Of a stretch of DNA of 64,000 nt, positions 1 to 64,000 are shown piece after piece (the first letter of the stretch is position 1; each line of letters starts with the position of its first letter). Both the position numbers and the translations under genes were made by a program. Below the pieces are notes generated by a model. It was not told the origin of the DNA. It did no database searches and saw nothing but the letters and a program-made list of their open reading frames with translations. The stretch spans positions 62,001 to 126,000 of the forward strand of contig NZ_JAMZMI010000002.1 in NCBI RefSeq assembly GCF_024714475.1, written 5' to 3'. The stretch comes from Marinoscillum sp. MHG1-6. GTDB taxonomy: Bacteria; Bacteroidota; Bacteroidia; Cytophagales; Cyclobacteriaceae.

Positions 1-30
1 TTTTTTTTATGCCTTAATTCTCTTAGCAAA

Positions 31-1167
31 TCAGAAAAGCCCCATTTTCACCAAAATCGCTTCCAAAACTCCATTTGGCAATTCAAAGCCTGCGAAAAAT
101 ATTCCAACTCCGAGTACTTTATTTTTATCCTTTACAACTGTTAGCGCCAAAGGAAGAAAAGTCACTGACATGAGCGCATAAGTAACTGCGAAAAGGATCA
201 GTTCAATGGTCAACAACACCGGATTAGATGTAAAGTAAATCATTACGGTAAGCGCTGTGACACCTAATATGGAAATGAGTATGGAAAGATATACCGAACG
301 CTTTTCTGCCAACCTTCCTATCGGATATCCCACCAAAGCAACCACGGCCAAAACAGCTGATATGATTCCACTTCCACTAATCCCCATCACGGAAAAATTC
401 TTATTGGTAAACCAGTCAGGGAATAGATTGAAGAGTATGGTGGTGACGATTCCAAAGCAAGCCCCTAAGGCGAACGCATAAGTAAAGTCAGATTTACCAA
501 CCTCTTGCTTCGGAGGTACGTCGAGCATATACCTGGAGTTAGACCTCATCAACAGGCCACTTCCCAATACTGCTACCCCACCAACTACAAATGTCAGGGG
601 AGCTCCCAAAAAATTTATCAAATCAACAATGACCGGTTCGATAGCATAAAGCAATCCATAAACTACTGTCAGTAAAGCCATTGCGGTCGGCAACCGGTTG
701 ACGGGCACAAACACTTCGATGGTTGAAATCGCGGGACTGGTAAACAAGGCCATGGAAAATAACCATAACACAATCAAACCCGGTAATATCCATCTAAATA
801 CCGGCCCGGGATCAGTGAAAAGGGTAAAAGCAGTAGCCATAAAGATCATCGCCGCAAAGCTGACCCCCGCCGAGATAATTGGAAGCCGCTGCCCGGCTTT
901 TCTCCTAAACTTGTCCCCCATCATACCTGCAATTGGAGGAGTAAGGACCATAATGATCCCTTGAGAAATGAACAGAAAAAGTGTTAAGTCTTTGAAACTA
1001 TACTTCTCTAACAATATTGGCTGATAGTTATAGTAGGCAATCCACCCGATAATGACAGAAGCATATAAAAGCGTTAGTGAGAGTAGTTGCTTCCAAAGCA
1101 CCTGCTCTTTTGATACGTATTTCAACTTTGAGTTGCTCTCGTAGTCTAATGCTAGTGAGTTGTCCAT
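31..1167 (-). CDS. MFS transporter
   Basis: A polytopic inner-membrane protein of 378 residues from the ATG at 1167; a TTG eleven codons upstream would add a hydrophilic tail. After a roughly 20-residue polar N-terminus there are ten to twelve hydrophobic segments typical of the major facilitator superfamily. The loop after the second segment reads GDKFRRKAGQR, matching the conserved MFS motif A (G-x3-D/G-R-x-G-R-R). Substrate is not deducible from sequence; the lack of a long cytoplasmic loop and absence of neighbouring catabolic genes give no hint. It is transcribed away from valS. Family assignment is firm, function unknown. Confidence 0.8.
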   Translation of the reverse strand: MDNSLALDYESNSKLKYVSKEQVLWKQLLSLTLLYASVIIGWIAYYNYQPILLEKYSFKDLTLFLFISQGIIMVLTPPIAGMMGDKFRRKAGQRLPIISAGVSFAAMIFMATAFTLFTDPGPVFRWILPGLIVLWLFSMALFTSPAISTIEVFVPVNRLPTAMALLTVVYGLLYAIEPVIVDLINFLGAPLTFVVGGVAVLGSGLLMRSNSRYMLDVPPKQEVGKSDFTYAFALGACFGIVTTILFNLFPDWFTNKNFSVMGISGSGIISAVLAVVALVGYPIGRLAEKRSVYLSILISILGVTALTVMIYFTSNPVLLTIELILFAVTYALMSVTFLPLALTVVKDKNKVLGVGIFFAGFELPNGVLEAILVKMGLF

Positions 1168-1369
1168 AGACGATAATTGGTTTTGGTTATAGATGCTCAA
1201 TGTACGAACAGGTAACAGGTTTTGGATTCAAAAGTTTATTCTTTTTTTCTAACGTTATATTAGAAAAATATTAAATATAGCTCAAAAAGACCTATAAAGT
1301 ATGTATATACAGCATTCCTGACAGGTAGAAATATTTTACCATTCTCAAATCGCTTTTAGTCAAAAACGA

Positions 1370-1377
1370 TAGATTTG
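1370..1377 (+). promoter_or_regulatory. -7 promoter element upstream of valS
   Basis: TAGATTTG matches the Bacteroidota -7 consensus TAnnTTTG exactly and lies 36 bases before the valS ATG. No good TTTG -33 box is seen at the usual 17-23 base spacing, so only the -7 half is supported. Confidence 0.45.
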
Positions 1378-1412
1378 CGGTTCCTTTTGAGAAGCTGGAA
1401 AGACAATTAACA

Positions 1413-4088
1413 ATGAGCATATCAACCAAGTACGACCCATCATCGGTAGAAGACAAATGGTATCAATTCTGGATGGATCAAGGCTATTTTAAAGCCTCTG
1501 TAAACCCTGATAAAGAACCTTACTCGATTGTCATCCCTCCGCCTAATGTAACGGGAGTATTGCACATGGGTCACATGCTTAACAACACCATCCAGGACAT
1601 CCTGATCAGAAAGGCCAGAATGGAAGGAAAAGAAGCATGCTGGGTTCCCGGGACAGATCATGCCTCCATTGCCACGGAAGCCAAGGTAGTTGCCATGCTT
1701 AGGGAAAAAGGGATCAAAAAAAGTGACCTTTCACGAGAAGAGTTCTTGAAATATGCCTGGGAATGGAAGGAAAAGTATGGCGGAATCATTCTGGAGCAGC
1801 TCAAAAAACTAGGCGCCTCCTGTGACTGGGATCGAACGGCCTTTACCATGGATGAAGGTTATTATAAGGCCGTAATCCGCGTTTTTGTAGACCTGCATAA
1901 AAAGGGGTATATCTATCGTGGTCTGCGAATGATCAACTGGGATACTGAAGCCCAAACGGCCCTTTCTAATGAAGAGGTGATCTACAAAGAGGATGGTGAA
2001 AAAGCGACACTATACTCCGTTAAATATCAAATTAAGGATAGCGACGAATATGTTACCATCGCTACGGTTAGACCTGAAACCATTCTAGGTGACTCGGCGA
2101 TCGCGGTAAACCCAAAAGACGAGCGTTACACTCATCTCATTGGTAAAAAGGCTTTGGTTCCTTTTATCAATCGTGAAATCCCAATCATTGCAGATGATTA
2201 CGTTGAATTGGATTTTGGAACGGGTTGTCTGAAAGTAACTCCTGCTCATGACCCAAACGATTATGAAATTGGGCAAAGACATGAACTGGAAGTCATAGAT
2301 ACCATCAATCTTGATGGAACGCTTAATGAGGCATGCGGCGTAGATAAATACATTGGATTGGATCGATTCAAGGTGAGGAAACTCATTGTAAAAGACCTGG
2401 AGGAAGCTGGACTTTTAGTAGGAACCGAGGAGTTCATTACCCGGATAGGTCGATCAGAGCGAACCAACACCGTCGTAGAGCCAAAACTCTCCCTTCAGTG
2501 GTTCATCAATATGAAAGATATCTCCAAAAAGGCTCATAAAGCCGTAATGGAAGATGATATCTTACTGTTTCCATCAAAGTTCAAGAACACCTATAACCAC
2601 TGGATGGAAAACGTGAGAGACTGGTGTATCTCACGACAACTTTGGTGGGGACAGCGTATCCCTGCGTATTTCTATGGCGATGGCGAGGACGACTACGTGG
2701 TAGCTGAAACAGATAAAGAAGCCCTGCAACTTGCAAAAGTTAAGTCGGGCAATGGTGCTTTGTCAGCGGAAGACCTGAAGCAAGATCCGGACGTGCTTGA
2801 CACCTGGGCCTCATCGTGGCTCTTCCCTCAGGCAGTTTTTGATGGCTTTAACGATGAATGTTTCGACAAGGAAACCGGTAAGATCATCAAAGGAAAGAAT
2901 GCTGATTTGGATTACTTCTATCCTACCTCAACATTAGTAACAGCACCGGAAATCTTATTCTTCTGGGTGGCTAGAATGATCATCGCAGGTTATGAATACA
3001 ACGAGGAGAAGCCTTTTAAAAATGTTTATCTAACGGGGATCGTTAGAGACAAACTAAGAAGGAAAATGTCCAAGTCTTTGGGTAACTCTCCTGACCCACT
3101 GGATCTCATCAAACAATATGGAGCGGATGGAGTGAGAACAGGAATGTTATTTTCCTCACCAGCAGGTAACGACCTTCTTTTTGATGAAAAGCTGGTTGAG
3201 CAGGGACGAAACTTCTCGAACAAAATCTGGAACGCATTCAGACTGATCAAAGGATTTCAAGTTGAAAAAATTGAGCAGCCGGAAGAAAATGCATTGGCGG
3301 TAGCTTGGTTCGAAAGCAGACTCAATCAAGCCACGACCGAGCTGGAAGATCATTTCAGTAAGTTCAGAATGTCAGATGCCCTCATGACCATTTATAAGCT
3401 GGCATGGAATGACTTCTGTAGCTGGTATCTGGAGTGGATCAAGCCCGGGTTTGAACAACCTATTGATCAAAAGACTTGCGATAGCACCATTTCTATAATG
3501 GAGCGACTTATGAAGTTGATGCACCCATTCATGCCGTTTATTACAGAGGAAATCTGGAATAACATCAAGGAAAGAAATAACGAACCGATCATTGTTGCCA
3601 GCTGGCCCGCGGGTGGAGGTTTTGATAATAGCCTGTTGAAGTCAGCTGATAACTTATTTGAACTGGTATCCAATATCCGAAACCTGAGAAGCTCAAAAGG
3701 ACTATCCCCTAAAGAAGAGCTTGAGCTAATTATTAAAACTTCGGAAAAGGAAAAATTCCAAAGCCTTATCAGTTCAATTCAAAAACTGGCCAATGTCTCC
3801 AATATCACCTTTGGAGCAGATAAACCCGAGCAATGTGTGAGCTTTGTCCAGGGAGCAGATGAATTCTTTGTCCCGCTTAATATAGAGATCGATGTGGAAG
3901 CGGAAAAAGAAAAACTGCGTACGGAATTGGAATACGCCAAAGGCTTTTTAGCGTCGGTAGACAAGAAATTGAGCAATGAGAAGTTTGTGAATGGTGCTCC
4001 TGCCAAGGTGGTAGAAAATGAACAGAAGAAGAAAGCTGATGCGGAGGCTAAAATCAAGGCAATTGAGGAAAGCTTAGCCGCACTATAA
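1413..4088 (+). CDS. valS: valine--tRNA ligase
   Basis: Class Ia aminoacyl-tRNA synthetase that charges tRNA-Val with valine in the cytoplasm. The HIGH signature is HMGH at residues 51-54 within PPPNVTGVLHMGH, and the KMSKS loop is present exactly at residues 551-555. Between them lies the connective-peptide editing region that removes mischarged threonine. The anticodon-binding helical domain follows, and the last ~70 residues are a lysine/glutamate-rich coiled coil, as in other bacterial ValRS. The length of 891 residues is normal. It is a single-gene unit with its own promoter-like element and a strong terminator. Confidence 0.97.
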   Translation: MSISTKYDPSSVEDKWYQFWMDQGYFKASVNPDKEPYSIVIPPPNVTGVLHMGHMLNNTIQDILIRKARMEGKEACWVPGTDHASIATEAKVVAMLREKGIKKSDLSREEFLKYAWEWKEKYGGIILEQLKKLGASCDWDRTAFTMDEGYYKAVIRVFVDLHKKGYIYRGLRMINWDTEAQTALSNEEVIYKEDGEKATLYSVKYQIKDSDEYVTIATVRPETILGDSAIAVNPKDERYTHLIGKKALVPFINREIPIIADDYVELDFGTGCLKVTPAHDPNDYEIGQRHELEVIDTINLDGTLNEACGVDKYIGLDRFKVRKLIVKDLEEAGLLVGTEEFITRIGRSERTNTVVEPKLSLQWFINMKDISKKAHKAVMEDDILLFPSKFKNTYNHWMENVRDWCISRQLWWGQRIPAYFYGDGEDDYVVAETDKEALQLAKVKSGNGALSAEDLKQDPDVLDTWASSWLFPQAVFDGFNDECFDKETGKIIKGKNADLDYFYPTSTLVTAPEILFFWVARMIIAGYEYNEEKPFKNVYLTGIVRDKLRRKMSKSLGNSPDPLDLIKQYGADGVRTGMLFSSPAGNDLLFDEKLVEQGRNFSNKIWNAFRLIKGFQVEKIEQPEENALAVAWFESRLNQATTELEDHFSKFRMSDALMTIYKLAWNDFCSWYLEWIKPGFEQPIDQKTCDSTISIMERLMKLMHPFMPFITEEIWNNIKERNNEPIIVASWPAGGGFDNSLLKSADNLFELVSNIRNLRSSKGLSPKEELELIIKTSEKEKFQSLISSIQKLANVSNITFGADKPEQCVSFVQGADEFFVPLNIEIDVEAEKEKLRTELEYAKGFLASVDKKLSNEKFVNGAPAKVVENEQKKKADAEAKIKAIEESLAAL

Positions 4089-4112
4089 GAACGAATTCAC
4101 GACAAAAATAAC

Positions 4113-4134
4113 GGGGCTCATTGGCCCCTTTTTT
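4113..4134 (+). terminator. intrinsic terminator of valS
   Basis: GGGGC/GCCCC stem with a six-base loop followed by a run of T, 24 bases after the valS stop. It can also fold for the converging minus-strand operon, where it would be followed by GTTATTTTTG. Confidence 0.85.
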
Positions 4135-4136
4135 AT

Positions 4137-5363
4137 TTATATCCTAGCTGCTATTAACAGATTGAGGTCTCTGTAGGCCAGATTAAATTTTCTCGCAAGA
4201 TAGATATTACATAAGCTGCCCCGGTAGGTATATACCCCTCGCATAAACCAACGATTGTTAAAAATCATCTCATCTATTCCGCCTGATTCTCCAATATCAA
4301 GTAAGATCGGGGTCATGATATTAGAAATGGCCAATGAAGCTGTTCGCGCTACCCTTGAAGCAATGTTTGGCACACAATAATGTATTACATCATACCTCTT
4401 AAAAGTTGGTCTCTTGTGGTTGGTCATTTCTGAAGTAGCTATACAACCGCCCTGATCGATACTGACATCAATCACCACAGAGCCCGGCTTCATTTCAGCA
4501 ATCATCTCATCTGTCACCACGCACTTGTTCCTCCCCTTTTCCGGTCTGATCGCCCCGATAACCACATCAGCATTTTTCAAAGCTCTTGTTAGGGTAGCAT
4601 TATCAATCGTCGATGTATGGATTTGGTGACCAAGCGCATGCTTGATCCTTCTTAGCTTATATATGTGATTGTCAAAAACCTGAATATCTACTCCCAGACC
4701 GATGCAAGCTCTTGCTGCATACTCCGCCACCGTCCCGGCACCCAAAATCATCACCTGTGTTGGTGGCACACCGGTAATACCTCCAAGGATCACCCCCTGC
4801 CCTTCGTTGGTATTACTCAACAACTCAGCTGCAATCAACATCACCGCTGAGCCAGCGATCTCACTCATCGCACGAACCAGAGGCAATCCACCTACTTTAT
4901 CTTCAATAAACTCGTAGCCCAGGGCAGTTATTCGCTTCTTATTCAGCGCATGAATGTAGTCCACCGATTGATTTCCTGTCTGAAATGCCGACACTACAGA
5001 AGAGCCATCCTGCATCCATTCGATCTCAGCCAATGTAGGCGGCTCTACTTTGAGAATAAGGTCTGCCTTGTAAACTTCCTTGGTGGAATAAACTATTTTG
5101 GCTCCTGCCTCACTGTACTCGTTATCAGAGAAATTGGATGAAACTCCGGCACCGGCTTCCACCCACACCTCATGACCATTATTAACTAGCACATCAACAG
5201 ATTCTGGCTTCAAGGCGACCCTACTTTCCTGAAGGGAAATCTCCTTTGGAATACCTATAAATAAAGAATGTTTCCCTTTCTTGATTTTTGCGGGTGCTTC
5301 CTGAGTATATAAACTATGCCCTCTGGCCAGATCGGCAAACCCCGATTTCTTTTTTTCGTCCAT
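4137..5363 (-). CDS. alanine dehydrogenase/transhydrogenase-family protein with altered active site
   Basis: A 408-residue member of the Ald/PntA family: an N-terminal catalytic domain, a Rossmann NAD-binding domain (ILGAGTVAEYAA), and the conserved SIDQGGC segment. It has a ~33-residue polar N-terminal extension missing from canonical Ald. Ungapped alignment with the second family member in this window (46011-47123) keeps Arg15 (here R48) and Asp270, but Lys75 becomes Glu107 and His96 becomes Gln128; these two residues bind and protonate pyruvate in known alanine dehydrogenases. It therefore probably does not interconvert alanine and pyruvate. It is the last gene of the porX-tsaE operon, only six bases after tsaE. 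Real role unknown. Confidence 0.85.
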   Translation of the reverse strand: MDEKKKSGFADLARGHSLYTQEAPAKIKKGKHSLFIGIPKEISLQESRVALKPESVDVLVNNGHEVWVEAGAGVSSNFSDNEYSEAGAKIVYSTKEVYKADLILKVEPPTLAEIEWMQDGSSVVSAFQTGNQSVDYIHALNKKRITALGYEFIEDKVGGLPLVRAMSEIAGSAVMLIAAELLSNTNEGQGVILGGITGVPPTQVMILGAGTVAEYAARACIGLGVDIQVFDNHIYKLRRIKHALGHQIHTSTIDNATLTRALKNADVVIGAIRPEKGRNKCVVTDEMIAEMKPGSVVIDVSIDQGGCIATSEMTNHKRPTFKRYDVIHYCVPNIASRVARTASLAISNIMTPILLDIGESGGIDEMIFNNRWFMRGVYTYRGSLCNIYLARKFNLAYRDLNLLIAARI

Positions 5364-5369
5364 GTCTTG

Positions 5370-5795
5370 TTAACCCGGGGAGTTGATGATGATTTCCCGA
5401 TTATTCTCTCCTACTAATTTAATATTAATTTCAAGGTGTTCGCCAGGAATCAATTCATTTATAAGCTCCGGCCATTCGATGAAACAGACATCTCCGGAAT
5501 AAAAATACTCCTCCGCCCCTACATCCTGAGCCTCTCGAATACCTTTTATCCGGTAAAAATCAAAGTGATAAACAGAGTTACCATGCTCATCCAGATATTC
5601 ATTTACAATGGAGAATGTGGGAGAACTTGTATTGTCTTCAACTCCTAAAAGCTCACAAACTTCTTTAATAAACGTGGTTTTTCCCGCTCCCATTTCTCCG
5701 TAAAAGCATACTACGGGGGTGCTATCGAGTAATTCAATCAAATAAAGGGCAGGTTCCTTTAGATCCGTGAGAGATCTAACCTCAAATTTTCTCAT
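5370..5795 (-). CDS. tsaE: tRNA threonylcarbamoyladenosine biosynthesis ATPase TsaE
   Basis: Small cytoplasmic P-loop ATPase (141 residues, normal for the family) that works with TsaB and TsaD to build the t6A modification at position 37 of ANN-decoding tRNAs. The Walker A loop is GEMGAGKTTF near residue 35, and the switch-like segment SSPTFSIVNEY and the WPE motif (CFIEWPEL) are present. The ATG overlaps the porX stop in an ATGA arrangement, so translation is probably coupled. Its partner tsaD lies at 59702-60706 in the same window. Confidence 0.93.
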   Translation of the reverse strand: MRKFEVRSLTDLKEPALYLIELLDSTPVVCFYGEMGAGKTTFIKEVCELLGVEDNTSSPTFSIVNEYLDEHGNSVYHFDFYRIKGIREAQDVGAEEYFYSGDVCFIEWPELINELIPGEHLEINIKLVGENNREIIINSPG

Positions 5796-7339
5796 TTAGG
5801 CTCCAATATTACAAAAGGGATTATCATCTCTTCCAAACTAACACCTCCATGCTGAAATGTGTCATTATAATAATTCACATAATAGTTGAAGTTGTTTGGG
5901 TAGGCAAAGAAAAAATCATCCCGTGCAAATGCAAAGGAAGTACTCACATTCACTTTTGGCAACCCAAGATCTTCAGGCCTTCGTGAGCTAAATACATCAC
6001 TCTGCTGAAAAGCCAGATTCTTGCCCTGCTTGTACCTTAGGTTCGTATTGGTATTTCGGTCTCCAACAATTTTCGAAGGTTTTCTTACTCTGATAGTGCC
6101 ATGATCTGTTGTGATCATTACTTTGGCGTCTTGCTGTGCAATAAGTTTTAAGAAATCGAAAAGCGAAGAATGGGCAAACCAAGACCTCGTCAATGAGCGG
6201 TAAGCGGATTCATCGGGAGCCAGCTCGCGTATCATGGCCACGTCCGTCCTTGCATGAGAAAGCATATCCACAAAATTGAATACCACCGCATTGAGTTGAT
6301 TCACCAAAAGATTGTTAAAATTCTCAACCAGCTGCTTGCCCTCTGATGCCTTGATGATTTTATGGTAGCTGAATTTTCCCTGAAGCTTTTTTCTTTTGAG
6401 ATTAACTTCTAACAATTCCTTTTCGAAATTATTTTTTGAGCCTTCTTCATCCTCACCTGACCAGTACTGAGGGTATTTGGACGCAATGTCGATGGGCAAC
6501 ATACCGGCAAAAAGTGAATTGCGTGCATAGGCCGTCGTCGTCGGAAGAATGGAATAATAACTATCTTTCTCCACTACATTGAAGATATCAGCGATTTCCG
6601 GCTCTATTTCCTCCCATTGATCATACCTGAGATTATCTATCACAATTAAAAAAACAGGCTTCTCTGACTTCAGCAAAGGGAAGACTTTGGATTCCAGCAA
6701 TTGATGTGACATCAATGGGGCTTCATCTCCTGCATCCAACCAATCCTCATAGTTCTCTTCCACAAAATCACAAAACTGCCTGTTTGCCTCAGCCTTTTGT
6801 GTGGTGAAGACCTCCTGCATGCTTTTATCATCCGCATTATTTAGCTGCAGCTCCCAGTAAACCAATTTCTTGTACAGATCTGCCCACCCCTTCGGTTCGT
6901 AAATATCCTGAACATCCATGCTCAACCTTCGGAAATCCTGCATATAACCCTGGTTGGTTTTCTCACTAATGATCCGCTTGTTATCCAGTATTTTCTTAAC
7001 AGAAAGTAGTATCTGATTAGGATTTAATGGCTTGATCAGGTAATCGGCAATCTTGGCACCAATCGCCTCTTCCATAATTTGCTCCTCCTCACTTTTAGTG
7101 ATCATTACTACCGGCAAGTTGGGATGAGTGGATTTGATGTAATTGAGCGTTTCGAGTCCTGTCATTCCCGGCATATTCTCATCCAGGAAAACCAGATCAA
7201 AAGATTCGTGATCTATTTTCTCAAGGGCATCTGCTCCGCTATTCACAGCCTCAATATCATATCCTTTCTGATTTAAGAAGAGGATGTGCGGCCTCAACAA
7301 ATCTATCTCATCGTCTGCCCAAAGAATTTTATAATTCAT
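5792..7339 (-). CDS. porX: PorX-type response regulator with PglZ phosphatase domain
   Basis: Response regulator of the type IX secretion system of Bacteroidota. Residues 1-120 form a receiver domain: acidic pocket ADDE, phospho-acceptor Asp in FLDENMPGM, the conserved Thr/Ser and Lys in MITKS and IKPLN. A helical linker is followed by a C-terminal alkaline-phosphatase-superfamily (PglZ) domain with DNLRYDQW, TTTAYARNSLF and the metal-ligand segment TTDHGTIRV. The ATG at 7339 gives the usual N-terminus MNYKILWADDE; a TTG five codons upstream is an alternative. In Porphyromonas PorX acts with the sensor PorY and an ECF sigma factor; no PorY-like kinase is visible here. First gene of porX-tsaE-ald-like. 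Confidence 0.93.
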   Translation of the reverse strand: MNYKILWADDEIDLLRPHILFLNQKGYDIEAVNSGADALEKIDHESFDLVFLDENMPGMTGLETLNYIKSTHPNLPVVMITKSEEEQIMEEAIGAKIADYLIKPLNPNQILLSVKKILDNKRIISEKTNQGYMQDFRRLSMDVQDIYEPKGWADLYKKLVYWELQLNNADDKSMQEVFTTQKAEANRQFCDFVEENYEDWLDAGDEAPLMSHQLLESKVFPLLKSEKPVFLIVIDNLRYDQWEEIEPEIADIFNVVEKDSYYSILPTTTAYARNSLFAGMLPIDIASKYPQYWSGEDEEGSKNNFEKELLEVNLKRKKLQGKFSYHKIIKASEGKQLVENFNNLLVNQLNAVVFNFVDMLSHARTDVAMIRELAPDESAYRSLTRSWFAHSSLFDFLKLIAQQDAKVMITTDHGTIRVRKPSKIVGDRNTNTNLRYKQGKNLAFQQSDVFSSRRPEDLGLPKVNVSTSFAFARDDFFFAYPNNFNYYVNYYNDTFQHGGVSLEEMIIPFVILEPK

Positions 7340-7459
7340 ATTTATCGTTTTCAATTACAATTTGGAATATAGTTATCACTCAACGAAACAAATACCAGAA
7401 ATACTGTCTTTTCTGAAATTAGATTTGTTAAAAAATTTTAAGAGCGTGTTTCATTGACC

Positions 7460-7467
7460 TATTTTTG
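7460..7467 (+). promoter_or_regulatory. -7 promoter element upstream of the HD-domain gene
   Basis: TATTTTTG matches TAnnTTTG and lies 35 bases before the TTG start at 7503. A second match, TAGATTTG, is at 7420-7427. Neither has a convincing -33 box. Confidence 0.4.
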
Positions 7468-7502
7468 GATCACGTCGCACAAAAATCAAACCCATTTCCC
7501 TT

Positions 7503-8726
7503 TTGAATAAAAAGAAAATTCTCAACGATCCGGTCTATGGGTTTATCACCATTTACAATGACCTCATCTATGATATAATAGAGCACCCCTATTTTCAGCG
7601 ATTACGAAGGATCAAACAATTGGGTCTTACGGAATTGGTCTACCCCGGCGCTCACCACACGCGATTTCATCATGCAATTGGAGCCATGCACCTCATGCAG
7701 CGAACGCTGGATAATCTGAGAGCAAAAGGGGTAATGATTTTTGAAACGGAATATGAAGCTGCACTTATTGCTATTCTTCTACATGACATTGGCCATGGGC
7801 CCTTTTCACATACGCTGGAATTCAGCTTATTTAAAGGTGTAAATCACGAACAAATTTCTTTATGGCTATTTGACAAGTTGAACAAGGAATTCAACGGACG
7901 ACTTGAACTGGCCAAACAAGTTTTTACCGGAACCTATCAAAGGAAATTCCTCCATCAACTGGTGTCCTCCCAATTAGATGTTGACCGGTTGGATTATCTG
8001 AAACGAGATAGTTTTTTCACCGGAGTTCATGAGGGTACCATTGGAGCCGATAGGATCATTCAAATGCTTAATGTATATGAGGGCCAGCTGGTAGTAGAAG
8101 AAAAAGGAATCTACAGTATTGAAAATTTCCTCAACGCCAGAAGGCTGATGTATTGGCAGGTCTACCTGCATAAGACGTCTGTGGCCGCTGAGACAATGCT
8201 TCTCGCTCTTTTAAAAAGAGCAAAGAAACTCACACAAAAAGGAAAAAACATCCCCGCCACACCAGCATTGAATATCTTTCTGGAAAGAGACATTACCAGA
8301 GAAGATTTTTTCGAGGATCAAGATTTATTGGAGATTTTCACCAGACTGGATGATACCGATATCTGGGGGAGCATCAAACAATGGTTATTTCATGAGGATG
8401 ACATTCTAAGCCAGCTTAGTAACGATTTACTAAGTCGCAGGTTGAATAAAATCATACTCAGTAGCGACAAACCGGACAAGGCGCTGATTGCAGACATTAC
8501 TGCAAAGCTCGAAAAAGCCGGAGTAGCCAAAAAAGATCTTAAATATTATCTACAAACAGGAACCATTAGTAATGCTGCTTACATTGTACAAAATCAGAGC
8601 ATCAACATCCTTATGAAAGATGACAGCATCATGGATGTAGCTAAAGCATCTGATCTACCCAATATTAAGGCAATCAGTAAGATTGTCACTAAGCACTACA
8701 TTAGCTATCCGAAACACCTGATTTAA
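7503..8726 (+). CDS. HD-domain phosphohydrolase (dGTPase/SAMHD1-like)
   Basis: A 407-residue cytoplasmic metal-dependent phosphohydrolase. Metal-binding residues are visible in order: His in HHTRFHHA, the HD pair in LLHDIGHGPFSH, and the distal Asp in QLDVDRLDYLKRDSF; that last pattern is typical of the SAMHD1/YwfO group that hydrolyses deoxynucleoside triphosphates. The start is TTG: no in-frame ATG exists between the upstream region and the conserved beginning KKKILNDPVYGF. Likely substrate is a dNTP but this is by family only. The ABC ATPase follows after 17 bases and could be co-transcribed. Confidence 0.88.
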   Translation: MNKKKILNDPVYGFITIYNDLIYDIIEHPYFQRLRRIKQLGLTELVYPGAHHTRFHHAIGAMHLMQRTLDNLRAKGVMIFETEYEAALIAILLHDIGHGPFSHTLEFSLFKGVNHEQISLWLFDKLNKEFNGRLELAKQVFTGTYQRKFLHQLVSSQLDVDRLDYLKRDSFFTGVHEGTIGADRIIQMLNVYEGQLVVEEKGIYSIENFLNARRLMYWQVYLHKTSVAAETMLLALLKRAKKLTQKGKNIPATPALNIFLERDITREDFFEDQDLLEIFTRLDDTDIWGSIKQWLFHEDDILSQLSNDLLSRRLNKIILSSDKPDKALIADITAKLEKAGVAKKDLKYYLQTGTISNAAYIVQNQSINILMKDDSIMDVAKASDLPNIKAISKIVTKHYISYPKHLI

Positions 8727-8743
8727 CACCAGAACCATTCCTT

Positions 8744-9343
8744 ATGCAAATTCAATTAGAAAATATTGGTAAAAAATTCGGGAAGGAATGGATCTTTCGA
8801 GGGGTTGACCTGACCATAGTTTCAGGAGAGCGATTGGCTATTACCGGATCAAACGGAGCTGGAAAATCTACCCTTCTCAGAATAATGGGATCGTATATGA
8901 CTCCTACGGAAGGTAAAATTCTTCTTGACCAAAAAGACTTAAAGCATGAAGATGACAGTCAATTGTCCTTCAACTTCGCAGCACCGTACTACCATCTAAT
9001 TGAGGAATACACCTTAAGCGAGCTACTGTCCTTTCATGAAAAGTTTAAAAAACCCACTTCAAATATTGATGAACTCGTAGAAACCTCAGGTTTATATAAA
9101 GCCAGATCAAAATTTGTTAAAGATTTTTCGTCGGGCATGAAACAGCGTGTAAAACTGATTTTAGCCCTTGGATTTGATGCTGATGTGGTTTTATTGGACG
9201 AACCGACCACCAATCTTGACCGATCAGGAATTAATTGGTTTAAAAATTTGTTCGACACACAATACGAAAAAAGAACCCTCGTTATAGCTTCGAACCTGGC
9301 CGAGGAGATTGCGATGTGTGATGATGAATTTCATATTAACTGA
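8744..9343 (+). CDS. stand-alone ABC transporter ATP-binding protein
   Basis: A 199-residue single nucleotide-binding domain. Walker A is GSNGAGKST, the signature is FSSGMKQRV and Walker B with catalytic Glu is VVLLDEPTTNLD. The H-loop, normally a histidine after the last strand, reads VIASNLAEE, so the histidine appears replaced by asparagine. No permease or substrate-binding gene lies nearby; its partner must be encoded elsewhere or it has a non-transport role. It resembles the CcmA/heme-exporter size class, but there are no cytochrome c maturation genes here. It follows the HD hydrolase closely. Confidence 0.8.
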   Translation: MQIQLENIGKKFGKEWIFRGVDLTIVSGERLAITGSNGAGKSTLLRIMGSYMTPTEGKILLDQKDLKHEDDSQLSFNFAAPYYHLIEEYTLSELLSFHEKFKKPTSNIDELVETSGLYKARSKFVKDFSSGMKQRVKLILALGFDADVVLLDEPTTNLDRSGINWFKNLFDTQYEKRTLVIASNLAEEIAMCDDEFHIN

Positions 9344-9495
9344 TATATAAAAATGAAATCATCAAAACATTCGTCTAACAAAACACGATAATTATCGAAT
9401 TTTTAATGGTGTAGATTATACATTTACTAATTATTACTATTTTGCAATTGAATTTGATTAACTTTAACTTCAGAATTTAGAAACAGATACGAAAA

Positions 9496-9960
9496 ATGAA
9501 AAAAATCACTCAACTACTAAATGCCTTAGTAATTTGTTCATTGATGGTATTCGCATCTTGCGGTGGCGACAAAAAAAATGATCCCGGAGACGCCAGAATT
9601 ACCGCTGGTGAGAACGTGAAAGTTGTTGTCGCTAATGTGTCACCAATCAGCGTCACTAAAGATGGTGTAGACAGAACAGAATGGGATGCTACCAAATTCA
9701 CTTTCACATTTGAGCCAAGTACACTTGGAGGAACGTTCACCGTAACTGGTGCTCCTGCGGATACTGGTGCGGATGCAGTTTGGGCTTCTTCAGGAAGCTG
9801 GTCTTTCCCTGGTGAAAGTGCTGGTACAATTGATCTTGATGGAAAAACTGCCACGCTTAGTACCTCTGCATCAACTGTTTCAATCACATTTGATGTGACT
9901 GGATCAGGAACTGGTGCAAGAGCTGCAGCCTTCGATGGCGAGTGGGTATTTACCTTCTAA
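9496..9960 (+). CDS. small lipoprotein of unknown function
   Basis: Unrecognised protein of 154 residues. The first 22 residues are a lipoprotein signal with lipobox FASC, followed by GGDKK, suggesting export to the outer membrane or beyond. The mature part is rich in Gly, Thr, Ser and Val with alternating hydrophobic residues, consistent with an all-beta immunoglobulin- or lipocalin-like fold, and contains paired WxxSGSW/FDGEWVF patterns. Monocistronic: own upstream region of 150 bases and a perfect palindromic terminator behind it. Function cannot be assigned. Confidence 0.75.
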   Translation: MKKITQLLNALVICSLMVFASCGGDKKNDPGDARITAGENVKVVVANVSPISVTKDGVDRTEWDATKFTFTFEPSTLGGTFTVTGAPADTGADAVWASSGSWSFPGESAGTIDLDGKTATLSTSASTVSITFDVTGSGTGARAAAFDGEWVFTF

Positions 9961-9978
9961 GTCGAGTAAAATATCTTG

Positions 9979-10016
9979 TTAAAAGGGGATGACTAGTCAT
10001 CCCCTTTTTTATTTTT
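9979..10016 (+). terminator. strong intrinsic terminator after the 9496 lipoprotein gene
   Basis: Perfect palindrome AAAAGGGGATGAC/TAGTCATCCCCTTTT-type stem (9981-10008) followed by a T tract broken by one A. It ends only about seven bases before the next start codon at 10023. Confidence 0.9.
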
Positions 10017-10022
10017 GTAGAA

Positions 10023-10532
10023 ATGGTAACAAGCCGTACATATCAGGATAAATACTTCAAGCAGGATAAAAATAGTATTCTGCGTGCGGCACAAGGGTTT
10101 GTTGAACCACAATTCCTAAAACACTGGGTTGAATATGCAATCGAGTGCTTTCATGCGAATGAAAATCCACTCGGATTAGAGGACGACTTCATTCTTCACC
10201 TCAAGTCCATAGAGAACTATGACACCGCTTTCCTGAGAGATCTTTATGAACTTTTGGCTGCCATCTATCGCCTCAAAAAGGGAAACAACCAACTTGAATT
10301 CATCTGGGATGGGCGTAGCCATTACGAAGTTTATGCGGAAAGCTGGAAGGATGAGTTTGATAAATGGCTGGACTACTTCTGTAATCTACCTGAATTTTAT
10401 AGAGCTATCATTAAGATATGTGTTCTGAAGCAGGGAACCAGCTCCAAATTTCTTTTTTACGCCATGAGAAGAATCATTCTCACCCACTTCAATGTAGAAC
10501 TGGGACGCAACAAAATGATCAAAAGCGCCTGA
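10023..10532 (+). CDS. hypothetical protein
   Basis: Unrecognised 169-residue, soluble, aromatic-rich, mainly helical protein (for example YELLAAIYRLKK, WLDYFCNLPEFYRAI) without signal peptide. The ATG lies directly behind the U-tract of the upstream terminator; the T-rich tract itself contains TATTTTTG (10010-10017), a match to the Bacteroidota -7 box, which would give a nearly leaderless mRNA. Its 3' end overlaps the convergent acylphosphatase gene by 14 bases. No function proposed. Confidence 0.65.
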   Translation: MVTSRTYQDKYFKQDKNSILRAAQGFVEPQFLKHWVEYAIECFHANENPLGLEDDFILHLKSIENYDTAFLRDLYELLAAIYRLKKGNNQLEFIWDGRSHYEVYAESWKDEFDKWLDYFCNLPEFYRAIIKICVLKQGTSSKFLFYAMRRIILTHFNVELGRNKMIKSA

Positions 10533-10791
10533 TTTCGAAACTCTCGAAGTCTTCCCACTCGACCTCTTTCACCTCCACACTCCTCACAGCTGCAAATTCC
10601 GGTCCTTTCTTACACCAGGTAATTAGTGACTCAATCGCGTCCACGCTTCCTTCTGCTCTTATCTGAACGCTGCCATCTGGCTCATTTCGCACCCATCCGG
10701 TCAACCCCAGCTCATCAGCTTTCGCCTTTGTGGATGCACGATAGAAAACACCCTGAACCCTCCCAATACATTTAAGGCTGACACTTCTCAT
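10519..10791 (-). CDS. acyP: acylphosphatase
   Basis: Small cytoplasmic enzyme of 90 residues that hydrolyses acyl phosphates such as acetyl phosphate and 1,3-bisphosphoglycerate. The signature GRVQGVFYRAST carries the phosphate-binding loop and catalytic Arg; the second catalytic residue is Asn in GWVRNEPDGSV. Length and N-terminus are typical. It lies ten bases behind the 10802-11164 gene on the same strand and its end overlaps the convergent hypothetical gene. Confidence 0.95.
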   Translation of the reverse strand: MRSVSLKCIGRVQGVFYRASTKAKADELGLTGWVRNEPDGSVQIRAEGSVDAIESLITWCKKGPEFAAVRSVEVKEVEWEDFESFEIRRF

Positions 10792-10801
10792 GATTCAAAG
10801 A

Positions 10802-11164
10802 TCAGTGAACTAAACCACATTCATCACAGAACTTCCGCTTTCCAACAGGCCGTTTTTTAGGTGGTTTCTTATGCCCAAAATAGAGGGGGTTAGAATACTG
10901 AGGCTTTTCAGCCAACTTTGCTTCCTTCTTCTTTTTCTTTTGAACATCCTTCATCCGCTCCCTAAACTCAATCACATCCTCGTCGTACGTTGCAGAATTC
11001 TCTTTCTGAAAGATTCTGCTAAAGAAGTTTTTCTCTTGCTTTTTTTGCGACTGATAAGCTGGAGCAGGTGGCTTGATAGGCTCAACGTCCCTGGTCGTTT
11101 GGGCCTCAGTCAATAAAATAAAAATGAGAATAAACGTGAAGAATAAAATGCTTCTAAGAATCAT
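10802..11164 (-). CDS. small secreted basic protein with C-terminal CxxC
   Basis: Unrecognised 120-residue protein. The ATG at 11164 begins an uncleaved or cleavable hydrophobic signal of about 20 residues ending in TEAQ; an upstream TTG at 11194 would only add ten residues before the signal. The rest is very basic (repeated KKKKK and KKPPKKRP stretches) and ends with a KFCDECGLVH tail holding a CxxC pair that could bind metal or form a disulfide. Probably periplasmic or membrane anchored. It precedes acyP by ten bases, suggesting co-transcription; no functional link is evident. Confidence 0.6.
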   Translation of the reverse strand: MILRSILFFTFILIFILLTEAQTTRDVEPIKPPAPAYQSQKKQEKNFFSRIFQKENSATYDEDVIEFRERMKDVQKKKKKEAKLAEKPQYSNPLYFGHKKPPKKRPVGKRKFCDECGLVH

Positions 11165-11325
11165 TTCACAAAGCTTTTTTGGATTCAACGACAAATTCGA
11201 AAATTATTATGTCGTTGTGGCGAAGTTATTGCTCTTAGTTGGGCAATTCAAATGATCTGCATGCAAAGGCTACGGAGCAGCAATTTATTTAACATCTTTA
11301 CGTTTCGATTGAAGCAAAATTTAGT

Positions 11326-11910
11326 ATGAGAAAGGCACTGTTTATTGGTTGGCTAATTATTGGTTTAAATGCACTTGCGCAAGATTCTGTAGACAATCAG
11401 GTACTACAAGAAATTGACAGCACGGTAGCCTTAATAACCAAAGGTGACTATATCGGTGCCGATCAAGCTCTTCGTGCGATTATGAGCAAAATGGAGGCAC
11501 TTCCATCAGATATGGCTTATTATTTTGGCCGAAACAGCTATCACCTGGAAAAGTATAAACAAAGCATTAACTGGCTCAATAAATACATTCAGCTAAAAGG
11601 AACTCAGGGTAAATTTTATCAGGAAGCTAACAAGTACCTTCAATTAGCAGAAGATCAATTTCTTCAGATATCCCGAAAGGAACCCATTGACCTAACCACA
11701 GAACTCTCCGGAGAAGACTACGATTGCGGAGGATTGAAAAAAATGATTTGCCCGGTTTGTCATGGAGACGGCGTAATCATAAAAAAAGGCAAATTTGATA
11801 ACATCTATCAAACCTGCCCTTATTCTCAAGGTGAATCCTATTTATCTTGTGAAGACTACAACCTGTTCATGCGAGGACTTTTGGATCCTCCGGGGGATAA
11901 AAAGCCCTGA
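11326..11910 (+). CDS. secreted TPR-like protein with a degenerate DnaJ-type zinc finger
   Basis: Protein of 194 residues with a signal peptide (about 1-18, cleavage after ALA). Residues 25-115 are helical and TPR-like (GDYIGADQALRAI, KYKQSINWLNKYIQL). Residues 134-175 are cysteine-rich: CPVCHGDG at 142-149 matches the DnaJ motif CxxCxGxG, and 15 residues later CPYSQG at 164-169 is the expected second half with the second Cys replaced by Ser. Extra cysteines at 134 and 175 might complete a site. The combination suggests an exported scaffold or chaperone-like protein; no known family name was recognised. Confidence 0.6.
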   Translation: MRKALFIGWLIIGLNALAQDSVDNQVLQEIDSTVALITKGDYIGADQALRAIMSKMEALPSDMAYYFGRNSYHLEKYKQSINWLNKYIQLKGTQGKFYQEANKYLQLAEDQFLQISRKEPIDLTTELSGEDYDCGGLKKMICPVCHGDGVIIKKGKFDNIYQTCPYSQGESYLSCEDYNLFMRGLLDPPGDKKP

Positions 11911-11911
11911 T

Positions 11912-12886
11912 TTACCAACCTAGTACGTACCCAAATATCAATGGTGCAACAATAGTCGCATCAGATTCCACAATAAACTTAGGTGTATCTATATCCAGTT
12001 TTCCCCAGGTAATTTTTTCATTTGGCACCGCTCCGCTGTATGAACCATAACTTGTGGTAGAGTCCGATATCTGACAGAAATAGCTCCAGAATGGCACGTC
12101 TTCCATCTCCAAATCCTGATATAACATAGGTACCACACATATTGGAAAGTCTCCTGCGATTCCTCCTCCAATCTGGAAGAAACCTATTCCTTTGTCTTCA
12201 GCATTTTGAGTATACCAATCAGCTAAGAACATCATGTATTCTATACCTGATTTCATGGTAGAAGCCTTCAACTCTCCTTTGATACAGTAGGAGGCAAAAA
12301 TGTTCCCCATGGTAGAATCCTCCCATCCCGGTACCACCATCGGTAGATTTTTCTCCATGGCCGCGAGCATCCAACTATTCTTCGGATCGATTTCGTAGTA
12401 TTGTTTTAGCACTCCTGAGGAAAGTAATTTGTACATGAACTCATGGGGAAAATACCGCTCACCATTGTCATCGGCATCCTTCCAGATTTTATAAATATGT
12501 TCCTGCAAACGCCTGAATGCTTCCTCTTCGGGTATACAAGTATCTGTTACTCTGTTCAAGCCTTTATCCAACAGTTCTCGCTCCTGCTCAGGAGTTAGGT
12601 CGCGATAATTAGGAACACGCTTATAATGGCTATGCGCCACCAGGTTCATTAAATCTTCTTCGAGGTTAGCTCCCGTACAAGATATGAACTGAACTTTATC
12701 CTGACGGATCATCTCTGCTAGCGAAATTCCGAGCTCTCCGGTACTCATAGCACCTGCCAAAGAGACTAGCATCTTTTTCCCGGATTTGAGGTGAGCAACG
12801 TAACCCTTTGCAGCATCATGCAAAGCTGCGGCATTGAAATGCAAATAATGTTTCTCAATAAATGAGGTAATTGGCTTGTCTGACAT
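11912..12886 (-). CDS. deoxyhypusine synthase-family protein
   Basis: A 324-residue NAD-dependent polyamine-enzyme family member, with ATG at 12886 (an upstream TTG adds seven residues). In eukaryotic deoxyhypusine synthase the catalytic Lys lies in SWGK, with Trp two and Glu six residues before it; here ITWGK gives Lys296, Trp294 and Glu290, and SDS upstream is kept. The spermidine-binding GGG..KHHI segment is changed to GGGIAGDFPI, so the key His is missing. Bacteria lack eIF5A, so the substrate must differ; related enzymes make homospermidine or other polyamine-like products. It converges with the TPR gene, one base apart, and stands alone on its strand. Confidence 0.85.
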   Translation of the reverse strand: MSDKPITSFIEKHYLHFNAAALHDAAKGYVAHLKSGKKMLVSLAGAMSTGELGISLAEMIRQDKVQFISCTGANLEEDLMNLVAHSHYKRVPNYRDLTPEQERELLDKGLNRVTDTCIPEEEAFRRLQEHIYKIWKDADDNGERYFPHEFMYKLLSSGVLKQYYEIDPKNSWMLAAMEKNLPMVVPGWEDSTMGNIFASYCIKGELKASTMKSGIEYMMFLADWYTQNAEDKGIGFFQIGGGIAGDFPICVVPMLYQDLEMEDVPFWSYFCQISDSTTSYGSYSGAVPNEKITWGKLDIDTPKFIVESDATIVAPLIFGYVLGW

Positions 12887-12997
12887 CTCTGATTTTTTTG
12901 GTCGCAAATATGATCTAAATCACCCTATGGCAAAATAAATCTAACCCAATTTTCCTCCAAAGAGTAATGGGTTTATCAAAAATCAGGAAAGGATCAA

Positions 12998-14443
12998 TTA
13001 GTCAAATCGGTATCGAATACCTGTCTGCAATCCAAACCCGGAAGGAGAAGCCACAAAGTCCGAACTCCCCTTGGTCAGGTTGTTAAGAGAATGCCTATAA
13101 TTTGGCTGAACAAGGATATCAAAGTGGCTGATAAACTCATAGCCAAATTGAACTCCGGCAAGCCCCATGAAGCTGAATTGCTTGTATGGAGAGTTTGATC
13201 CAGGACCAATTGTCACATCAGCAACCTGATCATTCGAATCACTCAACTTATTTCCCAAATAGATGTTAGCCGCAACTCCACCATTCAATTCCACGCTCAC
13301 CTTATTATCTAATAGTCGGTAACCCACATTTACCGGTATAGAGGCAAATTGAAACTGGTTATCAAGTTCAATATCTTCATAGCTATACCTTACTATTTCT
13401 TCCTGCTGAACAATATCCTGTACCTGTGTAACTCCCCTAACTTGTTTGGTAACGGCAATAGTTTCCACAATCTGCGTACTGGCAACGACCATATTGGTGT
13501 TGTTGGTGGCATCTGCCTGCATGTATTGGAAGCCACCGTGTACAGACCACTTATCAGAAAGGCGCATTCCCATATCTATACCAAAGGCCATCATCTGACC
13601 TGATGACATGGTTTCCTGTACAGCAGGATCCACTGAGCTCAATACATCACTTTCTACCTGGGTAAACTGGGAGCCCGGGTTTAGCAACAAACTACTATTA
13701 AGCGAACTGGAAGCGTTTTGGAAATTCGGATCGAAAGTACCGGAATTCACATCCAATCCAGCCCAGTAACGATCTTCAACATTATCTTGAGAAGAACGTC
13801 TTTTGTTATGGACGGCATTGGACGTATTTGCAACCATATATAACTGATCTCTCAATTGAGGGTCATCCATTACCAGTTGAGGAGATTTGGACTGAAGAGA
13901 ATAAATGTTTTCGTCGGGATCTTCACCTAATCCTCCGTCGCCATCTATGGAGTTATTCCCATCCCTGGAATCAAATACTGTAATTGTAGCAAATGTTTGG
14001 AATGTTTTATTTTGACCAAACCCGGCTTCTCCCATCGCACCATATCCGGAGCCTTCAGCAGCTCTTAAGAAGGCATTATAAGAGCCTGAGCTCTCTAAAT
14101 CATCAATTGCTGACCCTGAATTATAAGAAGCCCTGGTTTCATCGCCTCCCTTAGCCTCCAAAACCTCATTTTCTGCGTTATAGTTTGATGCGAGTTCAAC
14201 TGAATTGGATTCTGTGTCTCCTGAAAATATCTCTACCAAACCTAACGTCGAGGCAATAACCAATACAGCTGCCGCAGCCCATTGATAATAGGCCGCCCTC
14301 TTCTTATATCCATCAACCCGACCATGAGCCAGCTCACGGTCAATTTCACTCCATACGATCTTCGGTGGCTCCTCGTTTGCATTAGCAAAAGCCTCCCTCC
14401 ACTCACGTTCGAACAAACCGTCAGTTTCCTCCTGCTCTTTCAT
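12998..14443 (-). CDS. anti-sigma-like membrane protein fused to an outer-membrane beta-barrel domain
   Basis: 481 residues. Residues 1-50 are charged and cytoplasm-like (FEREWREAFANA), residues 52-73 form one transmembrane helix, 75-280 are a low-complexity Ser/Asn/Gly-rich periplasmic stretch, and about 280-481 are amphipathic beta strands of a small OmpA/opacity-type barrel ending in Arg-Phe-Asp. The start overlaps the end of the ECF sigma factor gene by 23 bases, the classic place of an anti-sigma factor. If topology is right, one chain reaches from the cytoplasm through the inner membrane to the outer membrane and could pass a surface signal directly to the sigma factor. This function is inferred. 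Confidence 0.7.
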   Translation of the reverse strand: MKEQEETDGLFEREWREAFANANEEPPKIVWSEIDRELAHGRVDGYKKRAAYYQWAAAAVLVIASTLGLVEIFSGDTESNSVELASNYNAENEVLEAKGGDETRASYNSGSAIDDLESSGSYNAFLRAAEGSGYGAMGEAGFGQNKTFQTFATITVFDSRDGNNSIDGDGGLGEDPDENIYSLQSKSPQLVMDDPQLRDQLYMVANTSNAVHNKRRSSQDNVEDRYWAGLDVNSGTFDPNFQNASSSLNSSLLLNPGSQFTQVESDVLSSVDPAVQETMSSGQMMAFGIDMGMRLSDKWSVHGGFQYMQADATNNTNMVVASTQIVETIAVTKQVRGVTQVQDIVQQEEIVRYSYEDIELDNQFQFASIPVNVGYRLLDNKVSVELNGGVAANIYLGNKLSDSNDQVADVTIGPGSNSPYKQFSFMGLAGVQFGYEFISHFDILVQPNYRHSLNNLTKGSSDFVASPSGFGLQTGIRYRFD

Positions 14444-14981
14444 ATTCCTCAGGGTTATTCTCTAAAATCCATTTTTGAAGCAAACTTTTCGCTCTGGCAT
14501 ACTGAGATTTGGAAGTACCTTCACTGATCTCAAGCATATCCGCTATCTCGTGATGTTTATACCCTTCAATGGCGTAAAGGTTGAAAATGATCTGACAACC
14601 GGTTGGAAGCTTTTGTATCATGACCATCAATTCCTTATATCCAAAAGAAGATAAGGTAACTTCAGTGCCGGAATGTTTTCTCAGATCAGTCACATCCACC
14701 ATAGGGTAGAGATATAGTTTGCTACGTTGATAATTAAGAGCGGTGTTTATTACTATTCTCTTGATCCAATAACCAAGAGACGAGTCTTTTCTAAATGTTT
14801 TAATGTTTTTAAAAACCTTAATAAATGCCTCCTGAAGAATATCTTCAGCCTCCTGCTGCATTTTAGAATAGCGCAAAGCCACAGGATACATACTGGAACT
14901 GTATGCATCATACAATTTCTGTTGAGCTTTGCTGTTTTCTTTACAGCATCCTTCAATTAACTCTTCTTCACTGATGGCCAT
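14421..14981 (-). CDS. ECF-type RNA polymerase sigma factor
   Basis: 186 residues, the usual ECF size, with region 2 (DILQEAFIKVFKNIKTFR, then LGYWIKRIVINTALNYQR) and region 4 (LPTGCQIIFNLYAIEGYKHHEIADMLEISEGTSKSQYARAK) containing the helix-turn-helix for the -35 element. It is translated together with the downstream anti-sigma/barrel gene through a 23-base overlap. The regulon cannot be read from the sequence. It is transcribed divergently from the DUF5103 lipoprotein gene, whose regulatory region overlaps the sigma gene's 5' end. Confidence 0.92.
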   Translation of the reverse strand: MAISEEELIEGCCKENSKAQQKLYDAYSSSMYPVALRYSKMQQEAEDILQEAFIKVFKNIKTFRKDSSLGYWIKRIVINTALNYQRSKLYLYPMVDVTDLRKHSGTEVTLSSFGYKELMVMIQKLPTGCQIIFNLYAIEGYKHHEIADMLEISEGTSKSQYARAKSLLQKWILENNPEEYERAGGN

Positions 14982-15048
14982 TCAGTTTAGTTTTGCTTTC
15001 TTAAGACTCACGTTATTATCGAATCGTTGCAACTGCACTAACAAATCT

Positions 15049-16323
15049 ATGAAATATTACTCACTACTTTTAATTCTGAGTTGTTACCTATTCTCCTGTG
15101 TACCAGTAAGTACCACTACCTATACTACCAATAAGCAGCTAACCTATGAGGATCAGGAATATGAGCCCTACGTTGGATTTGTTCAGGTATTTTCAGCCTC
15201 TTCGTCTCCTTATGCCCAGGTTGAAAACCCTGTCATTAAGTTAGGACAGACCAATGGTATTCAGGTAGTTTTCGATTTGCTCGAGGATAACTATCACCCT
15301 ATCAGCTTAAAGCTCATTCACTGCGATCACCGCTGGACCCCATCTGGCCTGGCCGATATCCGGTTTCTGGATGAATACAATTCTTTTAACGTGCCGGACT
15401 ATCAATATTCTTCAAACACCCGAATACCTTATATTAGTTATACGGCTATCCTTCCAACCCCAAAAATTTCTGGTAATTACCTCATAGTAGCATATAATGG
15501 TAGTAATGAACGTGACATTTTATTCTCAAGAAGGGTGTTGGTCTTTGAATCCAGAGCGTCGGTAGCGGCAGAAGTAAAAATGAGCCCATCGGTCTCTCGC
15601 AGATCGGAAAAACAGCAAATAGACTTTGGAGTTGCTTATAAGGGGTTAGGAAATTTAAATCCCCTGAAGGACCTGAATATTGTAATCCTTCAAAACCATC
15701 GGTGGTCCACGGCTAATTTCGGTTTGCAACCCACCCAGGTTAGGGCTGATCAGCAATACCAGGAATATAGTCACCTTACCGGTGAAAACGAATTCCCCGG
15801 CGGGAACGAATACCGATTCATTGATTTCAGATCAGTAGATTATCGAGGGATGAACATTAGTAACGTAATTCAGGAGGACAACCGAATTGTAGCTTTCACC
15901 GCACTGGACAAACCAAGGGGAAATCTCGCCTATTCACAGCTCAATCAGGACATAAACGGCTCGTACTATTTACAAAATACTGACCCCGGAGATATTCCCA
16001 GGAACAGTGAATATGCACACGTCTTTTTCGAGCTTAGCACACCTAAAGTATCAAAGCCTGTGTACATTATTGGCCGGTTTAACAATTGGGCCAAAGAAAT
16101 CTCCAACCAGATGAGCTATGATGAGGATCGACAAAGCTATCGTGGCAAACTGCTTTTAAAACAGGGATTCTACAATTATGCCTATGAATCCGAAGGCTCC
16201 AACAGTCTGGAGGGAGACTTCTTTCAAACTCGAAATGAATACGAGATTCTCGTTTACTACCGTAACCCAACAAAAAATTATGATGAGCTGGTAGGGTATC
16301 AAAAAGTCAAGAGTAATTTCTGA
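15049..16323 (+). CDS. DUF5103-family lipoprotein
   Basis: 424 residues from the ATG at 15049, which opens a lipoprotein signal ending in LFSC; longer upstream reading has no signal and overlaps the sigma gene. The mature part carries the Bacteroidota-specific DUF5103 region with the segment LKLIHCDHRW and many beta strands, and a C-terminal part near residues 335-390 (VYIIGRFNNWA) resembling a carbohydrate-binding E-set/CBM48-type module. Probably anchored in the periplasm or at the surface. Biochemical role unknown. Its end lies six bases from the convergent ychF with no terminator between them. Confidence 0.82.
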   Translation: MKYYSLLLILSCYLFSCVPVSTTTYTTNKQLTYEDQEYEPYVGFVQVFSASSSPYAQVENPVIKLGQTNGIQVVFDLLEDNYHPISLKLIHCDHRWTPSGLADIRFLDEYNSFNVPDYQYSSNTRIPYISYTAILPTPKISGNYLIVAYNGSNERDILFSRRVLVFESRASVAAEVKMSPSVSRRSEKQQIDFGVAYKGLGNLNPLKDLNIVILQNHRWSTANFGLQPTQVRADQQYQEYSHLTGENEFPGGNEYRFIDFRSVDYRGMNISNVIQEDNRIVAFTALDKPRGNLAYSQLNQDINGSYYLQNTDPGDIPRNSEYAHVFFELSTPKVSKPVYIIGRFNNWAKEISNQMSYDEDRQSYRGKLLLKQGFYNYAYESEGSNSLEGDFFQTRNEYEILVYYRNPTKNYDELVGYQKVKSNF

Positions 16324-16329
16324 TGGGAT

Positions 16330-17427
16330 TTACACATTGAAACGGAAGTGCATGATATCTCCATCCTGCACCACGTATTCTTTTCCTTCTATCGACAACT
16401 TACCTGCTTCCTTACAAGCCTGTTCGGTTTTGTATTGTTCGTAGTCCGACAGCTTAATTACCTCAGCCTTGATAAACCCTCGCTCAAAATCCGTATGAAT
16501 GACGCCTGCTGCCTGTGGTGCTTTCCAGCCCTTTTTGATTGTCCATGCACGAACTTCCTGAACTCCCGCAGTGAAATAAGTAATCAAATCCAAAAGCGAG
16601 TAAGCAGCTCTTATCAGTCGGTTCAAACCTGACTCTTCCAGGCCGTATTCCTCCAGGAACATTAATTTGTCCTCATCATTATCAAACTCTGCTATTTGGG
16701 CCTCCAAAGCTGCGGATACATTAATTTGAATGGCGTTTTCAGTGGCTGCTACCTCTGCAATTTTCTCGGAATATTGATTTCCGCCAACAACGTTCTCCTC
16801 CTCTACGTTTGCAACGTAAATGATCGGTTTATCCGTCAAAAGCTGAAGCTCTCTTACAAATACTTTGCTTTCTTTGTCCATCTCCAGAGATCGAGCATTT
16901 TTACCTTCCTCCAGATGGGATTTGTATGTTTTAAGTACCTCTAGTTCCTTTTTAGCCTTCGCGTCACCGGATTTAGCAATCTTTTCAACACGCTGAATTC
17001 TTTTATCAACTGACTCCAGGTCCTTCAACTGCAATTCAGTATCAATAACCTCTTTATCAGAAATAGGATCAACCTTACCGTCAACGTGAATGATATTGTC
17101 ATTCTCGAAACACCTGATCACATGGATAATAGCATCAACCTCACGTATGTTAGCAAGGAACTGGTTTCCAAGCCCCTCTCCTTTGCTAGCCCCTTTTACC
17201 AGACCAGCTATGTCCACAAACTCTATTACAGTCGGAACGACCTTTTCAGGACTTACCAGACCTTCCAATGTTTTCAACCGATGATCTGGAACTGTGATCA
17301 CCCCCACATTAGGCTCAATGGTACAAAATGGAAAATTAGCTGCCTCTGCTTTGGCATTGGAAAGGGCGTTAAACAAAGTAGACTTACCAACATTTGGCAA
17401 CCCAACAATACCGCACTGTAAACCCAT
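16330..17427 (-). CDS. ychF: redox-responsive ribosome-binding ATPase YchF
   Basis: Obg-family P-loop protein, 365 residues, that binds ATP rather than GTP. G1 is [10 protein letters not shown]3 is DIAGLVKGA, and the G4 position reads NVEE instead of NKxD, the known reason for ATP preference. A coiled-coil insertion (about 120-200) and the C-terminal TGS domain (from about 280, [17 protein letters not shown]) follow. It binds ribosomes and affects stress responses in other bacteria. The AI-2E permease gene is directly upstream with three bases between, so the two form an operon. Confidence 0.96.
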
Positions 17428-17430
17428 GAT

Positions 17431-18522
17431 CTAGTTTTTGATTTTAAAGACTCTGTATTGATTAAACCCTGCATAAATCTCTGATGTAGAGACCCTTAAA
17501 ATGGTATAAACAGGGATCGCTGCGATCATACCGGGTATGCCGGCTATCGAAGCGCCGACAAAAATAATGACAAAAATTTCTAAAGGATGAGCTTTAACAC
17601 TTTTAGAGAAAATTAATGGCTGAAGAAGCACATTATCCGTCACCTGAACGACTGCAAATACAGAAAAAACTTTAACTATTAATATGATCGTTTCATTGCT
17701 GAACGCAAAGTCACCGGAAGCGGAAACGGCAACCAAAATACCAAACAGCCCACCCAGCAAAGGTCCCAGATATGGGATGAGGTTAGCCACAGCTGCAAAT
17801 ACCGCAACCGTCACGGCATAGTCAATTCCCAAAATACTCAACCCCACCCCAGCTATGGTGAAAATGGAAATCATCTGAAAAAGTAAGCCTAACAGATAGT
17901 TAGACAACAGCTTCTCCATTTTATAAAGGGCATTGATAAACACTTCAAAATATTGATTCGGAATTATGGAAATAAATACACGTCTAATGATCCCCTTCTC
18001 GTACAATAAAAAGAAAGTAATGAAGCCCACGGCCAGAATACCCACGAAAAAATTTCCGGCTACAGAAAACAAACTATTAATCACATCCCCAAGCTTCACC
18101 CTGCCGGCATAATTGAAAACCGCATCATGAATCGCCTCCTTTAAGAAACCCGAGTCCTCAGAAACAAGGTCTTTCGCAATTAGAAAATCCTCTATGCTCC
18201 GCAAAGGCTGAAAAAGCTTTTCAAAAACTATCTCAAAATCAATCCTTGAGATGACATCAACCTGATGGGATATTAAAGGAATGAACAGCGTAATAAAGGC
18301 ACCTATAACCCCCGCTACAGCAAGAAAGGATACGAATACCGCCAACCCCCTTGGGATGGTTCTCCCTGAAACTTCAAGTTTAAGTACCCAGTTAGTTAAG
18401 GGACGAAGGAGCGTCGCAATGACCAGAGAGAAGGTGATGTAAAAAAAGATATTCGAGAAATACCAAATTGCCACCACAAGAGCAACAACGAACAAACCAA
18501 TGGCAATTAACGTTTTTCTCAT
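17431..18522 (-). CDS. AI-2E family permease
   Basis: 363 residues with an N-terminal pair of hydrophobic helices, a periplasmic/cytosolic amphipathic stretch (about 75-150), and five or six further transmembrane segments; the PYLGPLLGG motif near residue 245 and the C-terminal PxxAxxxI region are typical of the AI-2E/PerM (TqsA, YdiK) superfamily. Members export autoinducer-2, or act as Na+/H+ antiporters; substrate here is not known. The gene begins just behind the terminator of the DUF3276 gene and runs into ychF. Confidence 0.88.
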   Translation of the reverse strand: MRKTLIAIGLFVVALVVAIWYFSNIFFYITFSLVIATLLRPLTNWVLKLEVSGRTIPRGLAVFVSFLAVAGVIGAFITLFIPLISHQVDVISRIDFEIVFEKLFQPLRSIEDFLIAKDLVSEDSGFLKEAIHDAVFNYAGRVKLGDVINSLFSVAGNFFVGILAVGFITFFLLYEKGIIRRVFISIIPNQYFEVFINALYKMEKLLSNYLLGLLFQMISIFTIAGVGLSILGIDYAVTVAVFAAVANLIPYLGPLLGGLFGILVAVSASGDFAFSNETIILIVKVFSVFAVVQVTDNVLLQPLIFSKSVKAHPLEIFVIIFVGASIAGIPGMIAAIPVYTILRVSTSEIYAGFNQYRVFKIKN

Positions 18523-18527
18523 TTCTC

Positions 18528-18564
18528 AAAAATAAAAAAGCCCCCATTCGATTAAAGGGGGGCT
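18528..18564 (-). terminator. intrinsic terminator of the DUF3276 gene
   Basis: On the minus strand AGCCCCC/GGGGGCT pairs around an AT-rich loop and is followed by TTTTTTATTTTT. It separates the DUF3276 gene from the AI-2E/ychF operon. Confidence 0.85.
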
Positions 18565-18585
18565 AACTTAATATTTTAGAAGATT

Positions 18586-18930
18586 TTAATCCCACTTAAG
18601 TTCAGTATCCGCATCACCAGTGCTCACGTCTACTTCCTCATCAACATTGTCGAATTGCGTAAAGTCGACATCTGGCAACAATTCTTCCTTAACATGATTC
18701 ACCGTCTCATTCAAGGCATCAATGAATTTGTGAAAGTCTTCCTTGTACAAGAAAATCTTGTGCTTTTCATACACATATCCATCATCTTTGTAGCGTCTTT
18801 TGCTCTCTGTAATTGTAAGATAGTAGTCGTTGGATTTGGTTGACTTTACATCAAAGAAATACGTACGCTTACCAGCTCTTACTCTTTCAGAATAAATCTC
18901 ATCTCTTCCTTTTTCGCTGTTATCTTCCAC
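18586..18930 (-). CDS. DUF3276 PUR-domain nucleic-acid-binding protein
   Basis: 114-residue protein of the Bacteroidota DUF3276 family, related to the single-stranded DNA/RNA-binding PUR-alpha fold. The conserved core is RVRAGKRTYFFDVKSTKSNDYY at residues 16-37, of which the strand-forming RTYFFDV and YYLTITESK parts are diagnostic, then an acidic tail ending in LKWD. The start is GTG; an in-frame stop lies seven codons upstream and no ATG precedes the conserved core. Likely a cytoplasmic RNA- or ssDNA-binding protein. Divergent from the DUF58 gene over a 159-base AT-rich intergenic region. Confidence 0.85.
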   Translation of the reverse strand: MEDNSEKGRDEIYSERVRAGKRTYFFDVKSTKSNDYYLTITESKRRYKDDGYVYEKHKIFLYKEDFHKFIDALNETVNHVKEELLPDVDFTQFDNVDEEVDVSTGDADTELKWD

Positions 18931-19004
18931 TTCCTTCTTTTCTTTTGGTTATCTGTTAGTAAATCTCTTGTTATGTGAACAAAATGATTTTAAATATAGC
19001 ATTT

Positions 19005-19045
19005 TAAATTTGACAAATGCAAACACCCTAAATTTATGTCAAATT
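19005..19045. promoter_or_regulatory. inverted repeat and -7-like element between DUF3276 and DUF58 genes
   Basis: AATTTGACA (19007-19015) and TGTCAAATT (19037-19045) form 9-base inverted arms separated by 21 bases. The left arm overlaps TAAATTTG (19005-19012), a match to the -7 consensus reading toward the DUF58 gene. Could be an operator for the divergent pair; chance occurrence in AT-rich DNA is possible. Confidence 0.35.
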
Positions 19046-19089
19046 ATAAATACAACTACATGTATTTAATATGGGGGTAACAATATTCT

Positions 19090-19995
19090 ATGAGTCTTAA
19101 ACTTTCGGACATCCGACAATTTGATAAACTGGATTTTCTGGCCAAGCAACTTGTCGAAGGTTTCATCACCGGACTACACAAATCTCCTTTCCATGGATTT
19201 TCAGTTGAATTCGCAGAACACAAGGTTTATAACAGTGGAGAAAGCACCCGTCACGTAGACTGGAAGGTATATGCCCGCACTGACAGGTTGTATACTAAAC
19301 AATACGAAGAAGAGACCAACTTAAGGTGTCAGATATTGCTGGATGTCTCGGGGTCTATGTACTATCCGCACCCCGATAAAACTAAAATAAAATTCGCAGC
19401 GCTCACCGCAGCAGCGCTCACCCATTTATTAACTACTCAAAGAGATGCAGTAGGTTTAACTACCTTTTCGGATAAAATAGAATACCAGTCACCACAAAGC
19501 TCCACAGCATCAAATACCGGACTGATAATCAAGGCTTTGGATCATGCACTCAATGCTTCTCCCTCTGCTACCCAAACCCGTGTTTCAGATGTCATTCATG
19601 AGATAGCCGATAAAATCACAAAACGTTCGCTGGTGATCATTCTAAGCGATATGTTCCAAAACGTAGAGAACCTGGACGAAATTTTCAAATCATTGCAGCA
19701 CCTGAGGCATAATAAGCATGAAATTCTGATCTTTCATGTGACCGACCATTCAACGGAACTAAACTTTGAATTTGATGACAGACCTCATCAGTTCATCGAT
19801 TTGGAAACGAAGCAGACCATTAAAGTCAACCCAAGGGACGTCAAGGAGTTCTACCAGCAAAAAACAGCGGAAATGTATCGGGAATTAAAATTGCGCTGCG
19901 GCCAGTTTAAAATTGATTATATCGAAGCGGATACCTCCGACCCTTTTGATAAGGTTTTGGGTGCCTACCTGATCAAAAGAAAGAAAATGAAATAA
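19090..19995 (+). CDS. DUF58 / von Willebrand factor A-like protein
   Basis: 301 residues, cytoplasmic. The DUF58 core (HVDWKVYARTDRLYTKQYEEE) precedes a VWA-like domain with the MIDAS motif DVSGSMY near residue 92, and the second metal-site segment SDMF (about residue 190). Such proteins usually sit beside MoxR AAA+ ATPases and help assemble envelope or batch-type complexes; no MoxR gene lies here, so this copy is orphaned in the window. It ends at a hairpin terminator shared with the convergent ferredoxin gene. Confidence 0.9.
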   Translation: MSLKLSDIRQFDKLDFLAKQLVEGFITGLHKSPFHGFSVEFAEHKVYNSGESTRHVDWKVYARTDRLYTKQYEEETNLRCQILLDVSGSMYYPHPDKTKIKFAALTAAALTHLLTTQRDAVGLTTFSDKIEYQSPQSSTASNTGLIIKALDHALNASPSATQTRVSDVIHEIADKITKRSLVIILSDMFQNVENLDEIFKSLQHLRHNKHEILIFHVTDHSTELNFEFDDRPHQFIDLETKQTIKVNPRDVKEFYQQKTAEMYRELKLRCGQFKIDYIEADTSDPFDKVLGAYLIKRKKMK

Positions 19996-20021
19996 AAAAA
20001 GCGGGTCTTACCCGCTTTTAA
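19995..20021. terminator. bidirectional terminator between DUF58 and ferredoxin genes
   Basis: AAAAGCGGG-TCTTA-CCCGCTTTT: a six- to ten-base stem flanked by A-run and T-run on either side, so it works in both directions for the convergent genes. Confidence 0.85.
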
Positions 20022-20031
20022 ATTCTTACTA

Positions 20032-20388
<357 letters not shown>

Positions 20389-20460
20389 TTAATTGCGTTT
20401 GTCAATAAGGGAACAAAAATATTCACAATAAGTTTGCAGCCAAAAGCAAAAGACAGATAA

Positions 20461-21456
20461 ATGAACATCGAAGCACGTATTTCCGCATTTATTCAGCTAG
20501 CTGACAAAATAAAAAGATTATCTAATGACGAATTAGAAGATCTCTACTCCAGGGCAGAGGCAGAAAACGCTTGGTTTACCAAAGAAAATATCGAACGTGC
20601 GCTATTCGGCATCAGCTACCAACTGGATGAAGACAAACTCAATCAATGGCTATCCAAGTATCAATTGGAGCCTGAAATTCCAAAGATCGTCGGGATTGTG
20701 ATGGCCGGAAATATCCCGCTAGTTGGTTTTCATGACTTACTATGCGTCTTAATTTCAGGTCATTTTGCTGCCATCAAAGCTTCAAGTCAGGATTCGTTTC
20801 TCATCAATAAAATTATTAGCTGGCTCCTCGAAATTGAGCCCGGGTTCAAAAAGTCGCTTGAGCTCAGGGAGCGACTGACAGGAATTGACGCGGTAATCGC
20901 CACCGGAAGTGACAACACCGCACGCTATTTTGAACATTATTTTAAGGATATACCCAGCATTATTCGCAAAAACAGGTCATCTGTTGCGGTTTTAACGGGT
21001 AATGAAACTGCTCAGGAGCTGAAGGCGCTGGGAAAAGACATATTCTGGTATTTTGGCCTGGGATGTAGAAACATTTCAAAATTACTTGTACCAAAGGGGT
21101 ACAAACCGGACTTTCTATTCGAGTCAATTCAGGAGTTCGAGCCAGTTATTCATCATCATAAATACCGCAACAACTACGATTATAATAAATCCATCTACCT
21201 GGTTAATAGTGAGCCTCATCTCGATACAGGATTTTTGATGTGGAGAAAAACCGAGGAACTGGTTTCCCCTATCTCGGTAATGTACGCGCAAGAATATGAA
21301 AGTACCGGAGAAATCCAGGATATACTAAATGCCCATAAAGACAAAATACAATGTGTAGTTGGTCGGGACTATATCCCCTTTGGGAAAGCTCAACTCCCTG
21401 AGCTCTGGGATTACGCCGACAAGGTGGATACCCTAAAATTTTTAGCAGCATTGTAA
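20461..21456 (+). CDS. LuxC-type acyl-CoA reductase
   Basis: 331 residues of the acyl-CoA reductase (LuxC) family, which reduces activated fatty acyl groups to aldehydes with NADPH. The fold is aldehyde-dehydrogenase-like: the segment VMAGNIPLVGFHDLL near residue 80, ATGSDNTARYF near 147 as dinucleotide region, and a probable thiol nucleophile Cys202 in YFGLGCRN. Somewhat shorter than LuxC of luminous bacteria. No luciferase genes are present; a LuxE-like synthetase is 29 kb away at 50618. Function outside luminescence is unknown. Confidence 0.87.
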   Translation: MNIEARISAFIQLADKIKRLSNDELEDLYSRAEAENAWFTKENIERALFGISYQLDEDKLNQWLSKYQLEPEIPKIVGIVMAGNIPLVGFHDLLCVLISGHFAAIKASSQDSFLINKIISWLLEIEPGFKKSLELRERLTGIDAVIATGSDNTARYFEHYFKDIPSIIRKNRSSVAVLTGNETAQELKALGKDIFWYFGLGCRNISKLLVPKGYKPDFLFESIQEFEPVIHHHKYRNNYDYNKSIYLVNSEPHLDTGFLMWRKTEELVSPISVMYAQEYESTGEIQDILNAHKDKIQCVVGRDYIPFGKAQLPELWDYADKVDTLKFLAAL

Positions 21457-21462
21457 TTCTCA

Positions 21463-21494
21463 ACAAACAAAAAACCACCTCGGCGAGATGGTTT
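21463..21494 (-). terminator. terminator for the 21569-22072 gene
   Basis: Minus strand: AAACCAtCTC/GAGgTGGTTT stem with one mismatch and a GCC loop, followed by TTTTTTGTTTGTTG. On the plus strand no T-run follows, so it mainly serves the minus-strand gene. Confidence 0.7.
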
Positions 21495-21568
21495 AAAATA
21501 TCATAACTATAAAATAATATGCAGTTCTTGGATATCTATCCAGGCAAGGGATTCAGACAAGACTCATC

Positions 21569-22072
21569 TCACCAAACGTACCCAAGGCAAATACCACCAA
21601 AGGGAACCCAATTTGGTTGTAATTGACTGTATTCCTCTTTGTACGCAAAAATAGGTGTGAAACCTGCTCTAATTAAAAAACCTCCATCCCTTTTCTGATA
21701 CCGATAACCAATTCTTCCAAACCAATAATAACTTCGATAAAAGTTGGATTCGTACGCAAATTTTTCATTAACAATGAGTACTGAGGCTGAAAACTCAAAA
21801 AAGTGATTGGCTTTTCCTAAAAAACCTCCAACCTCGATTGGTAACATGAGCCTTGGACTTTCAACATAATCATCAAAGCTTATTGAAGGGATATACTCGA
21901 AACCAATTCTGCCAAAAGGAATAACATTTGGTGACGTGAATGGCTGTAATTCATAGTTAATTGAATACAATATTGACTGGCCGGCTAATTCTCCATAAAC
22001 GGCATGGGTTTGTGCTTCCAGACATTGATGCAAACCAAAAAATATTGCAGCTAGTAATAAGAACTTTTTCAA
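21569..22072 (-). CDS. predicted outer-membrane beta-barrel protein
   Basis: Unrecognised protein of 167 residues. A TTG at 22072 opens a good signal peptide (LKKFLLLAAIFFGLHQCLEAQ pattern, cleavage after EAQ); no ATG is available, and the next upstream start, also TTG, would bury the signal behind 20 residues. The mature part consists of alternating aromatic/hydrophobic strands (YYWFGRIGYRYQK, GGFLIRAGFTPIF) and ends with a Trp, as expected for a small eight-stranded outer-membrane barrel. Monocistronic with its own terminator. Function unknown. Confidence 0.65.
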   Translation of the reverse strand: MKKFLLLAAIFFGLHQCLEAQTHAVYGELAGQSILYSINYELQPFTSPNVIPFGRIGFEYIPSISFDDYVESPRLMLPIEVGGFLGKANHFFEFSASVLIVNEKFAYESNFYRSYYWFGRIGYRYQKRDGGFLIRAGFTPIFAYKEEYSQLQPNWVPFGGICLGYVW

Positions 22073-22164
22073 AACAATTTGCTTATAACTGATAGGATAG
22101 GCAGACAATATAACCCATTCGTCTACAGACAAATGGGTTTACGAGTAAATTTTATTATTATATT

Positions 22165-24432
22165 TTAAGCCTTGTTCATCTCTTTGATCAGGTTCAATGC
22201 AGAACCAGCCTTGAACCAACCGATTTGACCGGCATTATAGGTATGGTTTGTCTCAATGATATCTTTAGAACCATCCTCATGTACAAACTCAAGCATTAAT
22301 GACTTGCCGGGAGCAAACTCAGTCAGGTCAAGGAAGTTGACAGTATCTGCTTCCTGAATTTTATCATAGTCCGCCTCATTGGCAAAGGTCAATGCCAACA
22401 TTCCCTGCTTTTTCAGGTTGGTTTCATGAATTCGTGCAAATGACTTGACCAAAACCGCTCTCACGCCCAGGTGACGAGGCTGCATTGCAGCATGCTCCCT
22501 TGACGAACCTTCACCATAGTTGTGGTCACCTACTACAATTGTAGGAATACCTGCAGCCTTATAAGCTCTTTGTACGTCAGGCACACCGCCCATTTCGCCG
22601 GTTAACTGATTCTTTACTTTATCAGTTTCACCATTAAAAGCATTTACCGCACCCGTCAAGGTATTGTTAGCGATATTATCCAAATGACCTCTGAATCTCA
22701 ACCAAGGACCCGCCATTGAAATGTGGTCAGTAGTACATTTACCCTGGGCTTTGATCAGAAGTTTAGCGCCAGTAATATTTTGTCCATCCCATGGTTCAAA
22801 ACCTTCCAAAAGCTGTAGTCTTTGAGAGTCAGGACTAACTTTTACTTCCACGCCAGAACCATCTTCTGCAGGTGCCAGATAACCAGCATCCTCTACTGCA
22901 AAACCTTTTGGAGGTAGTTCCCAACCCGTTGGCGGATCAAGCTTCACCTCCTCACCCTTATCATTGGTTAAGGTGTCTGTAATTGGATTGAACCCAAGGT
23001 TACCGGATATCGCGATGGCCGCAACCATCTCAGGAGATGTTACAAATGCGTGTGTATTCGGGTTGCCGTCCGCTCTCTTTGCAAAGTTTCTATTGAAAGA
23101 GTGGACGATCGTATTCTTTTCTTTTTTATCGGCTCCAGCTCTATCCCATTGCCCGATACATGGCCCGCAGGCATTGGTGAATATCTTAGTTCCCAGTTTC
23201 TCAAAAGTATCCAGTATGCCGTCACGATCCACAGTGTATCTCACCTGCTCTGATCCCGGGTTAATTCCAAAATCTGCTTTTGGCTTAAGGCCCTTAGCCA
23301 CAGCTTGCTTGGCGATGGATTCGGCTCTTGATAAATCTTCATAAGAGGAGTTGGTGCAGGAACCTATCAAACCCCACTCCACTTTAGTCGGCCAGCCATT
23401 TTTCTCAGCCATTTTTCTCATTTCGGAAATTGGTGTTGCCAAATCAGGCGTAAACGGCCCATTTACGTGTGGCTCAAGTGTAGACAGGTCAATTTCAATC
23501 ACCTGATCGAAGTACTTTTCAGGATTAGCATATACTTCAGGATCACCAGTCAGATGTTCTTTCACCCCATTGGCCAAATCCGCAACATCAGCACGATCCG
23601 TGGCTCTCAGGTATCTTTCCATTGACTCATCATAACCGAATGTTGAGGTCGTAGCTCCGATCTCAGCACCCATGTTACAAATTGTACCCTTACCTGTGCA
23701 AGAAAGGCTTTTTGCACCCTCGCCAAAATATTCTACAATGGCTCCGGTTCCGCCCTTAACAGTCAGGATACCTGCTACTTTCAATATCACATCCTTGGGA
23801 GCTGTCCAACCGTTCATTTTGCCAGTCAACTTCACGCCTATTAATTTAGGGAATTTCAGTTCCCATGGCATACCTGCCATTACATCCACTGCATCAGCAC
23901 CCCCAACACCCACTGCAACCATTCCAAGTCCACCAGCGTTTACCGTATGCGAGTCAGTACCGATCATCATACCGCCAGGGAAAGCGTAGTTTTCCAGTAC
24001 AACCTGGTGAATAATACCCGCACCTGGTTTCCAGAATCCAATGCCATATTTGTTAGAAACAGACTCCAGGAAGTTAAAAACCTCATTGGAAGTATTCAAC
24101 GCGTTCTGGAGATCCGCCGCGGCTCCTATTTTGGCCTGAATCAGGTGATCACAGTGAACGGTCGTTGGTACAGCTACTTGCGGCTTACCCGCCTGCATAA
24201 ATTGCAAAAGCGCCATTTGAGCAGTAGCATCCTGGCAGGCAATTCTATCCGGAGCAAAATCCACGTAGCTTGCTCCTCTTTCAAAAACCTCACCTGGCAT
24301 TCCGGCTGATAAATGGGAGTACAAAATTTTCTCTGAAAGGGTCAGAGGATTACCTGTTACTTCCTTCGCCTTTTTTACTCGCTCACCTATGGTACTATAG
24401 ACGGCTTTTATCATTTCAATATCAAATGCCAT
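22165..24432 (-). CDS. acn: aconitate hydratase, mitochondrial type
   Basis: 755 residues, cytoplasmic TCA-cycle enzyme converting citrate to isocitrate through cis-aconitate. It matches the mitochondrial-type aconitase: substrate segment [22 protein letters not shown], and the cluster-ligand cysteines in [11 protein letters not shown] and [10 protein letters not shown]. The swivel domain in the C-terminal third contains [17 protein letters not shown]. Length is typical. It stands downstream of a second aconitase of the AcnB type; a 33-base inverted repeat lies 59 bases before its ATG, and the AcnB terminator lies between the two genes, so it is expressed separately. Confidence 0.96.
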
Positions 24433-24490
24433 ATGGTCTGCTTTTAGAATTAATAATTAGGTTTTATTGAGTTTATTTAAATATAAGGCT

Positions 24491-24523
24491 TAAAGTTCAA
24501 GTTTTTAAAAAACGTGAACTTTA
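24491..24523. promoter_or_regulatory. 33-base near-perfect inverted repeat upstream of acn
   Basis: TAAAGTTCA at 24491-24499 and TGAACTTTA at 24515-24523, with GTTTTT/AAAAAC as inner arms around the central A at 24507; only the pair 24500/24514 does not match. It begins 59 bases upstream of the acn ATG and is not followed by a T-run in either direction, so it is not a terminator. Candidate operator for a dimeric regulator or 5' UTR hairpin. Confidence 0.6.
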
Positions 24524-24612
24524 TCAGATTAATTCATCCTCTCACAATTTATTACAACTCAGAATGCAGATCCATCAGTTGAATGGATAATGATTAACAA
24601 ATCATATGTCAT

Positions 24613-24644
24613 AAAAAAAGCTCATACCGTGGGTATGAGCTTTT
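24613..24644 (-). terminator. intrinsic terminator of acnB
   Basis: Minus strand: 13-base stem AAAAGCTCATACC/GGTATGAGCTTTT with a three-base loop, followed by TTTTTTT. It begins 24 bases after the acnB stop. Confidence 0.9.
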
Positions 24645-24668
24645 GAAATCTATAAAAGATCGTTGATA

Positions 24669-27446
24669 CTATACTGCCAACAGCTTACTAGATGGCTTAA
24701 ACTTGGTCAAGTCAATGCCTTCTACTGCTGCCTCATACTCTTCAATATTTGGGGTTCTACCCAGAATGGTTGAGAGCACTACTACTGGTGTAGAAGAAAG
24801 CAATGATTCACCCTTTTTCTCTGCGGAATCCTTTACCACTCTTCCCTGGAACAAACGAGTAGATGTAGCCATCACAGTATCCCCTGGCTCGGCCTTTTCC
24901 TGATTACCCATACACAGGTTACATCCTGGTCGCTCCAGGTACAAAATGTTTTCATATTTGGTACGAGCCGCAGCTTTCGGAGCATTGTCATCAAACTCAA
25001 ACCCGGAATATTTTTGCAACACTTCCCAGTCACCTTCAGCTTTCAACTCATCAACGATGTTGTAAGTCGGAGGAGCCACTACCAGAGGAGCATTGAACTC
25101 AACTTTACCCTTTTGTGCTTCAATGTTTTTAAGCATCTGGGCCAGAATTTTCATGTCACCTTTGTGAACCATGCATGAGCCGACAAATCCGAGATCAACT
25201 TTTCTATTGCCACCGTAATAAGAAAGAGGCCTGATGGTATCGTGAGTATATCGCTTCGAAACATCGTCATTATAAACATCAGGGTCAGCAATCATTGGCT
25301 CAGAAATCTGATCCAAATCAACCACTACCTCAGCGTAATACTTGGCATTTGCATCCGGAGTAAGGGCTGGTTTTTCACCTGATCTGATTTCAGCAATTCT
25401 TTTATCAGCCTTATCGATCAAACCTTGAAGTACCTGCTTCTCATTATCCATACCCTTCTCTATCATGATCTGGATTCTAGACTTGGCAATCTCAAGTGAT
25501 TCGATGAGGGTTTCATCTTCAGAAACACAGATGGAAGCTTTAGCCTTCATCTCTGCTGTCCAGTCTGTAAATGTGAAAGCCTGATCTGCAGTAAGGGTTC
25601 CGATGTGAACCTCTATCACTCTACCCTGGAATACATTTTCTCCTCCAAACTGCTTAAGCATTTGTTGCTGAGTAGCATGTACCACATCACGGAAGTCCAT
25701 GTAGCTCTTCATATTTCCTGTGAATGTCACCTTCACAGATTCAGGGATTGGCATGGAAGCTTCTCCTGTCGCAAGTGCAAGCGCTACGGTACCAGAATCG
25801 GCACCAAACGCAACACCCTTAGACATTCTTGTATGAGAGTCACCTCCAATGATAATAGCCCAATCATCGATCGTGATATCATTCAATACTTTATGAATAA
25901 CATCGGTCATAGAGTGATAAACACCCTTCGGATCACGGGCCGTGATCAGACCAAAATCATTCATGAACTTCATCAATTTCGGAATATTAGCTTGCGCTTT
26001 CTTATCCCATACTGAAGCAGTGTGACATCCGGACTGGTAGGCGCCATCCACAATTGGAGAGATGACTGTGGCAGCCATAGACTCCAGTTCCTGAGAGGTC
26101 ATCAGACCGGTAGTATCCTGAGAACCAACGATATTCACTTCTACGCGAACATCTGACCCAGCATGCAAAGTTTTTCCTGGCGTAGTTCCTACAGCATTCT
26201 TGTTGAAGATCTTTTCAACTGCCGTAAGCCCCTGTCCCTCATTAGAGATCTCTTTAGAAGGAGCAAAAACAACTGGTGCCGTAACACCTAAAGTCTTAGC
26301 AGCAAAAGTTTGTAATTTCTTACCGAATACTACTGCATATGAACCTCCTGCTTTTATGAATTCCACTTTTTGTGGTGTCAATGAAGCAGAGATATCTATC
26401 AACTCCTGATCTCCGTTATATAGTTTTTTCTTTTTGGTATTAATAGTCAAAACAGTGCCTGTTTCAACAGAATAGGCTTGTTCTAATACCGGATCCCCGT
26501 TTGCATCAAGGACAGGATTCCCATCAGCATCCTTTTTCTTAACCCAGTTTTTAAGGTCAATACCAATTCCTCCCGTTACACCAACTGTGGTTAGGAAGAT
26601 CGGAGAAATCCCATTGGTGCCCGCGATAATCGGGGCGATATTGATGAAAGGCACATAAGGACTTGCTTGAATACCTGTCCAAAGGGCCACGTTGTTTACA
26701 CCTGACATCCTTGATGAACCTACTCCCATCGTTCCCTTTTCAGCGATCAGCATAACACGCTTGTCCGGGTGTTGTGCTTTTAACTCTGAAAGTGCCTGTT
26801 GCATTTCTTTGTTGTGCTCGAAGATGCACTGACCATGCAGCTCACGATCCGACCTTGAGTGTGCGTCGGCACCCGGAGAAAGTAAATCTGTAGAAATATC
26901 TCCCTCCCCTGCGATGAAGGTGACAATTTTGATTTCCTCTTGAACTTCAGGAAGTTCTGTGAAGAACTCTGCTTTAGCATAACTTTCCAGTAGTTCCTTC
27001 GCGATTCCGTTACCAGCTTCAAATGCTTGCTTTAAGCGAGCATAATCTGCGTCATATAAGAACACCTGTGTCTTCAGCACCTTTGCTGCTTCCGTAGCAA
27101 TCGCGTTGTCATCACCAAGTGCCATATCAAGTAACACCTTGATAGAAGGCCCTCCTTTCATATGTGAGAGCAGTTCAAAAGCGAATGCAGGAGTGATTTC
27201 TTCAACAACAGACTCTCCAAGGATGATTTCCTTTAAAAATTCCGCCTTTACACCAGCAGCGCTTGTTGTTCCCGGAAGGGTATTGTAAATAAAGAAATTT
27301 AGTGAATCCTTTCGGTGTGGATTGTTCAGGTCTTTGATCTGGTCAATGATCTCACTCAACAATTCGCCACCATCAATGGGCTTGGGATGAAGGCCCTGAG
27401 CTTTACGTTCTTCAATTTCTTTAATGTAATCGTTGTAGGTGTTCAT
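24669..27446 (-). CDS. acnB: aconitate hydratase B / 2-methylisocitrate dehydratase
   Basis: 925 residues of the AcnB class, with the swivel domain at the N-terminal side after a HEAT-like helical region (1-160), opposite to the other aconitase. Cluster-ligand cysteines are in GSCMVHKGD and RPGCNLCMGNQ. DSHTRMSKG is the substrate segment. A stretch near residue 300 contains DADGNPVL and DANGDPVL back to back, a short internal repeat in an extended loop. AcnB enzymes serve the TCA cycle and the methylcitrate cycle; no prpB/prpC genes lie nearby. Own terminator; ATG at 27446. Confidence 0.96.
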   Translation of the reverse strand: MNTYNDYIKEIEERKAQGLHPKPIDGGELLSEIIDQIKDLNNPHRKDSLNFFIYNTLPGTTSAAGVKAEFLKEIILGESVVEEITPAFAFELLSHMKGGPSIKVLLDMALGDDNAIATEAAKVLKTQVFLYDADYARLKQAFEAGNGIAKELLESYAKAEFFTELPEVQEEIKIVTFIAGEGDISTDLLSPGADAHSRSDRELHGQCIFEHNKEMQQALSELKAQHPDKRVMLIAEKGTMGVGSSRMSGVNNVALWTGIQASPYVPFINIAPIIAGTNGISPIFLTTVGVTGGIGIDLKNWVKKKDADGNPVLDANGDPVLEQAYSVETGTVLTINTKKKKLYNGDQELIDISASLTPQKVEFIKAGGSYAVVFGKKLQTFAAKTLGVTAPVVFAPSKEISNEGQGLTAVEKIFNKNAVGTTPGKTLHAGSDVRVEVNIVGSQDTTGLMTSQELESMAATVISPIVDGAYQSGCHTASVWDKKAQANIPKLMKFMNDFGLITARDPKGVYHSMTDVIHKVLNDITIDDWAIIIGGDSHTRMSKGVAFGADSGTVALALATGEASMPIPESVKVTFTGNMKSYMDFRDVVHATQQQMLKQFGGENVFQGRVIEVHIGTLTADQAFTFTDWTAEMKAKASICVSEDETLIESLEIAKSRIQIMIEKGMDNEKQVLQGLIDKADKRIAEIRSGEKPALTPDANAKYYAEVVVDLDQISEPMIADPDVYNDDVSKRYTHDTIRPLSYYGGNRKVDLGFVGSCMVHKGDMKILAQMLKNIEAQKGKVEFNAPLVVAPPTYNIVDELKAEGDWEVLQKYSGFEFDDNAPKAAARTKYENILYLERPGCNLCMGNQEKAEPGDTVMATSTRLFQGRVVKDSAEKKGESLLSSTPVVVLSTILGRTPNIEEYEAAVEGIDLTKFKPSSKLLAV

Positions 27447-27795
27447 GCTTGAAGTCTTTTCAATGTTAAAGGCGAATTAAAACGATCGTTTGTTCATTAA
27501 ATTAATTTGAAAAAATGCCGTTTCTATTCAAACAAATCAAATGACGTATGATCTGCTTATTACCAATACAAAATTTTGCTGCGAAGTTATCTAATTTGAA
27601 AAATGGAATAAAGTTTCGCGGCTAAAAAACACGATTATCTCACATTCTTTTTAGGTAGAAGTACTTAGTGATACTTAGAACAGATCAATTATTAACACTT
27701 GCAATCAAAATTTGGGGCCGTTAAAAGAAATAACACTTACGCATAACCGCCGTAGTAACTATCTTAAAGCTCACATTAAAACCTATTCTCAATCA
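27447..27795. other. 349-base divergent intergenic region between acnB and the M16 peptidase gene
   Basis: AT-rich, no open reading frame longer than a few codons and no RNA gene recognised. It contains a 12-base perfect palindrome AAACGATCGTTT at 27480-27491, 34 bases upstream of acnB. No exact TAnnTTTG match was found in either direction. A TTG-initiated extension of the peptidase frame back to 27712 was judged unlikely. Confidence 0.5.
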
Positions 27796-30729
27796 ATGAT
27801 GAAAAGACTCACCTTTTTGCTACTCTCCGGCCTTTTAGCGGCCTGTTCACCAGAGCAACCTTATCAAACGAATACAGTCACTGAAGACGGGTATACCTAT
27901 CAGACAGTGAATAGTGACCCTATGAACACTCGTATTTATACTCTGAAAAACGGACTAAAAGTTTATCTCAGTGACTATGAAAATGAGCCACGAGCCCATT
28001 TTTATTTGGCAGTAAAAGCAGGAGGAAAAAATGATCCAGCAGACAATACCGGATTAGCTCATTACCTGGAGCACCTTATGTTTAAAGGAAATGACGAATT
28101 TGGAACACTGGACTATGAGACGGAAAAAGTATACCTCGACAGCATTGAAGCCATGTTCAATTACTATGGCACCCTTGAGGATTCGGCGGAAAGAAAAGCC
28201 TATTATCAATTAATAGATCAGGTTTCTAATGAAGCCGCCAAATATGCCATACCAAATGAGTACGATAAGATGACTTCGGCCATTGGGGCTAAAGGGTTGA
28301 ATGCCTACACTGCAAAGGACCGGACGGTTTATACTATTGACATACCGTCTAATGAAATTGGAAGATTCCTGGAACTGGAAGGAAGCAGGTTTAGAAAAAT
28401 TGTTCCAAGACTGTTTCATACCGAGTTAGAAGCAGTTTACGAAGAAAAGAACAGAGCGCTGGATAGTGATGATCGCAAGATGTACGAAACCACCCTTCAG
28501 GCCTTATTCAAAAAGCACACCTATGGAACGCAAAAAAACATAGGAACCATTGAGCACCTGAAGAACCCTTCTATTACGGCTATCAAAGCGTATTTTGACA
28601 CCTACTATAAGCCAAATAATGTGGCCATCTGCATTAGCGGAGATATTGAATACAGTGAAACCATTAAGTTGATTGATCAATACTTTGGGGACTGGGAACC
28701 CAACGAAAACCTGAAACCATGGCTGTCACCCGAAGAAGACCCAATTACCGAACCTATCATTGACACGGTTTGGGGTCCAAAAGCAGAAATGCTTTACCTG
28801 TCCTACCGCTTTAAGGGTGAGGGCTCCAAAGAAAACCGATATGTCAAAATGATCGATATGATCTTAAGCAACTCCACCGCCGGGCTGATCGACCTTAACT
28901 TGAATCAACAGCAAAAGGTACTTGGTGCAGGTTGCTCTCCGTGGGTTATGAACGATTATACCGTTCATAATTTTAGTGGTCGACCTAAACCAGGCCAGAC
29001 GCTGATAGAGGTGCGGGACTTACTTCTGGAACAAATTGAATTGGTCAAAAAAGGAGAGTTTGAGGATTGGTTAATGCCAGCGGTGATTGCGGACTTTAAG
29101 AAAAGCAGTATGAAATCCCTCGAAAATAACCGATCCCGCGCCGGCGAAATGGTCACAGCATTTACCAATGACATTGACTGGGCCACTTACCTCTCCGAGA
29201 TTGATGAGCTTGAAAAAATCACTAAAGAAGAGATTGTTGCATTTGCCAATGAGCATTACAATGACAACTATTCCGTAGTATATAAACTAACTGGAGAAGA
29301 CCCCAATAAGCAAAAGGTAGAAAAGCCATCAATAACCAAAGTACCTCTCAACAGGGATCAAAAATCCAATTTTCAAGAGATGCTTCTGAGTAAAGAAGTT
29401 GAAAAACTACAACCTGTTTATGTCAACTATGCCGATGATGTTGAGCAATTTCATATGAAGGGAATCAATGTGCTATCTAAGAAAAATGAGGAAAACGAAT
29501 TGTTCTCATTAACCTACCTTTTAGATCGGGGAAGGAATGAGTCTCCTAAACTTGAGACCGCAGTTCAATACCTTGAATACGCCGGAACATCTACGATGAG
29601 TGCGGAAGATTTTCAAAAGGAGTTATATAAGCTGGGTTGTAGTTTCAATGTAAGTGCCTCAGAAGAACGAACCTATGTGACGCTATCAGGGCTGGACGAA
29701 TACATGGAAAAAGCCACGACCCTATTTGAAGACTTGCTGGCCAACCCGGCCTCCAATCAGGAGGCCCTGGACAAACTGGTAGACAGAAAGCTACAGGCAA
29801 GAGAAAATAGCATGAAGGACAAGGGCTCCATCCTGTGGTCCGGATTATTCAATTATGCGAAATATGGCCCTGACTCCCCTTTCAGGAACTCATTGAACAA
29901 CTCGGAATTAAAAGATCTTAAAGCAGAGGAGATGGCCGAAATCATCAAGACCATCCCAAAAATGCCTCACAGGGTCCTTTATTATGGCCCCAGAGATACG
30001 GAAAAGCTGAAATCATTTCTTGATGCTTATCACCCGGTACCTAAAGACTTCCTACCGCTCCCTGAAAAGGTAAGCTTTGAAGAACTTAGTACCGATGATG
30101 AAAAAGTATTCTGGACTGATTATGATATGGTTCAAAGTGAGATATTGTTCGTTCACCGTGCAGGTCTGTATAACCCTGAACTTGAACCCGAGGTACACCT
30201 GTTCAATGAATATTTTGGAGGAAGCATGAACAGTATTGTCTTCCAGGAAATTCGAGAATCGCAGGGTCTGGCCTATGCTGTGTTTGCCGGATATAGTCAG
30301 CCTATGGATAAGGAAAAATCCGAGTATCTCTTTTCCTACATCGGAACTCAGTCTGATAAGCAGTCAGAAGCCATGACAGCCATGATGGAATTATTGACCT
30401 CCTTCCCGGAATCCCAGACAGCTTTTCAAATCGCCAAGGAAGGTATATTAAATCAAATCGAAAGCGAACGGGTCACCCGTGGTGGAGTAATCTGGAATTA
30501 TATAAGGGCTCAGGATGCCGGAATTGATCATGACATTAGGAAAGACATCTATGACGGTGTGAAAAACATGACTTTTGAAGACCTAAGGTCCTTCCATGAA
30601 GCCCATATAAAAGGCAAAACCTTTACCACGGCATTGATCGGTTCGAGAGATAATATCGATTTTAAAAGTCTGGAAGCGTATGGCCCTGTAAAAGAGTTAA
30701 GCCTGAATGAACTATTCGGGTACGAGTGA
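27796..30729 (+). CDS. M16 family zinc metallopeptidase, lipoprotein
   Basis: 977 residues. Two adjacent ATGs (27796, 27799) open a lipoprotein signal with lipobox LAAC, so the enzyme is probably anchored in the periplasm. The inverted zinc motif HxxEH is HYLEH at about residues 89-93, and the distal Glu is in EAVYEEKNRALD about 75 residues later. The chain holds an active N-terminal half and an inactive C-terminal half (RESQGLAYAVFAGYS), as in pitrilysin-like or fused two-domain M16 proteins. Likely degrades peptides in the periplasm. Single gene with a strong terminator. Confidence 0.93.
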   Translation: MMKRLTFLLLSGLLAACSPEQPYQTNTVTEDGYTYQTVNSDPMNTRIYTLKNGLKVYLSDYENEPRAHFYLAVKAGGKNDPADNTGLAHYLEHLMFKGNDEFGTLDYETEKVYLDSIEAMFNYYGTLEDSAERKAYYQLIDQVSNEAAKYAIPNEYDKMTSAIGAKGLNAYTAKDRTVYTIDIPSNEIGRFLELEGSRFRKIVPRLFHTELEAVYEEKNRALDSDDRKMYETTLQALFKKHTYGTQKNIGTIEHLKNPSITAIKAYFDTYYKPNNVAICISGDIEYSETIKLIDQYFGDWEPNENLKPWLSPEEDPITEPIIDTVWGPKAEMLYLSYRFKGEGSKENRYVKMIDMILSNSTAGLIDLNLNQQQKVLGAGCSPWVMNDYTVHNFSGRPKPGQTLIEVRDLLLEQIELVKKGEFEDWLMPAVIADFKKSSMKSLENNRSRAGEMVTAFTNDIDWATYLSEIDELEKITKEEIVAFANEHYNDNYSVVYKLTGEDPNKQKVEKPSITKVPLNRDQKSNFQEMLLSKEVEKLQPVYVNYADDVEQFHMKGINVLSKKNEENELFSLTYLLDRGRNESPKLETAVQYLEYAGTSTMSAEDFQKELYKLGCSFNVSASEERTYVTLSGLDEYMEKATTLFEDLLANPASNQEALDKLVDRKLQARENSMKDKGSILWSGLFNYAKYGPDSPFRNSLNNSELKDLKAEEMAEIIKTIPKMPHRVLYYGPRDTEKLKSFLDAYHPVPKDFLPLPEKVSFEELSTDDEKVFWTDYDMVQSEILFVHRAGLYNPELEPEVHLFNEYFGGSMNSIVFQEIRESQGLAYAVFAGYSQPMDKEKSEYLFSYIGTQSDKQSEAMTAMMELLTSFPESQTAFQIAKEGILNQIESERVTRGGVIWNYIRAQDAGIDHDIRKDIYDGVKNMTFEDLRSFHEAHIKGKTFTTALIGSRDNIDFKSLEAYGPVKELSLNELFGYE

Positions 30730-30738
30730 AGTAATTTC

Positions 30739-30776
30739 ATCAGGTGGTGGCCCCTGCCACCACCTGATGCTTTTCT
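30739..30776 (+). terminator. intrinsic terminator of the M16 peptidase gene
   Basis: ATCAGGTGGTGG/CCACCACCTGAT, a 12-base perfect stem with a six-base loop, followed by TGCTTTTCTTTC. Confidence 0.85.
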
Positions 30777-30854
30777 TTCACTAAGATAGATCATGAACTT
30801 TGCCACGAAATGGATCAATAATGTGTCTGGTAGTTAGCACACTAGTCAAACCCA

Positions 30855-31532
30855 ATGAAAACAAATATTCTCATAGGTAGCCTGATCGGACTGTTAGGAA
30901 TTTCCCTTGCTGGTTGTGATCCTGAGGACTCCGAGTCCGTAAGCCAGGATCGGATCAAAACACATTATAGTATCGACTATGATGATAATACCATGGAGAC
31001 TGCCACAATTGCTTCCTTCTGGTTTGGCAGCACGCCTTTGAGGTTATCATCCCCGGCCCATGTTACCGCCAACGAGCTTGGTATGAGCGAACATGAGATT
31101 TTGGGAGTGGTTGATTACCGAAGAACCTTCTCTGCATACACCTCCTCCGTCACATTTGAGTACATTGATCTTGATGATAATATTTACATCAACTATGTAC
31201 AATTGCCCGACTCTATTCAATTCCCATCCAACATCAGTAAGTTTTCCATATCTGAAGATCTATTGATCAATTGGGAAGGTGAACCTGTCGGTACCAACGA
31301 ATCTGTTCAGATAACCATAAGTGTGGGAGCAACTAGTTATTCAACATCTAATACAAGCACCGGAAGTCAAAACATTCTAATCGCTGCCAATACCCTGGAC
31401 AATGAATTCGAGGGAACGGCTAAAATCACACTAAAAAGGAGAAGATCCTCTGCAACTATCCAGGCTCCCCGAAGTGGAACGCTGTCGGCCACCTTCACCT
31501 CAAAAAATGCCTACGTTGAGATTACACCATAA
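30855..31532 (+). CDS. lipoprotein of unknown function
   Basis: 225 residues with a lipoprotein signal peptide and lipobox LAGC at residues 18-21, followed by acidic DPEDSES, the usual +2 region for outer-membrane lipoproteins in this phylum. The mature part is rich in Thr, Ser, Ile and looks all-beta; the second half (LLINWEGEPVGTNESVQITI) resembles domains that bind partners in adhesion-like lipoproteins. No family name recognised. It lies between the terminator of the M16 gene and the methyltransferase gene, 40 bases away. Confidence 0.7.
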   Translation: MKTNILIGSLIGLLGISLAGCDPEDSESVSQDRIKTHYSIDYDDNTMETATIASFWFGSTPLRLSSPAHVTANELGMSEHEILGVVDYRRTFSAYTSSVTFEYIDLDDNIYINYVQLPDSIQFPSNISKFSISEDLLINWEGEPVGTNESVQITISVGATSYSTSNTSTGSQNILIAANTLDNEFEGTAKITLKRRRSSATIQAPRSGTLSATFTSKNAYVEITP

Positions 31533-31572
31533 TTTCTATCTATCCCGATCTTAATATGACTTTCTTTGCGGC

Positions 31573-32259
31573 ATGAAAGATCTGCATGGTCAGGCCATTT
31601 ACGATTACTACCGGGGTGAGGATGACAAGGCCCTTATTCTACATAATAGCTATGGTGAACCTGAGGAAATGCCAGTCGAGGTTTTCTTTAGAGAGGAAGA
31701 AGATTTTAGCACCCTGGAACATCTCGCATTGATCGAATGCCAGGGAAAAGTCCTCGATCTTGGCGCCGGCGCCGGAGCTCATGCCCTTGTTCTTCAAGCC
31801 AAAGGTTTTGATGTCACCGCTCTGGAAAATTCTCCCGGCTGTGTAGAGGTCCTGAAACAATCAGGAATGTCAAATGTGATCCATACAGACTATCAGAAAC
31901 ATCTCGATAAATACGACACCGTATTGGCCCTGATGAATGGATTAGGTTTGGCAGGAACACTCGCCGGAGTTCCAAGATTCCTTGAAAAATGCATGGATCT
32001 CCTCCATCCGAAAGGCCAGCTATTAATTGACTCCAGCGACATAAGCTATCTATATGAGGATGGGCTGCAGAAGCCTTCCGGGTATTATGGGGAAATCAAA
32101 TACCGATATGAATATCAGGATGAAAAAGGAGACTGGTTTAATTGGTTATATCTGGATCAGGACAGCCTATTGAAAATCACTACTAAAATGGGATTGTTCG
32201 CGGAGATTCTTCATACCGATGAGCAAGATCAATACCTAGCTCGAATCACCAGAGAATAG
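31573..32259 (+). CDS. class I SAM-dependent methyltransferase
   Basis: 228 residues, cytoplasmic. Motif I is VLDLGAGAGAHAL near residue 57, motif II acidic residue is in VTALENS, and later strands YDTVLALMNGLG and GQLLIDSSD complete the Rossmann-like methyltransferase fold. Substrate unknown; there is no DNA or RNA recognition domain, so a small molecule or protein is likely. Its stop lies one base from the end of the convergent patatin gene, with no terminator between. Confidence 0.85.
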   Translation: MKDLHGQAIYDYYRGEDDKALILHNSYGEPEEMPVEVFFREEEDFSTLEHLALIECQGKVLDLGAGAGAHALVLQAKGFDVTALENSPGCVEVLKQSGMSNVIHTDYQKHLDKYDTVLALMNGLGLAGTLAGVPRFLEKCMDLLHPKGQLLIDSSDISYLYEDGLQKPSGYYGEIKYRYEYQDEKGDWFNWLYLDQDSLLKITTKMGLFAEILHTDEQDQYLARITRE

Positions 32260-32260
32260 C

Positions 32261-34522
32261 TTATTCCTCCATCACATCCGCCAACTTTTTAAGCGCCCTC
32301 TGATTATTGGGTAATTCAATATTCTGAATAATATTTTGCTTCTCCCGGGTGGTTAAGTGCCAGCTAAGCGATGCTCTTTCCAATCGCTTCCGGTCTACTT
32401 CCTTTGAAGCGATCAGATACTCCTGTTCGATATTGGTGTAGGTATTGTACTCCAGTTCTACTGTCTCCAATGAAACCTTCAGCGATGCTCTCAATTCCTC
32501 TATTTGCTTATCGTTATTAATGTCCTGAATGTTTCCAAGGTTGTTGTATACACTCGCAATCGGATAGGTCACGCGGTCTATAAGAGAAGGATTGGACTGG
32601 GCTTCCACAGGAGCTGATTTCCTTGTATCCCGAATAACCAGCACCACCACCCCAGACGTATTAGTTTCAAACCAATCCCTAAATACCGTCAAAAACCTTG
32701 TAGCATCGGAGACTCCGAAATTATCAGCTATTCCTGCATCCATTACCTCTACTAATGGTTCACTGGGCAGAGAAATGGCCGGAGTGATATAGGGAAATGA
32801 TGCAGACATTCGAAGTGCTGAAATAAAAGAAACATCTCCTGCATCCTGCTTTTTGAACAGCCTGTTAAAATCTACCGACCATATTTTATGATCTCGATTG
32901 CCCTCGTCCTCTATCATCCTGCTCACATTCATATAGGACACCGGGAGATTCGATACGTAAATCTTTCTTCCGTCATTGGCTATGACAGGCGATAGGAGTA
33001 AAACCGGAATATTTGCATTCAACTCATCATGCTTATAATCGGATAGCTTTTCTTTAAAAACATGCCCCAGATTCTTATCTAGGCTTTCCTCAAAAAGATA
33101 TCCTCTATCCTTTTTATGCACTTTATCTTCAAACTCGAATTTTCTCAACCTGAAAATGGCATCATTGACCATCAAGCCATAGATAACAGAATTGAGATTG
33201 TCTTTACCCATATTCTTTAGCTGCTTTTCTTTTGGAACGCCAGCCGCTTTGGCGTCTCTGTAGTAGGCAGCCCCGATCATTCCTCCAGATGCCCCACTTA
33301 CCAATATTGTACGATTCATAAGATTGTCATCCAAAGCCTCATCTGCACGCTGAAGCGCATTGACCGTCCATAAGGCTGCCCGCTGGCCACCACCACTAAC
33401 ACACAGAATTAACGCTTTGGGACGTTCACTTTTTTGTTTGCTCTTCCAGGCATCCAGCATACGAATACCCATATCGTAATCTTGGCTGAGCGTTTTTGAA
33501 TTGACTAATGACCTCAGATTCTCAAGGTTGTATGCCGCCTTTTCTCCTTGATAATCCAAACCTCTTATTTCATAAATCCCTTTGATCACCTCAGTCTTTA
33601 TCAAAACATTCGCGAGAATAAATAGCCCGATAGTAAAAATTAACCCCCATTCTTTCAACCAATAAGATATCGCACCGATCAACATGAAAAGGAATGACAT
33701 CATAAGAAGAGAGCTCCCGGCGGCTGGAATCTGGAAAATTCGTTCTTCCATGTAATTGCCCAAAAGGATAACAATACAAATGATCCCAATTTCGAAAATC
33801 ACTGAATTCAAGTGATTTTGATCAAAAACTTTCAAGAGGGTCTCCTTGTCGAAAAAATCATTTAAACCGGCAGTAGACCTGACTCGAAATTTTGTATCAA
33901 AATAAGAACTGACCTTCCGTTCAGCCTTCCTTGATTCTTTGTACTTATCCAGAACCCTTTTTCGGGAAATCCCGGCTCTCATCAATCGCTTGTCTACACT
34001 TCCCGTCAGGTATTTAAAAATATCCTTATTGGTAAAGCTGAAATAGAAAAAAAACAACCCGATAATTATAGCCCCTCCCGCCAACAGGCCCAGCAGATTT
34101 TGAAATAAGACAATTCCTGTTGTGAATTCATTGCTCACCTGAAACCTGACGATCTGAACGAGGTACACGATCAATACCAGAAATGGAATTACGCTATTGT
34201 TTAGGGCAAATTTTAGGAAGGGCCTTTCCAGAATCCCAATAAAAGGGAACTGGTGACTATTGAGTATATAGCAGGTGATATGGAAAGCCATGATAAAACA
34301 CCCAAGGCAAACACCAACAATGAAAAAACTGAGAAAATTAACTTTGTTGAGGTATTCCGGATCCAAAAAGAGAAAATGAACCCCGTAAATTTTTCCGATA
34401 CCTCCGGAAAAGAGTGCCACCAGCAACACCCATATGAGAACTAATGACGGATTTTGTTTGATATGCACGAAAAGCAATTGCACAGGAAAACTATACAACA
34501 CTTTTTCGATTCTTTTTGGCAT
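32261..34522 (-). CDS. polytopic membrane protein with patatin-like phospholipase domain
   Basis: 753 residues. The first ~330 residues contain about six to seven transmembrane segments (two clusters, near 27-175 and 240-315) interrupted by a charged cytoplasmic loop. The second part from about 365 is patatin-like: oxyanion motif CVSGGGQRAALW, nucleophile Ser in VSGASGG, and the catalytic Asp in MDAGIADNFG. The combination points to an inner-membrane lipid acyl hydrolase whose active domain faces the cytosol. Substrate is unknown. Single gene, convergent with the methyltransferase and divergent from the alpha/beta hydrolase 61 bases away. Confidence 0.83.
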   Translation of the reverse strand: MPKRIEKVLYSFPVQLLFVHIKQNPSLVLIWVLLVALFSGGIGKIYGVHFLFLDPEYLNKVNFLSFFIVGVCLGCFIMAFHITCYILNSHQFPFIGILERPFLKFALNNSVIPFLVLIVYLVQIVRFQVSNEFTTGIVLFQNLLGLLAGGAIIIGLFFFYFSFTNKDIFKYLTGSVDKRLMRAGISRKRVLDKYKESRKAERKVSSYFDTKFRVRSTAGLNDFFDKETLLKVFDQNHLNSVIFEIGIICIVILLGNYMEERIFQIPAAGSSLLMMSFLFMLIGAISYWLKEWGLIFTIGLFILANVLIKTEVIKGIYEIRGLDYQGEKAAYNLENLRSLVNSKTLSQDYDMGIRMLDAWKSKQKSERPKALILCVSGGGQRAALWTVNALQRADEALDDNLMNRTILVSGASGGMIGAAYYRDAKAAGVPKEKQLKNMGKDNLNSVIYGLMVNDAIFRLRKFEFEDKVHKKDRGYLFEESLDKNLGHVFKEKLSDYKHDELNANIPVLLLSPVIANDGRKIYVSNLPVSYMNVSRMIEDEGNRDHKIWSVDFNRLFKKQDAGDVSFISALRMSASFPYITPAISLPSEPLVEVMDAGIADNFGVSDATRFLTVFRDWFETNTSGVVVLVIRDTRKSAPVEAQSNPSLIDRVTYPIASVYNNLGNIQDINNDKQIEELRASLKVSLETVELEYNTYTNIEQEYLIASKEVDRKRLERASLSWHLTTREKQNIIQNIELPNNQRALKKLADVMEE

Positions 34523-34583
34523 ATATGACTATTCAATCTGACTCACCAATTAATTTATATAATTTCGAACCAAACTCAATCAG

Positions 34584-35411
34584 ATGAGCAGCGAATCAGA
34601 TTATTTCCTGGGGTTTGGAGGCATTTCTTTACATGTTTTACACTGGTTTGGCGAAAAGCCTGAGAAGATACTGTGTATTGTACATGGGCATGGAGAACAT
34701 GGAGGTCGCTATGAAGCGCTAGCAGGCGAACTTGTAAAAGAAAACTTTGCTGTCTTTGCCATGGACCTTAGAGGTCATGGACTGTCGTCCGGAAAAAAAG
34801 GACATGCCCCCTCTCATGAGGCATTGATGGGTGATATAGAAGAGTTGCTCAAAACCGCTCGTGAAAAGTACAATGACCTACCCATGTACCTTATGGGCCA
34901 TAGTATGGGAGGTAATTTGGTGGCTAATTACATGACTCAGGATAATTCTAATGAGCTTTCCGGTTTTATTCTATCCTCTCCGTGGCTAAAGCTGGCCTTT
35001 GAGCCGCCGGCCATTAAACTGGCCCTTGGAAAAATGATGAGTAATCTCTGGCCGGCATATTCTGAAGACAATGGGCTGGACACTGATATGCTCAGTCGTA
35101 TCCCCGAGGAAGTTCAGGCCTATAACGATGACCCTTTAGTCCATGGAAAAATCTCCGCGGGATTATTCAATATTATTAATAAGGGTACCGAAAGGGTATT
35201 TAATCAGATCGAAAAAATAAAAAAGCCTGCCCTTATTTATCACGGTTCCGGGGACCGGATTATCGATTACCACACTACCGAAAAACTGGCTCAAACCAAC
35301 AGCTCACTCTTTGAATGGCATCCGTTGCAGGACGTATATCATGAAGCACACCATGACCTGGGTAAAGAAATGATACCACGGCTTATTCTTGATTGGATCA
35401 AAAAAAATTAG
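34584..35411 (+). CDS. alpha/beta hydrolase, monoacylglycerol lipase-like
   Basis: 275 residues, cytoplasmic, no signal. Serine hydrolase with oxyanion-type HGHGEHGGRY, MDLRGHGLSSG, nucleophile Ser in MGHSMGG near residue 112, acid Asp in YHGSGDRII and His in VYHEAHHD. The pattern HGHGEHGGRY...DLRGHGLS is characteristic of the monoacylglycerol-lipase/lysophospholipase group (Hydrolase_4). Divergent from the membrane patatin gene, so both could handle lipid breakdown under shared control, though no operator is visible. Confidence 0.88.
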   Translation: MSSESDYFLGFGGISLHVLHWFGEKPEKILCIVHGHGEHGGRYEALAGELVKENFAVFAMDLRGHGLSSGKKGHAPSHEALMGDIEELLKTAREKYNDLPMYLMGHSMGGNLVANYMTQDNSNELSGFILSSPWLKLAFEPPAIKLALGKMMSNLWPAYSEDNGLDTDMLSRIPEEVQAYNDDPLVHGKISAGLFNIINKGTERVFNQIEKIKKPALIYHGSGDRIIDYHTTEKLAQTNSSLFEWHPLQDVYHEAHHDLGKEMIPRLILDWIKKN

Positions 35412-35431
35412 CCACCGGCTGTCGATGGCTA
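35398..35431 (-). terminator. terminator for the 35467-35895 gene
   Basis: Minus strand: TTAGCCA/TGGCTAA stem with an eleven-base loop followed by TTTTTTTT. It overlaps the stop codon of the convergent hydrolase gene. Confidence 0.7.
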
Positions 35432-35466
35432 ATAAGCTTGATTGAAAAGATTTTGAAAAGTTGGTC

Positions 35467-35895
35467 TTACACCATTTGCTCAACCCTTTTCATCTTTAGT
35501 TGGTTGGTATTTATTAATCGCTGATCCTTTCCGAGGAAGTAAACCTCCTTATTTTCACCGTCAAAAAAGGCCATTTTCACATGGAAGAAAAAAGAGTCCA
35601 TCTCCTTTAAAAAACCTCCATGGGTATTTGATTCACCATACAGGAACCCACTTTTGCCATCAAGGATATACCCTCGAGTGACTCTCTGCTGAACAGTCAT
35701 AAGTATATTTTCCGCTTTCGCCGTAAGCATTGCTCTGAAAACTACTTTTTCACCGTCCAAATTGAAGGAAACTTTCACAAGAAGATCATTTAGTGATTCA
35801 ACCAAAATATCGGTTGACAAAACCTCTTCACTTCCCGATTGAATTAACTTCCCTTCAAATTTCCCGCATAGAAATTGAGATAAATGATTTACCAT
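35467..35895 (-). CDS. hypothetical protein
   Basis: Unrecognised 142-residue soluble protein with alternating beta-strand character (KVSFNLDGEKVVFRAMLTAK, VYFLGKDQRLINTN) and no signal peptide. It lies 96 bases behind the PAS sensor kinase on the same strand and ends at a hairpin terminator, so it may be the last gene of that transcript. No domain or catalytic motif is visible. Confidence 0.6.
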   Translation of the reverse strand: MVNHLSQFLCGKFEGKLIQSGSEEVLSTDILVESLNDLLVKVSFNLDGEKVVFRAMLTAKAENILMTVQQRVTRGYILDGKSGFLYGESNTHGGFLKEMDSFFFHVKMAFFDGENKEVYFLGKDQRLINTNQLKMKRVEQMV

Positions 35896-35991
35896 AGCAG
35901 CCGTTCATATCAAATATCCTAAATCATTCAATCAATTTAGATTTTTGGAGAATGAACAGGAATAAAAGTACTTGAACCTGTGATTTTAAGT

Positions 35992-38661
35992 TTAAGTCGG
36001 TAATGGAAGGATCAATTCGAAAGTTGTGCCCCTGGATGATGTGGAAAGAACCGAAATATTTCCGCCCAAATCCTTCATGAGATTGTAGGAAATAGCGAGC
36101 CCCAGCCCTGTACCTTCACCTACATCCTTGGTAGTAAAGAAAGGCTCAAAAATACGTCCTAAATGGTCTTTATGAATTCCTGAGCCAGTATCTATGAAAT
36201 GAATTTTAATCTTCTCTTCCTCTTTAAAGGCTCGAACCGTGATGATTCCTTTCTTTTTGATGGCCTGGCATGCATTAGATAAAATATTCAAGCAAACTTG
36301 CTTAAACTGCCTATCTGTCCCATTAATTGGGGGAAGTTCATCAAGCTCTAGTTCAAATTGAATATACTTTTCAGGTTGATGACGCACCAGGTTTACGGTG
36401 GACTTTATACAGATGTTAATGTCTAGCGGCCCCTGTTCATTCATCTCACCGGGACGAGCAAAGGCTCTTAGGTCACCTACAAGATTACTCACCCTGCTGG
36501 TACCTTCATTAACAGCGTCCATCAGGTTCTCAATTTCTACAAACAATTCCTCAACCCGTCTAACCAAATGTTTTCCGCCAGCACCCCAATTATTCGCCTC
36601 TTCAATAATCAGGCTTTTCACCTCCTCCAAATCCCTTCTGATCGGATAGAGGTTACCCGCAACGTAATTAATAGGGTTATTTATTTCATGTGCTAATCCG
36701 GCTGATAACTGTCCGATGGAGGCCATCTTTTCAGATTCCACCAACCTTAATTGAGTGGATTTCAAATTTTCCAGTGTTGTATGCAGCTCTTTATTGGCGG
36801 CCATCAACTTCATTTCTGTCTCCTTTAAATGGGTGACATCAACATGGACCCCTAATATATGCGGACGATCATTCAGGAAAATTCTCATTTTGGTTAAAAG
36901 CAGCCAACTTTTTGAATTATTCTCCGGCCAGGTAAAAAATGTTTCGTCCTGTAACATCCCTCCTTTGGATAGTAATTCCCTGTCCTCATTAAGGAAACGT
37001 TCAGCTTCCTTTGCACTTACATGAGTTTCATTTACACTCTTTCCAACAATGTCGTTAATAGGCAGGCCAAATGAATCTGCTGCCTTTTTATTGACAAGTA
37101 TATATTTCCCATCCTCATCTCTAACAAAAATCACTGCAGATATTTCATCAATAATTCTTTGGAGAAACTCCTTTTGTGCAGTTAGCTCTTGCGTCCGCTC
37201 CTCAACTAATTCTTCTAGCTGATCTCGATATTGTTCCAGTTCCTGCTCCGCTTTTATTCTGGAAGTAACATCCACCACACTACTAGTCAGCCCTACCACT
37301 TCACTGGTTTGTCCATAAACCGGGTTGAACGTCTGGGTGTAATAGCGATCCCCAAACATATTTGTCACACTAAATTGCTCTCCCCTAATGGCTCTCTTTA
37401 AATTCTTGACCAGATGTTCCTCCATATGATCCGGCACCAGATCCGGCATATACTTTCCTTCTTCAACCTCCGCCCCAAATTGCTCTAGCATCTCCTTTTT
37501 ATGGATGGAATTAAAGCCGGTATAGCGAAATTCATTATCCAGTGAATAAATACTCGCAGGAGTATCTCCTCCCTCGATAAAAGAAGTTATTCTCGCATCC
37601 GCACTGGAAAGTTCACCCCGCACTTTCGTTCGCTCCTCGTCACTTTCTATCCGCTGCACAACATTATAGACCAGCAAAAAACCAATGATCAACGCTGAAA
37701 TCGCAGATAATACCAATAGGTTAGCTCTGAGGGAAATAAAATCCTCATTGATAACCTCCTCCGGAACTTTGAGCGTAAATAACCACGGGCTCTCTGCATA
37801 TTTCCCTCCGATATTAGCAGTGAAAACAAACTCATCAACAATTTTCTCAATTCGGATACTATCCATTGAATGGCGTGTTGCCGTCTTCATTAGATAAGTC
37901 GATATGCTATCTGATTTTCCAATATTTTCAGGCTCATCATTCACCACATAGGTACCATCACCACCTATCAAGGAAGCATGACCTTTTTCTATTTCCGCTA
38001 CCCTTTTCACAAACTCGGATAAGGAGTTTAAGCTCAAATCTGCTCCGACAACCCCAAGAAATGTACCTTCACGTAGGATAGGCCTAACTATACTTACAAG
38101 CAGTTCATTTTCACCTCCCACGGGGTAATAGAACGGATCCAGCAAATAAGGAAGATGATTTTTCTTTGGGAGTTGATAGTAATCATGTACCTCAAACAAA
38201 ATGCAGCTTTCAACTACGACCGTATCTTCATCCCAATGCCAATACGGAACATACCTGCCATCTCCATTGGTCCCATTACCCGAAGTATGAATATGATCTA
38301 AACTATCGAATGCCTGAGGTTCCCAAACCATCCAGAATCCGAGAAAAGCGGGATTATTCCTGGTCACAGACTTTAATAGATGGTTAACCAGATCCCTTGA
38401 CACCAGACGTTTGTCAGAAACCTGAAACTGTTCAACTGAAGATTGGATACATGAGATTTCAGCAAATCCACCCTCCAGTACCTCGTCAAGATAATGTTGA
38501 TGCGCCCGAAAGTTTTTGGCAATCTCCTCCAGTTCGTTTTTTCTACTCGCATCTTGCAGACTTATGGTAGCGATCAAAGTCGATATAGCATAAACCAGCA
38601 TGATCACTCCACCAACCACAGAGGTCGTGTTGAATATTCTCGGACTGATTGTAAAATGCAT
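35992..38661 (-). CDS. membrane PAS-domain sensor histidine kinase
   Basis: 889 residues. A transmembrane helix (about 12-34) and a second one (about 308-330) enclose a periplasmic Cache-type sensor with LGVVGADLSLN and GGDGTYVVND. Two PAS domains follow (about 365-465 and 515-620) joined by coiled coils. The H-box is GLAHEINNP with His658, and the ATPase has N-box LSNACQAI, G1 DTGSGI, F-box PFFTTKD and G2 GTGLGLAIS. No receiver domain is attached and no response-regulator gene is adjacent. It follows the amidoligase cluster on the same strand after 57 bases, so co-regulation is possible but unproven. Confidence 0.92.
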   Translation of the reverse strand: MHFTISPRIFNTTSVVGGVIMLVYAISTLIATISLQDASRKNELEEIAKNFRAHQHYLDEVLEGGFAEISCIQSSVEQFQVSDKRLVSRDLVNHLLKSVTRNNPAFLGFWMVWEPQAFDSLDHIHTSGNGTNGDGRYVPYWHWDEDTVVVESCILFEVHDYYQLPKKNHLPYLLDPFYYPVGGENELLVSIVRPILREGTFLGVVGADLSLNSLSEFVKRVAEIEKGHASLIGGDGTYVVNDEPENIGKSDSISTYLMKTATRHSMDSIRIEKIVDEFVFTANIGGKYAESPWLFTLKVPEEVINEDFISLRANLLVLSAISALIIGFLLVYNVVQRIESDEERTKVRGELSSADARITSFIEGGDTPASIYSLDNEFRYTGFNSIHKKEMLEQFGAEVEEGKYMPDLVPDHMEEHLVKNLKRAIRGEQFSVTNMFGDRYYTQTFNPVYGQTSEVVGLTSSVVDVTSRIKAEQELEQYRDQLEELVEERTQELTAQKEFLQRIIDEISAVIFVRDEDGKYILVNKKAADSFGLPINDIVGKSVNETHVSAKEAERFLNEDRELLSKGGMLQDETFFTWPENNSKSWLLLTKMRIFLNDRPHILGVHVDVTHLKETEMKLMAANKELHTTLENLKSTQLRLVESEKMASIGQLSAGLAHEINNPINYVAGNLYPIRRDLEEVKSLIIEEANNWGAGGKHLVRRVEELFVEIENLMDAVNEGTSRVSNLVGDLRAFARPGEMNEQGPLDINICIKSTVNLVRHQPEKYIQFELELDELPPINGTDRQFKQVCLNILSNACQAIKKKGIITVRAFKEEEKIKIHFIDTGSGIHKDHLGRIFEPFFTTKDVGEGTGLGLAISYNLMKDLGGNISVLSTSSRGTTFELILPLPT

Positions 38662-38718
38662 AGGCCTGCTTGCTAGACCAGTAAAACTAATTAAAGAATT
38701 GAATAGGTAAGCATCACC

Positions 38719-39420
38719 TTACTTCCACGATTCAATCGCACTTTTTAGCCCGGTACAAATCAATTTGATCAGCAACTGATTATTCCCGGAAAGATGCTTC
38801 TGATTAATTTCCAATTCAATTCCCAGATAACTCTCCTCCGGCCAAATGGTTCTCAAGGTTGTAGTAAAACCGTCATCAGCCCCGTTGTATGGCTCATTCA
38901 TCCGAATATTAAATGCAGGAGATTGAGTCAATATGGCATTTCCCCATTTTTTGCAGAAGGCTGTTTCCTCGATTCTCACCTCATCATAGAGTAATCCAAT
39001 ATCTACTTCACGCTCCTTTCCCTCCCATACTGGTGTGAAACTATGGACGGAAATATGGACCACGGAATGCCTCTCATCAACCAATGAATCAATTTGGTTT
39101 CTCACTCGCTCTCGATAGACGTTATAATATTCTTCAACCAAAACAGTCTTTATTTCTGGAGGCAAATGACCAGTAAATTCTGAAAAAAGCTGTGGATGGC
39201 CGATCGAGCGATTTACCTCAATGAGCAAACGCGAGTAATCATAATGATGGCACTCAACACCAAAGTAGTCAGACATTTTCTCTGCAACCAAGAGCGCACC
39301 AATATCCCAACCTCGATGAGAACTCAGCTCCTTTTCGGCTGTTTCAAAATACGGTTCAAACCTCTCAGGCACATAATTTCCAGCGTGCTCACAAGTGATG
39401 ATTAAGGATCGCCGTTTCAT
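38719..39420 (-). CDS. N-formylglutamate amidohydrolase-family protein
   Basis: 233 residues of the zinc-dependent FGase family (related to HutG-2). Metal and substrate motifs: TCEHAGNYVPERF at the N-terminus, HRGWDIGA, YSRLLIEVNRS, VHISVHSFTP and IELEINQ. Genuine HutG acts in histidine breakdown, but no hut genes are here; instead its ATG overlaps the end of the GCS2-like ligase gene (ATGA), so it most likely hydrolyses an amide or acyl-glutamate-like bond in the product of this cluster. Last of the four coupled genes. Confidence 0.88.
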   Translation of the reverse strand: MKRRSLIITCEHAGNYVPERFEPYFETAEKELSSHRGWDIGALLVAEKMSDYFGVECHHYDYSRLLIEVNRSIGHPQLFSEFTGHLPPEIKTVLVEEYYNVYRERVRNQIDSLVDERHSVVHISVHSFTPVWEGKEREVDIGLLYDEVRIEETAFCKKWGNAILTQSPAFNIRMNEPYNGADDGFTTTLRTIWPEESYLGIELEINQKHLSGNNQLLIKLICTGLKSAIESWK

Positions 39421-40658
39421 GGAACAAACAAAGAATTCGTTTGAAGGCAGCCGGATAGCTTTTTATACACAGCATGTAACTCTTCCCTTGAGAAATCTCC
39501 ATTCAATGATTTTATTATTCTTTCAGCTAAGGTTCCATGATTCACGATACTTCTGAGCACATCGCTCCAGGGCTGCATCCATGACGGATAAGCTTCCATG
39601 GTGCGATCAATTAAGTCCAACCATACAGTGTGGGCCTTCTGATGATTTGTATAACCTAATGCCTTAAGGTATTCGGGATCAGAAATAATGGCGTCAGAAC
39701 CATTCTTAACGCATTCTTTAAAAACATGATAGAGTTCCGAGGTTCCATGAGCCTGTTGAACATCAAATGATATCCATTTTCCAGCAACCAGGATTTTCAA
39801 AACCGCAACGACTAAAGCCACAATGGCCAAATCTCCTTTGGGACATTCCTGAATATCGATGACACGAATCTCTATTGCTCCCCTATCGAATCTAGCAATC
39901 GCTCCCCGACTGTTGAGCCATATTGGATCAAGCAAGCCCCCGGAGTTGTATGGCTCAATAGCACTGGCGATTTTATCGTAAACACGCTTTTGATAGCCGT
40001 GCTTCGTAAATATCCTTTCCGGAATTACCTTCCCAGTGATTGCAGGAATCCTTGCTTGATTGAGCTCATAATAATACAGTCTTCGATCTTGATAGCCTGT
40101 ATACTTCCCATTTAGAATTGGTGAAGAGGCAGTTAAGGCAGGTATCAGAGGCATTATAAACCTTATAGCCGTATGAAGTTTTGAAAACTCTTCATCATCA
40201 TAAAACGGCAAGTTGATATGGGTGCTCTGGAGGTTGGACCACCCATGTCCTTTGCAATTAAAAATTCGATCATAAACCTCGTAAATCTCACCACTTTCAT
40301 GAGGCCAGAGTGTTGTTTCCTTCGAAGGATTCATCCAGGGATGTGCAGCAGTGGGTAATAACCTGGCTCCCTGTGTACCTAGCTGCTCATTAATACAAAC
40401 CACATTTTCATGAAAAGCATTACTCAAAGCCATCAAATCCGCCTTTGGCCCGTTTGATTTTAGCTCAATGACGTGGCTCACCAATTCGTTACTCCAGGCA
40501 ATATCACCATGCTCGATCTCACCCTGAATCATACCCTCTGCACCTCTAAGCAACACTTCAGCCAGAGGCGTCACATTTAAAGAATCGTCCTTGACGATCA
40601 TATACTCAAGCTCAACCCCAAATGCTTCAAAAAGGTGGAGCCTTGTTTTCGTTGCCAT
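39417..40658 (-). CDS. GCS2-type glutamate--cysteine ligase homologue (amidoligase)
   Basis: 413 residues of the carboxylate-amine ligase group that includes YbdK. The fold is glutamine-synthetase-like: FGVELEYMIV at the N-terminus provides metal-binding Glu residues, ELKSNGP, the segment STHINLPF, and RGAIEIRVIDIQECP near residue 270 with further acidic/basic site residues. The reaction expected is ATP-dependent joining of a glutamate-like gamma-carboxyl to an amine. There is no gshB-like gene here; the partner is the ATP-grasp ligase immediately upstream (two bases). Its stop overlaps the FGase start. Substrates are unknown. Confidence 0.87.
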   Translation of the reverse strand: MATKTRLHLFEAFGVELEYMIVKDDSLNVTPLAEVLLRGAEGMIQGEIEHGDIAWSNELVSHVIELKSNGPKADLMALSNAFHENVVCINEQLGTQGARLLPTAAHPWMNPSKETTLWPHESGEIYEVYDRIFNCKGHGWSNLQSTHINLPFYDDEEFSKLHTAIRFIMPLIPALTASSPILNGKYTGYQDRRLYYYELNQARIPAITGKVIPERIFTKHGYQKRVYDKIASAIEPYNSGGLLDPIWLNSRGAIARFDRGAIEIRVIDIQECPKGDLAIVALVVAVLKILVAGKWISFDVQQAHGTSELYHVFKECVKNGSDAIISDPEYLKALGYTNHQKAHTVWLDLIDRTMEAYPSWMQPWSDVLRSIVNHGTLAERIIKSLNGDFSREELHAVYKKLSGCLQTNSLFVP

Positions 40659-40660
40659 AG

Positions 40661-42109
40661 TCAGACCAAACGATTCATAAATTCCTGCATTACCTGCACA
40701 TATAGTTGCTGCTTCAACACCAGATCCTCTACACCTTCATCCAGGTTCGGATTATCATTGATTTCAATGATGTAGTATTTCTTACCATGCTGTTTGATAT
40801 CAACTCCATACAGCCCATTGCCTATTAATGCTGTTGCCTTAACCGCCAAATCCAGCAATGCTCTTGGAGCCTCCGCGATATCAAGTGTGGCGGTGTCCCC
40901 CTCTTCCATACCCCCGGAACCTTTCCAATTCATTATCTGCCAATGATCCGGCGCCATGAAGTATTTACAGACATAAAGTGGTTTGTTATTCAGAATCCCT
41001 ACCCTCCAGTCAAAGTCAGTCGGGATAAATTCCTGGGCAATCACCAACTCCGAGGTTTGAAAAAAGTCCTTCAATACCTCCACCAGTTCAGCTTCATTCT
41101 TAGCTTTTTTTACTCCCTTGCTAAACGATCCATCTGGTTGTTTCAGGATAATTGGATACTCCAGATTCGAAAACTTCATTTGGCTTATCCTATCCTTTTT
41201 AATGATCCAATATTGAGGTGTAGGCACCTGGTGGGCCCGCAGCAACTCACTCAGGTACACCTTGTTAGTACATTTCAAAATTGAATCGGGATCATCCATC
41301 ACGACCAGGCCTTCTGAAGCAGCCTTTTTAGCAAACTTGAAAGTGTGATGATTAACATTTGTTGTCTCTCTTATAAATAAGGCATCATACTGGATAATCT
41401 TGGCGAAGTCGTTTTTTGTTATCAGGTCAACATTGAACCCTACCTTTTCACCCGCCTTCACGAAATTTTGGATGGCCTTCTTATTGGAAGGAGGCGTAGT
41501 TTCTTCCGGGTTCACCAAAATGGCCAGATCATATTTCTTTCTATTATACTGTTTATTTAACCTGTTTTTTCCTAGCAAATACTCATTAAGCGCATTTTTC
41601 AAGAACTCCTGAGCATCATCAGGAAACTCATTGAGGTTTAGTGGCTTAAGGTTGGTCAGTATCCATTTATCCTTTTTTAAGAATACCGCTTTCATAATGG
41701 GTACCTGAAACAGGTTGAAAATCAACGTGCCTATTTTATTCAGTTCAGGCTGATGTGCCTTTCCAAAGCAGATAAACAGGTCCAGGCGATCTTCCCTTTG
41801 TTTTTTTAGTCCCTGCTGGATCACCTCATCAAAATCCTCTGCATCCTCCTTTACAATGGAAGGAAACCTAAAATCCTGTAGCGTCGCGATCTCGGGCATC
41901 ACCTTATGTCTGCGAGCCTCCGCAAGTAGCGAAACATAGTATCCAAGGCTTTGGTATTGATAGCTCTTACACAAATTGATCACCTTGTACTTTCTCGATC
42001 TTTGAAAAGACTCTTCAGAGAAATACTGAGCCGGGGTGATAATCTCGACATCCTGAATGGCACTTTGCCACTCCTCTGGTGTGTCAGTTATGATTAGTTT
42101 GGATGACAT
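40661..42109 (-). CDS. RimK-type ATP-grasp ligase with N-terminal RLAN-like domain
   Basis: 482 residues from the ATG at 42109; a longer reading frame to 42142 would overlap the upstream gene by 59 bases. Residues 1-150 resemble the RimK-like ATP-grasp N-terminal (RLAN) domain, including VINLCKSYQYQSLGYYVSLLAEARRH. The C-terminal ATP-grasp (about 250-480) has the phosphate loop KQPDGSFSKGV, VIAQEFIPTDFDWRVGI and the Mg-binding EINDNPNLDEG. RimK-like enzymes ligate an amino acid, often glutamate, to a carboxylate. It overlaps the C39-like peptidase gene by 26 bases, so they are translationally coupled. Confidence 0.88.
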   Translation of the reverse strand: MSSKLIITDTPEEWQSAIQDVEIITPAQYFSEESFQRSRKYKVINLCKSYQYQSLGYYVSLLAEARRHKVMPEIATLQDFRFPSIVKEDAEDFDEVIQQGLKKQREDRLDLFICFGKAHQPELNKIGTLIFNLFQVPIMKAVFLKKDKWILTNLKPLNLNEFPDDAQEFLKNALNEYLLGKNRLNKQYNRKKYDLAILVNPEETTPPSNKKAIQNFVKAGEKVGFNVDLITKNDFAKIIQYDALFIRETTNVNHHTFKFAKKAASEGLVVMDDPDSILKCTNKVYLSELLRAHQVPTPQYWIIKKDRISQMKFSNLEYPIILKQPDGSFSKGVKKAKNEAELVEVLKDFFQTSELVIAQEFIPTDFDWRVGILNNKPLYVCKYFMAPDHWQIMNWKGSGGMEEGDTATLDIAEAPRALLDLAVKATALIGNGLYGVDIKQHGKKYYIIEINDNPNLDEGVEDLVLKQQLYVQVMQEFMNRLV

Positions 42110-42827
42110 TTTTTGGTTTAATGACGAGCAGGTTGGCATCATAAGTCACAATCCCAAGCAGGATCGAATTGATTAACCTCCTCAAGGTAATCTGGTAGTG
42201 ATGTGTATCACTAATTGGATTGGTATCCAAAGGATCGGCAATATTGGCTATACGCTTGGCCTGATCATATCCATGAACAACTACAAAATGTCCCGCCGGG
42301 GTGCCACGGATATCATCATATTGATTTGTTTCGCCAATCTCTCTGGCACAATCATATAGATAGGTAGCACTAAGGCCGGTAAGCAACGGAGTTCCTTCAT
42401 TGAGGATCTTCCTGATCAGGTGGGTGCTTAACTCCTCAAATTTGATAGATCCGCCTAAAGAAAGAAAATTCAAATAAGCATTGGCTGCCTGTCTAAATTT
42501 CCTGGATGATTTGAACGCCTTTTGCTCCTCAAGTTTTGATTTCAGATCTACTCCTGAATTAAACCAGGTCGGATCGAACATCATCAAATTGTAAGTATAC
42601 AGCGTAGCATCATAGCCTCGGGACAGGGCATGATTTCCCAGCATCACCGCAAGAGTCCCGCCCGTTTTCAGGGTTTTGACCTCACGGATAACCTGATCAA
42701 GTGAAATTTGGTCATCGAAATATTGATACACTGCCTGAAGGCAGGTAGGCCCACATGTTTCGTCGTTGGGCTGTGCGTGGATATCCAAACTCAAGGTTTT
42801 GATACCCAACTTATCCGACGTTTTCAA
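42084..42827 (-). CDS. C39-like cysteine peptidase
   Basis: 247 residues, cytoplasmic, no signal peptide. The papain-like triad is visible: Cys25 in NDETCGPTCL (oxyanion Gln19 six residues before), His179 in AGHFVVVHGYD and Asp197 in NIADPLD. No ABC or membrane part is attached, unlike bacteriocin-processing C39 peptidases. The start is TTG: no in-frame ATG precedes the catalytic Cys region and the ndh stop is only nine bases upstream. Leads the set of four genes with the ATP-grasp, GCS2 and FGase enzymes; it may cleave the joined product or a precursor. Confidence 0.82.
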   Translation of the reverse strand: MKTSDKLGIKTLSLDIHAQPNDETCGPTCLQAVYQYFDDQISLDQVIREVKTLKTGGTLAVMLGNHALSRGYDATLYTYNLMMFDPTWFNSGVDLKSKLEEQKAFKSSRKFRQAANAYLNFLSLGGSIKFEELSTHLIRKILNEGTPLLTGLSATYLYDCAREIGETNQYDDIRGTPAGHFVVVHGYDQAKRIANIADPLDTNPISDTHHYQITLRRLINSILLGIVTYDANLLVIKPKNVIQTNHN

Positions 42828-42836
42828 CTTTGTTAG

Positions 42837-44156
42837 TTAGTCATCAATGTCTTTTTTGATTATTAGACGATTTCCTTGCTTATAGGTTAGATAATTTAAT
42901 ACCCAGTTGGAAAAAACCAAGAGCTTTCTTCTGAATCCTATGATTGAGAAAAGGTGAATGAACATCCAGATAAACCAACCAAAAAAGCCTCCGATGGTAA
43001 TATTAAACGGAAGATCAATCACTGCTTTATTTCGACCAATAGTTGCCATTGTTCCTTTATCCGTGTATTTGAAAGGCTTGATTGGCCTTTTTTGATTGAG
43101 TCGAACAATGTTTTTCGCCAGGTGTCTGGCTTGCTGTATAGCAACAGGAGCCAGCATCGGCAAGCCTTTTGGGTGCTTTTCATCTACTTGCAATGCCACA
43201 TCACCCACGGCATATACATATTTATGTCCGTCGATCAGGTTAAACTCATTCACTTTGATCCGACCATTGATCACCGCATCCATATTCAAACCGGGCACCA
43301 AATTCCCTTGTACCCCAGCGGCCCAAATCAAACAATTGGTCTTGATCTCTGTACCATCGCTAAGCACAGCAACCCGATCTTCATAAGAATTAAGGATGGT
43401 TCCCAATCTTACCTCCACACCAAATTTCTCAAGATATCTGGCTGCCTTTCTTCCGGAAGCCTTGGACATGGCCCCTAGCACCTGATTTCCCCCTTCAACC
43501 AACGTTATCCTCATGGTTCTGAAGTCAAGTTCAGGATAATCCTTTGGTAGTACCTGATTTCTCAACTCTCCAATCGCTCCTGCCAACTCCACACCAGTAG
43601 GACCCGCCCCCACGATGACAATATTCATGTGTTTTTCCAGATCCTCCTCGTTATCCAACTGCAAAGCCTCTTCGAAGTTATTGATCAGTTTGGTTCTAAG
43701 CTCAATGGCATCAGTGATCTCCCGTAGGTTGTTCGCGTTCTTCTTGATCTGCTTATTTCCGAAAAAGTTGGTTCTGGAGCCTGAAGCCATAACCAGCACG
43801 TCATAGCTCAATGTCCCAAGGTCGGTATGAATCTCTTTGCTCGGTGCATCTATCTCCTTCACCTTCGCCATACGAAAATGGAAATTCTTACTGTCCTGAA
43901 GAAATTCCCGAAGAGGACTGGAAATATCTCCCGGGCTCAACCCTGCCGTGGCCACCTGATACAGTAGTGGAATGAAGGTATGATAGTTATGCTTATCAAT
44001 TAGAACTATTTGAATATCATCGGCTTTAGACAGCTCCCTCACCAGTTCAATACCAGCAAAGCCACCTCCAATGATGACCACCCGCATCATATCAGTTTTT
44101 GGTATTCGTTCGTTGATTCTGTCTTGCTTGATTTCTTTTTTGGTCTGAGCTTCCAA
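42837..44156 (-). CDS. ndh: type II NADH dehydrogenase
   Basis: 439 residues, peripheral membrane flavoprotein that oxidises NADH with menaquinone without pumping protons. FAD-binding GGGFAG is at the N-terminus, NAD-binding VGAGPTGVELAG in the middle, AVGDVA binds the flavin, and the C-terminus carries the hydrophobic amphipathic segment (FFGWFIWMFIHLFSIIGF) for membrane attachment. Start uncertain: TTG at 44156 gives a 22-residue tail as in related Bacteroidota proteins; ATG codons at 44090 and 44087 would begin directly before the FAD motif. Nine bases separate it from the C39-like peptidase gene. Confidence 0.92.
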   Translation of the reverse strand: MEAQTKKEIKQDRINERIPKTDMMRVVIIGGGFAGIELVRELSKADDIQIVLIDKHNYHTFIPLLYQVATAGLSPGDISSPLREFLQDSKNFHFRMAKVKEIDAPSKEIHTDLGTLSYDVLVMASGSRTNFFGNKQIKKNANNLREITDAIELRTKLINNFEEALQLDNEEDLEKHMNIVIVGAGPTGVELAGAIGELRNQVLPKDYPELDFRTMRITLVEGGNQVLGAMSKASGRKAARYLEKFGVEVRLGTILNSYEDRVAVLSDGTEIKTNCLIWAAGVQGNLVPGLNMDAVINGRIKVNEFNLIDGHKYVYAVGDVALQVDEKHPKGLPMLAPVAIQQARHLAKNIVRLNQKRPIKPFKYTDKGTMATIGRNKAVIDLPFNITIGGFFGWFIWMFIHLFSIIGFRRKLLVFSNWVLNYLTYKQGNRLIIKKDIDD

Positions 44157-44287
44157 ATTTGCGTTACTTTTAATCCTGAGTTTTCACCTTTGAGGTTTTT
44201 TCAACCCTCAATTATCCTTTTTTGACAACACAAAGTAAAACGATATTTATCCCCTCAGGATCAACTTATTTGAAATAATTTTCCCGA

Positions 44288-45583
44288 ATGGAATCCAACA
44301 AAAAAGTCATCAATTCGTGGTGCATGTATGACTGGGCAAACTCAGTTTATAATCTCGTAATCAACACTTCCATATTCCCTATCTATTATACCGCAGTCAC
44401 TGCCAATGAAGCCGGTGGAGACCGCGTTGATTTCTTTGGATTTGAAGTCGTCAATTCGGTCCTGTATAGCTATGCCATCTCTATCTCCTACTTACTATCG
44501 GCATTAATGCTACCCTTGTTATCGGGAATTGCAGACTATACCGGAGAGAAGAAAAAATACCTTAAAATATTTACCACGCTTGGATCCCTGGCCTGTATGA
44601 CCATGTTCTTTTTCAATGGAGACACCCTGGAGCTTGGAATTATTTGTGTCGTGCTGGCAAGTGTAGGGTATAGTTCAGGTCTGGTGTTTTATGATGCTTA
44701 CCTACCTGAAATTGCTCCTGCCTCACTCACTGACCGTATCAGCGCACGTGGATATGCATTTGGATATGCGGGAAGTGCCCTTCTCTTGATTGCCAGCCTG
44801 GTGATTATCAGTTTTTATGATGTGGTGGGTTTTCCCACCAAAGGAGATGCTACGCGAACAGTCTTTCTGTTAGTAGGTGTCTGGTGGATCGGTTTTGCGC
44901 AAATCCCATTCAAAAATTTGCCGGATAATGTATTTAACAGAAAGCCCTCTGGGAAAATTTTAATGAACGGATACCTTGAATTAAAAAAGGTATTTGTGGA
45001 GTTAAAAAAGCAGGCCGACCTCCGAAAGTACCTCCTGGCCTTTTTCTTTTTTAACATGGGGGTGCAGACCATCATGCTGCTTGCAACGCTGTTTGGGTCT
45101 AAAGAACTCAAAATGGAGTCGGGTCAGCTTATTCCGATATTGCTTATCATCCAGTTCGTGGCAATAGGCGGTGCTATTCTCTTTGCTCGTTTGTCTGAGA
45201 GGAAAGGAAATATCTTTTCCCTTGGTACTATGATCATTATTTGGATAGGGCTGTGCCTGTTTGCTTATACCGTAACAACCGTAACTCAATTTTACATCAT
45301 AGCCGTAGTGGTTGGTCTAATGATGGGTGGGATTCAATCCTTGTCAAGAGCGACCTTTTCTAAGTTACTTCCTTCAAACACCGTTGATCATGCATCATAC
45401 TTCTCATTTTATGATGTAACTTTTCATATCAGCGTTGTAATAGGAACTTTTAGCTATGGATTTATTGAACACCTTAGTGGAAGCATGCGTAATAGTACCC
45501 TGGCACTAGCTTCCTATTTCATACTGGGTTTTGTGCTTTTAATTATGGTGAAAATGCCTAAGAAGAACAATGCAAGCGCTTAA
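44288..45583 (+). CDS. UMF1/Atg22-type MFS transporter
   Basis: 431 residues with eleven to twelve transmembrane helices. The N-terminal NSWCMYDWANSVYNLVI and the PEIAPASLTDRISARGYAFGYAGSALLL segment are the marks of the UMF1 family, related to the fungal vacuolar amino-acid exporter Atg22. Substrate unknown; because it is divergent from the ndh/peptidase/ligase operon it is a candidate exporter of that operon's product, which is only an inference from position. It overlaps the next gene by 14 bases. Confidence 0.9.
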   Translation: MESNKKVINSWCMYDWANSVYNLVINTSIFPIYYTAVTANEAGGDRVDFFGFEVVNSVLYSYAISISYLLSALMLPLLSGIADYTGEKKKYLKIFTTLGSLACMTMFFFNGDTLELGIICVVLASVGYSSGLVFYDAYLPEIAPASLTDRISARGYAFGYAGSALLLIASLVIISFYDVVGFPTKGDATRTVFLLVGVWWIGFAQIPFKNLPDNVFNRKPSGKILMNGYLELKKVFVELKKQADLRKYLLAFFFFNMGVQTIMLLATLFGSKELKMESGQLIPILLIIQFVAIGGAILFARLSERKGNIFSLGTMIIIWIGLCLFAYTVTTVTQFYIIAVVVGLMMGGIQSLSRATFSKLLPSNTVDHASYFSFYDVTFHISVVIGTFSYGFIEHLSGSMRNSTLALASYFILGFVLLIMVKMPKKNNASA

Positions 45584-46016
45584 CCTTCCTCCATTTAATA
45601 TTAAAACCAAGTCTGAGGAGGGCAACGAATATGTCTTTGATATTGTCCGTAAAAAATATGTGATCCTCACCCCTGAAGAATGGGTACGCCAGCACTTTAT
45701 TCACCTCATGATCAATCACTTGGGTTATCCCAAATCATTGATCAAACTGGAGTTTCCACTGAGCTATTTTAAATCAGGAAAAAGAAGTGACATTATTTTG
45801 CTGGACCGCGAAATGAATCCTTTTTTGTTGGTTGAATGTAAATCCGCAGACGTTAACATTGATCAAAAGACCCTCAATCAAATTTCAACTTATAACAAAG
45901 TTGTAAAGGCCCAATACATAGCTGTGACAAATGGGCTCAAGCACTTTATCTGGAAAATGGAAAATGGGGAATACACTCAACAAACTAAATTCCCCAATTT
46001 TCCAAACCAATTATAA
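45570..46016 (+). CDS. orphan HsdR_N/PD-(D/E)XK nuclease-like protein
   Basis: 148 residues, soluble. It corresponds to the N-terminal nuclease domain of type I restriction HsdR proteins: RSDIILLD supplies the catalytic Asp and LLVECKSADV the ExK pair, followed by Gln in NQISTYNKV typical of RecB/HsdR-like folds. No helicase domain and no hsdM or hsdS gene is nearby, so it is not a restriction enzyme by itself. Start overlaps the MFS gene by 14 bases and its end overlaps the convergent alanine dehydrogenase by six bases. Widely present in Bacteroidota; true role unknown. Confidence 0.83.
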   Translation: MQALNLPPFNIKTKSEEGNEYVFDIVRKKYVILTPEEWVRQHFIHLMINHLGYPKSLIKLEFPLSYFKSGKRSDIILLDREMNPFLLVECKSADVNIDQKTLNQISTYNKVVKAQYIAVTNGLKHFIWKMENGEYTQQTKFPNFPNQL

Positions 46017-47123
46017 AAAGTGATCTACCTCTGTGTAGTCCAGTCCAAAGGCATCTGCTACACTTTTATAAACGATCTCACCTTCTATAATATTTAACCC
46101 TAACTTCAATTCTTTATTTTCGGAACAAGCATTTTTCCAACCTTTGTTTGCCAGTTGAATAGCATAAGGAAGGGTTGCATTGGTCAATGCCAGGGTTGAA
46201 GTATATGGAACTGCTCCCGGCATGTTGGCCACACAATAATGTAGCACATCGTCTATCACATAAGTTGGGCTTTCGTGGGTCGTAGGTTTACATGTCTCAA
46301 TACAACCACCCTGATCCACAGCCACATCAACGAGTACGGTACCCGGCTTCATATCCTTTAGCATATCCCTGGTAATCAGGTGCGGTGCCTTAGCTCCCGG
46401 AATTAGTACTGAGCCTACAATCAAATCATGTGTACTAATGAGCTCTCTGATATTGTACTCGTTGGACATCAGCGTATCCACATTGGCCGGCATGACATCA
46501 TCCAAATATCTGAGTCGTGGCAGATTGACATCGAGTATGGTCACGTCTGCCCCCATACCCGCAGCCATTTTTGCCGCATTCGTCCCAACAACTCCGCCTC
46601 CGAGTATCATCACTTTTGCTGCCCTTACGCCAGGCACTCCACCAAGGAGTATACCTCTTCCGCCACTAGGTTTCTCGAGAAACTTCGCTCCCTCCTGAAT
46701 TGACATCCGACCTGCTACCTCTGACATCGGGATCAATAACGGAAGAGACCTATCTGATTTTTCAACTGTTTCATATGCCAGGCAGGTAGCTCCTGATTTC
46801 ATCATAGCCTTTGTGAGCGGCTCGTAGGAGGCAAAATGAAAATAGGTAAATACCAGTTGATCTTTCTTAATGAGACCATATTCCGCTTCAATGGGCTCCT
46901 TCACTTTGATGATCATCTCCGCCAAACCATAAGTCTCCTCAATTGTGGAAATAATTTTGGATCCCGCCTTTTCGTAAACGTCATCAGTAAACCCACTTCC
47001 CTGTCCAGCGGCTGATTGCACCATAACACTATGACCATGCTTGACCAACTCGGTCACACCTGCCGGAGTGAGGGCAACCCTGTTTTCGTTATTCTTAATT
47101 TCCTTAGGTACTCCTATGATCAT
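46011..47123 (-). CDS. ald: alanine dehydrogenase
   Basis: 370 residues, canonical length. All catalytic residues match characterised enzymes by number: Arg15, Lys75 (IIKVKEP), His96 (TYFHFAS) and Asp270 (DVAVDQGG). The NAD site is GGGVVG at about 175-180 and the conserved YCVANMPGAVP follows. It interconverts L-alanine with pyruvate and ammonia in the cytoplasm. It is the normal paralogue to the altered family member at 4137-5363. Monocistronic; no terminator is visible and its end overlaps the convergent nuclease-like gene. Confidence 0.96.
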   Translation of the reverse strand: MIIGVPKEIKNNENRVALTPAGVTELVKHGHSVMVQSAAGQGSGFTDDVYEKAGSKIISTIEETYGLAEMIIKVKEPIEAEYGLIKKDQLVFTYFHFASYEPLTKAMMKSGATCLAYETVEKSDRSLPLLIPMSEVAGRMSIQEGAKFLEKPSGGRGILLGGVPGVRAAKVMILGGGVVGTNAAKMAAGMGADVTILDVNLPRLRYLDDVMPANVDTLMSNEYNIRELISTHDLIVGSVLIPGAKAPHLITRDMLKDMKPGTVLVDVAVDQGGCIETCKPTTHESPTYVIDDVLHYCVANMPGAVPYTSTLALTNATLPYAIQLANKGWKNACSENKELKLGLNIIEGEIVYKSVADAFGLDYTEVDHFL

Positions 47124-47351
47124 TTCTTTGTCATTTTTGGGGTGTTTAACACGACAAAGATAAGTTTGACAACCACCAAAAAAACATGGCTTTCAAAATT
47201 CGATAGATCGTAAAAATCATTTCTTTCAGGACATATTTTTTATTTTGAATTCCTATTTCTGCGCAGAATATAATTCCAATATTTTGGCCTACTAAAAGTC
47301 TAAAATGAGCCCGATACGAATAATTTTCAACCAGCTCTTTTGAATTTTGGC

Positions 47352-47359
47352 TATATTTG
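47352..47359 (+). promoter_or_regulatory. -7 promoter element upstream of the fused E1 dehydrogenase gene
   Basis: TATATTTG fits TAnnTTTG exactly and lies 48 bases before the ATG at 47407. No TTTG box at the usual -33 spacing. Confidence 0.4.
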
Positions 47360-47406
47360 AGCGTGAGTTCAGCCTTCCCAAACCGCTAAATATTAAGCCT
47401 TAATTC

Positions 47407-49812
47407 ATGAGTACTACACAGACCAAAAAGCAATTAGACCTCTCCGTAAGTGAAATCCTTGCAGACTATGCTTTGGCAGTGGAAAGCCGTGAAATGAGCC
47501 TTATAGGCCGTAAGGAGGTATTTATGGGTAAAGCTAAATTTGGGATCTTTGGAGATGGAAAAGAAGTAGCTCAAATTGCCAAAGCTAAAGCCTTTAAAAA
47601 CGGCGATTGGCGATCGGGATACTACAGGGATCAAACCTTTATGATGGCCATCGGTGAACTAACCGTCCAGGAGTTCTTTTCACAACTATATGCACATACT
47701 GATGTAGCGCATGAACCGGCATCAGGTGGACGAATGATGAACGGTCATTTTGGAACGAGGTCAATGGATGAAAATGGTGAGTGGAAAAGCCTCACAAGTA
47801 TGAAAAACTCTGCATCGGATGTTTCCTGCACCGCGGCTCAGATTCCACGTCTGGTGGGACTTGCCTATGCATCTAAATTGTATCGAAATAATCCGGAGCT
47901 TGCTGACTTTAAAGACTTTTCCATCAATGGAAATGAGGTTGCCTTTGGAACCATAGGTAATGCCTCTACTTCGGAAGGGCATTTCTTTGAAGCCATTAAC
48001 GCTTCAGGAGTACTCCAAATCCCCATGGTCCTCTCCGTATGGGATGACGGATTTGGGATTTCCGTACCAAACGAATATCACACTACAAAAGAAAGCATTT
48101 CGAAGGCCGTAGCCGGTTTTCAAAGAACCAAAACCGAGGAAGGAATTGAGATATTCGCGGTAAAAGGCTGGGACTATGTGGAACTTGTTGAGGCCTACAA
48201 AAAAGCAGTACATCTGGCAAGGACTAAACACGTACCTAGCCTGGTTCATGTTGAGGATCTCACTCAACCGCAAGGTCATTCTACCTCGGGGTCGCATGAA
48301 AGATACAAGTCTAAAGAACGACTTGAGTGGGAACACGAGTTTGACTGTCTGAAGAAAATGAAGGAGTGGATTCTGGAAGAAGGCATCGCAACTCCTCAGG
48401 AATTAGAGAAAATTGAAAAGGAATCTAAGCTCAAGGCGAAAAAAGGTCGCGAAAAGGCATGGGTAGAGTATTCCAAAAGTATCAAGGTGGATTTTGACAG
48501 TGCTCTTGAAATCCTCAATAAGGTTGCTGTAAAACATGACAGCAAAAGAGAGCTCGTGTTGCTCAAAAATGAGCTAAAAAGCACCCTCAATCCTACCAAG
48601 GCAGACATTCTTCGGACAGTGAGAAAAACGCTCCGACTGATCCGAAATGAGTTTAGCCAAGAGAAAAGAGAGTTGCTTAGCTGGTTTGATGAAAAAAGGA
48701 CCAAGTACACTGAAGAATATAGCTCTACATTATTCGTTGAAAATGGCCATTCTCCCCTACTTGTAGAAGAAGTAAAGCCTGTTTACAAAGAGGATTCGAA
48801 GCAGGTTGATGGAAGAGAAGTCGTTAGAGCAGGTTTTGAAGAAATTTTCAAAAGAGATCCGCGTGTATTCGCTATTGGCGAAGATGTGGGTAAAATCGGG
48901 GATGTAAATCAGGGCTTTGCCGGTTTGCAGGAGATTTTCGGAGAACTGAGAATCACTGACACAGGCATTCGCGAACCAACAATCATCGGACAGGGAATTG
49001 GCTCTGCGCTGAGAGGCCTGCGTCCTATTGTGGAGGTTCAATATTTAGACTATCTCATTTATACGATCCAAACCTTATCGGATGACCTGGCATGTCTACA
49101 TTACCGAACTAAAGGTGGACAGGTTGCCCCTATTATCCTCAGAACCCGTGGACATAGACTTGAAGGAGTCTGGCATAGTGGATCACCAATGAGCATGATT
49201 TTGGGAACGGTTCGAGGAATCCATCTATGTGTTCCAAGAAACCTGACCCAGGCTGCTGGGTTTTATAATACCTTGTTGAAAGGAGATGATCCTGCGATCA
49301 TCGTTGAGCCGTTAAATGCTTATCGATTAAAGGAAAAGATGCCGGAAAATCTTTCAGAGGTTTGTGTGCCTCTCGGCATCCCGGAAATTCTTCGTTCTGG
49401 TGAAGATGTGACATTGGTTACCTATGGCTCAATGTGTCGGATCGTAATGGAGGCAGCTACTCAGCTTGAAGAAATCGGCATTTCCTGTGAAGTCATTGAC
49501 GTTCAGACATTGATGCCTTTTGATCGTACGCAGGTGGTTCTAGAATCATTGAAGAAAACCAGCAGAATAGTATTTCTCGACGAAGATGTGCCTGGCGGTG
49601 CCACGGCCTATATGATGCAAAATGTTCTCGAAAGAGACGGTGGTTATCAATACCTGGATTCGAAACCGATCACTGTGGCAGCTCGGGAGCATCGTCCGGC
49701 CTACGGCACGGATGGAGACTACTTCTCAAAACCGAATATTGAAGATGTTTTTGAAGCCGTTTACGGATTGTTTGTAGAAGCAGACCCTGAAAGGTTCAAG
49801 GATATTTTCTAA
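47407..49812 (+). CDS. fused E1 alpha/beta subunit of a branched-chain 2-oxoacid dehydrogenase
   Basis: 801 residues: E1 alpha (about 20-340), a long charged helical linker (350-465) and E1 beta (470-801, with GEDVGKIGDVNQGF and LDEDVPGGATAY). It decarboxylates branched-chain or related 2-oxoacids with thiamine diphosphate and passes the acyl group to E2 lipoyl. In the alpha part the metal site is unusual: the usual G-D/E-G is GNA (184-186) and the usual NN at +29 is DD (213-214), an exchange of Asp and Asn between the two ligand positions with spacing kept. E2 and E3 are not in the window. Confidence 0.93.
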   Translation: MSTTQTKKQLDLSVSEILADYALAVESREMSLIGRKEVFMGKAKFGIFGDGKEVAQIAKAKAFKNGDWRSGYYRDQTFMMAIGELTVQEFFSQLYAHTDVAHEPASGGRMMNGHFGTRSMDENGEWKSLTSMKNSASDVSCTAAQIPRLVGLAYASKLYRNNPELADFKDFSINGNEVAFGTIGNASTSEGHFFEAINASGVLQIPMVLSVWDDGFGISVPNEYHTTKESISKAVAGFQRTKTEEGIEIFAVKGWDYVELVEAYKKAVHLARTKHVPSLVHVEDLTQPQGHSTSGSHERYKSKERLEWEHEFDCLKKMKEWILEEGIATPQELEKIEKESKLKAKKGREKAWVEYSKSIKVDFDSALEILNKVAVKHDSKRELVLLKNELKSTLNPTKADILRTVRKTLRLIRNEFSQEKRELLSWFDEKRTKYTEEYSSTLFVENGHSPLLVEEVKPVYKEDSKQVDGREVVRAGFEEIFKRDPRVFAIGEDVGKIGDVNQGFAGLQEIFGELRITDTGIREPTIIGQGIGSALRGLRPIVEVQYLDYLIYTIQTLSDDLACLHYRTKGGQVAPIILRTRGHRLEGVWHSGSPMSMILGTVRGIHLCVPRNLTQAAGFYNTLLKGDDPAIIVEPLNAYRLKEKMPENLSEVCVPLGIPEILRSGEDVTLVTYGSMCRIVMEAATQLEEIGISCEVIDVQTLMPFDRTQVVLESLKKTSRIVFLDEDVPGGATAYMMQNVLERDGGYQYLDSKPITVAAREHRPAYGTDGDYFSKPNIEDVFEAVYGLFVEADPERFKDIF

Positions 49813-49821
49813 TCAAAAGCT

Positions 49822-50574
49822 TTACTGTAAGATATCCGAAAGAGTAAACTCCGGAGTTTCTACCTCATTACTCTGGTTAAGAGCCCGGTCGTATACAAAG
49901 AATTTCAGCTTGAATGTATCCTGAGCCAGGAATAGCTTAAGTCCCTGGGATACAAAAGAGTAGCTAATCGTACCTGTTGTCGGTTTATTAATCCTTTCGT
50001 AATCAAAAATAGGAATACGCAAATTATCAACTTCCTGGCTACAGTCACTCTGACCTAAAAAATCACCAATTGTAACCTCTTGGTAAATGCCATTCTTTCG
50101 AAACAGGAAGTCAATAATCAGATTGCTGTGGTACTTGTTCTGAACAATAAAAAATGTGTCCTCGATTCCGTCTCCAAAGTAGTAATCATCACAATTGAAT
50201 TCCGGTCGATTATCCGTATCGCTAAAAAAATCTGTTTGGGACAATACCTCATCAAAAGGATCTGCCAAATAAAATGGCGGCTTTACGAGAGAATCAGGCA
50301 TCGTGTAGGTAACCCCAAAACCTTCAGAGTTTACAACAAAGTAATATGGATGAAAGGGTGGATAAGTGTCAATTTCGCGCAGGCCGATATCCCCATCCCC
50401 ATCTTCAAAGTCAAAGGTGATTGTGAGTGAATCCGCACCCACCGATGAATCAATAAATCTCAGTTCCTTAAACTTGATCTTAGGAACATCCGAATACTCA
50501 GGAGGATCGAAACAACCTGTCAGAAATGATCCAACAGAGATTATTAAGCATATTTGCAGGAGTATTCTGTTCAT
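49822..50574 (-). CDS. lipoprotein of unknown function
   Basis: 250 residues with a lipoprotein signal and lipobox LTGC at residues 18-21. The mature part contains the phrase FDFEDGDGDIGL, a recurring feature of Bacteroidota outer-membrane lipoproteins with a beta-sandwich domain, and several Asp/Asn-rich loops possibly binding calcium. No enzyme motif. Divergent from the LuxE-like gene over 43 bases and convergent with the E1 gene, ten bases apart. Function unknown. Confidence 0.72.
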   Translation of the reverse strand: MNRILLQICLIISVGSFLTGCFDPPEYSDVPKIKFKELRFIDSSVGADSLTITFDFEDGDGDIGLREIDTYPPFHPYYFVVNSEGFGVTYTMPDSLVKPPFYLADPFDEVLSQTDFFSDTDNRPEFNCDDYYFGDGIEDTFFIVQNKYHSNLIIDFLFRKNGIYQEVTIGDFLGQSDCSQEVDNLRIPIFDYERINKPTTGTISYSFVSQGLKLFLAQDTFKLKFFVYDRALNQSNEVETPEFTLSDILQ

Positions 50575-50617
50575 ATCTTTACAAATGTATTAACACTTTC
50601 CATTAGTAGTACAACGG

Positions 50618-51604
50618 ATGTTCGACTCTGAAAATTTCATTAACCAATTTAACAATTTCGACAGCCATTCCTTTCAAATGGCTGCACTTGAGCTTTTCAA
50701 ATACCAATGGAATAATAACACGTTATACCGTGAATATTGTTCTGGATTAAACCGAACTCCTTCAAATACCGAAACACTCGAAGGTATTCCCTTTTTGCCT
50801 ATTGAGTTCTTCAAATCACATCAAATCAAGACTGGAAAATGGAAGGAGAACAAAATCTACCTGAGTAGTGCTACAACGTCATCCGTAAGAAGCCAGCATT
50901 TTGTACGATACAATGATCAATACCTAACCCTTGCAAAAGATACCTTTGAAAAGCTTGTAGGACCAATCCAGAAGCAGTTAATACTCGCACTACTTCCATC
51001 CTATCAAGACCAGGGGGGATCCTCCCTGATCGCTATGGTTGATCATTTTATGAATGAGAGTGGGCGAGGAAATCACTATTTTGGAGCTCCCCAATTCGAT
51101 AAGTTAGCAGAAACGCTCCACCAAAATCAACATGAAAAAGTGTATCTATTTGGGGTATCATTTGCTCTCCTCGATTTCATCGAGCAACATCATGGTCAAT
51201 TCCCCAATCTTACCGTTATTGAAACCGGGGGAATGAAAGGCCGCCGAAAAGAGATAACCAGGCATGAGCTTCATGAAAAAATTCGAAATGGCTTAAATCC
51301 GGGCAAAATTCTTTCGGAATACGGCATGACTGAATTGACCGTGCAGGCTTACTCCTCCAATGCAATTTTTCAACTCCCCGCCTGGTCAAAAGTCCTTATT
51401 CGTGATATCAATGACCCATTTTCGTACAAGCCAAATCAAAAAACAGGTGGAATAAACATCATTGATCTTGGCAATATTCATTCCTGTGCATTCATTGAAA
51501 CCAAAGACCTTGGACGATTAGTTGATGGAGAGCGATTCGAGGTTTTGGGGCGTTATGACAACTCCGATATCAGAGGTTGTAACCTGATGGCCGAGAGTTT
51601 TTAA
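50618..51604 (+). CDS. LuxE-like acyl-protein synthetase
   Basis: 328 residues of the LuxE/phenylacetate-CoA-ligase group, which activates a fatty acid with ATP and hands it to a LuxC-type reductase. The nucleotide motif, usually SSGTTG/S, reads SSATTSS (83-89), with the central Gly replaced by Ala. Later conserved parts are VIETGGMKGRRKE and SEYGMTELTVQAY, typical for the acyl-adenylate fold. The best candidate partner is the LuxC-type reductase at 20461. No luciferase genes. Its start lies 43 bases from the divergent lipoprotein gene. Confidence 0.86.
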   Translation: MFDSENFINQFNNFDSHSFQMAALELFKYQWNNNTLYREYCSGLNRTPSNTETLEGIPFLPIEFFKSHQIKTGKWKENKIYLSSATTSSVRSQHFVRYNDQYLTLAKDTFEKLVGPIQKQLILALLPSYQDQGGSSLIAMVDHFMNESGRGNHYFGAPQFDKLAETLHQNQHEKVYLFGVSFALLDFIEQHHGQFPNLTVIETGGMKGRRKEITRHELHEKIRNGLNPGKILSEYGMTELTVQAYSSNAIFQLPAWSKVLIRDINDPFSYKPNQKTGGINIIDLGNIHSCAFIETKDLGRLVDGERFEVLGRYDNSDIRGCNLMAESF

Positions 51605-51630
51605 TGCAATGAATTATTAATTGCAATTTG

Positions 51631-51661
51631 TTGTTTTACATCAAAAACCGCCCTACTTTTG
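51631..51661 (+). promoter_or_regulatory. promoter of the 38-residue lipoprotein gene
   Basis: TTG at 51631-51633 (within TTTGTTG) and TACTTTTG at 51654-51661 are separated by 20 bases: a complete Bacteroidota -33/-7 promoter. The predicted transcript would start near 51667 and carry a 5' UTR of about 44 bases. Confidence 0.6.
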
Positions 51662-51710
51662 GAATAGGTATATCGGAATTTACATCATTAAAAAGTAAAG
51701 CACACCGCAT

Positions 51711-51827
51711 ATGAAAATAAAACTGATCATAATCGCACTTGTACTAGTTGGACTATCCGCTTGCACACAGAAAACATGCCCTACTTACGCTAAAGCTGAC
51801 GTTTCAGAAGAGGCGCAAAACATCTGA
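51711..51827 (+). CDS. very small lipoprotein
   Basis: 38 residues: a hydrophobic signal (KLIIIALVLVGLSAC) with lipobox LSAC at residues 15-18, followed by a short mature tail TQKTCPTYAKADVSEEAQNI. The CPTYAK segment is reminiscent of other tiny Bacteroidota lipoproteins, but no function is known to me. The gene has its own complete promoter, and ends nine bases before the end of the convergent NtrC-like gene. Short length makes the call less certain than others, but codon use, signal and promoter agree. Confidence 0.62.
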   Translation: MKIKLIIIALVLVGLSACTQKTCPTYAKADVSEEAQNI

Positions 51828-51836
51828 TTGTAGGGG

Positions 51837-52994
51837 TTAGATTTCTACGTACTTCTCTACGTCTTCTTTTGAAATGGTGCTATCCGCCATTATCACCAGT
51901 CTCTCGACTATATTTCTAAGTTCACGTATGTTTCCGGTCCATTGGTAGCTGGACAGTTTTTCTATGGCCGCTTTGTCGACTTTCTTCTTGGCTGTTCCAT
52001 ATTCTTCTGCAATTTTCTCAAGGAAGTGATCCACTAATAATGGGATATCTGATGCCCGGTCACGTAAGGCAGGCACCTGAATGATCATTACACTTAGTCT
52101 GTGATAAAGGTCTTCCCGGAAATTACCATCTGCAATCTCCTTTTTCAAATCTTTGTTGGTAGCGGCAAGCACACGTACATCGACTTTTATGGGCTTATCT
52201 CCGCCCACCCTGGTAATCTTATGCTCCTGCAAGGCCCTCAATACTTTGGCTTGAGCCGATAAGCTCATGTCCCCTATTTCATCTAAAAAAAGCGTTCCAC
52301 CTGTAGCCTGTTCAAACTTTCCAATTCGTTGCTTATGGGCCGAGGTAAACGATCCTTTCTCATGACCAAACAACTCACTTTCAATCAATTCTGAAGGTAT
52401 TGCCGCACAATTCACCTCTACCAAGTCAGATCCCGAGCGATTACTCTTTTCATGCAACCATCTGGCAACAAGCTCCTTTCCGGTACCATTTTCCCCCGTT
52501 ATCAAGACTCGCGCCTCCGTGGGTGCCACCTTTTCGATGGTTCCTTTGATATCAAGAATTTCTTTTGACTCCCCAATAATATCAAACGCCTTGCTCACCT
52601 TTTTCTTAAGACGTTTTGTCTCCGTCTGCAGGTTCGTCTTGTCCAGCGCATTTCTGACTGTGAGCAGGAGCCTGTTTAAATCAGGTGGCTTTTGGATGAA
52701 ATCATATGCGCCCTTTTTGGTCGCATCTACAGCAGTTTCTATCGTCCCATGAGCAGAAACCATAATAAACTGGGAGTCTATACCAGCCTCCATGCTTTTC
52801 TCCAAAAGCTCCAGGCCGTCCATTTTAGGCATTTGTATATCACATAGAACGACATCTACCCCGCCTTTATCCAAGATTTTAAAGGCGGCTTCTCCATCTG
52901 CCGCTTCACTGATTTCGTATTTTTCATATTCAAGAATCTCCTTTAAAGTTTCCCGAATACTTTTTTCGTCATCTACTATTAGAATGTGAGCCAT
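51837..52994 (-). CDS. NtrC-type response regulator lacking a DNA-binding domain
   Basis: 385 residues: receiver domain (phospho-acceptor Asp52 in CDIQMP), linker helix, then AAA+ sigma-54 activator domain with Walker A GENGTGKE (167-174), Walker B GGTLFLDEIG and the arginine-finger part FREDLYHRL. The sigma-54 contact loop, usually GAFTGA, reads GSFTSA (214-219). The chain stops after the AAA+ lid, so the C-terminal Fis-type helix-turn-helix is absent, as in FlgR of Helicobacter (a similar size). It may activate from solution or have lost sigma-54 function. It begins 19 bases behind the 3' end of the RNase P RNA gene. Confidence 0.92.
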   Translation of the reverse strand: MAHILIVDDEKSIRETLKEILEYEKYEISEAADGEAAFKILDKGGVDVVLCDIQMPKMDGLELLEKSMEAGIDSQFIMVSAHGTIETAVDATKKGAYDFIQKPPDLNRLLLTVRNALDKTNLQTETKRLKKKVSKAFDIIGESKEILDIKGTIEKVAPTEARVLITGENGTGKELVARWLHEKSNRSGSDLVEVNCAAIPSELIESELFGHEKGSFTSAHKQRIGKFEQATGGTLFLDEIGDMSLSAQAKVLRALQEHKITRVGGDKPIKVDVRVLAATNKDLKKEIADGNFREDLYHRLSVMIIQVPALRDRASDIPLLVDHFLEKIAEEYGTAKKKVDKAAIEKLSSYQWTGNIRELRNIVERLVIMADSTISKEDVEKYVEI

Positions 52995-53013
52995 AAATAA
53001 AAAGAAAAAAAAT

Positions 53014-53377
53014 GCAAGCCTGTAAGCCGGGTTCTGTCATTGATGACGAGCATCAAGTCCCACCATTTATCTCGACTGCCTATCACTAGACAGCTCTATC
53101 AACCTACCCATTCTACAAAAGGAGCGAGCAACTCCATGCAGAACCTATTTGGTCTTTCAGCGCGTAAGGTTTACCTGGACGCCCGATATCACTACCGGAC
53201 CGGTGAGCTCTTACCTCACCTTTTCACCCTTACTCCTATGGAAACCATAAGAGCGGTATATTTCTGTGGCACTATCTGCCCGAACGCAAAACGCCCGAAC
53301 CTTCCCGTTAAGAAGTACGCTGCTCTATGCTGCCCGGACTTTCCTTACCACCTAAATGGCACGATGGGCCGGCTTGC
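53014..53377 (-). ncRNA. rnpB: RNase P RNA (class A)
   Basis: Minus strand RNA of about 364 bases. The highly conserved 5' core GGAAAGTCCGGGCAGC (minus strand, near 53346-53330) and the 3' universal ACAGAACCCGGCTTAC (near 53036-53021) are both present. The ends pair as helix P1: GCAAGCC at 53377-53371 with GGCTTGC at 53020-53014, followed on the minus strand by a long T-run that probably ends transcription. It is the catalytic part of RNase P, which matures tRNA 5' ends. A reading frame on the plus strand is only a shadow. Confidence 0.95.
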
Positions 53378-53381
53378 TTTG

Positions 53382-53389
53382 CAAAATTA
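53382..53389 (-). promoter_or_regulatory. -7 promoter element of rnpB
   Basis: Minus strand TAATTTTG fits TAnnTTTG and is followed after four bases by GCAAGCC, the predicted mature 5' end, exactly where transcription should begin. No clear -33 box. Confidence 0.55.
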
Positions 53390-53394
53390 TAAAA

Positions 53395-53793
53395 TTAAAA
53401 GACATCTTTTCCGGTAATCTTGAATTCCCACTCATCGGCGGTGTTAGCCACTTCCAGAATCATCTCTTTCATGATCTTTTCATTGGCCGCTTCGAAAAAG
53501 AATGAAGCCTCAGCTTTCAATAGATCATCTTCAACAATGAATCTGGTATGAACGAAATCTGCACTTCCTGCAAGTACCGAAGGATAATCGATGTCCTCAC
53601 TGGTATAACAAATCTTAGTGCTGACTTTGACCACCTTCTTATTGAACTTAGGATGATCCAGAAGTTGGGCGATTACCGTCTGAAATCTTGCACCTTTTAG
53701 CGGAACAATAAACACTGAATGATTGGCGTCATACTCCGTATGCTCTGCCTTAATATCCTTGGCCAGTTTCTTATTAAATAGTGAAAAATCCAT
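53395..53793 (-). CDS. hypothetical protein
   Basis: Unrecognised 132-residue soluble protein; mixed alpha/beta with KKVVKVSTKICYTSEDIDYP and a helix-rich C-terminus (NEKIMKEMILEVANTADEWEF). The size and strand/helix order recall YbjN or type-III-chaperone-like folds, but no signature supports this. It lies between the photolyase gene (35 bases upstream on the same strand) and rnpB, whose promoter begins just behind its stop. Confidence 0.65.
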   Translation of the reverse strand: MDFSLFNKKLAKDIKAEHTEYDANHSVFIVPLKGARFQTVIAQLLDHPKFNKKVVKVSTKICYTSEDIDYPSVLAGSADFVHTRFIVEDDLLKAEASFFFEAANEKIMKEMILEVANTADEWEFKITGKDVF

Positions 53794-53828
53794 AGTTATA
53801 AGTTATTAGGGAAAGGTACAAAAAAAAA

Positions 53829-55127
53829 TCAGCTAATGGATTCTTTAAAGGTTTTTATGGCCCTTTCTCTGGCATACTTATGCTCCACTATTGGCTCTGG
53901 ATAGGATGCGGTTCCCAATTCAGGAACCCATTGTTTGATATATTCCATTTTTGGGTCGAATTTTTCCTGCTGGCTGTAGGGGTTAAAAACCCGAAAGTAC
54001 GGTTGTGCATCTGTCCCCGTACCAGCCGCCCATTGCCAGCCACCATTATTACTAGCCAGATCAAAATCCAGCAGTTTACTTGCAAAATAGGCTTCACCCC
54101 ACCTCCAGTCAATCAATAAATGCTTGGTTAGAAAGCTAGCCGTAATCATTCTAACACGATTGTGCATATATCCGGTTGCATTCAACTCTCTCATACCCGC
54201 ATCTACAATAGGATACCCAGTAGTACCGTCACACCATCTTTGGAAATGCTCCGAATCATTCATCCATTCGATCCGATCGTATTGAGACTTGAATGCAGCA
54301 TGAACCACATGAGGGAAATGTGCCATGATCATGGAGTAAAATTCCCGCCAGATCAGTTCACTTAGCCACACCTCCGAATATCGATTGGCAAAATCGACAG
54401 CCTTGCGAATGCTCAGGGTTCCAAAACGCAAGTGCACTCCTAACCTGGAAGTTCCATCCTTGTAAGGAAAATCTCTATCCTTTGCATATGACTTTACAAT
54501 GTTCTTATTCAACTCACATGGAGGCACTGCTATATTACTTCTTTTGAAACCAATAGATGACAAGGGAGGAACCTCCAAAGGATCTGTTTGCCAATACTGC
54601 TTAACCTGATTTTCCGAATGGTAAGAATGACCTTTTTGGGCATAATACTTTGACAGCCAGCGCCTTTTGTAGGGTGTAAAGACTTTGTAAGGCTCATTCT
54701 GGTCATTAAGGATTTCTCCCTGCTCAAAGATCACATGATCCTTGAAAGTGAAGAAACTGATATTCTTCTTCGTCAGAACATCCTCAACCCTCTTGTCCCG
54801 CTCTTTCGCATATGGTTCATAGTCTCTATTGGTAAAAACCGCGTTGATATCATGTTGATCCAGCAACTGCTGATAAGCATGCTCAGGAGTATCATACAAG
54901 ACTTTAAGACCGGAACCAAATTGTTTGAGTTCTTCATTTAAGCGAGTAACCTGATCATGGATAAAAGTGACCCTGGAATCATGTTCATCCTGTAGTTCAT
55001 CCAGAATATTTCGATCAAATATAAAGACGGGCAAAACCGGATATTGATCACTCAAAGCGTAGAAAAGCCCGGCATTGTCATACAGCCGAAGGTCTCTTCT
55101 AAACCAAAACACATTGATCTTTTGCAT
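53829..55127 (-). CDS. phrB: deoxyribodipyrimidine photolyase
   Basis: 432 residues, DNA photolyase/cryptochrome family. N-terminal antenna-binding Rossmann domain (NVFWFRRDLRLYDNAGL) is followed by the FAD domain with DGTSRLGVHLRFGTLSIR, SELIWREFY, the binding segment TGYPIVDAGMRELNATGYMHNRVRMI and the flavin/Trp-chain region LASNNGGWQWAAGTGTDAQPYFRVFNP. These match class I CPD photolyases, which repair UV-induced pyrimidine dimers using visible light. Possibly co-transcribed with the following hypothetical gene. Confidence 0.94.
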   Translation of the reverse strand: MQKINVFWFRRDLRLYDNAGLFYALSDQYPVLPVFIFDRNILDELQDEHDSRVTFIHDQVTRLNEELKQFGSGLKVLYDTPEHAYQQLLDQHDINAVFTNRDYEPYAKERDKRVEDVLTKKNISFFTFKDHVIFEQGEILNDQNEPYKVFTPYKRRWLSKYYAQKGHSYHSENQVKQYWQTDPLEVPPLSSIGFKRSNIAVPPCELNKNIVKSYAKDRDFPYKDGTSRLGVHLRFGTLSIRKAVDFANRYSEVWLSELIWREFYSMIMAHFPHVVHAAFKSQYDRIEWMNDSEHFQRWCDGTTGYPIVDAGMRELNATGYMHNRVRMITASFLTKHLLIDWRWGEAYFASKLLDFDLASNNGGWQWAAGTGTDAQPYFRVFNPYSQQEKFDPKMEYIKQWVPELGTASYPEPIVEHKYARERAIKTFKESIS

Positions 55128-55166
55128 AAAAGCTAAACCATGAACTCTCCGGGATGTTTTTAAGAA

Positions 55167-58100
55167 TTACAAGGCTTCTTCTTCACTCTCACTTTCCTCT
55201 TCCCGTCGCCTTATCAGATCTCTGATTTTGCTGGTTTTAAGTAATTCACGAAGATCATCAAAGGAGTTGATCATCTGCAAACTCACCCCCGTTTCACGTT
55301 GTTGTACTCCTGCCACCTGTTCAGACTGGCTAAATGCCCTCAAGCGTAGTCTGCCGTCTGACGTCAGAAGGTACCTGACACTCCAATCACCGATAAATGA
55401 ATTGTCATTTCCATTATTCACCTGATTACTGGTTGAATTTTGATTAAATCCACCGGCTCCACTCACCTTTAACCTACCATCAAGAAAGGTATATGAAAGG
55501 CGGAGTTGCGCATTCAATGCATTGTTGTCCATTGAGTTAACATCCAGATCCACTTCCAAATTCTCATTGAACTGGCTGGCATAATAGGACAGCTGATTAG
55601 ATACGAATTCACTAAGACTGGATACTGCGGTATTTCCGCCCTGAACACTGAAATCACCTTTAGGAGTGAATTTTTTCATCATCAACAAGCTGAATACCTG
55701 CGTTTTAAGATCTTGCTCATTACTATTGATTGCAGATATTTCAGCTTTATCCTGATTAGAGGCGAGTGATTGCGTGTCATCCAATCTGATTTCAAATGAA
55801 ATACTTGGGGAGAACATCTCGCCTTTGAGTGCCAGTACCACCAAAACAGGCAAACGCTGAGAATCTGCTCCCTCATCGGTTGTCCTTCGATAATCCGATA
55901 ACGAGGCCATTTGCCTGTAAATGGCTCGAAGATTCAGAATCCCGGCAAATGGGTCTCCATACCAGGTAATAGTACTTCCGGGTTCAACACTAAATTCTTT
56001 GGAGAGGAACGTTCTACCCTTAATGCTAGAGGTGAAATTGTAAGCTCCTTCTGTGATACTCACATCTCCAAACAACTCAAACTCTCCATTGGTATCCAAA
56101 ACAAGATTGAGATTTCCATTTGCTGAACCTTTGATGATATCACCCGCTCGTTTATCAAAAATCAATTCGACATAAGCATCAGGCGTCACTTCCATATCAA
56201 AATCCAGTCGAACTCCGGAAATCGATTTTTTGATCACATCCTCCACTTCACTCTTCGAGGTGGTATCTTGAAAATTTCTAAAAAGGATATACTCCTTATG
56301 TTCAACCTGGCCCTCCTCTTCAAGAGGCATATATACCTTCGTACCCTTCTCTGATCGAATCTTCGCTTCTATAAGCAGGTCATCCAAAGATCCCAAAACA
56401 CCCACAGAACCTGATGCATAAGCCGTCCCATAATACAACTCTTCAGTGGTTGATGGGGTGTTTAGAAACAAGAACCTTCTGGTATCCAGCGTGATATTCG
56501 GTCGGATGTTCTCAAATCCAGTATGATCGATTTGTCCTTTGACCCGTGCAAGGTTATTGTCCTTATCTCGAAGGAGCAGATAATCAATGACAATAGATTC
56601 ATTATCAACATTTAACCTTCCGTTTGCTATGTAGGTAACACCCAGATAGTCATAGGTAAACTTTGCATCAGACACCCTGCAAAACCCCTTTAACAACGGA
56701 CTCGTTGCTATTCCCTTGATTGTTATTTCGCCATCCGCTGTTCCAGACACATTAGATAAAGTTCCTGTCACAATCGGAGATAATAAAATAAGGTTGGCCT
56801 GATCAAAGTTCAGCTTCATATCCAACTGATCTTCTCGTCGGTCGGGATAGAAATCACCAGCCAGCACGATGGTATTAATTGATTCTCTCTTTATCGCAAA
56901 ATCAATCGATAGACGTCCTAATTCATCACTCCATTCACTCTCCCCATTGATGTCTCCAACGAAAATATCGTCCACATAGAGTTCTCCTATATTGATATCA
57001 CCACGAATCAGATTAGTAGTGTCTCCAATTTCCCTGTAGATATCCACATCTCCATCAAAAACACCCTCGAGATGTACAGGCAAAACCGTATTAAGGTTCG
57101 GCATCTGAAAATTTCTTACGAATAAAGAAACATCCGTGGTCAGACTATCAGAATAAACTCCGCTCAGAGCAATAACCTGTTCGTTTTGAGAAAGCTCTAA
57201 CTGATCTATAATAGTCGTGGCTCCATCATACTCAATCCGGTTATGCCTACTGAAGGACCACTCATCTCCCAAAATCGTCAATACTGAAGGTCTGAACTCG
57301 AACGCCAGACTGTGCTCATAGAAATCAATGCCCAAATTGACAGATGCCCTTGAATTGGTTTCCTCCTGCTCAATAGTGGTATTCACATCAAGGTGGTCAT
57401 TTTCCCAAACTGCTTCAACAGCAAGATCCGAGCTATTGGGAATAGCCCGCCAGTATTGATCCCTGGAGTTGAAATAGGCCATACCCAGAATTCCTTTGGA
57501 TGCATGGTCCATTGATATGTTTACATCAACTGAATTATCATTAAACCCAATTCCCTCAAAATTCACTGAATCTACTTCTGCGAAAAAGGATATAGTAGCA
57601 TTCTTCCTTTGAAGGAATTCACCAGATACTGTTCCCTTAGGAGAAACATAAAGCCTGCGGGTAAAGAATCTAATGTATTCATTTAAATCACCATATTTTA
57701 GATCAAATTTTACCTTGTAGTCACTACCCTCATTTGGTTGATACAATGAATCACGACCTACAGTCGGATCAAAATACGTAGAAAGATCCTTTGCAAAGGC
57801 AGCAAGATCCTGTGTCAATTGTGAATAGTAGAAATCTCCATAAATGCGTCCTTGAAAATTCGGAACGGCAAAAAGGATATCTCTCCCCAAACCAGTGTTT
57901 TGAGTCGTAAATATGACAGAATCAACGAGCAATTCCTTTTCCTTATGACTTATTATGGTATTTTCAATCCTGGTATTTGAGGTCAGACTATCAATATTCA
58001 AACCATTAAGCACCAAATCGATTTTCGTACTTAATCGATAGTCTTCGCTTGCCAAACCAAGCTGATAAAAGTTGGCTTTTTTAACATTGGACTTTATTTG

Positions 58101-59678
58101 GATCTTTTCCGGCTTGGACGCAAGGTTCACGGTACCATCTACATCCAACAACAAATTCGGGTCTATCACCCGCAGTGATCCATTAAAATAACTTGAGGCG
58201 AACTCACCTTTTGCCTTGATTGACTGGTATTGATATCCGTAGATTCCAGCATCCTTCAGTTCACCCTCTGTATAAAAATTCGCATTATCAATGGTCAGAC
58301 CACTCCCCTTAATAAACCCCTGAAAATTGACATTTTGAACCAGCCTTTTATCATTTAAGAAAGCCCCTGCATTAAAATTGGTCACCTTCAAATTGCCTGA
58401 GTACTGAGCGTCTTCCCAGTTTTTTGGGAGTTTCAAATTTAAATCTGAAACAAGACTCCCTTGCCCGGTCTGCACATCCACCTTGGCAACAAAATCACTT
58501 AAAAACCCTGAAAAATTCCCTTTCAAGGAGAGGTGTTTCACTCCTGTCTGAGCAGGAAGGTCATTTAGTAAGTCGTTGAAATCTTCGGTCCAGACATCTC
58601 CATCTGTGATTGAAAGATCAATGAAAGTTTCATCAATATTAGGAAGGCCAAACATATCTGCAGAACCTTTCAATTGAGTCCGTTTACGAGCCTTTAGCAC
58701 CATATCACGTACTGATAGTGCACTTACAGTACCGGAGACCCTGCCATCAAATTCAACAATTGGAAGTTCGCTATTGATATCCGCAAAATACTTTAAATCC
58801 CGGGGGTTAATTCTGGTTTTTTTCAGGCGAAGATCCATATTGATGGCCTGCATAAAATTCCCAAAATCCTTCAAATCTGAATACATAAGATGCACTTGCT
58901 CACCAAGGTAGGAATCATTGACTGACAGGCTCAGGTCATCAAGGAATAAGGATTGCGGCGTAAATGTGATTTGGGTCTGCCAATCATTAATTGTTAATCC
59001 TGAATTTCTTTCCTGTGCTTTGAAAGAGCCAATTTGAAAATTAATGGAATCTCCTACCAGAGAAATATCATCAAAGATTCCCTGATCGAGCTTCAAATCA
59101 ATATTTGCAAAATCAATCCTGCCCGGCTGTGCACCATCTTTCTGATCGTTGATATAAGATATTACCACATTCTCCATGTAGGCATAAGAAAGCGTATAAC
59201 GGCTTACCTTTTTTATTGAATCCTTTTTGTGTTTGGGTTCCTTTTTGGATTCAAAACGATTCACGAACTCAATCAAATTAATATTCAGAGAGTCATCATA
59301 TTTCCTGAGGTTTACATCAACATCACTCAATTCAAGTTGACTTACCTTGATATTTCCACTCTTGATAATCCTGACAAGGTCAAAATTGACATTTAAATAG
59401 CCTAACCTGGCCATTTGATTATCCCGGTAATCCGTTAACTCTACTCCTTTTAGGACAATCGAATCAAACCACTTGACTTTGATCCTCGAGAATGACACCT
59501 CCTCAACAAGATCCTTATTTAATCGCGTGAGAATTTTCTCTACCAGGAAATTTTGAAACGTGACAGTTTGAAGAAGCAGAATAACTACTGTCAGTAGTGT
59601 CAAAATACTCAAAACCAATGCAAAGAGTACATTTCCCAGCGTGTTAAGTATGTTTCCTATTGTTAACTTGCCGCTCAA
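55167..59678 (-). CDS. tamB: translocation and assembly module TamB-like protein
   Basis: 1503 residues. One N-terminal transmembrane helix (about 15-38) anchors it in the inner membrane; the rest is a very long repetitive beta structure of AsmA-like kind, ending in the conserved DUF490/TamB domain (about 1100-1480; KFTPKGDFSVQGGN and LRLSYTFLDGRLKVSG). Such proteins bridge the periplasm and help transport phospholipids or assemble outer-membrane proteins. The start is TTG directly behind an in-frame TAA, with no ATG for more than 80 codons. It is divergent from tsaD with only 23 bases between the start codons. The last residues are acidic. Confidence 0.92.
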   Translation of the reverse strand: MSGKLTIGNILNTLGNVLFALVLSILTLLTVVILLLQTVTFQNFLVEKILTRLNKDLVEEVSFSRIKVKWFDSIVLKGVELTDYRDNQMARLGYLNVNFDLVRIIKSGNIKVSQLELSDVDVNLRKYDDSLNINLIEFVNRFESKKEPKHKKDSIKKVSRYTLSYAYMENVVISYINDQKDGAQPGRIDFANIDLKLDQGIFDDISLVGDSINFQIGSFKAQERNSGLTINDWQTQITFTPQSLFLDDLSLSVNDSYLGEQVHLMYSDLKDFGNFMQAINMDLRLKKTRINPRDLKYFADINSELPIVEFDGRVSGTVSALSVRDMVLKARKRTQLKGSADMFGLPNIDETFIDLSITDGDVWTEDFNDLLNDLPAQTGVKHLSLKGNFSGFLSDFVAKVDVQTGQGSLVSDLNLKLPKNWEDAQYSGNLKVTNFNAGAFLNDKRLVQNVNFQGFIKGSGLTIDNANFYTEGELKDAGIYGYQYQSIKAKGEFASSYFNGSLRVIDPNLLLDVDGTVNLASKPEKIQIKSNVKKANFYQLGLASEDYRLSTKIDLVLNGLNIDSLTSNTRIENTIISHKEKELLVDSVIFTTQNTGLGRDILFAVPNFQGRIYGDFYYSQLTQDLAAFAKDLSTYFDPTVGRDSLYQPNEGSDYKVKFDLKYGDLNEYIRFFTRRLYVSPKGTVSGEFLQRKNATISFFAEVDSVNFEGIGFNDNSVDVNISMDHASKGILGMAYFNSRDQYWRAIPNSSDLAVEAVWENDHLDVNTTIEQEETNSRASVNLGIDFYEHSLAFEFRPSVLTILGDEWSFSRHNRIEYDGATTIIDQLELSQNEQVIALSGVYSDSLTTDVSLFVRNFQMPNLNTVLPVHLEGVFDGDVDIYREIGDTTNLIRGDINIGELYVDDIFVGDINGESEWSDELGRLSIDFAIKRESINTIVLAGDFYPDRREDQLDMKLNFDQANLILLSPIVTGTLSNVSGTADGEITIKGIATSPLLKGFCRVSDAKFTYDYLGVTYIANGRLNVDNESIVIDYLLLRDKDNNLARVKGQIDHTGFENIRPNITLDTRRFLFLNTPSTTEELYYGTAYASGSVGVLGSLDDLLIEAKIRSEKGTKVYMPLEEEGQVEHKEYILFRNFQDTTSKSEVEDVIKKSISGVRLDFDMEVTPDAYVELIFDKRAGDIIKGSANGNLNLVLDTNGEFELFGDVSITEGAYNFTSSIKGRTFLSKEFSVEPGSTITWYGDPFAGILNLRAIYRQMASLSDYRRTTDEGADSQRLPVLVVLALKGEMFSPSISFEIRLDDTQSLASNQDKAEISAINSNEQDLKTQVFSLLMMKKFTPKGDFSVQGGNTAVSSLSEFVSNQLSYYASQFNENLEVDLDVNSMDNNALNAQLRLSYTFLDGRLKVSGAGGFNQNSTSNQVNNGNDNSFIGDWSVRYLLTSDGRLRLRAFSQSEQVAGVQQRETGVSLQMINSFDDLRELLKTSKIRDLIRRREEESESEEEAL

Positions 59679-59701
59679 TTAGCTAACGTTTTTTAGGTGA
59701 A

Positions 59702-60706
59702 ATGAGTGAAATAATACTGGGTATTGAGTCATCTTGTGACGAGACCGCCGCTGCGATTTGCAAAGATGGAAAAATAATAAGTAATAATATCGCTACCCAG
59801 TCCATTCATGAAAAGTATGGTGGAGTAGTTCCTGAACTTGCATCGCGTGCCCATCAGAAGAATATCGTCCCCATAATTAACGCATGCCTGGAAGAGAACA
59901 ATATCAATGCCAGAGAAATTAGTGCAATTGCCTATACTCAGGGTCCGGGATTGTTAGGTGCTTTGCTCGTCGGTAGCTCATTTGCAAAAGGAATGGCGGC
60001 TGCATTGGATGTTCCTGTTATCCCCATCAACCACATGCAGGCGCATGTACTCGCTCATTTTATTGAAGATCCTCAACCTGAGTTTCCATTCCTTTGCCTT
60101 ACAATCAGTGGAGGGCATACACAAATTGTTAAGGTCAAAAGCTATCATGATATGGAAGTCATCGGTACAACCATAGATGATGCTGTCGGTGAGGCTTTTG
60201 ACAAATGTGCCAAGGTGATGGATATTGGTTACCCTGGAGGCCCCAGGATTGATAAACTATCTCAATCAGGCGATCCTTTGCGTTTTACTTTCCCTCACAG
60301 CAATATTCCCGATTTGAATTATTCCTTTTCAGGTATAAAAACCGCATTCTTATATTTTATCAGGGATGAAACTAAAAAGAACCCAAATTTCGTTGAAGAG
60401 CATCAGAATGATTTAGCGGCCAGCCTGCAACAGACCCTTATAGACATGCTTTTCATAAAACTTAAAAAGGCAGCCAAAACAACCAAAATTAAGCATATTG
60501 CTATTGCGGGGGGGGTATCGGCCAACTCGGGCGTTCGAAAACGACTAGATGAAGAAGGAAAAAAGTTGGGGTGGCAGGTCTATATCCCAAAGTTTGAGTA
60601 TTGCACAGATAATGCAGCAATGGTTGCGATGACAGGATACTTTAAATACCGTGATCATCTATTTGGGACCCTTAAAGACAGCCCTCAACCGCGCATGGGA
60701 TTTTAA
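59702..60706 (+). CDS. tsaD: tRNA N6-adenosine threonylcarbamoyltransferase
   Basis: 334 residues, ASKHA-fold enzyme that transfers the threonylcarbamoyl group to A37 of tRNA. Signature elements: GIESSCDETAAAI at the start, YTQGPGLLGALLVG, metal His pair in NHMQAHVLAHF, SGGHTQIV, DDAVGEAFDK, SFSGIKTA and AGGVSANSGVR. Length is normal. It heads the run tsaD-smpB-HNH-aldehyde dehydrogenase-lipoprotein; TsaE is encoded in the same window. Confidence 0.97.
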   Translation: MSEIILGIESSCDETAAAICKDGKIISNNIATQSIHEKYGGVVPELASRAHQKNIVPIINACLEENNINAREISAIAYTQGPGLLGALLVGSSFAKGMAAALDVPVIPINHMQAHVLAHFIEDPQPEFPFLCLTISGGHTQIVKVKSYHDMEVIGTTIDDAVGEAFDKCAKVMDIGYPGGPRIDKLSQSGDPLRFTFPHSNIPDLNYSFSGIKTAFLYFIRDETKKNPNFVEEHQNDLAASLQQTLIDMLFIKLKKAAKTTKIKHIAIAGGVSANSGVRKRLDEEGKKLGWQVYIPKFEYCTDNAAMVAMTGYFKYRDHLFGTLKDSPQPRMGF

Positions 60707-60759
60707 AGCCCTTTTTTCACTGATCGAATCATATTTAATATTTTTATAGTTAGCTAATT

Positions 60760-61218
60760 ATGCAACGCTTTTCCAACAACATACAAATCAAGAATCGCAA
60801 AGCTTCTTACGAATTCAACTTCATTGAAAAATTTGAAGCTGGATTGGTATTGAAAGGATCTGAGATAAAATCAATTCGAGAGGGAAAAGCCAGCATAACT
60901 GAAGCCTACTGCTTTATAAGCAAAGAAGAAGCTTTCATTAAGGGAATGAATATCTCCCCTTATACCAAAAGCTCATTTAATGCCCACGAACCCGTTAGGG
61001 ATCGCAAGCTGCTTTTAAATAAAAAGGAAATTCTGAAGATCAAATCCAGAACTGAAGAAAAAGGACTGACACTAGTACCGGTCAGGTTGTACATTAACGC
61101 CAGAGGACTTGTTAAGCTGGAAATTGCACTGGCTCAAGGTAAAAAACTCTTTGATAAGCGTGACAGTATTAAGAAAAAGGACCAGGATAGAGAACTCAAG
61201 AGAATGAAACTCACATGA
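60760..61218 (+). CDS. smpB: SsrA-binding protein SmpB
   Basis: 152 residues, the usual size. It binds tmRNA and enables trans-translation on stalled ribosomes. Conserved beginning IKNRKASYEFNFIEKFEAG, LKGSEIKSIREGKASI and the basic C-terminal tail KKLFDKRDSIKKKDQDRE that enters the mRNA channel. 53 bases after tsaD; its stop overlaps the HNH gene start (ATGA). Confidence 0.96.
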   Translation: MQRFSNNIQIKNRKASYEFNFIEKFEAGLVLKGSEIKSIREGKASITEAYCFISKEEAFIKGMNISPYTKSSFNAHEPVRDRKLLLNKKEILKIKSRTEEKGLTLVPVRLYINARGLVKLEIALAQGKKLFDKRDSIKKKDQDRELKRMKLT

Positions 61219-61718
61219 ATTCGGTATTAGTGCTAAATCAGGATTTCTCACCCATTAGCATCTGTTCTGTAGAGCGTGCATTTTTGCTAATCTATCTCGA
61301 CAAAGCGGAACTACTTACCGAGAACCCTGATCTGTCACTAAGAACCATTAATCAAAGCTATCCATTCCCCTCAGTAATCAAGATTAAACGATACATCCAC
61401 ATCCCTTATCAGGGCGTGGTACTGACCAGACACAATATTTTTCGTAGAGACAACCACGAATGCCAATATTGTGGCACCAACCACAATCTCACACTGGATC
61501 ATCTGATTCCCAGATCGAAGGGAGGCAAATCCACATGGAGCAACCTTGTGACTGCCTGCAAGCATTGCAACTCTAAAAAAGGAGACTTTTCTCCTGAGGA
61601 AATGGGAATGACCTTAAGACAAAAGCCTTCCAGACCTACATACCTTACATTCATTAAGCAAGCATTTAAAGACTTGCGAGAGGACTGGAAACCATTTTTA
61701 GAACGTAAGAGTGCATGA
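61215..61718 (+). CDS. HNH endonuclease-family protein
   Basis: 167 residues. Zinc/HNH motif: CQYCGTNHNLTLDHLIPRSKGG, in pieces CQYC, the catalytic His in LDHLIPRSKGG, the Asn in WSNLV and the second CxxC pair in CKHC. The N-terminal 60 residues carry the LVLNQDFSPISICSVERA segment common to this Bacteroidota and cyanobacterial HNH family. It is chromosomal and conserved, so likely a housekeeping DNA- or RNA-processing enzyme rather than a homing nuclease. Both ends overlap neighbours by four bases. Confidence 0.9.
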   Translation: MNSVLVLNQDFSPISICSVERAFLLIYLDKAELLTENPDLSLRTINQSYPFPSVIKIKRYIHIPYQGVVLTRHNIFRRDNHECQYCGTNHNLTLDHLIPRSKGGKSTWSNLVTACKHCNSKKGDFSPEEMGMTLRQKPSRPTYLTFIKQAFKDLREDWKPFLERKSA

Positions 61719-63091
61719 GCATGAATACTTTCCAAACCATAAACCCTGCGACCGAAGAAATCATCCAGTCATATCAGTATTACACCAAGGATGAAGTTGC
61801 ACAAATTATTGATTCAGCCCATTCTTCCTGGCTTCAATGGCGCAGGATAGGGATAGAAGAACGTTCCAGTTACATGCACAGAATGGCCGATTTGCTGGAA
61901 TCAAAAAAAGACGAACTGGGGCTACTGATCACCAGTGAAATGGGAAAGCCGGTAGGTCAGGCGGTTCAGGAAGTGGAAAAATGTGCCTGGGTCTGTAGAT
62001 ACTATGCTAACGAGGCAGCAAAATTCCTTACAAGTATTCCTGTTCAGACAGAAGCTCAAAACAGTTTCATCAGCTTCCAGCCCATGGGAGTGGTATTCGC
62101 AGTAATGCCCTGGAATTTTCCATTTTGGCAGGTATTCAGGTTTGCAGCACCTGCACTGATGGCAGGAAATGGAGGAATTCTTAAGCATTCGCCAAACACC
62201 ACCGGGTGCGGACTGATCATAGAAAAGCTCTTTAAGGAGGCAGGTTTTCCTGAAAATCTTTTCAGTACAATTCTATTAGATATACCTGACATCGAGTCGG
62301 TGGTATCGAACCCAAAAATCGTGGCTTGTACACTGACCGGGTCAACAGAAGCGGGGAGATCGCTGGCAGGAATAAGCGCTAAGCATTTAAAGAAGAGCGT
62401 CTTAGAACTGGGAGGAAGTGATCCCTATGTCATACTTGAAGATGCTGACTTAGAAGATGCTGCAAAGAAATGCTTAACAGGACGAATGATCAACTCTGGC
62501 CAGAGTTGTATTGCAGCTAAAAGATTCATTGTCACCAAAAAAAATGTCTCGCACTTTACTAAGCTCTTGAAGTCCGAGATTTCATCCTACATTTCAGGGA
62601 ACCCTCTCAACCCAAAAACAAAAAACGGTCCTATGGCCCGGAAGGATTTAGCAGACAAACTGGAGCTCCAACTGCAGCAATCATTGAAATTAGGAGCAGT
62701 TCTTGAATATCAGGAAAAGGTTAGCACAGAAAGAGGCTACTATTTCCCTACCACATTATTGACTGGAGTAACCAAAGGTATGCCGGCTTTCGATGAAGAA
62801 TTATTCGGGCCAATTGCCGTGATTATTGAAGCAGAGACCGAGGAAGAAGCTTTACAAATAGCCAATGATACCGACTATGGATTGGGAGCTGCCATCTTTA
62901 GTCAGGATATTGATAGAGCCACTAAGTTAGCAGAGACCGAATTGGAAGCGGGCTGTTGTTTTATTAATGACAATGTCAAGTCCGACCCAAGACTCCCTTT
63001 TGGAGGTATAAAACAAAGCGGATATGGCCGTGAGTTGTCCTCATTTGGAATACACGAATTTGTCAATATTAAATCCATTTATCAGAATTAG
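61715..63091 (+). CDS. NAD(P)-dependent succinate-semialdehyde dehydrogenase-like aldehyde dehydrogenase
   Basis: 458 residues, full-length aldehyde dehydrogenase. Catalytic Glu is in VLELGGSDPYV, catalytic Cys in GQSCIAAKRF, oxyanion Asn in MPWNFPFWQ; the closing segment PFGGIKQSGYGRELS is typical. It fits the short succinate-semialdehyde dehydrogenase group (GabD/YneI-like), although substrate is by similarity only. Start overlaps the HNH gene (ATGA). A small lipoprotein gene follows after five bases. Confidence 0.92.
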   Translation: MSMNTFQTINPATEEIIQSYQYYTKDEVAQIIDSAHSSWLQWRRIGIEERSSYMHRMADLLESKKDELGLLITSEMGKPVGQAVQEVEKCAWVCRYYANEAAKFLTSIPVQTEAQNSFISFQPMGVVFAVMPWNFPFWQVFRFAAPALMAGNGGILKHSPNTTGCGLIIEKLFKEAGFPENLFSTILLDIPDIESVVSNPKIVACTLTGSTEAGRSLAGISAKHLKKSVLELGGSDPYVILEDADLEDAAKKCLTGRMINSGQSCIAAKRFIVTKKNVSHFTKLLKSEISSYISGNPLNPKTKNGPMARKDLADKLELQLQQSLKLGAVLEYQEKVSTERGYYFPTTLLTGVTKGMPAFDEELFGPIAVIIEAETEEEALQIANDTDYGLGAAIFSQDIDRATKLAETELEAGCCFINDNVKSDPRLPFGGIKQSGYGRELSSFGIHEFVNIKSIYQN

Positions 63092-63096
63092 CACCT

Positions 63097-63489
63097 ATGA
63101 CTATTTACCGATCTTTTCAATTGATCACCCTACTATCAATTATTCTAACTGGCTGTCAGATTCAGACAAAGGAAGAAACCTTCAGTGAAAAGAAAGAACG
63201 AATATTAACGAATCTTACAACCCTTCAAAATAAGATTGACAGGTCTATAAAGGTACTAGCCGAAGAGAAAAGCAAGAAAAATGAGGAAATCGATATAGAT
63301 GAGGCCATAGAAAAACTTGAACTTCAAAAGCAAAAACTTGAGCGCTCCACTGCCAAGATCAAAAAGTCAACTGAAAATACACTTGAAGACCTTTCAACAG
63401 AAATAAACAAGTTTTTACCCGTTCTGAATAAAGAGTTAGAAAACTATAGCCGAGACCTTGCTAAATGGCTTGAGCAGCAAAGAGAATAA
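63097..63489 (+). CDS. coiled-coil lipoprotein
   Basis: 130 residues, unrecognised. Lipoprotein signal with lipobox LTGC at residues 17-20 and then an almost continuous charged helix (KKERILTNLTTLQNKIDRS, AIEKLELQKQKLERST) predicted as a coiled coil. Such short helical lipoproteins often space the envelope or bind partner helices. It ends the tsaD-smpB-HNH-dehydrogenase transcript and is followed by a perfect hairpin terminator. Confidence 0.72.
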   Translation: MTIYRSFQLITLLSIILTGCQIQTKEETFSEKKERILTNLTTLQNKIDRSIKVLAEEKSKKNEEIDIDEAIEKLELQKQKLERSTAKIKKSTENTLEDLSTEINKFLPVLNKELENYSRDLAKWLEQQRE

Positions 63490-63490
63490 T

Positions 63491-63526
63491 AAAAAAGGCT
63501 TTAGCAGATGCTAAAGCCTTTTCAAT
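63491..63526. terminator. bidirectional terminator between the coiled-coil lipoprotein and exbD genes
   Basis: AAAAGGCTTTAGC/GCTAAAGCCTTTT, a 13-base perfect stem with a four-base loop, A-run on the left and T-run on the right, serving both convergent transcripts. Confidence 0.88.
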
Positions 63527-63544
63527 ATTATTATTTTAATAATT

Positions 63545-64000
63545 CTATTCTTCAGTTGATTTCACAGAACTGTAAAGTACCCTTCTGGCATTTGCTTCTC
63601 TGAGCTCCTGCTGAACATCAGATACAATACCAAACTTTACATCAACATCAACTTTCATTGACATTGTTATCTGATCTCTCTCAACTTCTGATAGCTTATC
63701 CTTTTCCTGATTGACAAATTGAATGATGTCCTCCGTAGTAACCATCACATCATTTGTCTGAATCCTCGGTTCAACTCCAAAAAGGCTAGTATTCTTTGGT
63801 TCACCTAAATAGATATAACTAACCAAAGATTTTTTCTCAATCTTGGTCAATTGCGTAGCCTTCGGCAACTGCTGTTTAACTAGAATATCATCTTCTCTCA
63901 TCACGGTCGTTACCATGAAGAAAAACAAAAGCATAAAAATAATATCTGGCAATGCAGCCGTAGGTATATCCTGTGATGTTCCTGAGCTTTTCTTAAACTT
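63545..64000 (-). CDS. exbD: ExbD/TolR-family biopolymer transporter, partial
   Basis: The frame stays open to the window end (at least 151 residues, beginning KFKKSSGTSQDIPTAALPD); its true start lies outside. One transmembrane helix carries the conserved Asp in LPDIIFMLLFFFMV that takes part in proton flow, followed by a periplasmic domain. ExbD works with ExbB and TonB to energise outer-membrane receptors. The KSSGTSQ... leader before the helix is typical for Bacteroidota ExbD. The gene before it, off-window, is likely another exbD or exbB. Confidence 0.88.
   Translation of the reverse strand, partial: KFKKSSGTSQDIPTAALPDIIFMLLFFFMVTTVMREDDILVKQQLPKATQLTKIEKKSLVSYIYLGEPKNTSLFGVEPRIQTNDVMVTTEDIIQFVNQEKDKLSEVERDQITMSMKVDVDVKFGIVSDVQQELREANARRVLYSSVKSTEE

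Follow-up and report, generated by a model that had tools for sequence, protein, structure and literature searches.

A conserved RLAN-ATP-grasp/GCS2 gene cassette in Marinoscillum, a candidate pathway to a small glutamate-capped peptide

RimK, LysX, and NAAG synthetase acylate glutamate on its alpha-amine with an acid or an amino acid, and in glutathione synthesis a GCS-family enzyme (GshA) is combined with an ATP-grasp ligase (GshB). The RLAN domain, together with associations between amidoligases and peptidases, reportedly comes from the survey of Iyer and colleagues (2009), in which the gene neighborhood treated below may already have been described. RimK has a protease counterpart, RimB, which acts as an eraser (PMC12239564), and, in the NAGGN pathway, Ngg both acetylates a glutamine and couples it to another one (PMC8070244). 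Neither the four-gene set analyzed here nor a name for its product was found in the literature searched, which comprised titles and the beginnings of abstracts, mostly from outside subscription journals, and three surveys of ATP-grasp and peptide ligases (PMC4431377, PMC2922099, PMC8939145) contained no mention of RLAN, GCS2, or N-formylglutamate.

The cassette and its four proteins

The window, a stretch of 64,000 nucleotides from Marinoscillum sp. MHG1-6, carried on its minus strand (38719-42827) a set of four coupled genes, all of them intact. This bore out the preliminary description of the same DNA, as did the spacing: the C39 and RLAN genes overlapped by 26 bases, RLAN and GCS2 were 2 bases apart, and GCS2 and FGase overlapped by 4 bases. 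In each of the four genes, differences from Marinoscillum pacificum fell most often at third codon positions, the pattern expected of working genes. Across the loci examined, the gap lay within -60 to +60 bases in 71 of 86 loci for RLAN-GCS2 (exactly -4 or -1 in 47), 75 of 81 for C39-RLAN, and 51 of 61 for GCS2-FGase. Many outliers were large overlaps, which probably reflect ORFs called from a start too far upstream; others were gaps spanning 67-267 bases, and GCS2 and FGase were 1.9 kb apart in one locus (L077). Because the gene set recurs across loci, a chance arrangement is excluded.

The RimK-type RLAN-ATP-grasp amide ligase (40661..42109, minus strand; 482 aa) was present as a single copy in the genome and consisted of an RLAN domain (residues 1-190; PF14401, 149.9 bits, cut-off 25) and an ATP-grasp domain (residues 193-482; PF08443, 44.6 bits, cut-off 21). 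Its ATG at 42109 matched the start position in most aligned homologs; a second in-frame ATG lies upstream at 42142. Residues R369, D437, K439, E449, N451, and N453 were at least 98% conserved over 52 rows. The nearest enzymes, by sequence as well as by the predicted fold of residues 193-482, were LysX, ArgX, and RimK (Z 26-28 over about 260-270 residues). NCBIfam scores were below the cut-offs (rimK_fam, 83.5 of 143.4; LysX_arch, 74.8 of 275.6), and the Ngg model TIGR03103 was not among the best 25 of 46 families for this protein.

The C39-like cysteine hydrolase with a predicted papain fold (42084..42827, minus strand; 247 aa) begins with TTG. Cys25 of its triad stands where it was first placed, while the residues given earlier as His179 and Asp197 become H180 and D198 when counted from that start; each of the three was at least 98% conserved over 52 rows. 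PF13529 was the best Pfam family (43.8 bits, cut-off 24), with PF03412 second. The structural model (pLDDT 92.5) matched the glutathione acyl-enzyme of the phytochelatin synthase Alr0975 and the C39 domain of PCAT with the same Z of 16.1 (165 and 136 residues aligned, respectively), and in Foldseek E-value order PeiR and C39 peptidases came first, with Alr0975 from rank 16. The predicted likeness to phytochelatin synthase is thus a tie and not a preference, and a shared fold shows no function.

The GCS2-family glutamate:amine ligase (39417..40658, minus strand; 413 aa) was the sole PF04107 match of the genome (94.5 bits, cut-off 21) and represents a divergent subfamily. E16, E18, E65, H147, and E263 were at least 98% conserved and R265 94-98% (52 rows), residues that we take, partly from a weak alignment with YbdK, to have catalytic roles (metal, phosphate). 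The protein scored 48.7 of 176.4 against TIGR02050 (the YbdK group), 34.4 of 249.05 against cyanobacterial GshA, and 18.6 of 370.8 against EgtA; standing well under the cut-offs of the glutamate-cysteine ligase models tested, it is not the ordinary gamma-glutamylcysteine ligase that the earlier account had considered. The top PDB match of its profile, a designed helical bundle (E 0.021), was taken as chance. The FGase-family (N-formylglutamate amidohydrolase-like) amide hydrolase (38719..39420, minus strand; 233 aa) was likewise the sole PF05013 match of the genome (79.6 bits, cut-off 28.9), and its profile matched PDB 2odf at 1.1e-34 with the CEHA, NR, HSF, and GIL stretches aligned. Histidine degradation was rejected as its context, as it fails the HutG model TIGR02017 (17.3 against a cut-off of 278.75). 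The preliminary reading of a dedicated four-gene unit, with two families that form amides and two that cleave them, is supported.

The flanking genes, an NDH-2 9 bases upstream and a histidine kinase 57 bases downstream, were rejected as conserved partners, since they are not conserved as neighbors in Marinoscillum, and neither was recognized among the 25 most recurrent neighbor families (unannotated) listed for 40 sample loci. DUF155 was rejected as an obligatory fifth gene: it occurred in 18 of 395 genomes, 5 of them among the 44 with RLAN (Fisher p 0.04), leaving weak matches in L121 and L130 (E about 1e-11) uncounted, and the DUF155 gene of this genome is on another contig. Anti-phage defense was also set aside, with one weak Csn2 match (E 0.004) taken as chance.

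Recurrence of the module and exchange of GCS2 for GNAT

Within a phylum sample of 395 genomes, the RLAN gene was patchily distributed (44 genomes). Searches for the GCS2 and C39 subfamilies, which scored at most 4 or 7 candidates per genome, recovered them from 30 and 27 genomes, respectively, with hypergeometric probabilities of co-occurrence with RLAN of 1e-34 and 1e-30 when relatedness of the genomes is ignored. Each copy found lay beside an RLAN-ATP-grasp gene, and the scattering of homologs envisaged in the preliminary description was therefore not seen. The RLAN-GCS2 pair, mostly with C39 before it and FGase after it, was present in loci assigned to 16 phyla. The four genes have linked histories: patristic distances correlated at 0.75 for RLAN-GCS2, 0.70 for both C39-RLAN and C39-GCS2, and 0.46-0.58 for FGase against the others, where the top value among 999 permutations was 0.18 (L106, L134, L087, L123, and L138 were omitted from these correlations and from the conservation counts).

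The set is hence a real module, but its genes are not equally obligatory, with RLAN and GCS2 as the core. RLAN lay beside GCS2 in all 30 GCS2-bearing sampled genomes, C39 was absent from three of the 30, and FGase was absent beside 9 of 29 sample GCS2 loci; a profile search of those nine genomes found no FGase, and the positive control was recovered in 10 of 10. Either C39 or FGase can be missing, so the recycling step proposed below is not universal. All 61 FGase genes among 120 loci sat in GCS2 loci, and none was found in 12 GNAT-fusion genomes searched whole.

The partner beside the RLAN ligase was GCS2 in 86 of 187 loci, GNAT in 93 (counted matches of at least 124 bits), neither in 8, and both in none. 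These loci contain three repeats (L163, the same as L131, and the pairs L037/L106 and L042/L134 with identical ligases); 80 are the best-scoring of at least 585 relatives, so the set leans towards the window's type, while two phylum samples are free of such bias. One further locus, L219 (G370), with a degenerate RLAN piece and no RLAN ORF, was excluded from every count. A near exception was the GCS2 locus L089, where a GNAT-like match of 38.8 bits lay 2.0 kb from RLAN, the only one within 6 kb of any GCS2-type ligase. On both ligase trees (one of them built without L163, at the same place as L131, and L218, a short ORF) the exchange required three changes, two clades of GNAT type lying within the GCS2 rows. 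It was also seen inside a single genus (g132). GNAT was fused directly ahead of RLAN in many proteins. GCS2, FGase, and the window-type C39 subfamily were absent beside the ligase in GNAT loci, of which 56 of 93 had a DUF3335-type C39 relative, and no GCS2 of the window subfamily was found in four GNAT-type genomes searched or in those belonging to the phylum sample.

We think that this alternation, which the preliminary description missed, is the strongest clue to the chemistry: related bacteria seem to use acetyl in the position that glutamate takes in the window bacterium. The exclusivity partly follows lineage, because 63 of 65 Pseudomonadota sample loci were of the GNAT kind, and since it holds between gene families, GNAT and GCS2 could belong to separate pathways with the ligase alone in common. 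The nested GNAT clades also lack C39 beside the ligase, and C39 may therefore serve GCS2 chemistry and not a bond shared by both forms. Among the loci with neither partner, L084 and L136 carry GCS2 elsewhere in the genome and L124 and L188 are at contig ends; the ligases of L098, L114, L128, and L154, with neither GCS2 nor GNAT, count against the explanation that we prefer.

A candidate pathway and its alternatives

The product of the module is probably a small peptide, capped with glutamate, that is both made and recycled within the cell, and as the gene set has been kept together in loci of 16 phyla, it very probably makes something useful. We tentatively favor a dedicated cytoplasmic pathway to a small capped dipeptide. 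In the first step, GCS2 would form an amide between the amine of an amino acid X and the gamma-carboxyl group of glutamate; X, its amine now blocked, would be part of gamma-Glu-X. The RLAN-ATP-grasp ligase would then couple the X carboxylate to the alpha-amine of another amino acid, Y, which is probably acidic, so that gamma-Glu-X-Y results. Such two-ligase logic would be that of GshA and GshB, with a product that probably carries no thiol. The papain-fold C39 protein could attack the X-Y bond by way of a gamma-Glu-X acyl-enzyme, in the manner of a primitive phytochelatin synthase with glutathione, and FGase could hydrolyze the amide adjoining glutamate; between them, the two hydrolases would trim or recycle what the ligases make. 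Where other lineages have a GNAT acetyltransferase, this enzyme would attach an acetyl cap instead.

The position of GNAT, in GCS2's place and often fused directly ahead of RLAN, is more simply explained by a cap that is put on the N terminus before the other steps. It thus argues against the other order of steps, an unlikely though credible reading in which the RLAN ligase would first acylate the alpha-amine of glutamate with an acid or amino acid, GCS2 would close or extend the gamma-carboxylate of the resulting N-acyl-glutamate, and FGase would be the matching N-acyl-glutamate hydrolase. The ATP-grasp part, nearest to LysX/ArgX/RimK, fits that order, as do the naming of the FGase family for N-formyl-glutamate hydrolysis, the 2odf match at 1e-34, and the restriction of FGase to GCS2 loci among the 120 examined, whereas its absence from 9 of 29 such sampled loci does not.

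Rather improbable is protein modification, in which the RLAN-ATP-grasp enzyme would extend a protein by added residues, like RimK acting on ribosomal protein S6, a further modification would come from GCS2 or a RimI-like GNAT, and C39 and FGase would serve as erasers. A DUF155/RMND1-like gene recurs as a neighbor in some lineages, and the mitochondrial relative of that family is linked to translation. The RimK-like character of the ligase also suits this reading, along with the ligase/eraser precedent of RimK and RimB (PMC12239564) and the placing of rimI as the best acetyltransferase model in the three GNAT-bearing proteins scanned. Every rimI score was, however, under the curated cut-off, and DUF155 aside, no neighbor family recurred beyond apparent within-clade synteny. 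The RLAN gene is moreover patchy (44 of 395 genomes), and we know of no core ribosome modifier distributed in that way.

Scavenging or detoxification, in which GCS2 and the ligase would attach glutamate to an imported amine or amino acid for holding or degradation and C39 and FGase would free the glutamate again, seems improbable. Two hydrolases within the cluster, a patchy distribution in the window's own family (5 of 9 sampled genomes listed), and MFS-like neighbors in a few loci (L034/L044/L054 and L104/L113 by clustering; L041 and L113 by Pfam) are consistent with it, but no transporter, dehydrogenase, or regulator was widely recurrent beside the cassette. Ordinary glutathione-like thiol synthesis is highly improbable: GCS2 plus an ATP-grasp ligase is its bare logic, yet GCS2 lies far under all the glutamate-cysteine ligase cut-offs given above and bshC, a bacillithiol gene, is present elsewhere in the genome, both of which make a thiol product unlikely, although cysteine may still be a substrate.

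Under the capped-dipeptide pathway, the exchange of GCS2 for GNAT yields a concrete chemical prediction, the same core with a different cap. More doubtfully, RLAN ligases could represent a widespread, unnamed class of systems for intracellular capped dipeptides, with one ligase core and interchangeable N-caps (gamma-glutamyl via GCS2, acetyl via GNAT) swapped several times. The window would then encode the branch that caps with gamma-glutamate and has a recycling arm of its own, made up of the papain-fold enzyme and FGase. Its product could be a metabolite of stress or osmotic responses, with a reach like that of glutathione or NAGGN. Function could follow for RLAN, DUF3335, the window GCS2 subfamily, and possibly the DUF155/RMND1 family.

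Comparison with described systems

Glutathione synthesis has in common with the cassette a GCS-family enzyme and an ATP-grasp ligase, but the window GCS2 falls far short of the glutamate-cysteine ligase models tested and the ligase is of the RLAN/RimK type. The C39 model ties with the fold of phytochelatin synthase Alr0975, for which a glutathione acyl-enzyme structure exists, although the protein had no match to PF05023 (phytochelatin synthase) at E 0.05. Unlike C39 bacteriocin-leader peptidases, it is a stand-alone protein of 247 residues with no ABC transporter fusion. A RiPP with a C39 leader peptidase was rejected for lack of such a fusion and of room for a precursor gene between the four genes of the window, which overlap or sit 2 bases apart.

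The ATP-grasp part of the ligase is of the same type as RimK (with RimB) and LysX/ArgX; in contrast to these, the window enzyme has an extra RLAN domain and other partners, and it is under their curated cut-offs. Finally, like the NAGGN pathway of Pseudomonas and Sinorhizobium (Ngg, AsnO, and a peptidase), the GNAT form of the RLAN system pairs or fuses an acetyltransferase and a peptide ligase. TIGR03103 (Ngg) had no match at E 1e-5 in the GNAT-RLAN fusions L137 and L059 or the GNAT-type ligase L103, and the GNAT part of the L103 acetyltransferase-C39 protein matched it at 24.6 bits (cut-off 569). The window cassette differs from NAGGN in carrying GCS2 in place of GNAT.

A recurrent four-gene cassette

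All four cassette genes lie on the minus strand of the window and scored over their Pfam cut-offs, namely the C39-like gene (PF13529; 42084-42827), the RLAN-ATP-grasp gene (40661-42109), in which the RLAN domain (PF14401) fronts a RimK-type ligase, the GCS2 gene (PF04107; 39417-40658) and the FGase gene (PF05013; 38719-39420). When coordinates were rechecked, positions and coupling were as the preliminary description gave them, and the C39 triad it had reported was present, the sole correction being to its numbering (C25/H180/D198). RLAN, GCS2 and FGase each had one match in a family search of the window's genome, all in the cassette. Relative to the closest named relative found, Marinoscillum pacificum (L072), third codon positions held most differences in all four genes, and amino acid identities were 72% (C39), 75% (RLAN), 58% (GCS2) and 44% (FGase). 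An NDH-2 type dehydrogenase gene ends 9 bases before the cassette start (intervening bases 42828-42836) and a PAS histidine kinase gene begins 57 bases past its end (38662-38718), both on the same strand. Neither was found adjoining the cassette in the M. pacificum neighborhood, in which an aspartoacylase/succinylglutamate desuccinylase-type gene (L072 7431-8363) lies 1.8 kb downstream.

Among 395 genomes evenly drawn from the window's phylum, RLAN was present in 44 (43 exceeding the family cut-off), the GCS2 subfamily in 30 (profile A2, E ≤1e-20) and the C39 subfamily in 27 (profile A3, E ≤1e-15). Each listed copy of the latter two adjoined RLAN, with at most four GCS2 and seven C39 candidates scored per genome, such that weaker second copies may escape. 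The order C39-RLAN-GCS2-FGase was repeated across fetched loci, the genes mostly overlapping or touching, and inter-locus distances of the four proteins correlated above all 999 permutations, an agreement compatible with co-inheritance and to which shared species history contributes. Record titles of the 57 GCS2-type loci within the best 80 named loci, a set kept from 585 relatives and leaning to the window's type, spanned 16 phyla, many being metagenome-assembled. We are highly confident that the four genes constitute one pathway. A Legionella adelaidensis plasmid record, 9 kb in length, likewise has RLAN, GCS2 and FGase genes by its public annotations (L221 41-3232).

RLAN accompanied GCS2 in all 30 sampled GCS2-bearing genomes, while C39 was present in 78 and FGase in 61 of the 86 GCS2 loci collected overall. 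C39 was lacking in G198, G226 and G355, three genomes that belong to a single family and all have FGase. FGase was not near nine of the 29 fetched GCS2 loci of the phylum sample, and profile searches of those nine genomes, as well as of 12 GNAT-fusion genomes, found none; the same profile gave one match in each of 10 positive-control genomes. Because each hydrolase is missing from some GCS2 genomes, the RLAN and GCS2 ligases are the core, with C39 and FGase each dispensable.

Exchange of GCS2 and GNAT

Loci without GCS2 nearly always carried a GNAT acetyltransferase, either fused ahead of RLAN, fused ahead of a DUF3335 (C39-like) domain in the adjoining gene, or encoded by a separate, smaller gene. 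Counting within 2.5 kb of RLAN, where every GNAT match counted scored at least 124 bits, we found 29 GCS2 and 11 GNAT among 40 loci of the Bacteroidota sample, and 57 GCS2, 17 GNAT and six with neither among the best 80 named loci. The Pseudomonadota sample (RLAN in 62 of 349 genomes, 65 loci) had 63 GNAT, no GCS2 and two with neither, and both of two additional loci had GNAT. In total, the 187 loci, three repeats included, comprised 86 with GCS2, 93 with GNAT, eight with neither and none with both. Around the GCS2-type ligases, a single GNAT-like match came up within 6 kb; it lay 2.0 kb off in L089 and scored 38.8 bits. FGase was confined to GCS2 loci (61 of 61 FGase genes, 120 loci), and GCS2 of the cassette subfamily was not found in four GNAT-type genomes searched one by one.

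On the ligase tree, the GCS2 and GNAT states required three changes, in the 121-row IQ-TREE and 186-row FastTree reconstructions alike. Two GNAT clades nested among GCS2 rows, one of Bacteroidota fusions with locus L090 and the other of Nevskiaceae-type loci, and one genus (g132) contained one GCS2 and one GNAT genome. Such a pattern would be expected were GNAT and GCS2 to carry out equivalent steps for one and the same ligase, the simplest of which, we infer, would be two alternative blocks on the amine of the same residue. Invariant positions within ligase residues 1-190 (for example Y29, N45, Y52, Y57, Y58, S60, R66 and H68) were common to both types, and this region thus probably serves shared chemistry.

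The four-gene set was not found described in the titles, abstract starts and passages searched, a scope outside which lies the survey, published in 2009, that reportedly introduced the name RLAN. We class the cassette as an uncharacterised non-ribosomal amide-ligase pathway, and believe the GCS2/GNAT exchange to be its new part.

Neighboring genes

A DUF155 (RMND1-like) gene was near RLAN in 23 distinct loci, nine GCS2-type (in L100, 4 kb from RLAN), 13 GNAT-type and one with the DUF3335 part only. Gene orders varied, some operonic and some convergent; DUF155 was upstream of C39 in L061, L064, L066, L077, L079, L080 and L081, and also in line with the RLAN system in L131, L173, L179, L180, L182, L187, L188 and L214. 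Its placement in line with both types of system may hint at what the DUF155/RMND1-like family does. DUF155 is not needed, since the window genome's copy (G000:C20:28855-29358) is on a different contig from the cassette and 39 of the 44 RLAN genomes of the phylum sample lacked a match. Separately, a DUF2817 gene (Pfam; L179 copy 9282-10415) recurred with relatives in 13 other Pseudomonadota loci near GNAT-type RLAN; these loci apparently form one clade, and DUF2817 could either encode a further hydrolase close to the system or reflect no more than synteny.

On a Pseudomonas aeruginosa plasmid record, an RLAN ligase (L220 4911-6500) had pagP and a glutamate/aspartate transporter set as neighbors, in a gene order that looks chromosomal and with no GNAT or GCS2 neighbor in the annotation. 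By gene order, we take this gene adjoining pagP to be PA1345. PA1345 is tabulated as a 'Hypothetical ATP-binding protein' in work on the Cpx envelope-stress system (PMC12802237), and we treat this connection as no more than a lead on physiology.

Fold relatives and proposed chemistry

In a fold search of the RLAN-ATP-grasp model (pLDDT 90.3, pTM 0.64), residues 193-482 matched ArgX, LysX and RimK (Z 26-28), residues 1-190 being barely covered, and the sequence search agreed on these relatives. The FGase profile matched PDB 2odf, and for the GCS2 profile YbdK alone among solved structures was plausible as a relative (weak match, E 0.07). The GCS2 protein was far under the cut-offs of the glutamate-cysteine ligase models listed, and the window's genome encodes bshC (G000:C11:342994-344505); a thiol is therefore not the expected product, and the presence of BshC makes bacillithiol the likely low-molecular-weight thiol.

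The amine donor of RimK-type ligases is an amino acid, most often glutamate or a homologue. GCS2 enzymes activate glutamate at its gamma-carboxylate, and GNAT enzymes acetylate amines. Combined with the exchange, these chemistries lead to an economical model of capping first and ligating second, in which GCS2 would make gamma-Glu-X, or GNAT N-acetyl-X, and the ligase would then form X-Y (X and Y being hypothetical first and second amino acids). We advance this specific scheme tentatively; that the steps occur in the other order is somewhat less likely.

The C39 model (pLDDT 92.5) resembled the C39 peptidase of PCAT (Z about 16, 136 residues aligned) and tied with it in resembling the phytochelatin synthase Alr0975, glutathione acyl-enzyme included (Z about 16, 165 residues). 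Its Foldseek ranking was led by the pseudomurein endoisopeptidase PeiR and C39 peptidases, with Alr0975 from rank 16. Under the cap-first model, the GNAT form of the RLAN system would work like the NAGGN synthetase Ngg, described as acetylating one glutamine and linking it to a second (PMC8070244), while the GCS2 form would work like GshA/GshB, with a C39 protein that, by analogy, could act on its product as phytochelatin synthase does on glutathione.
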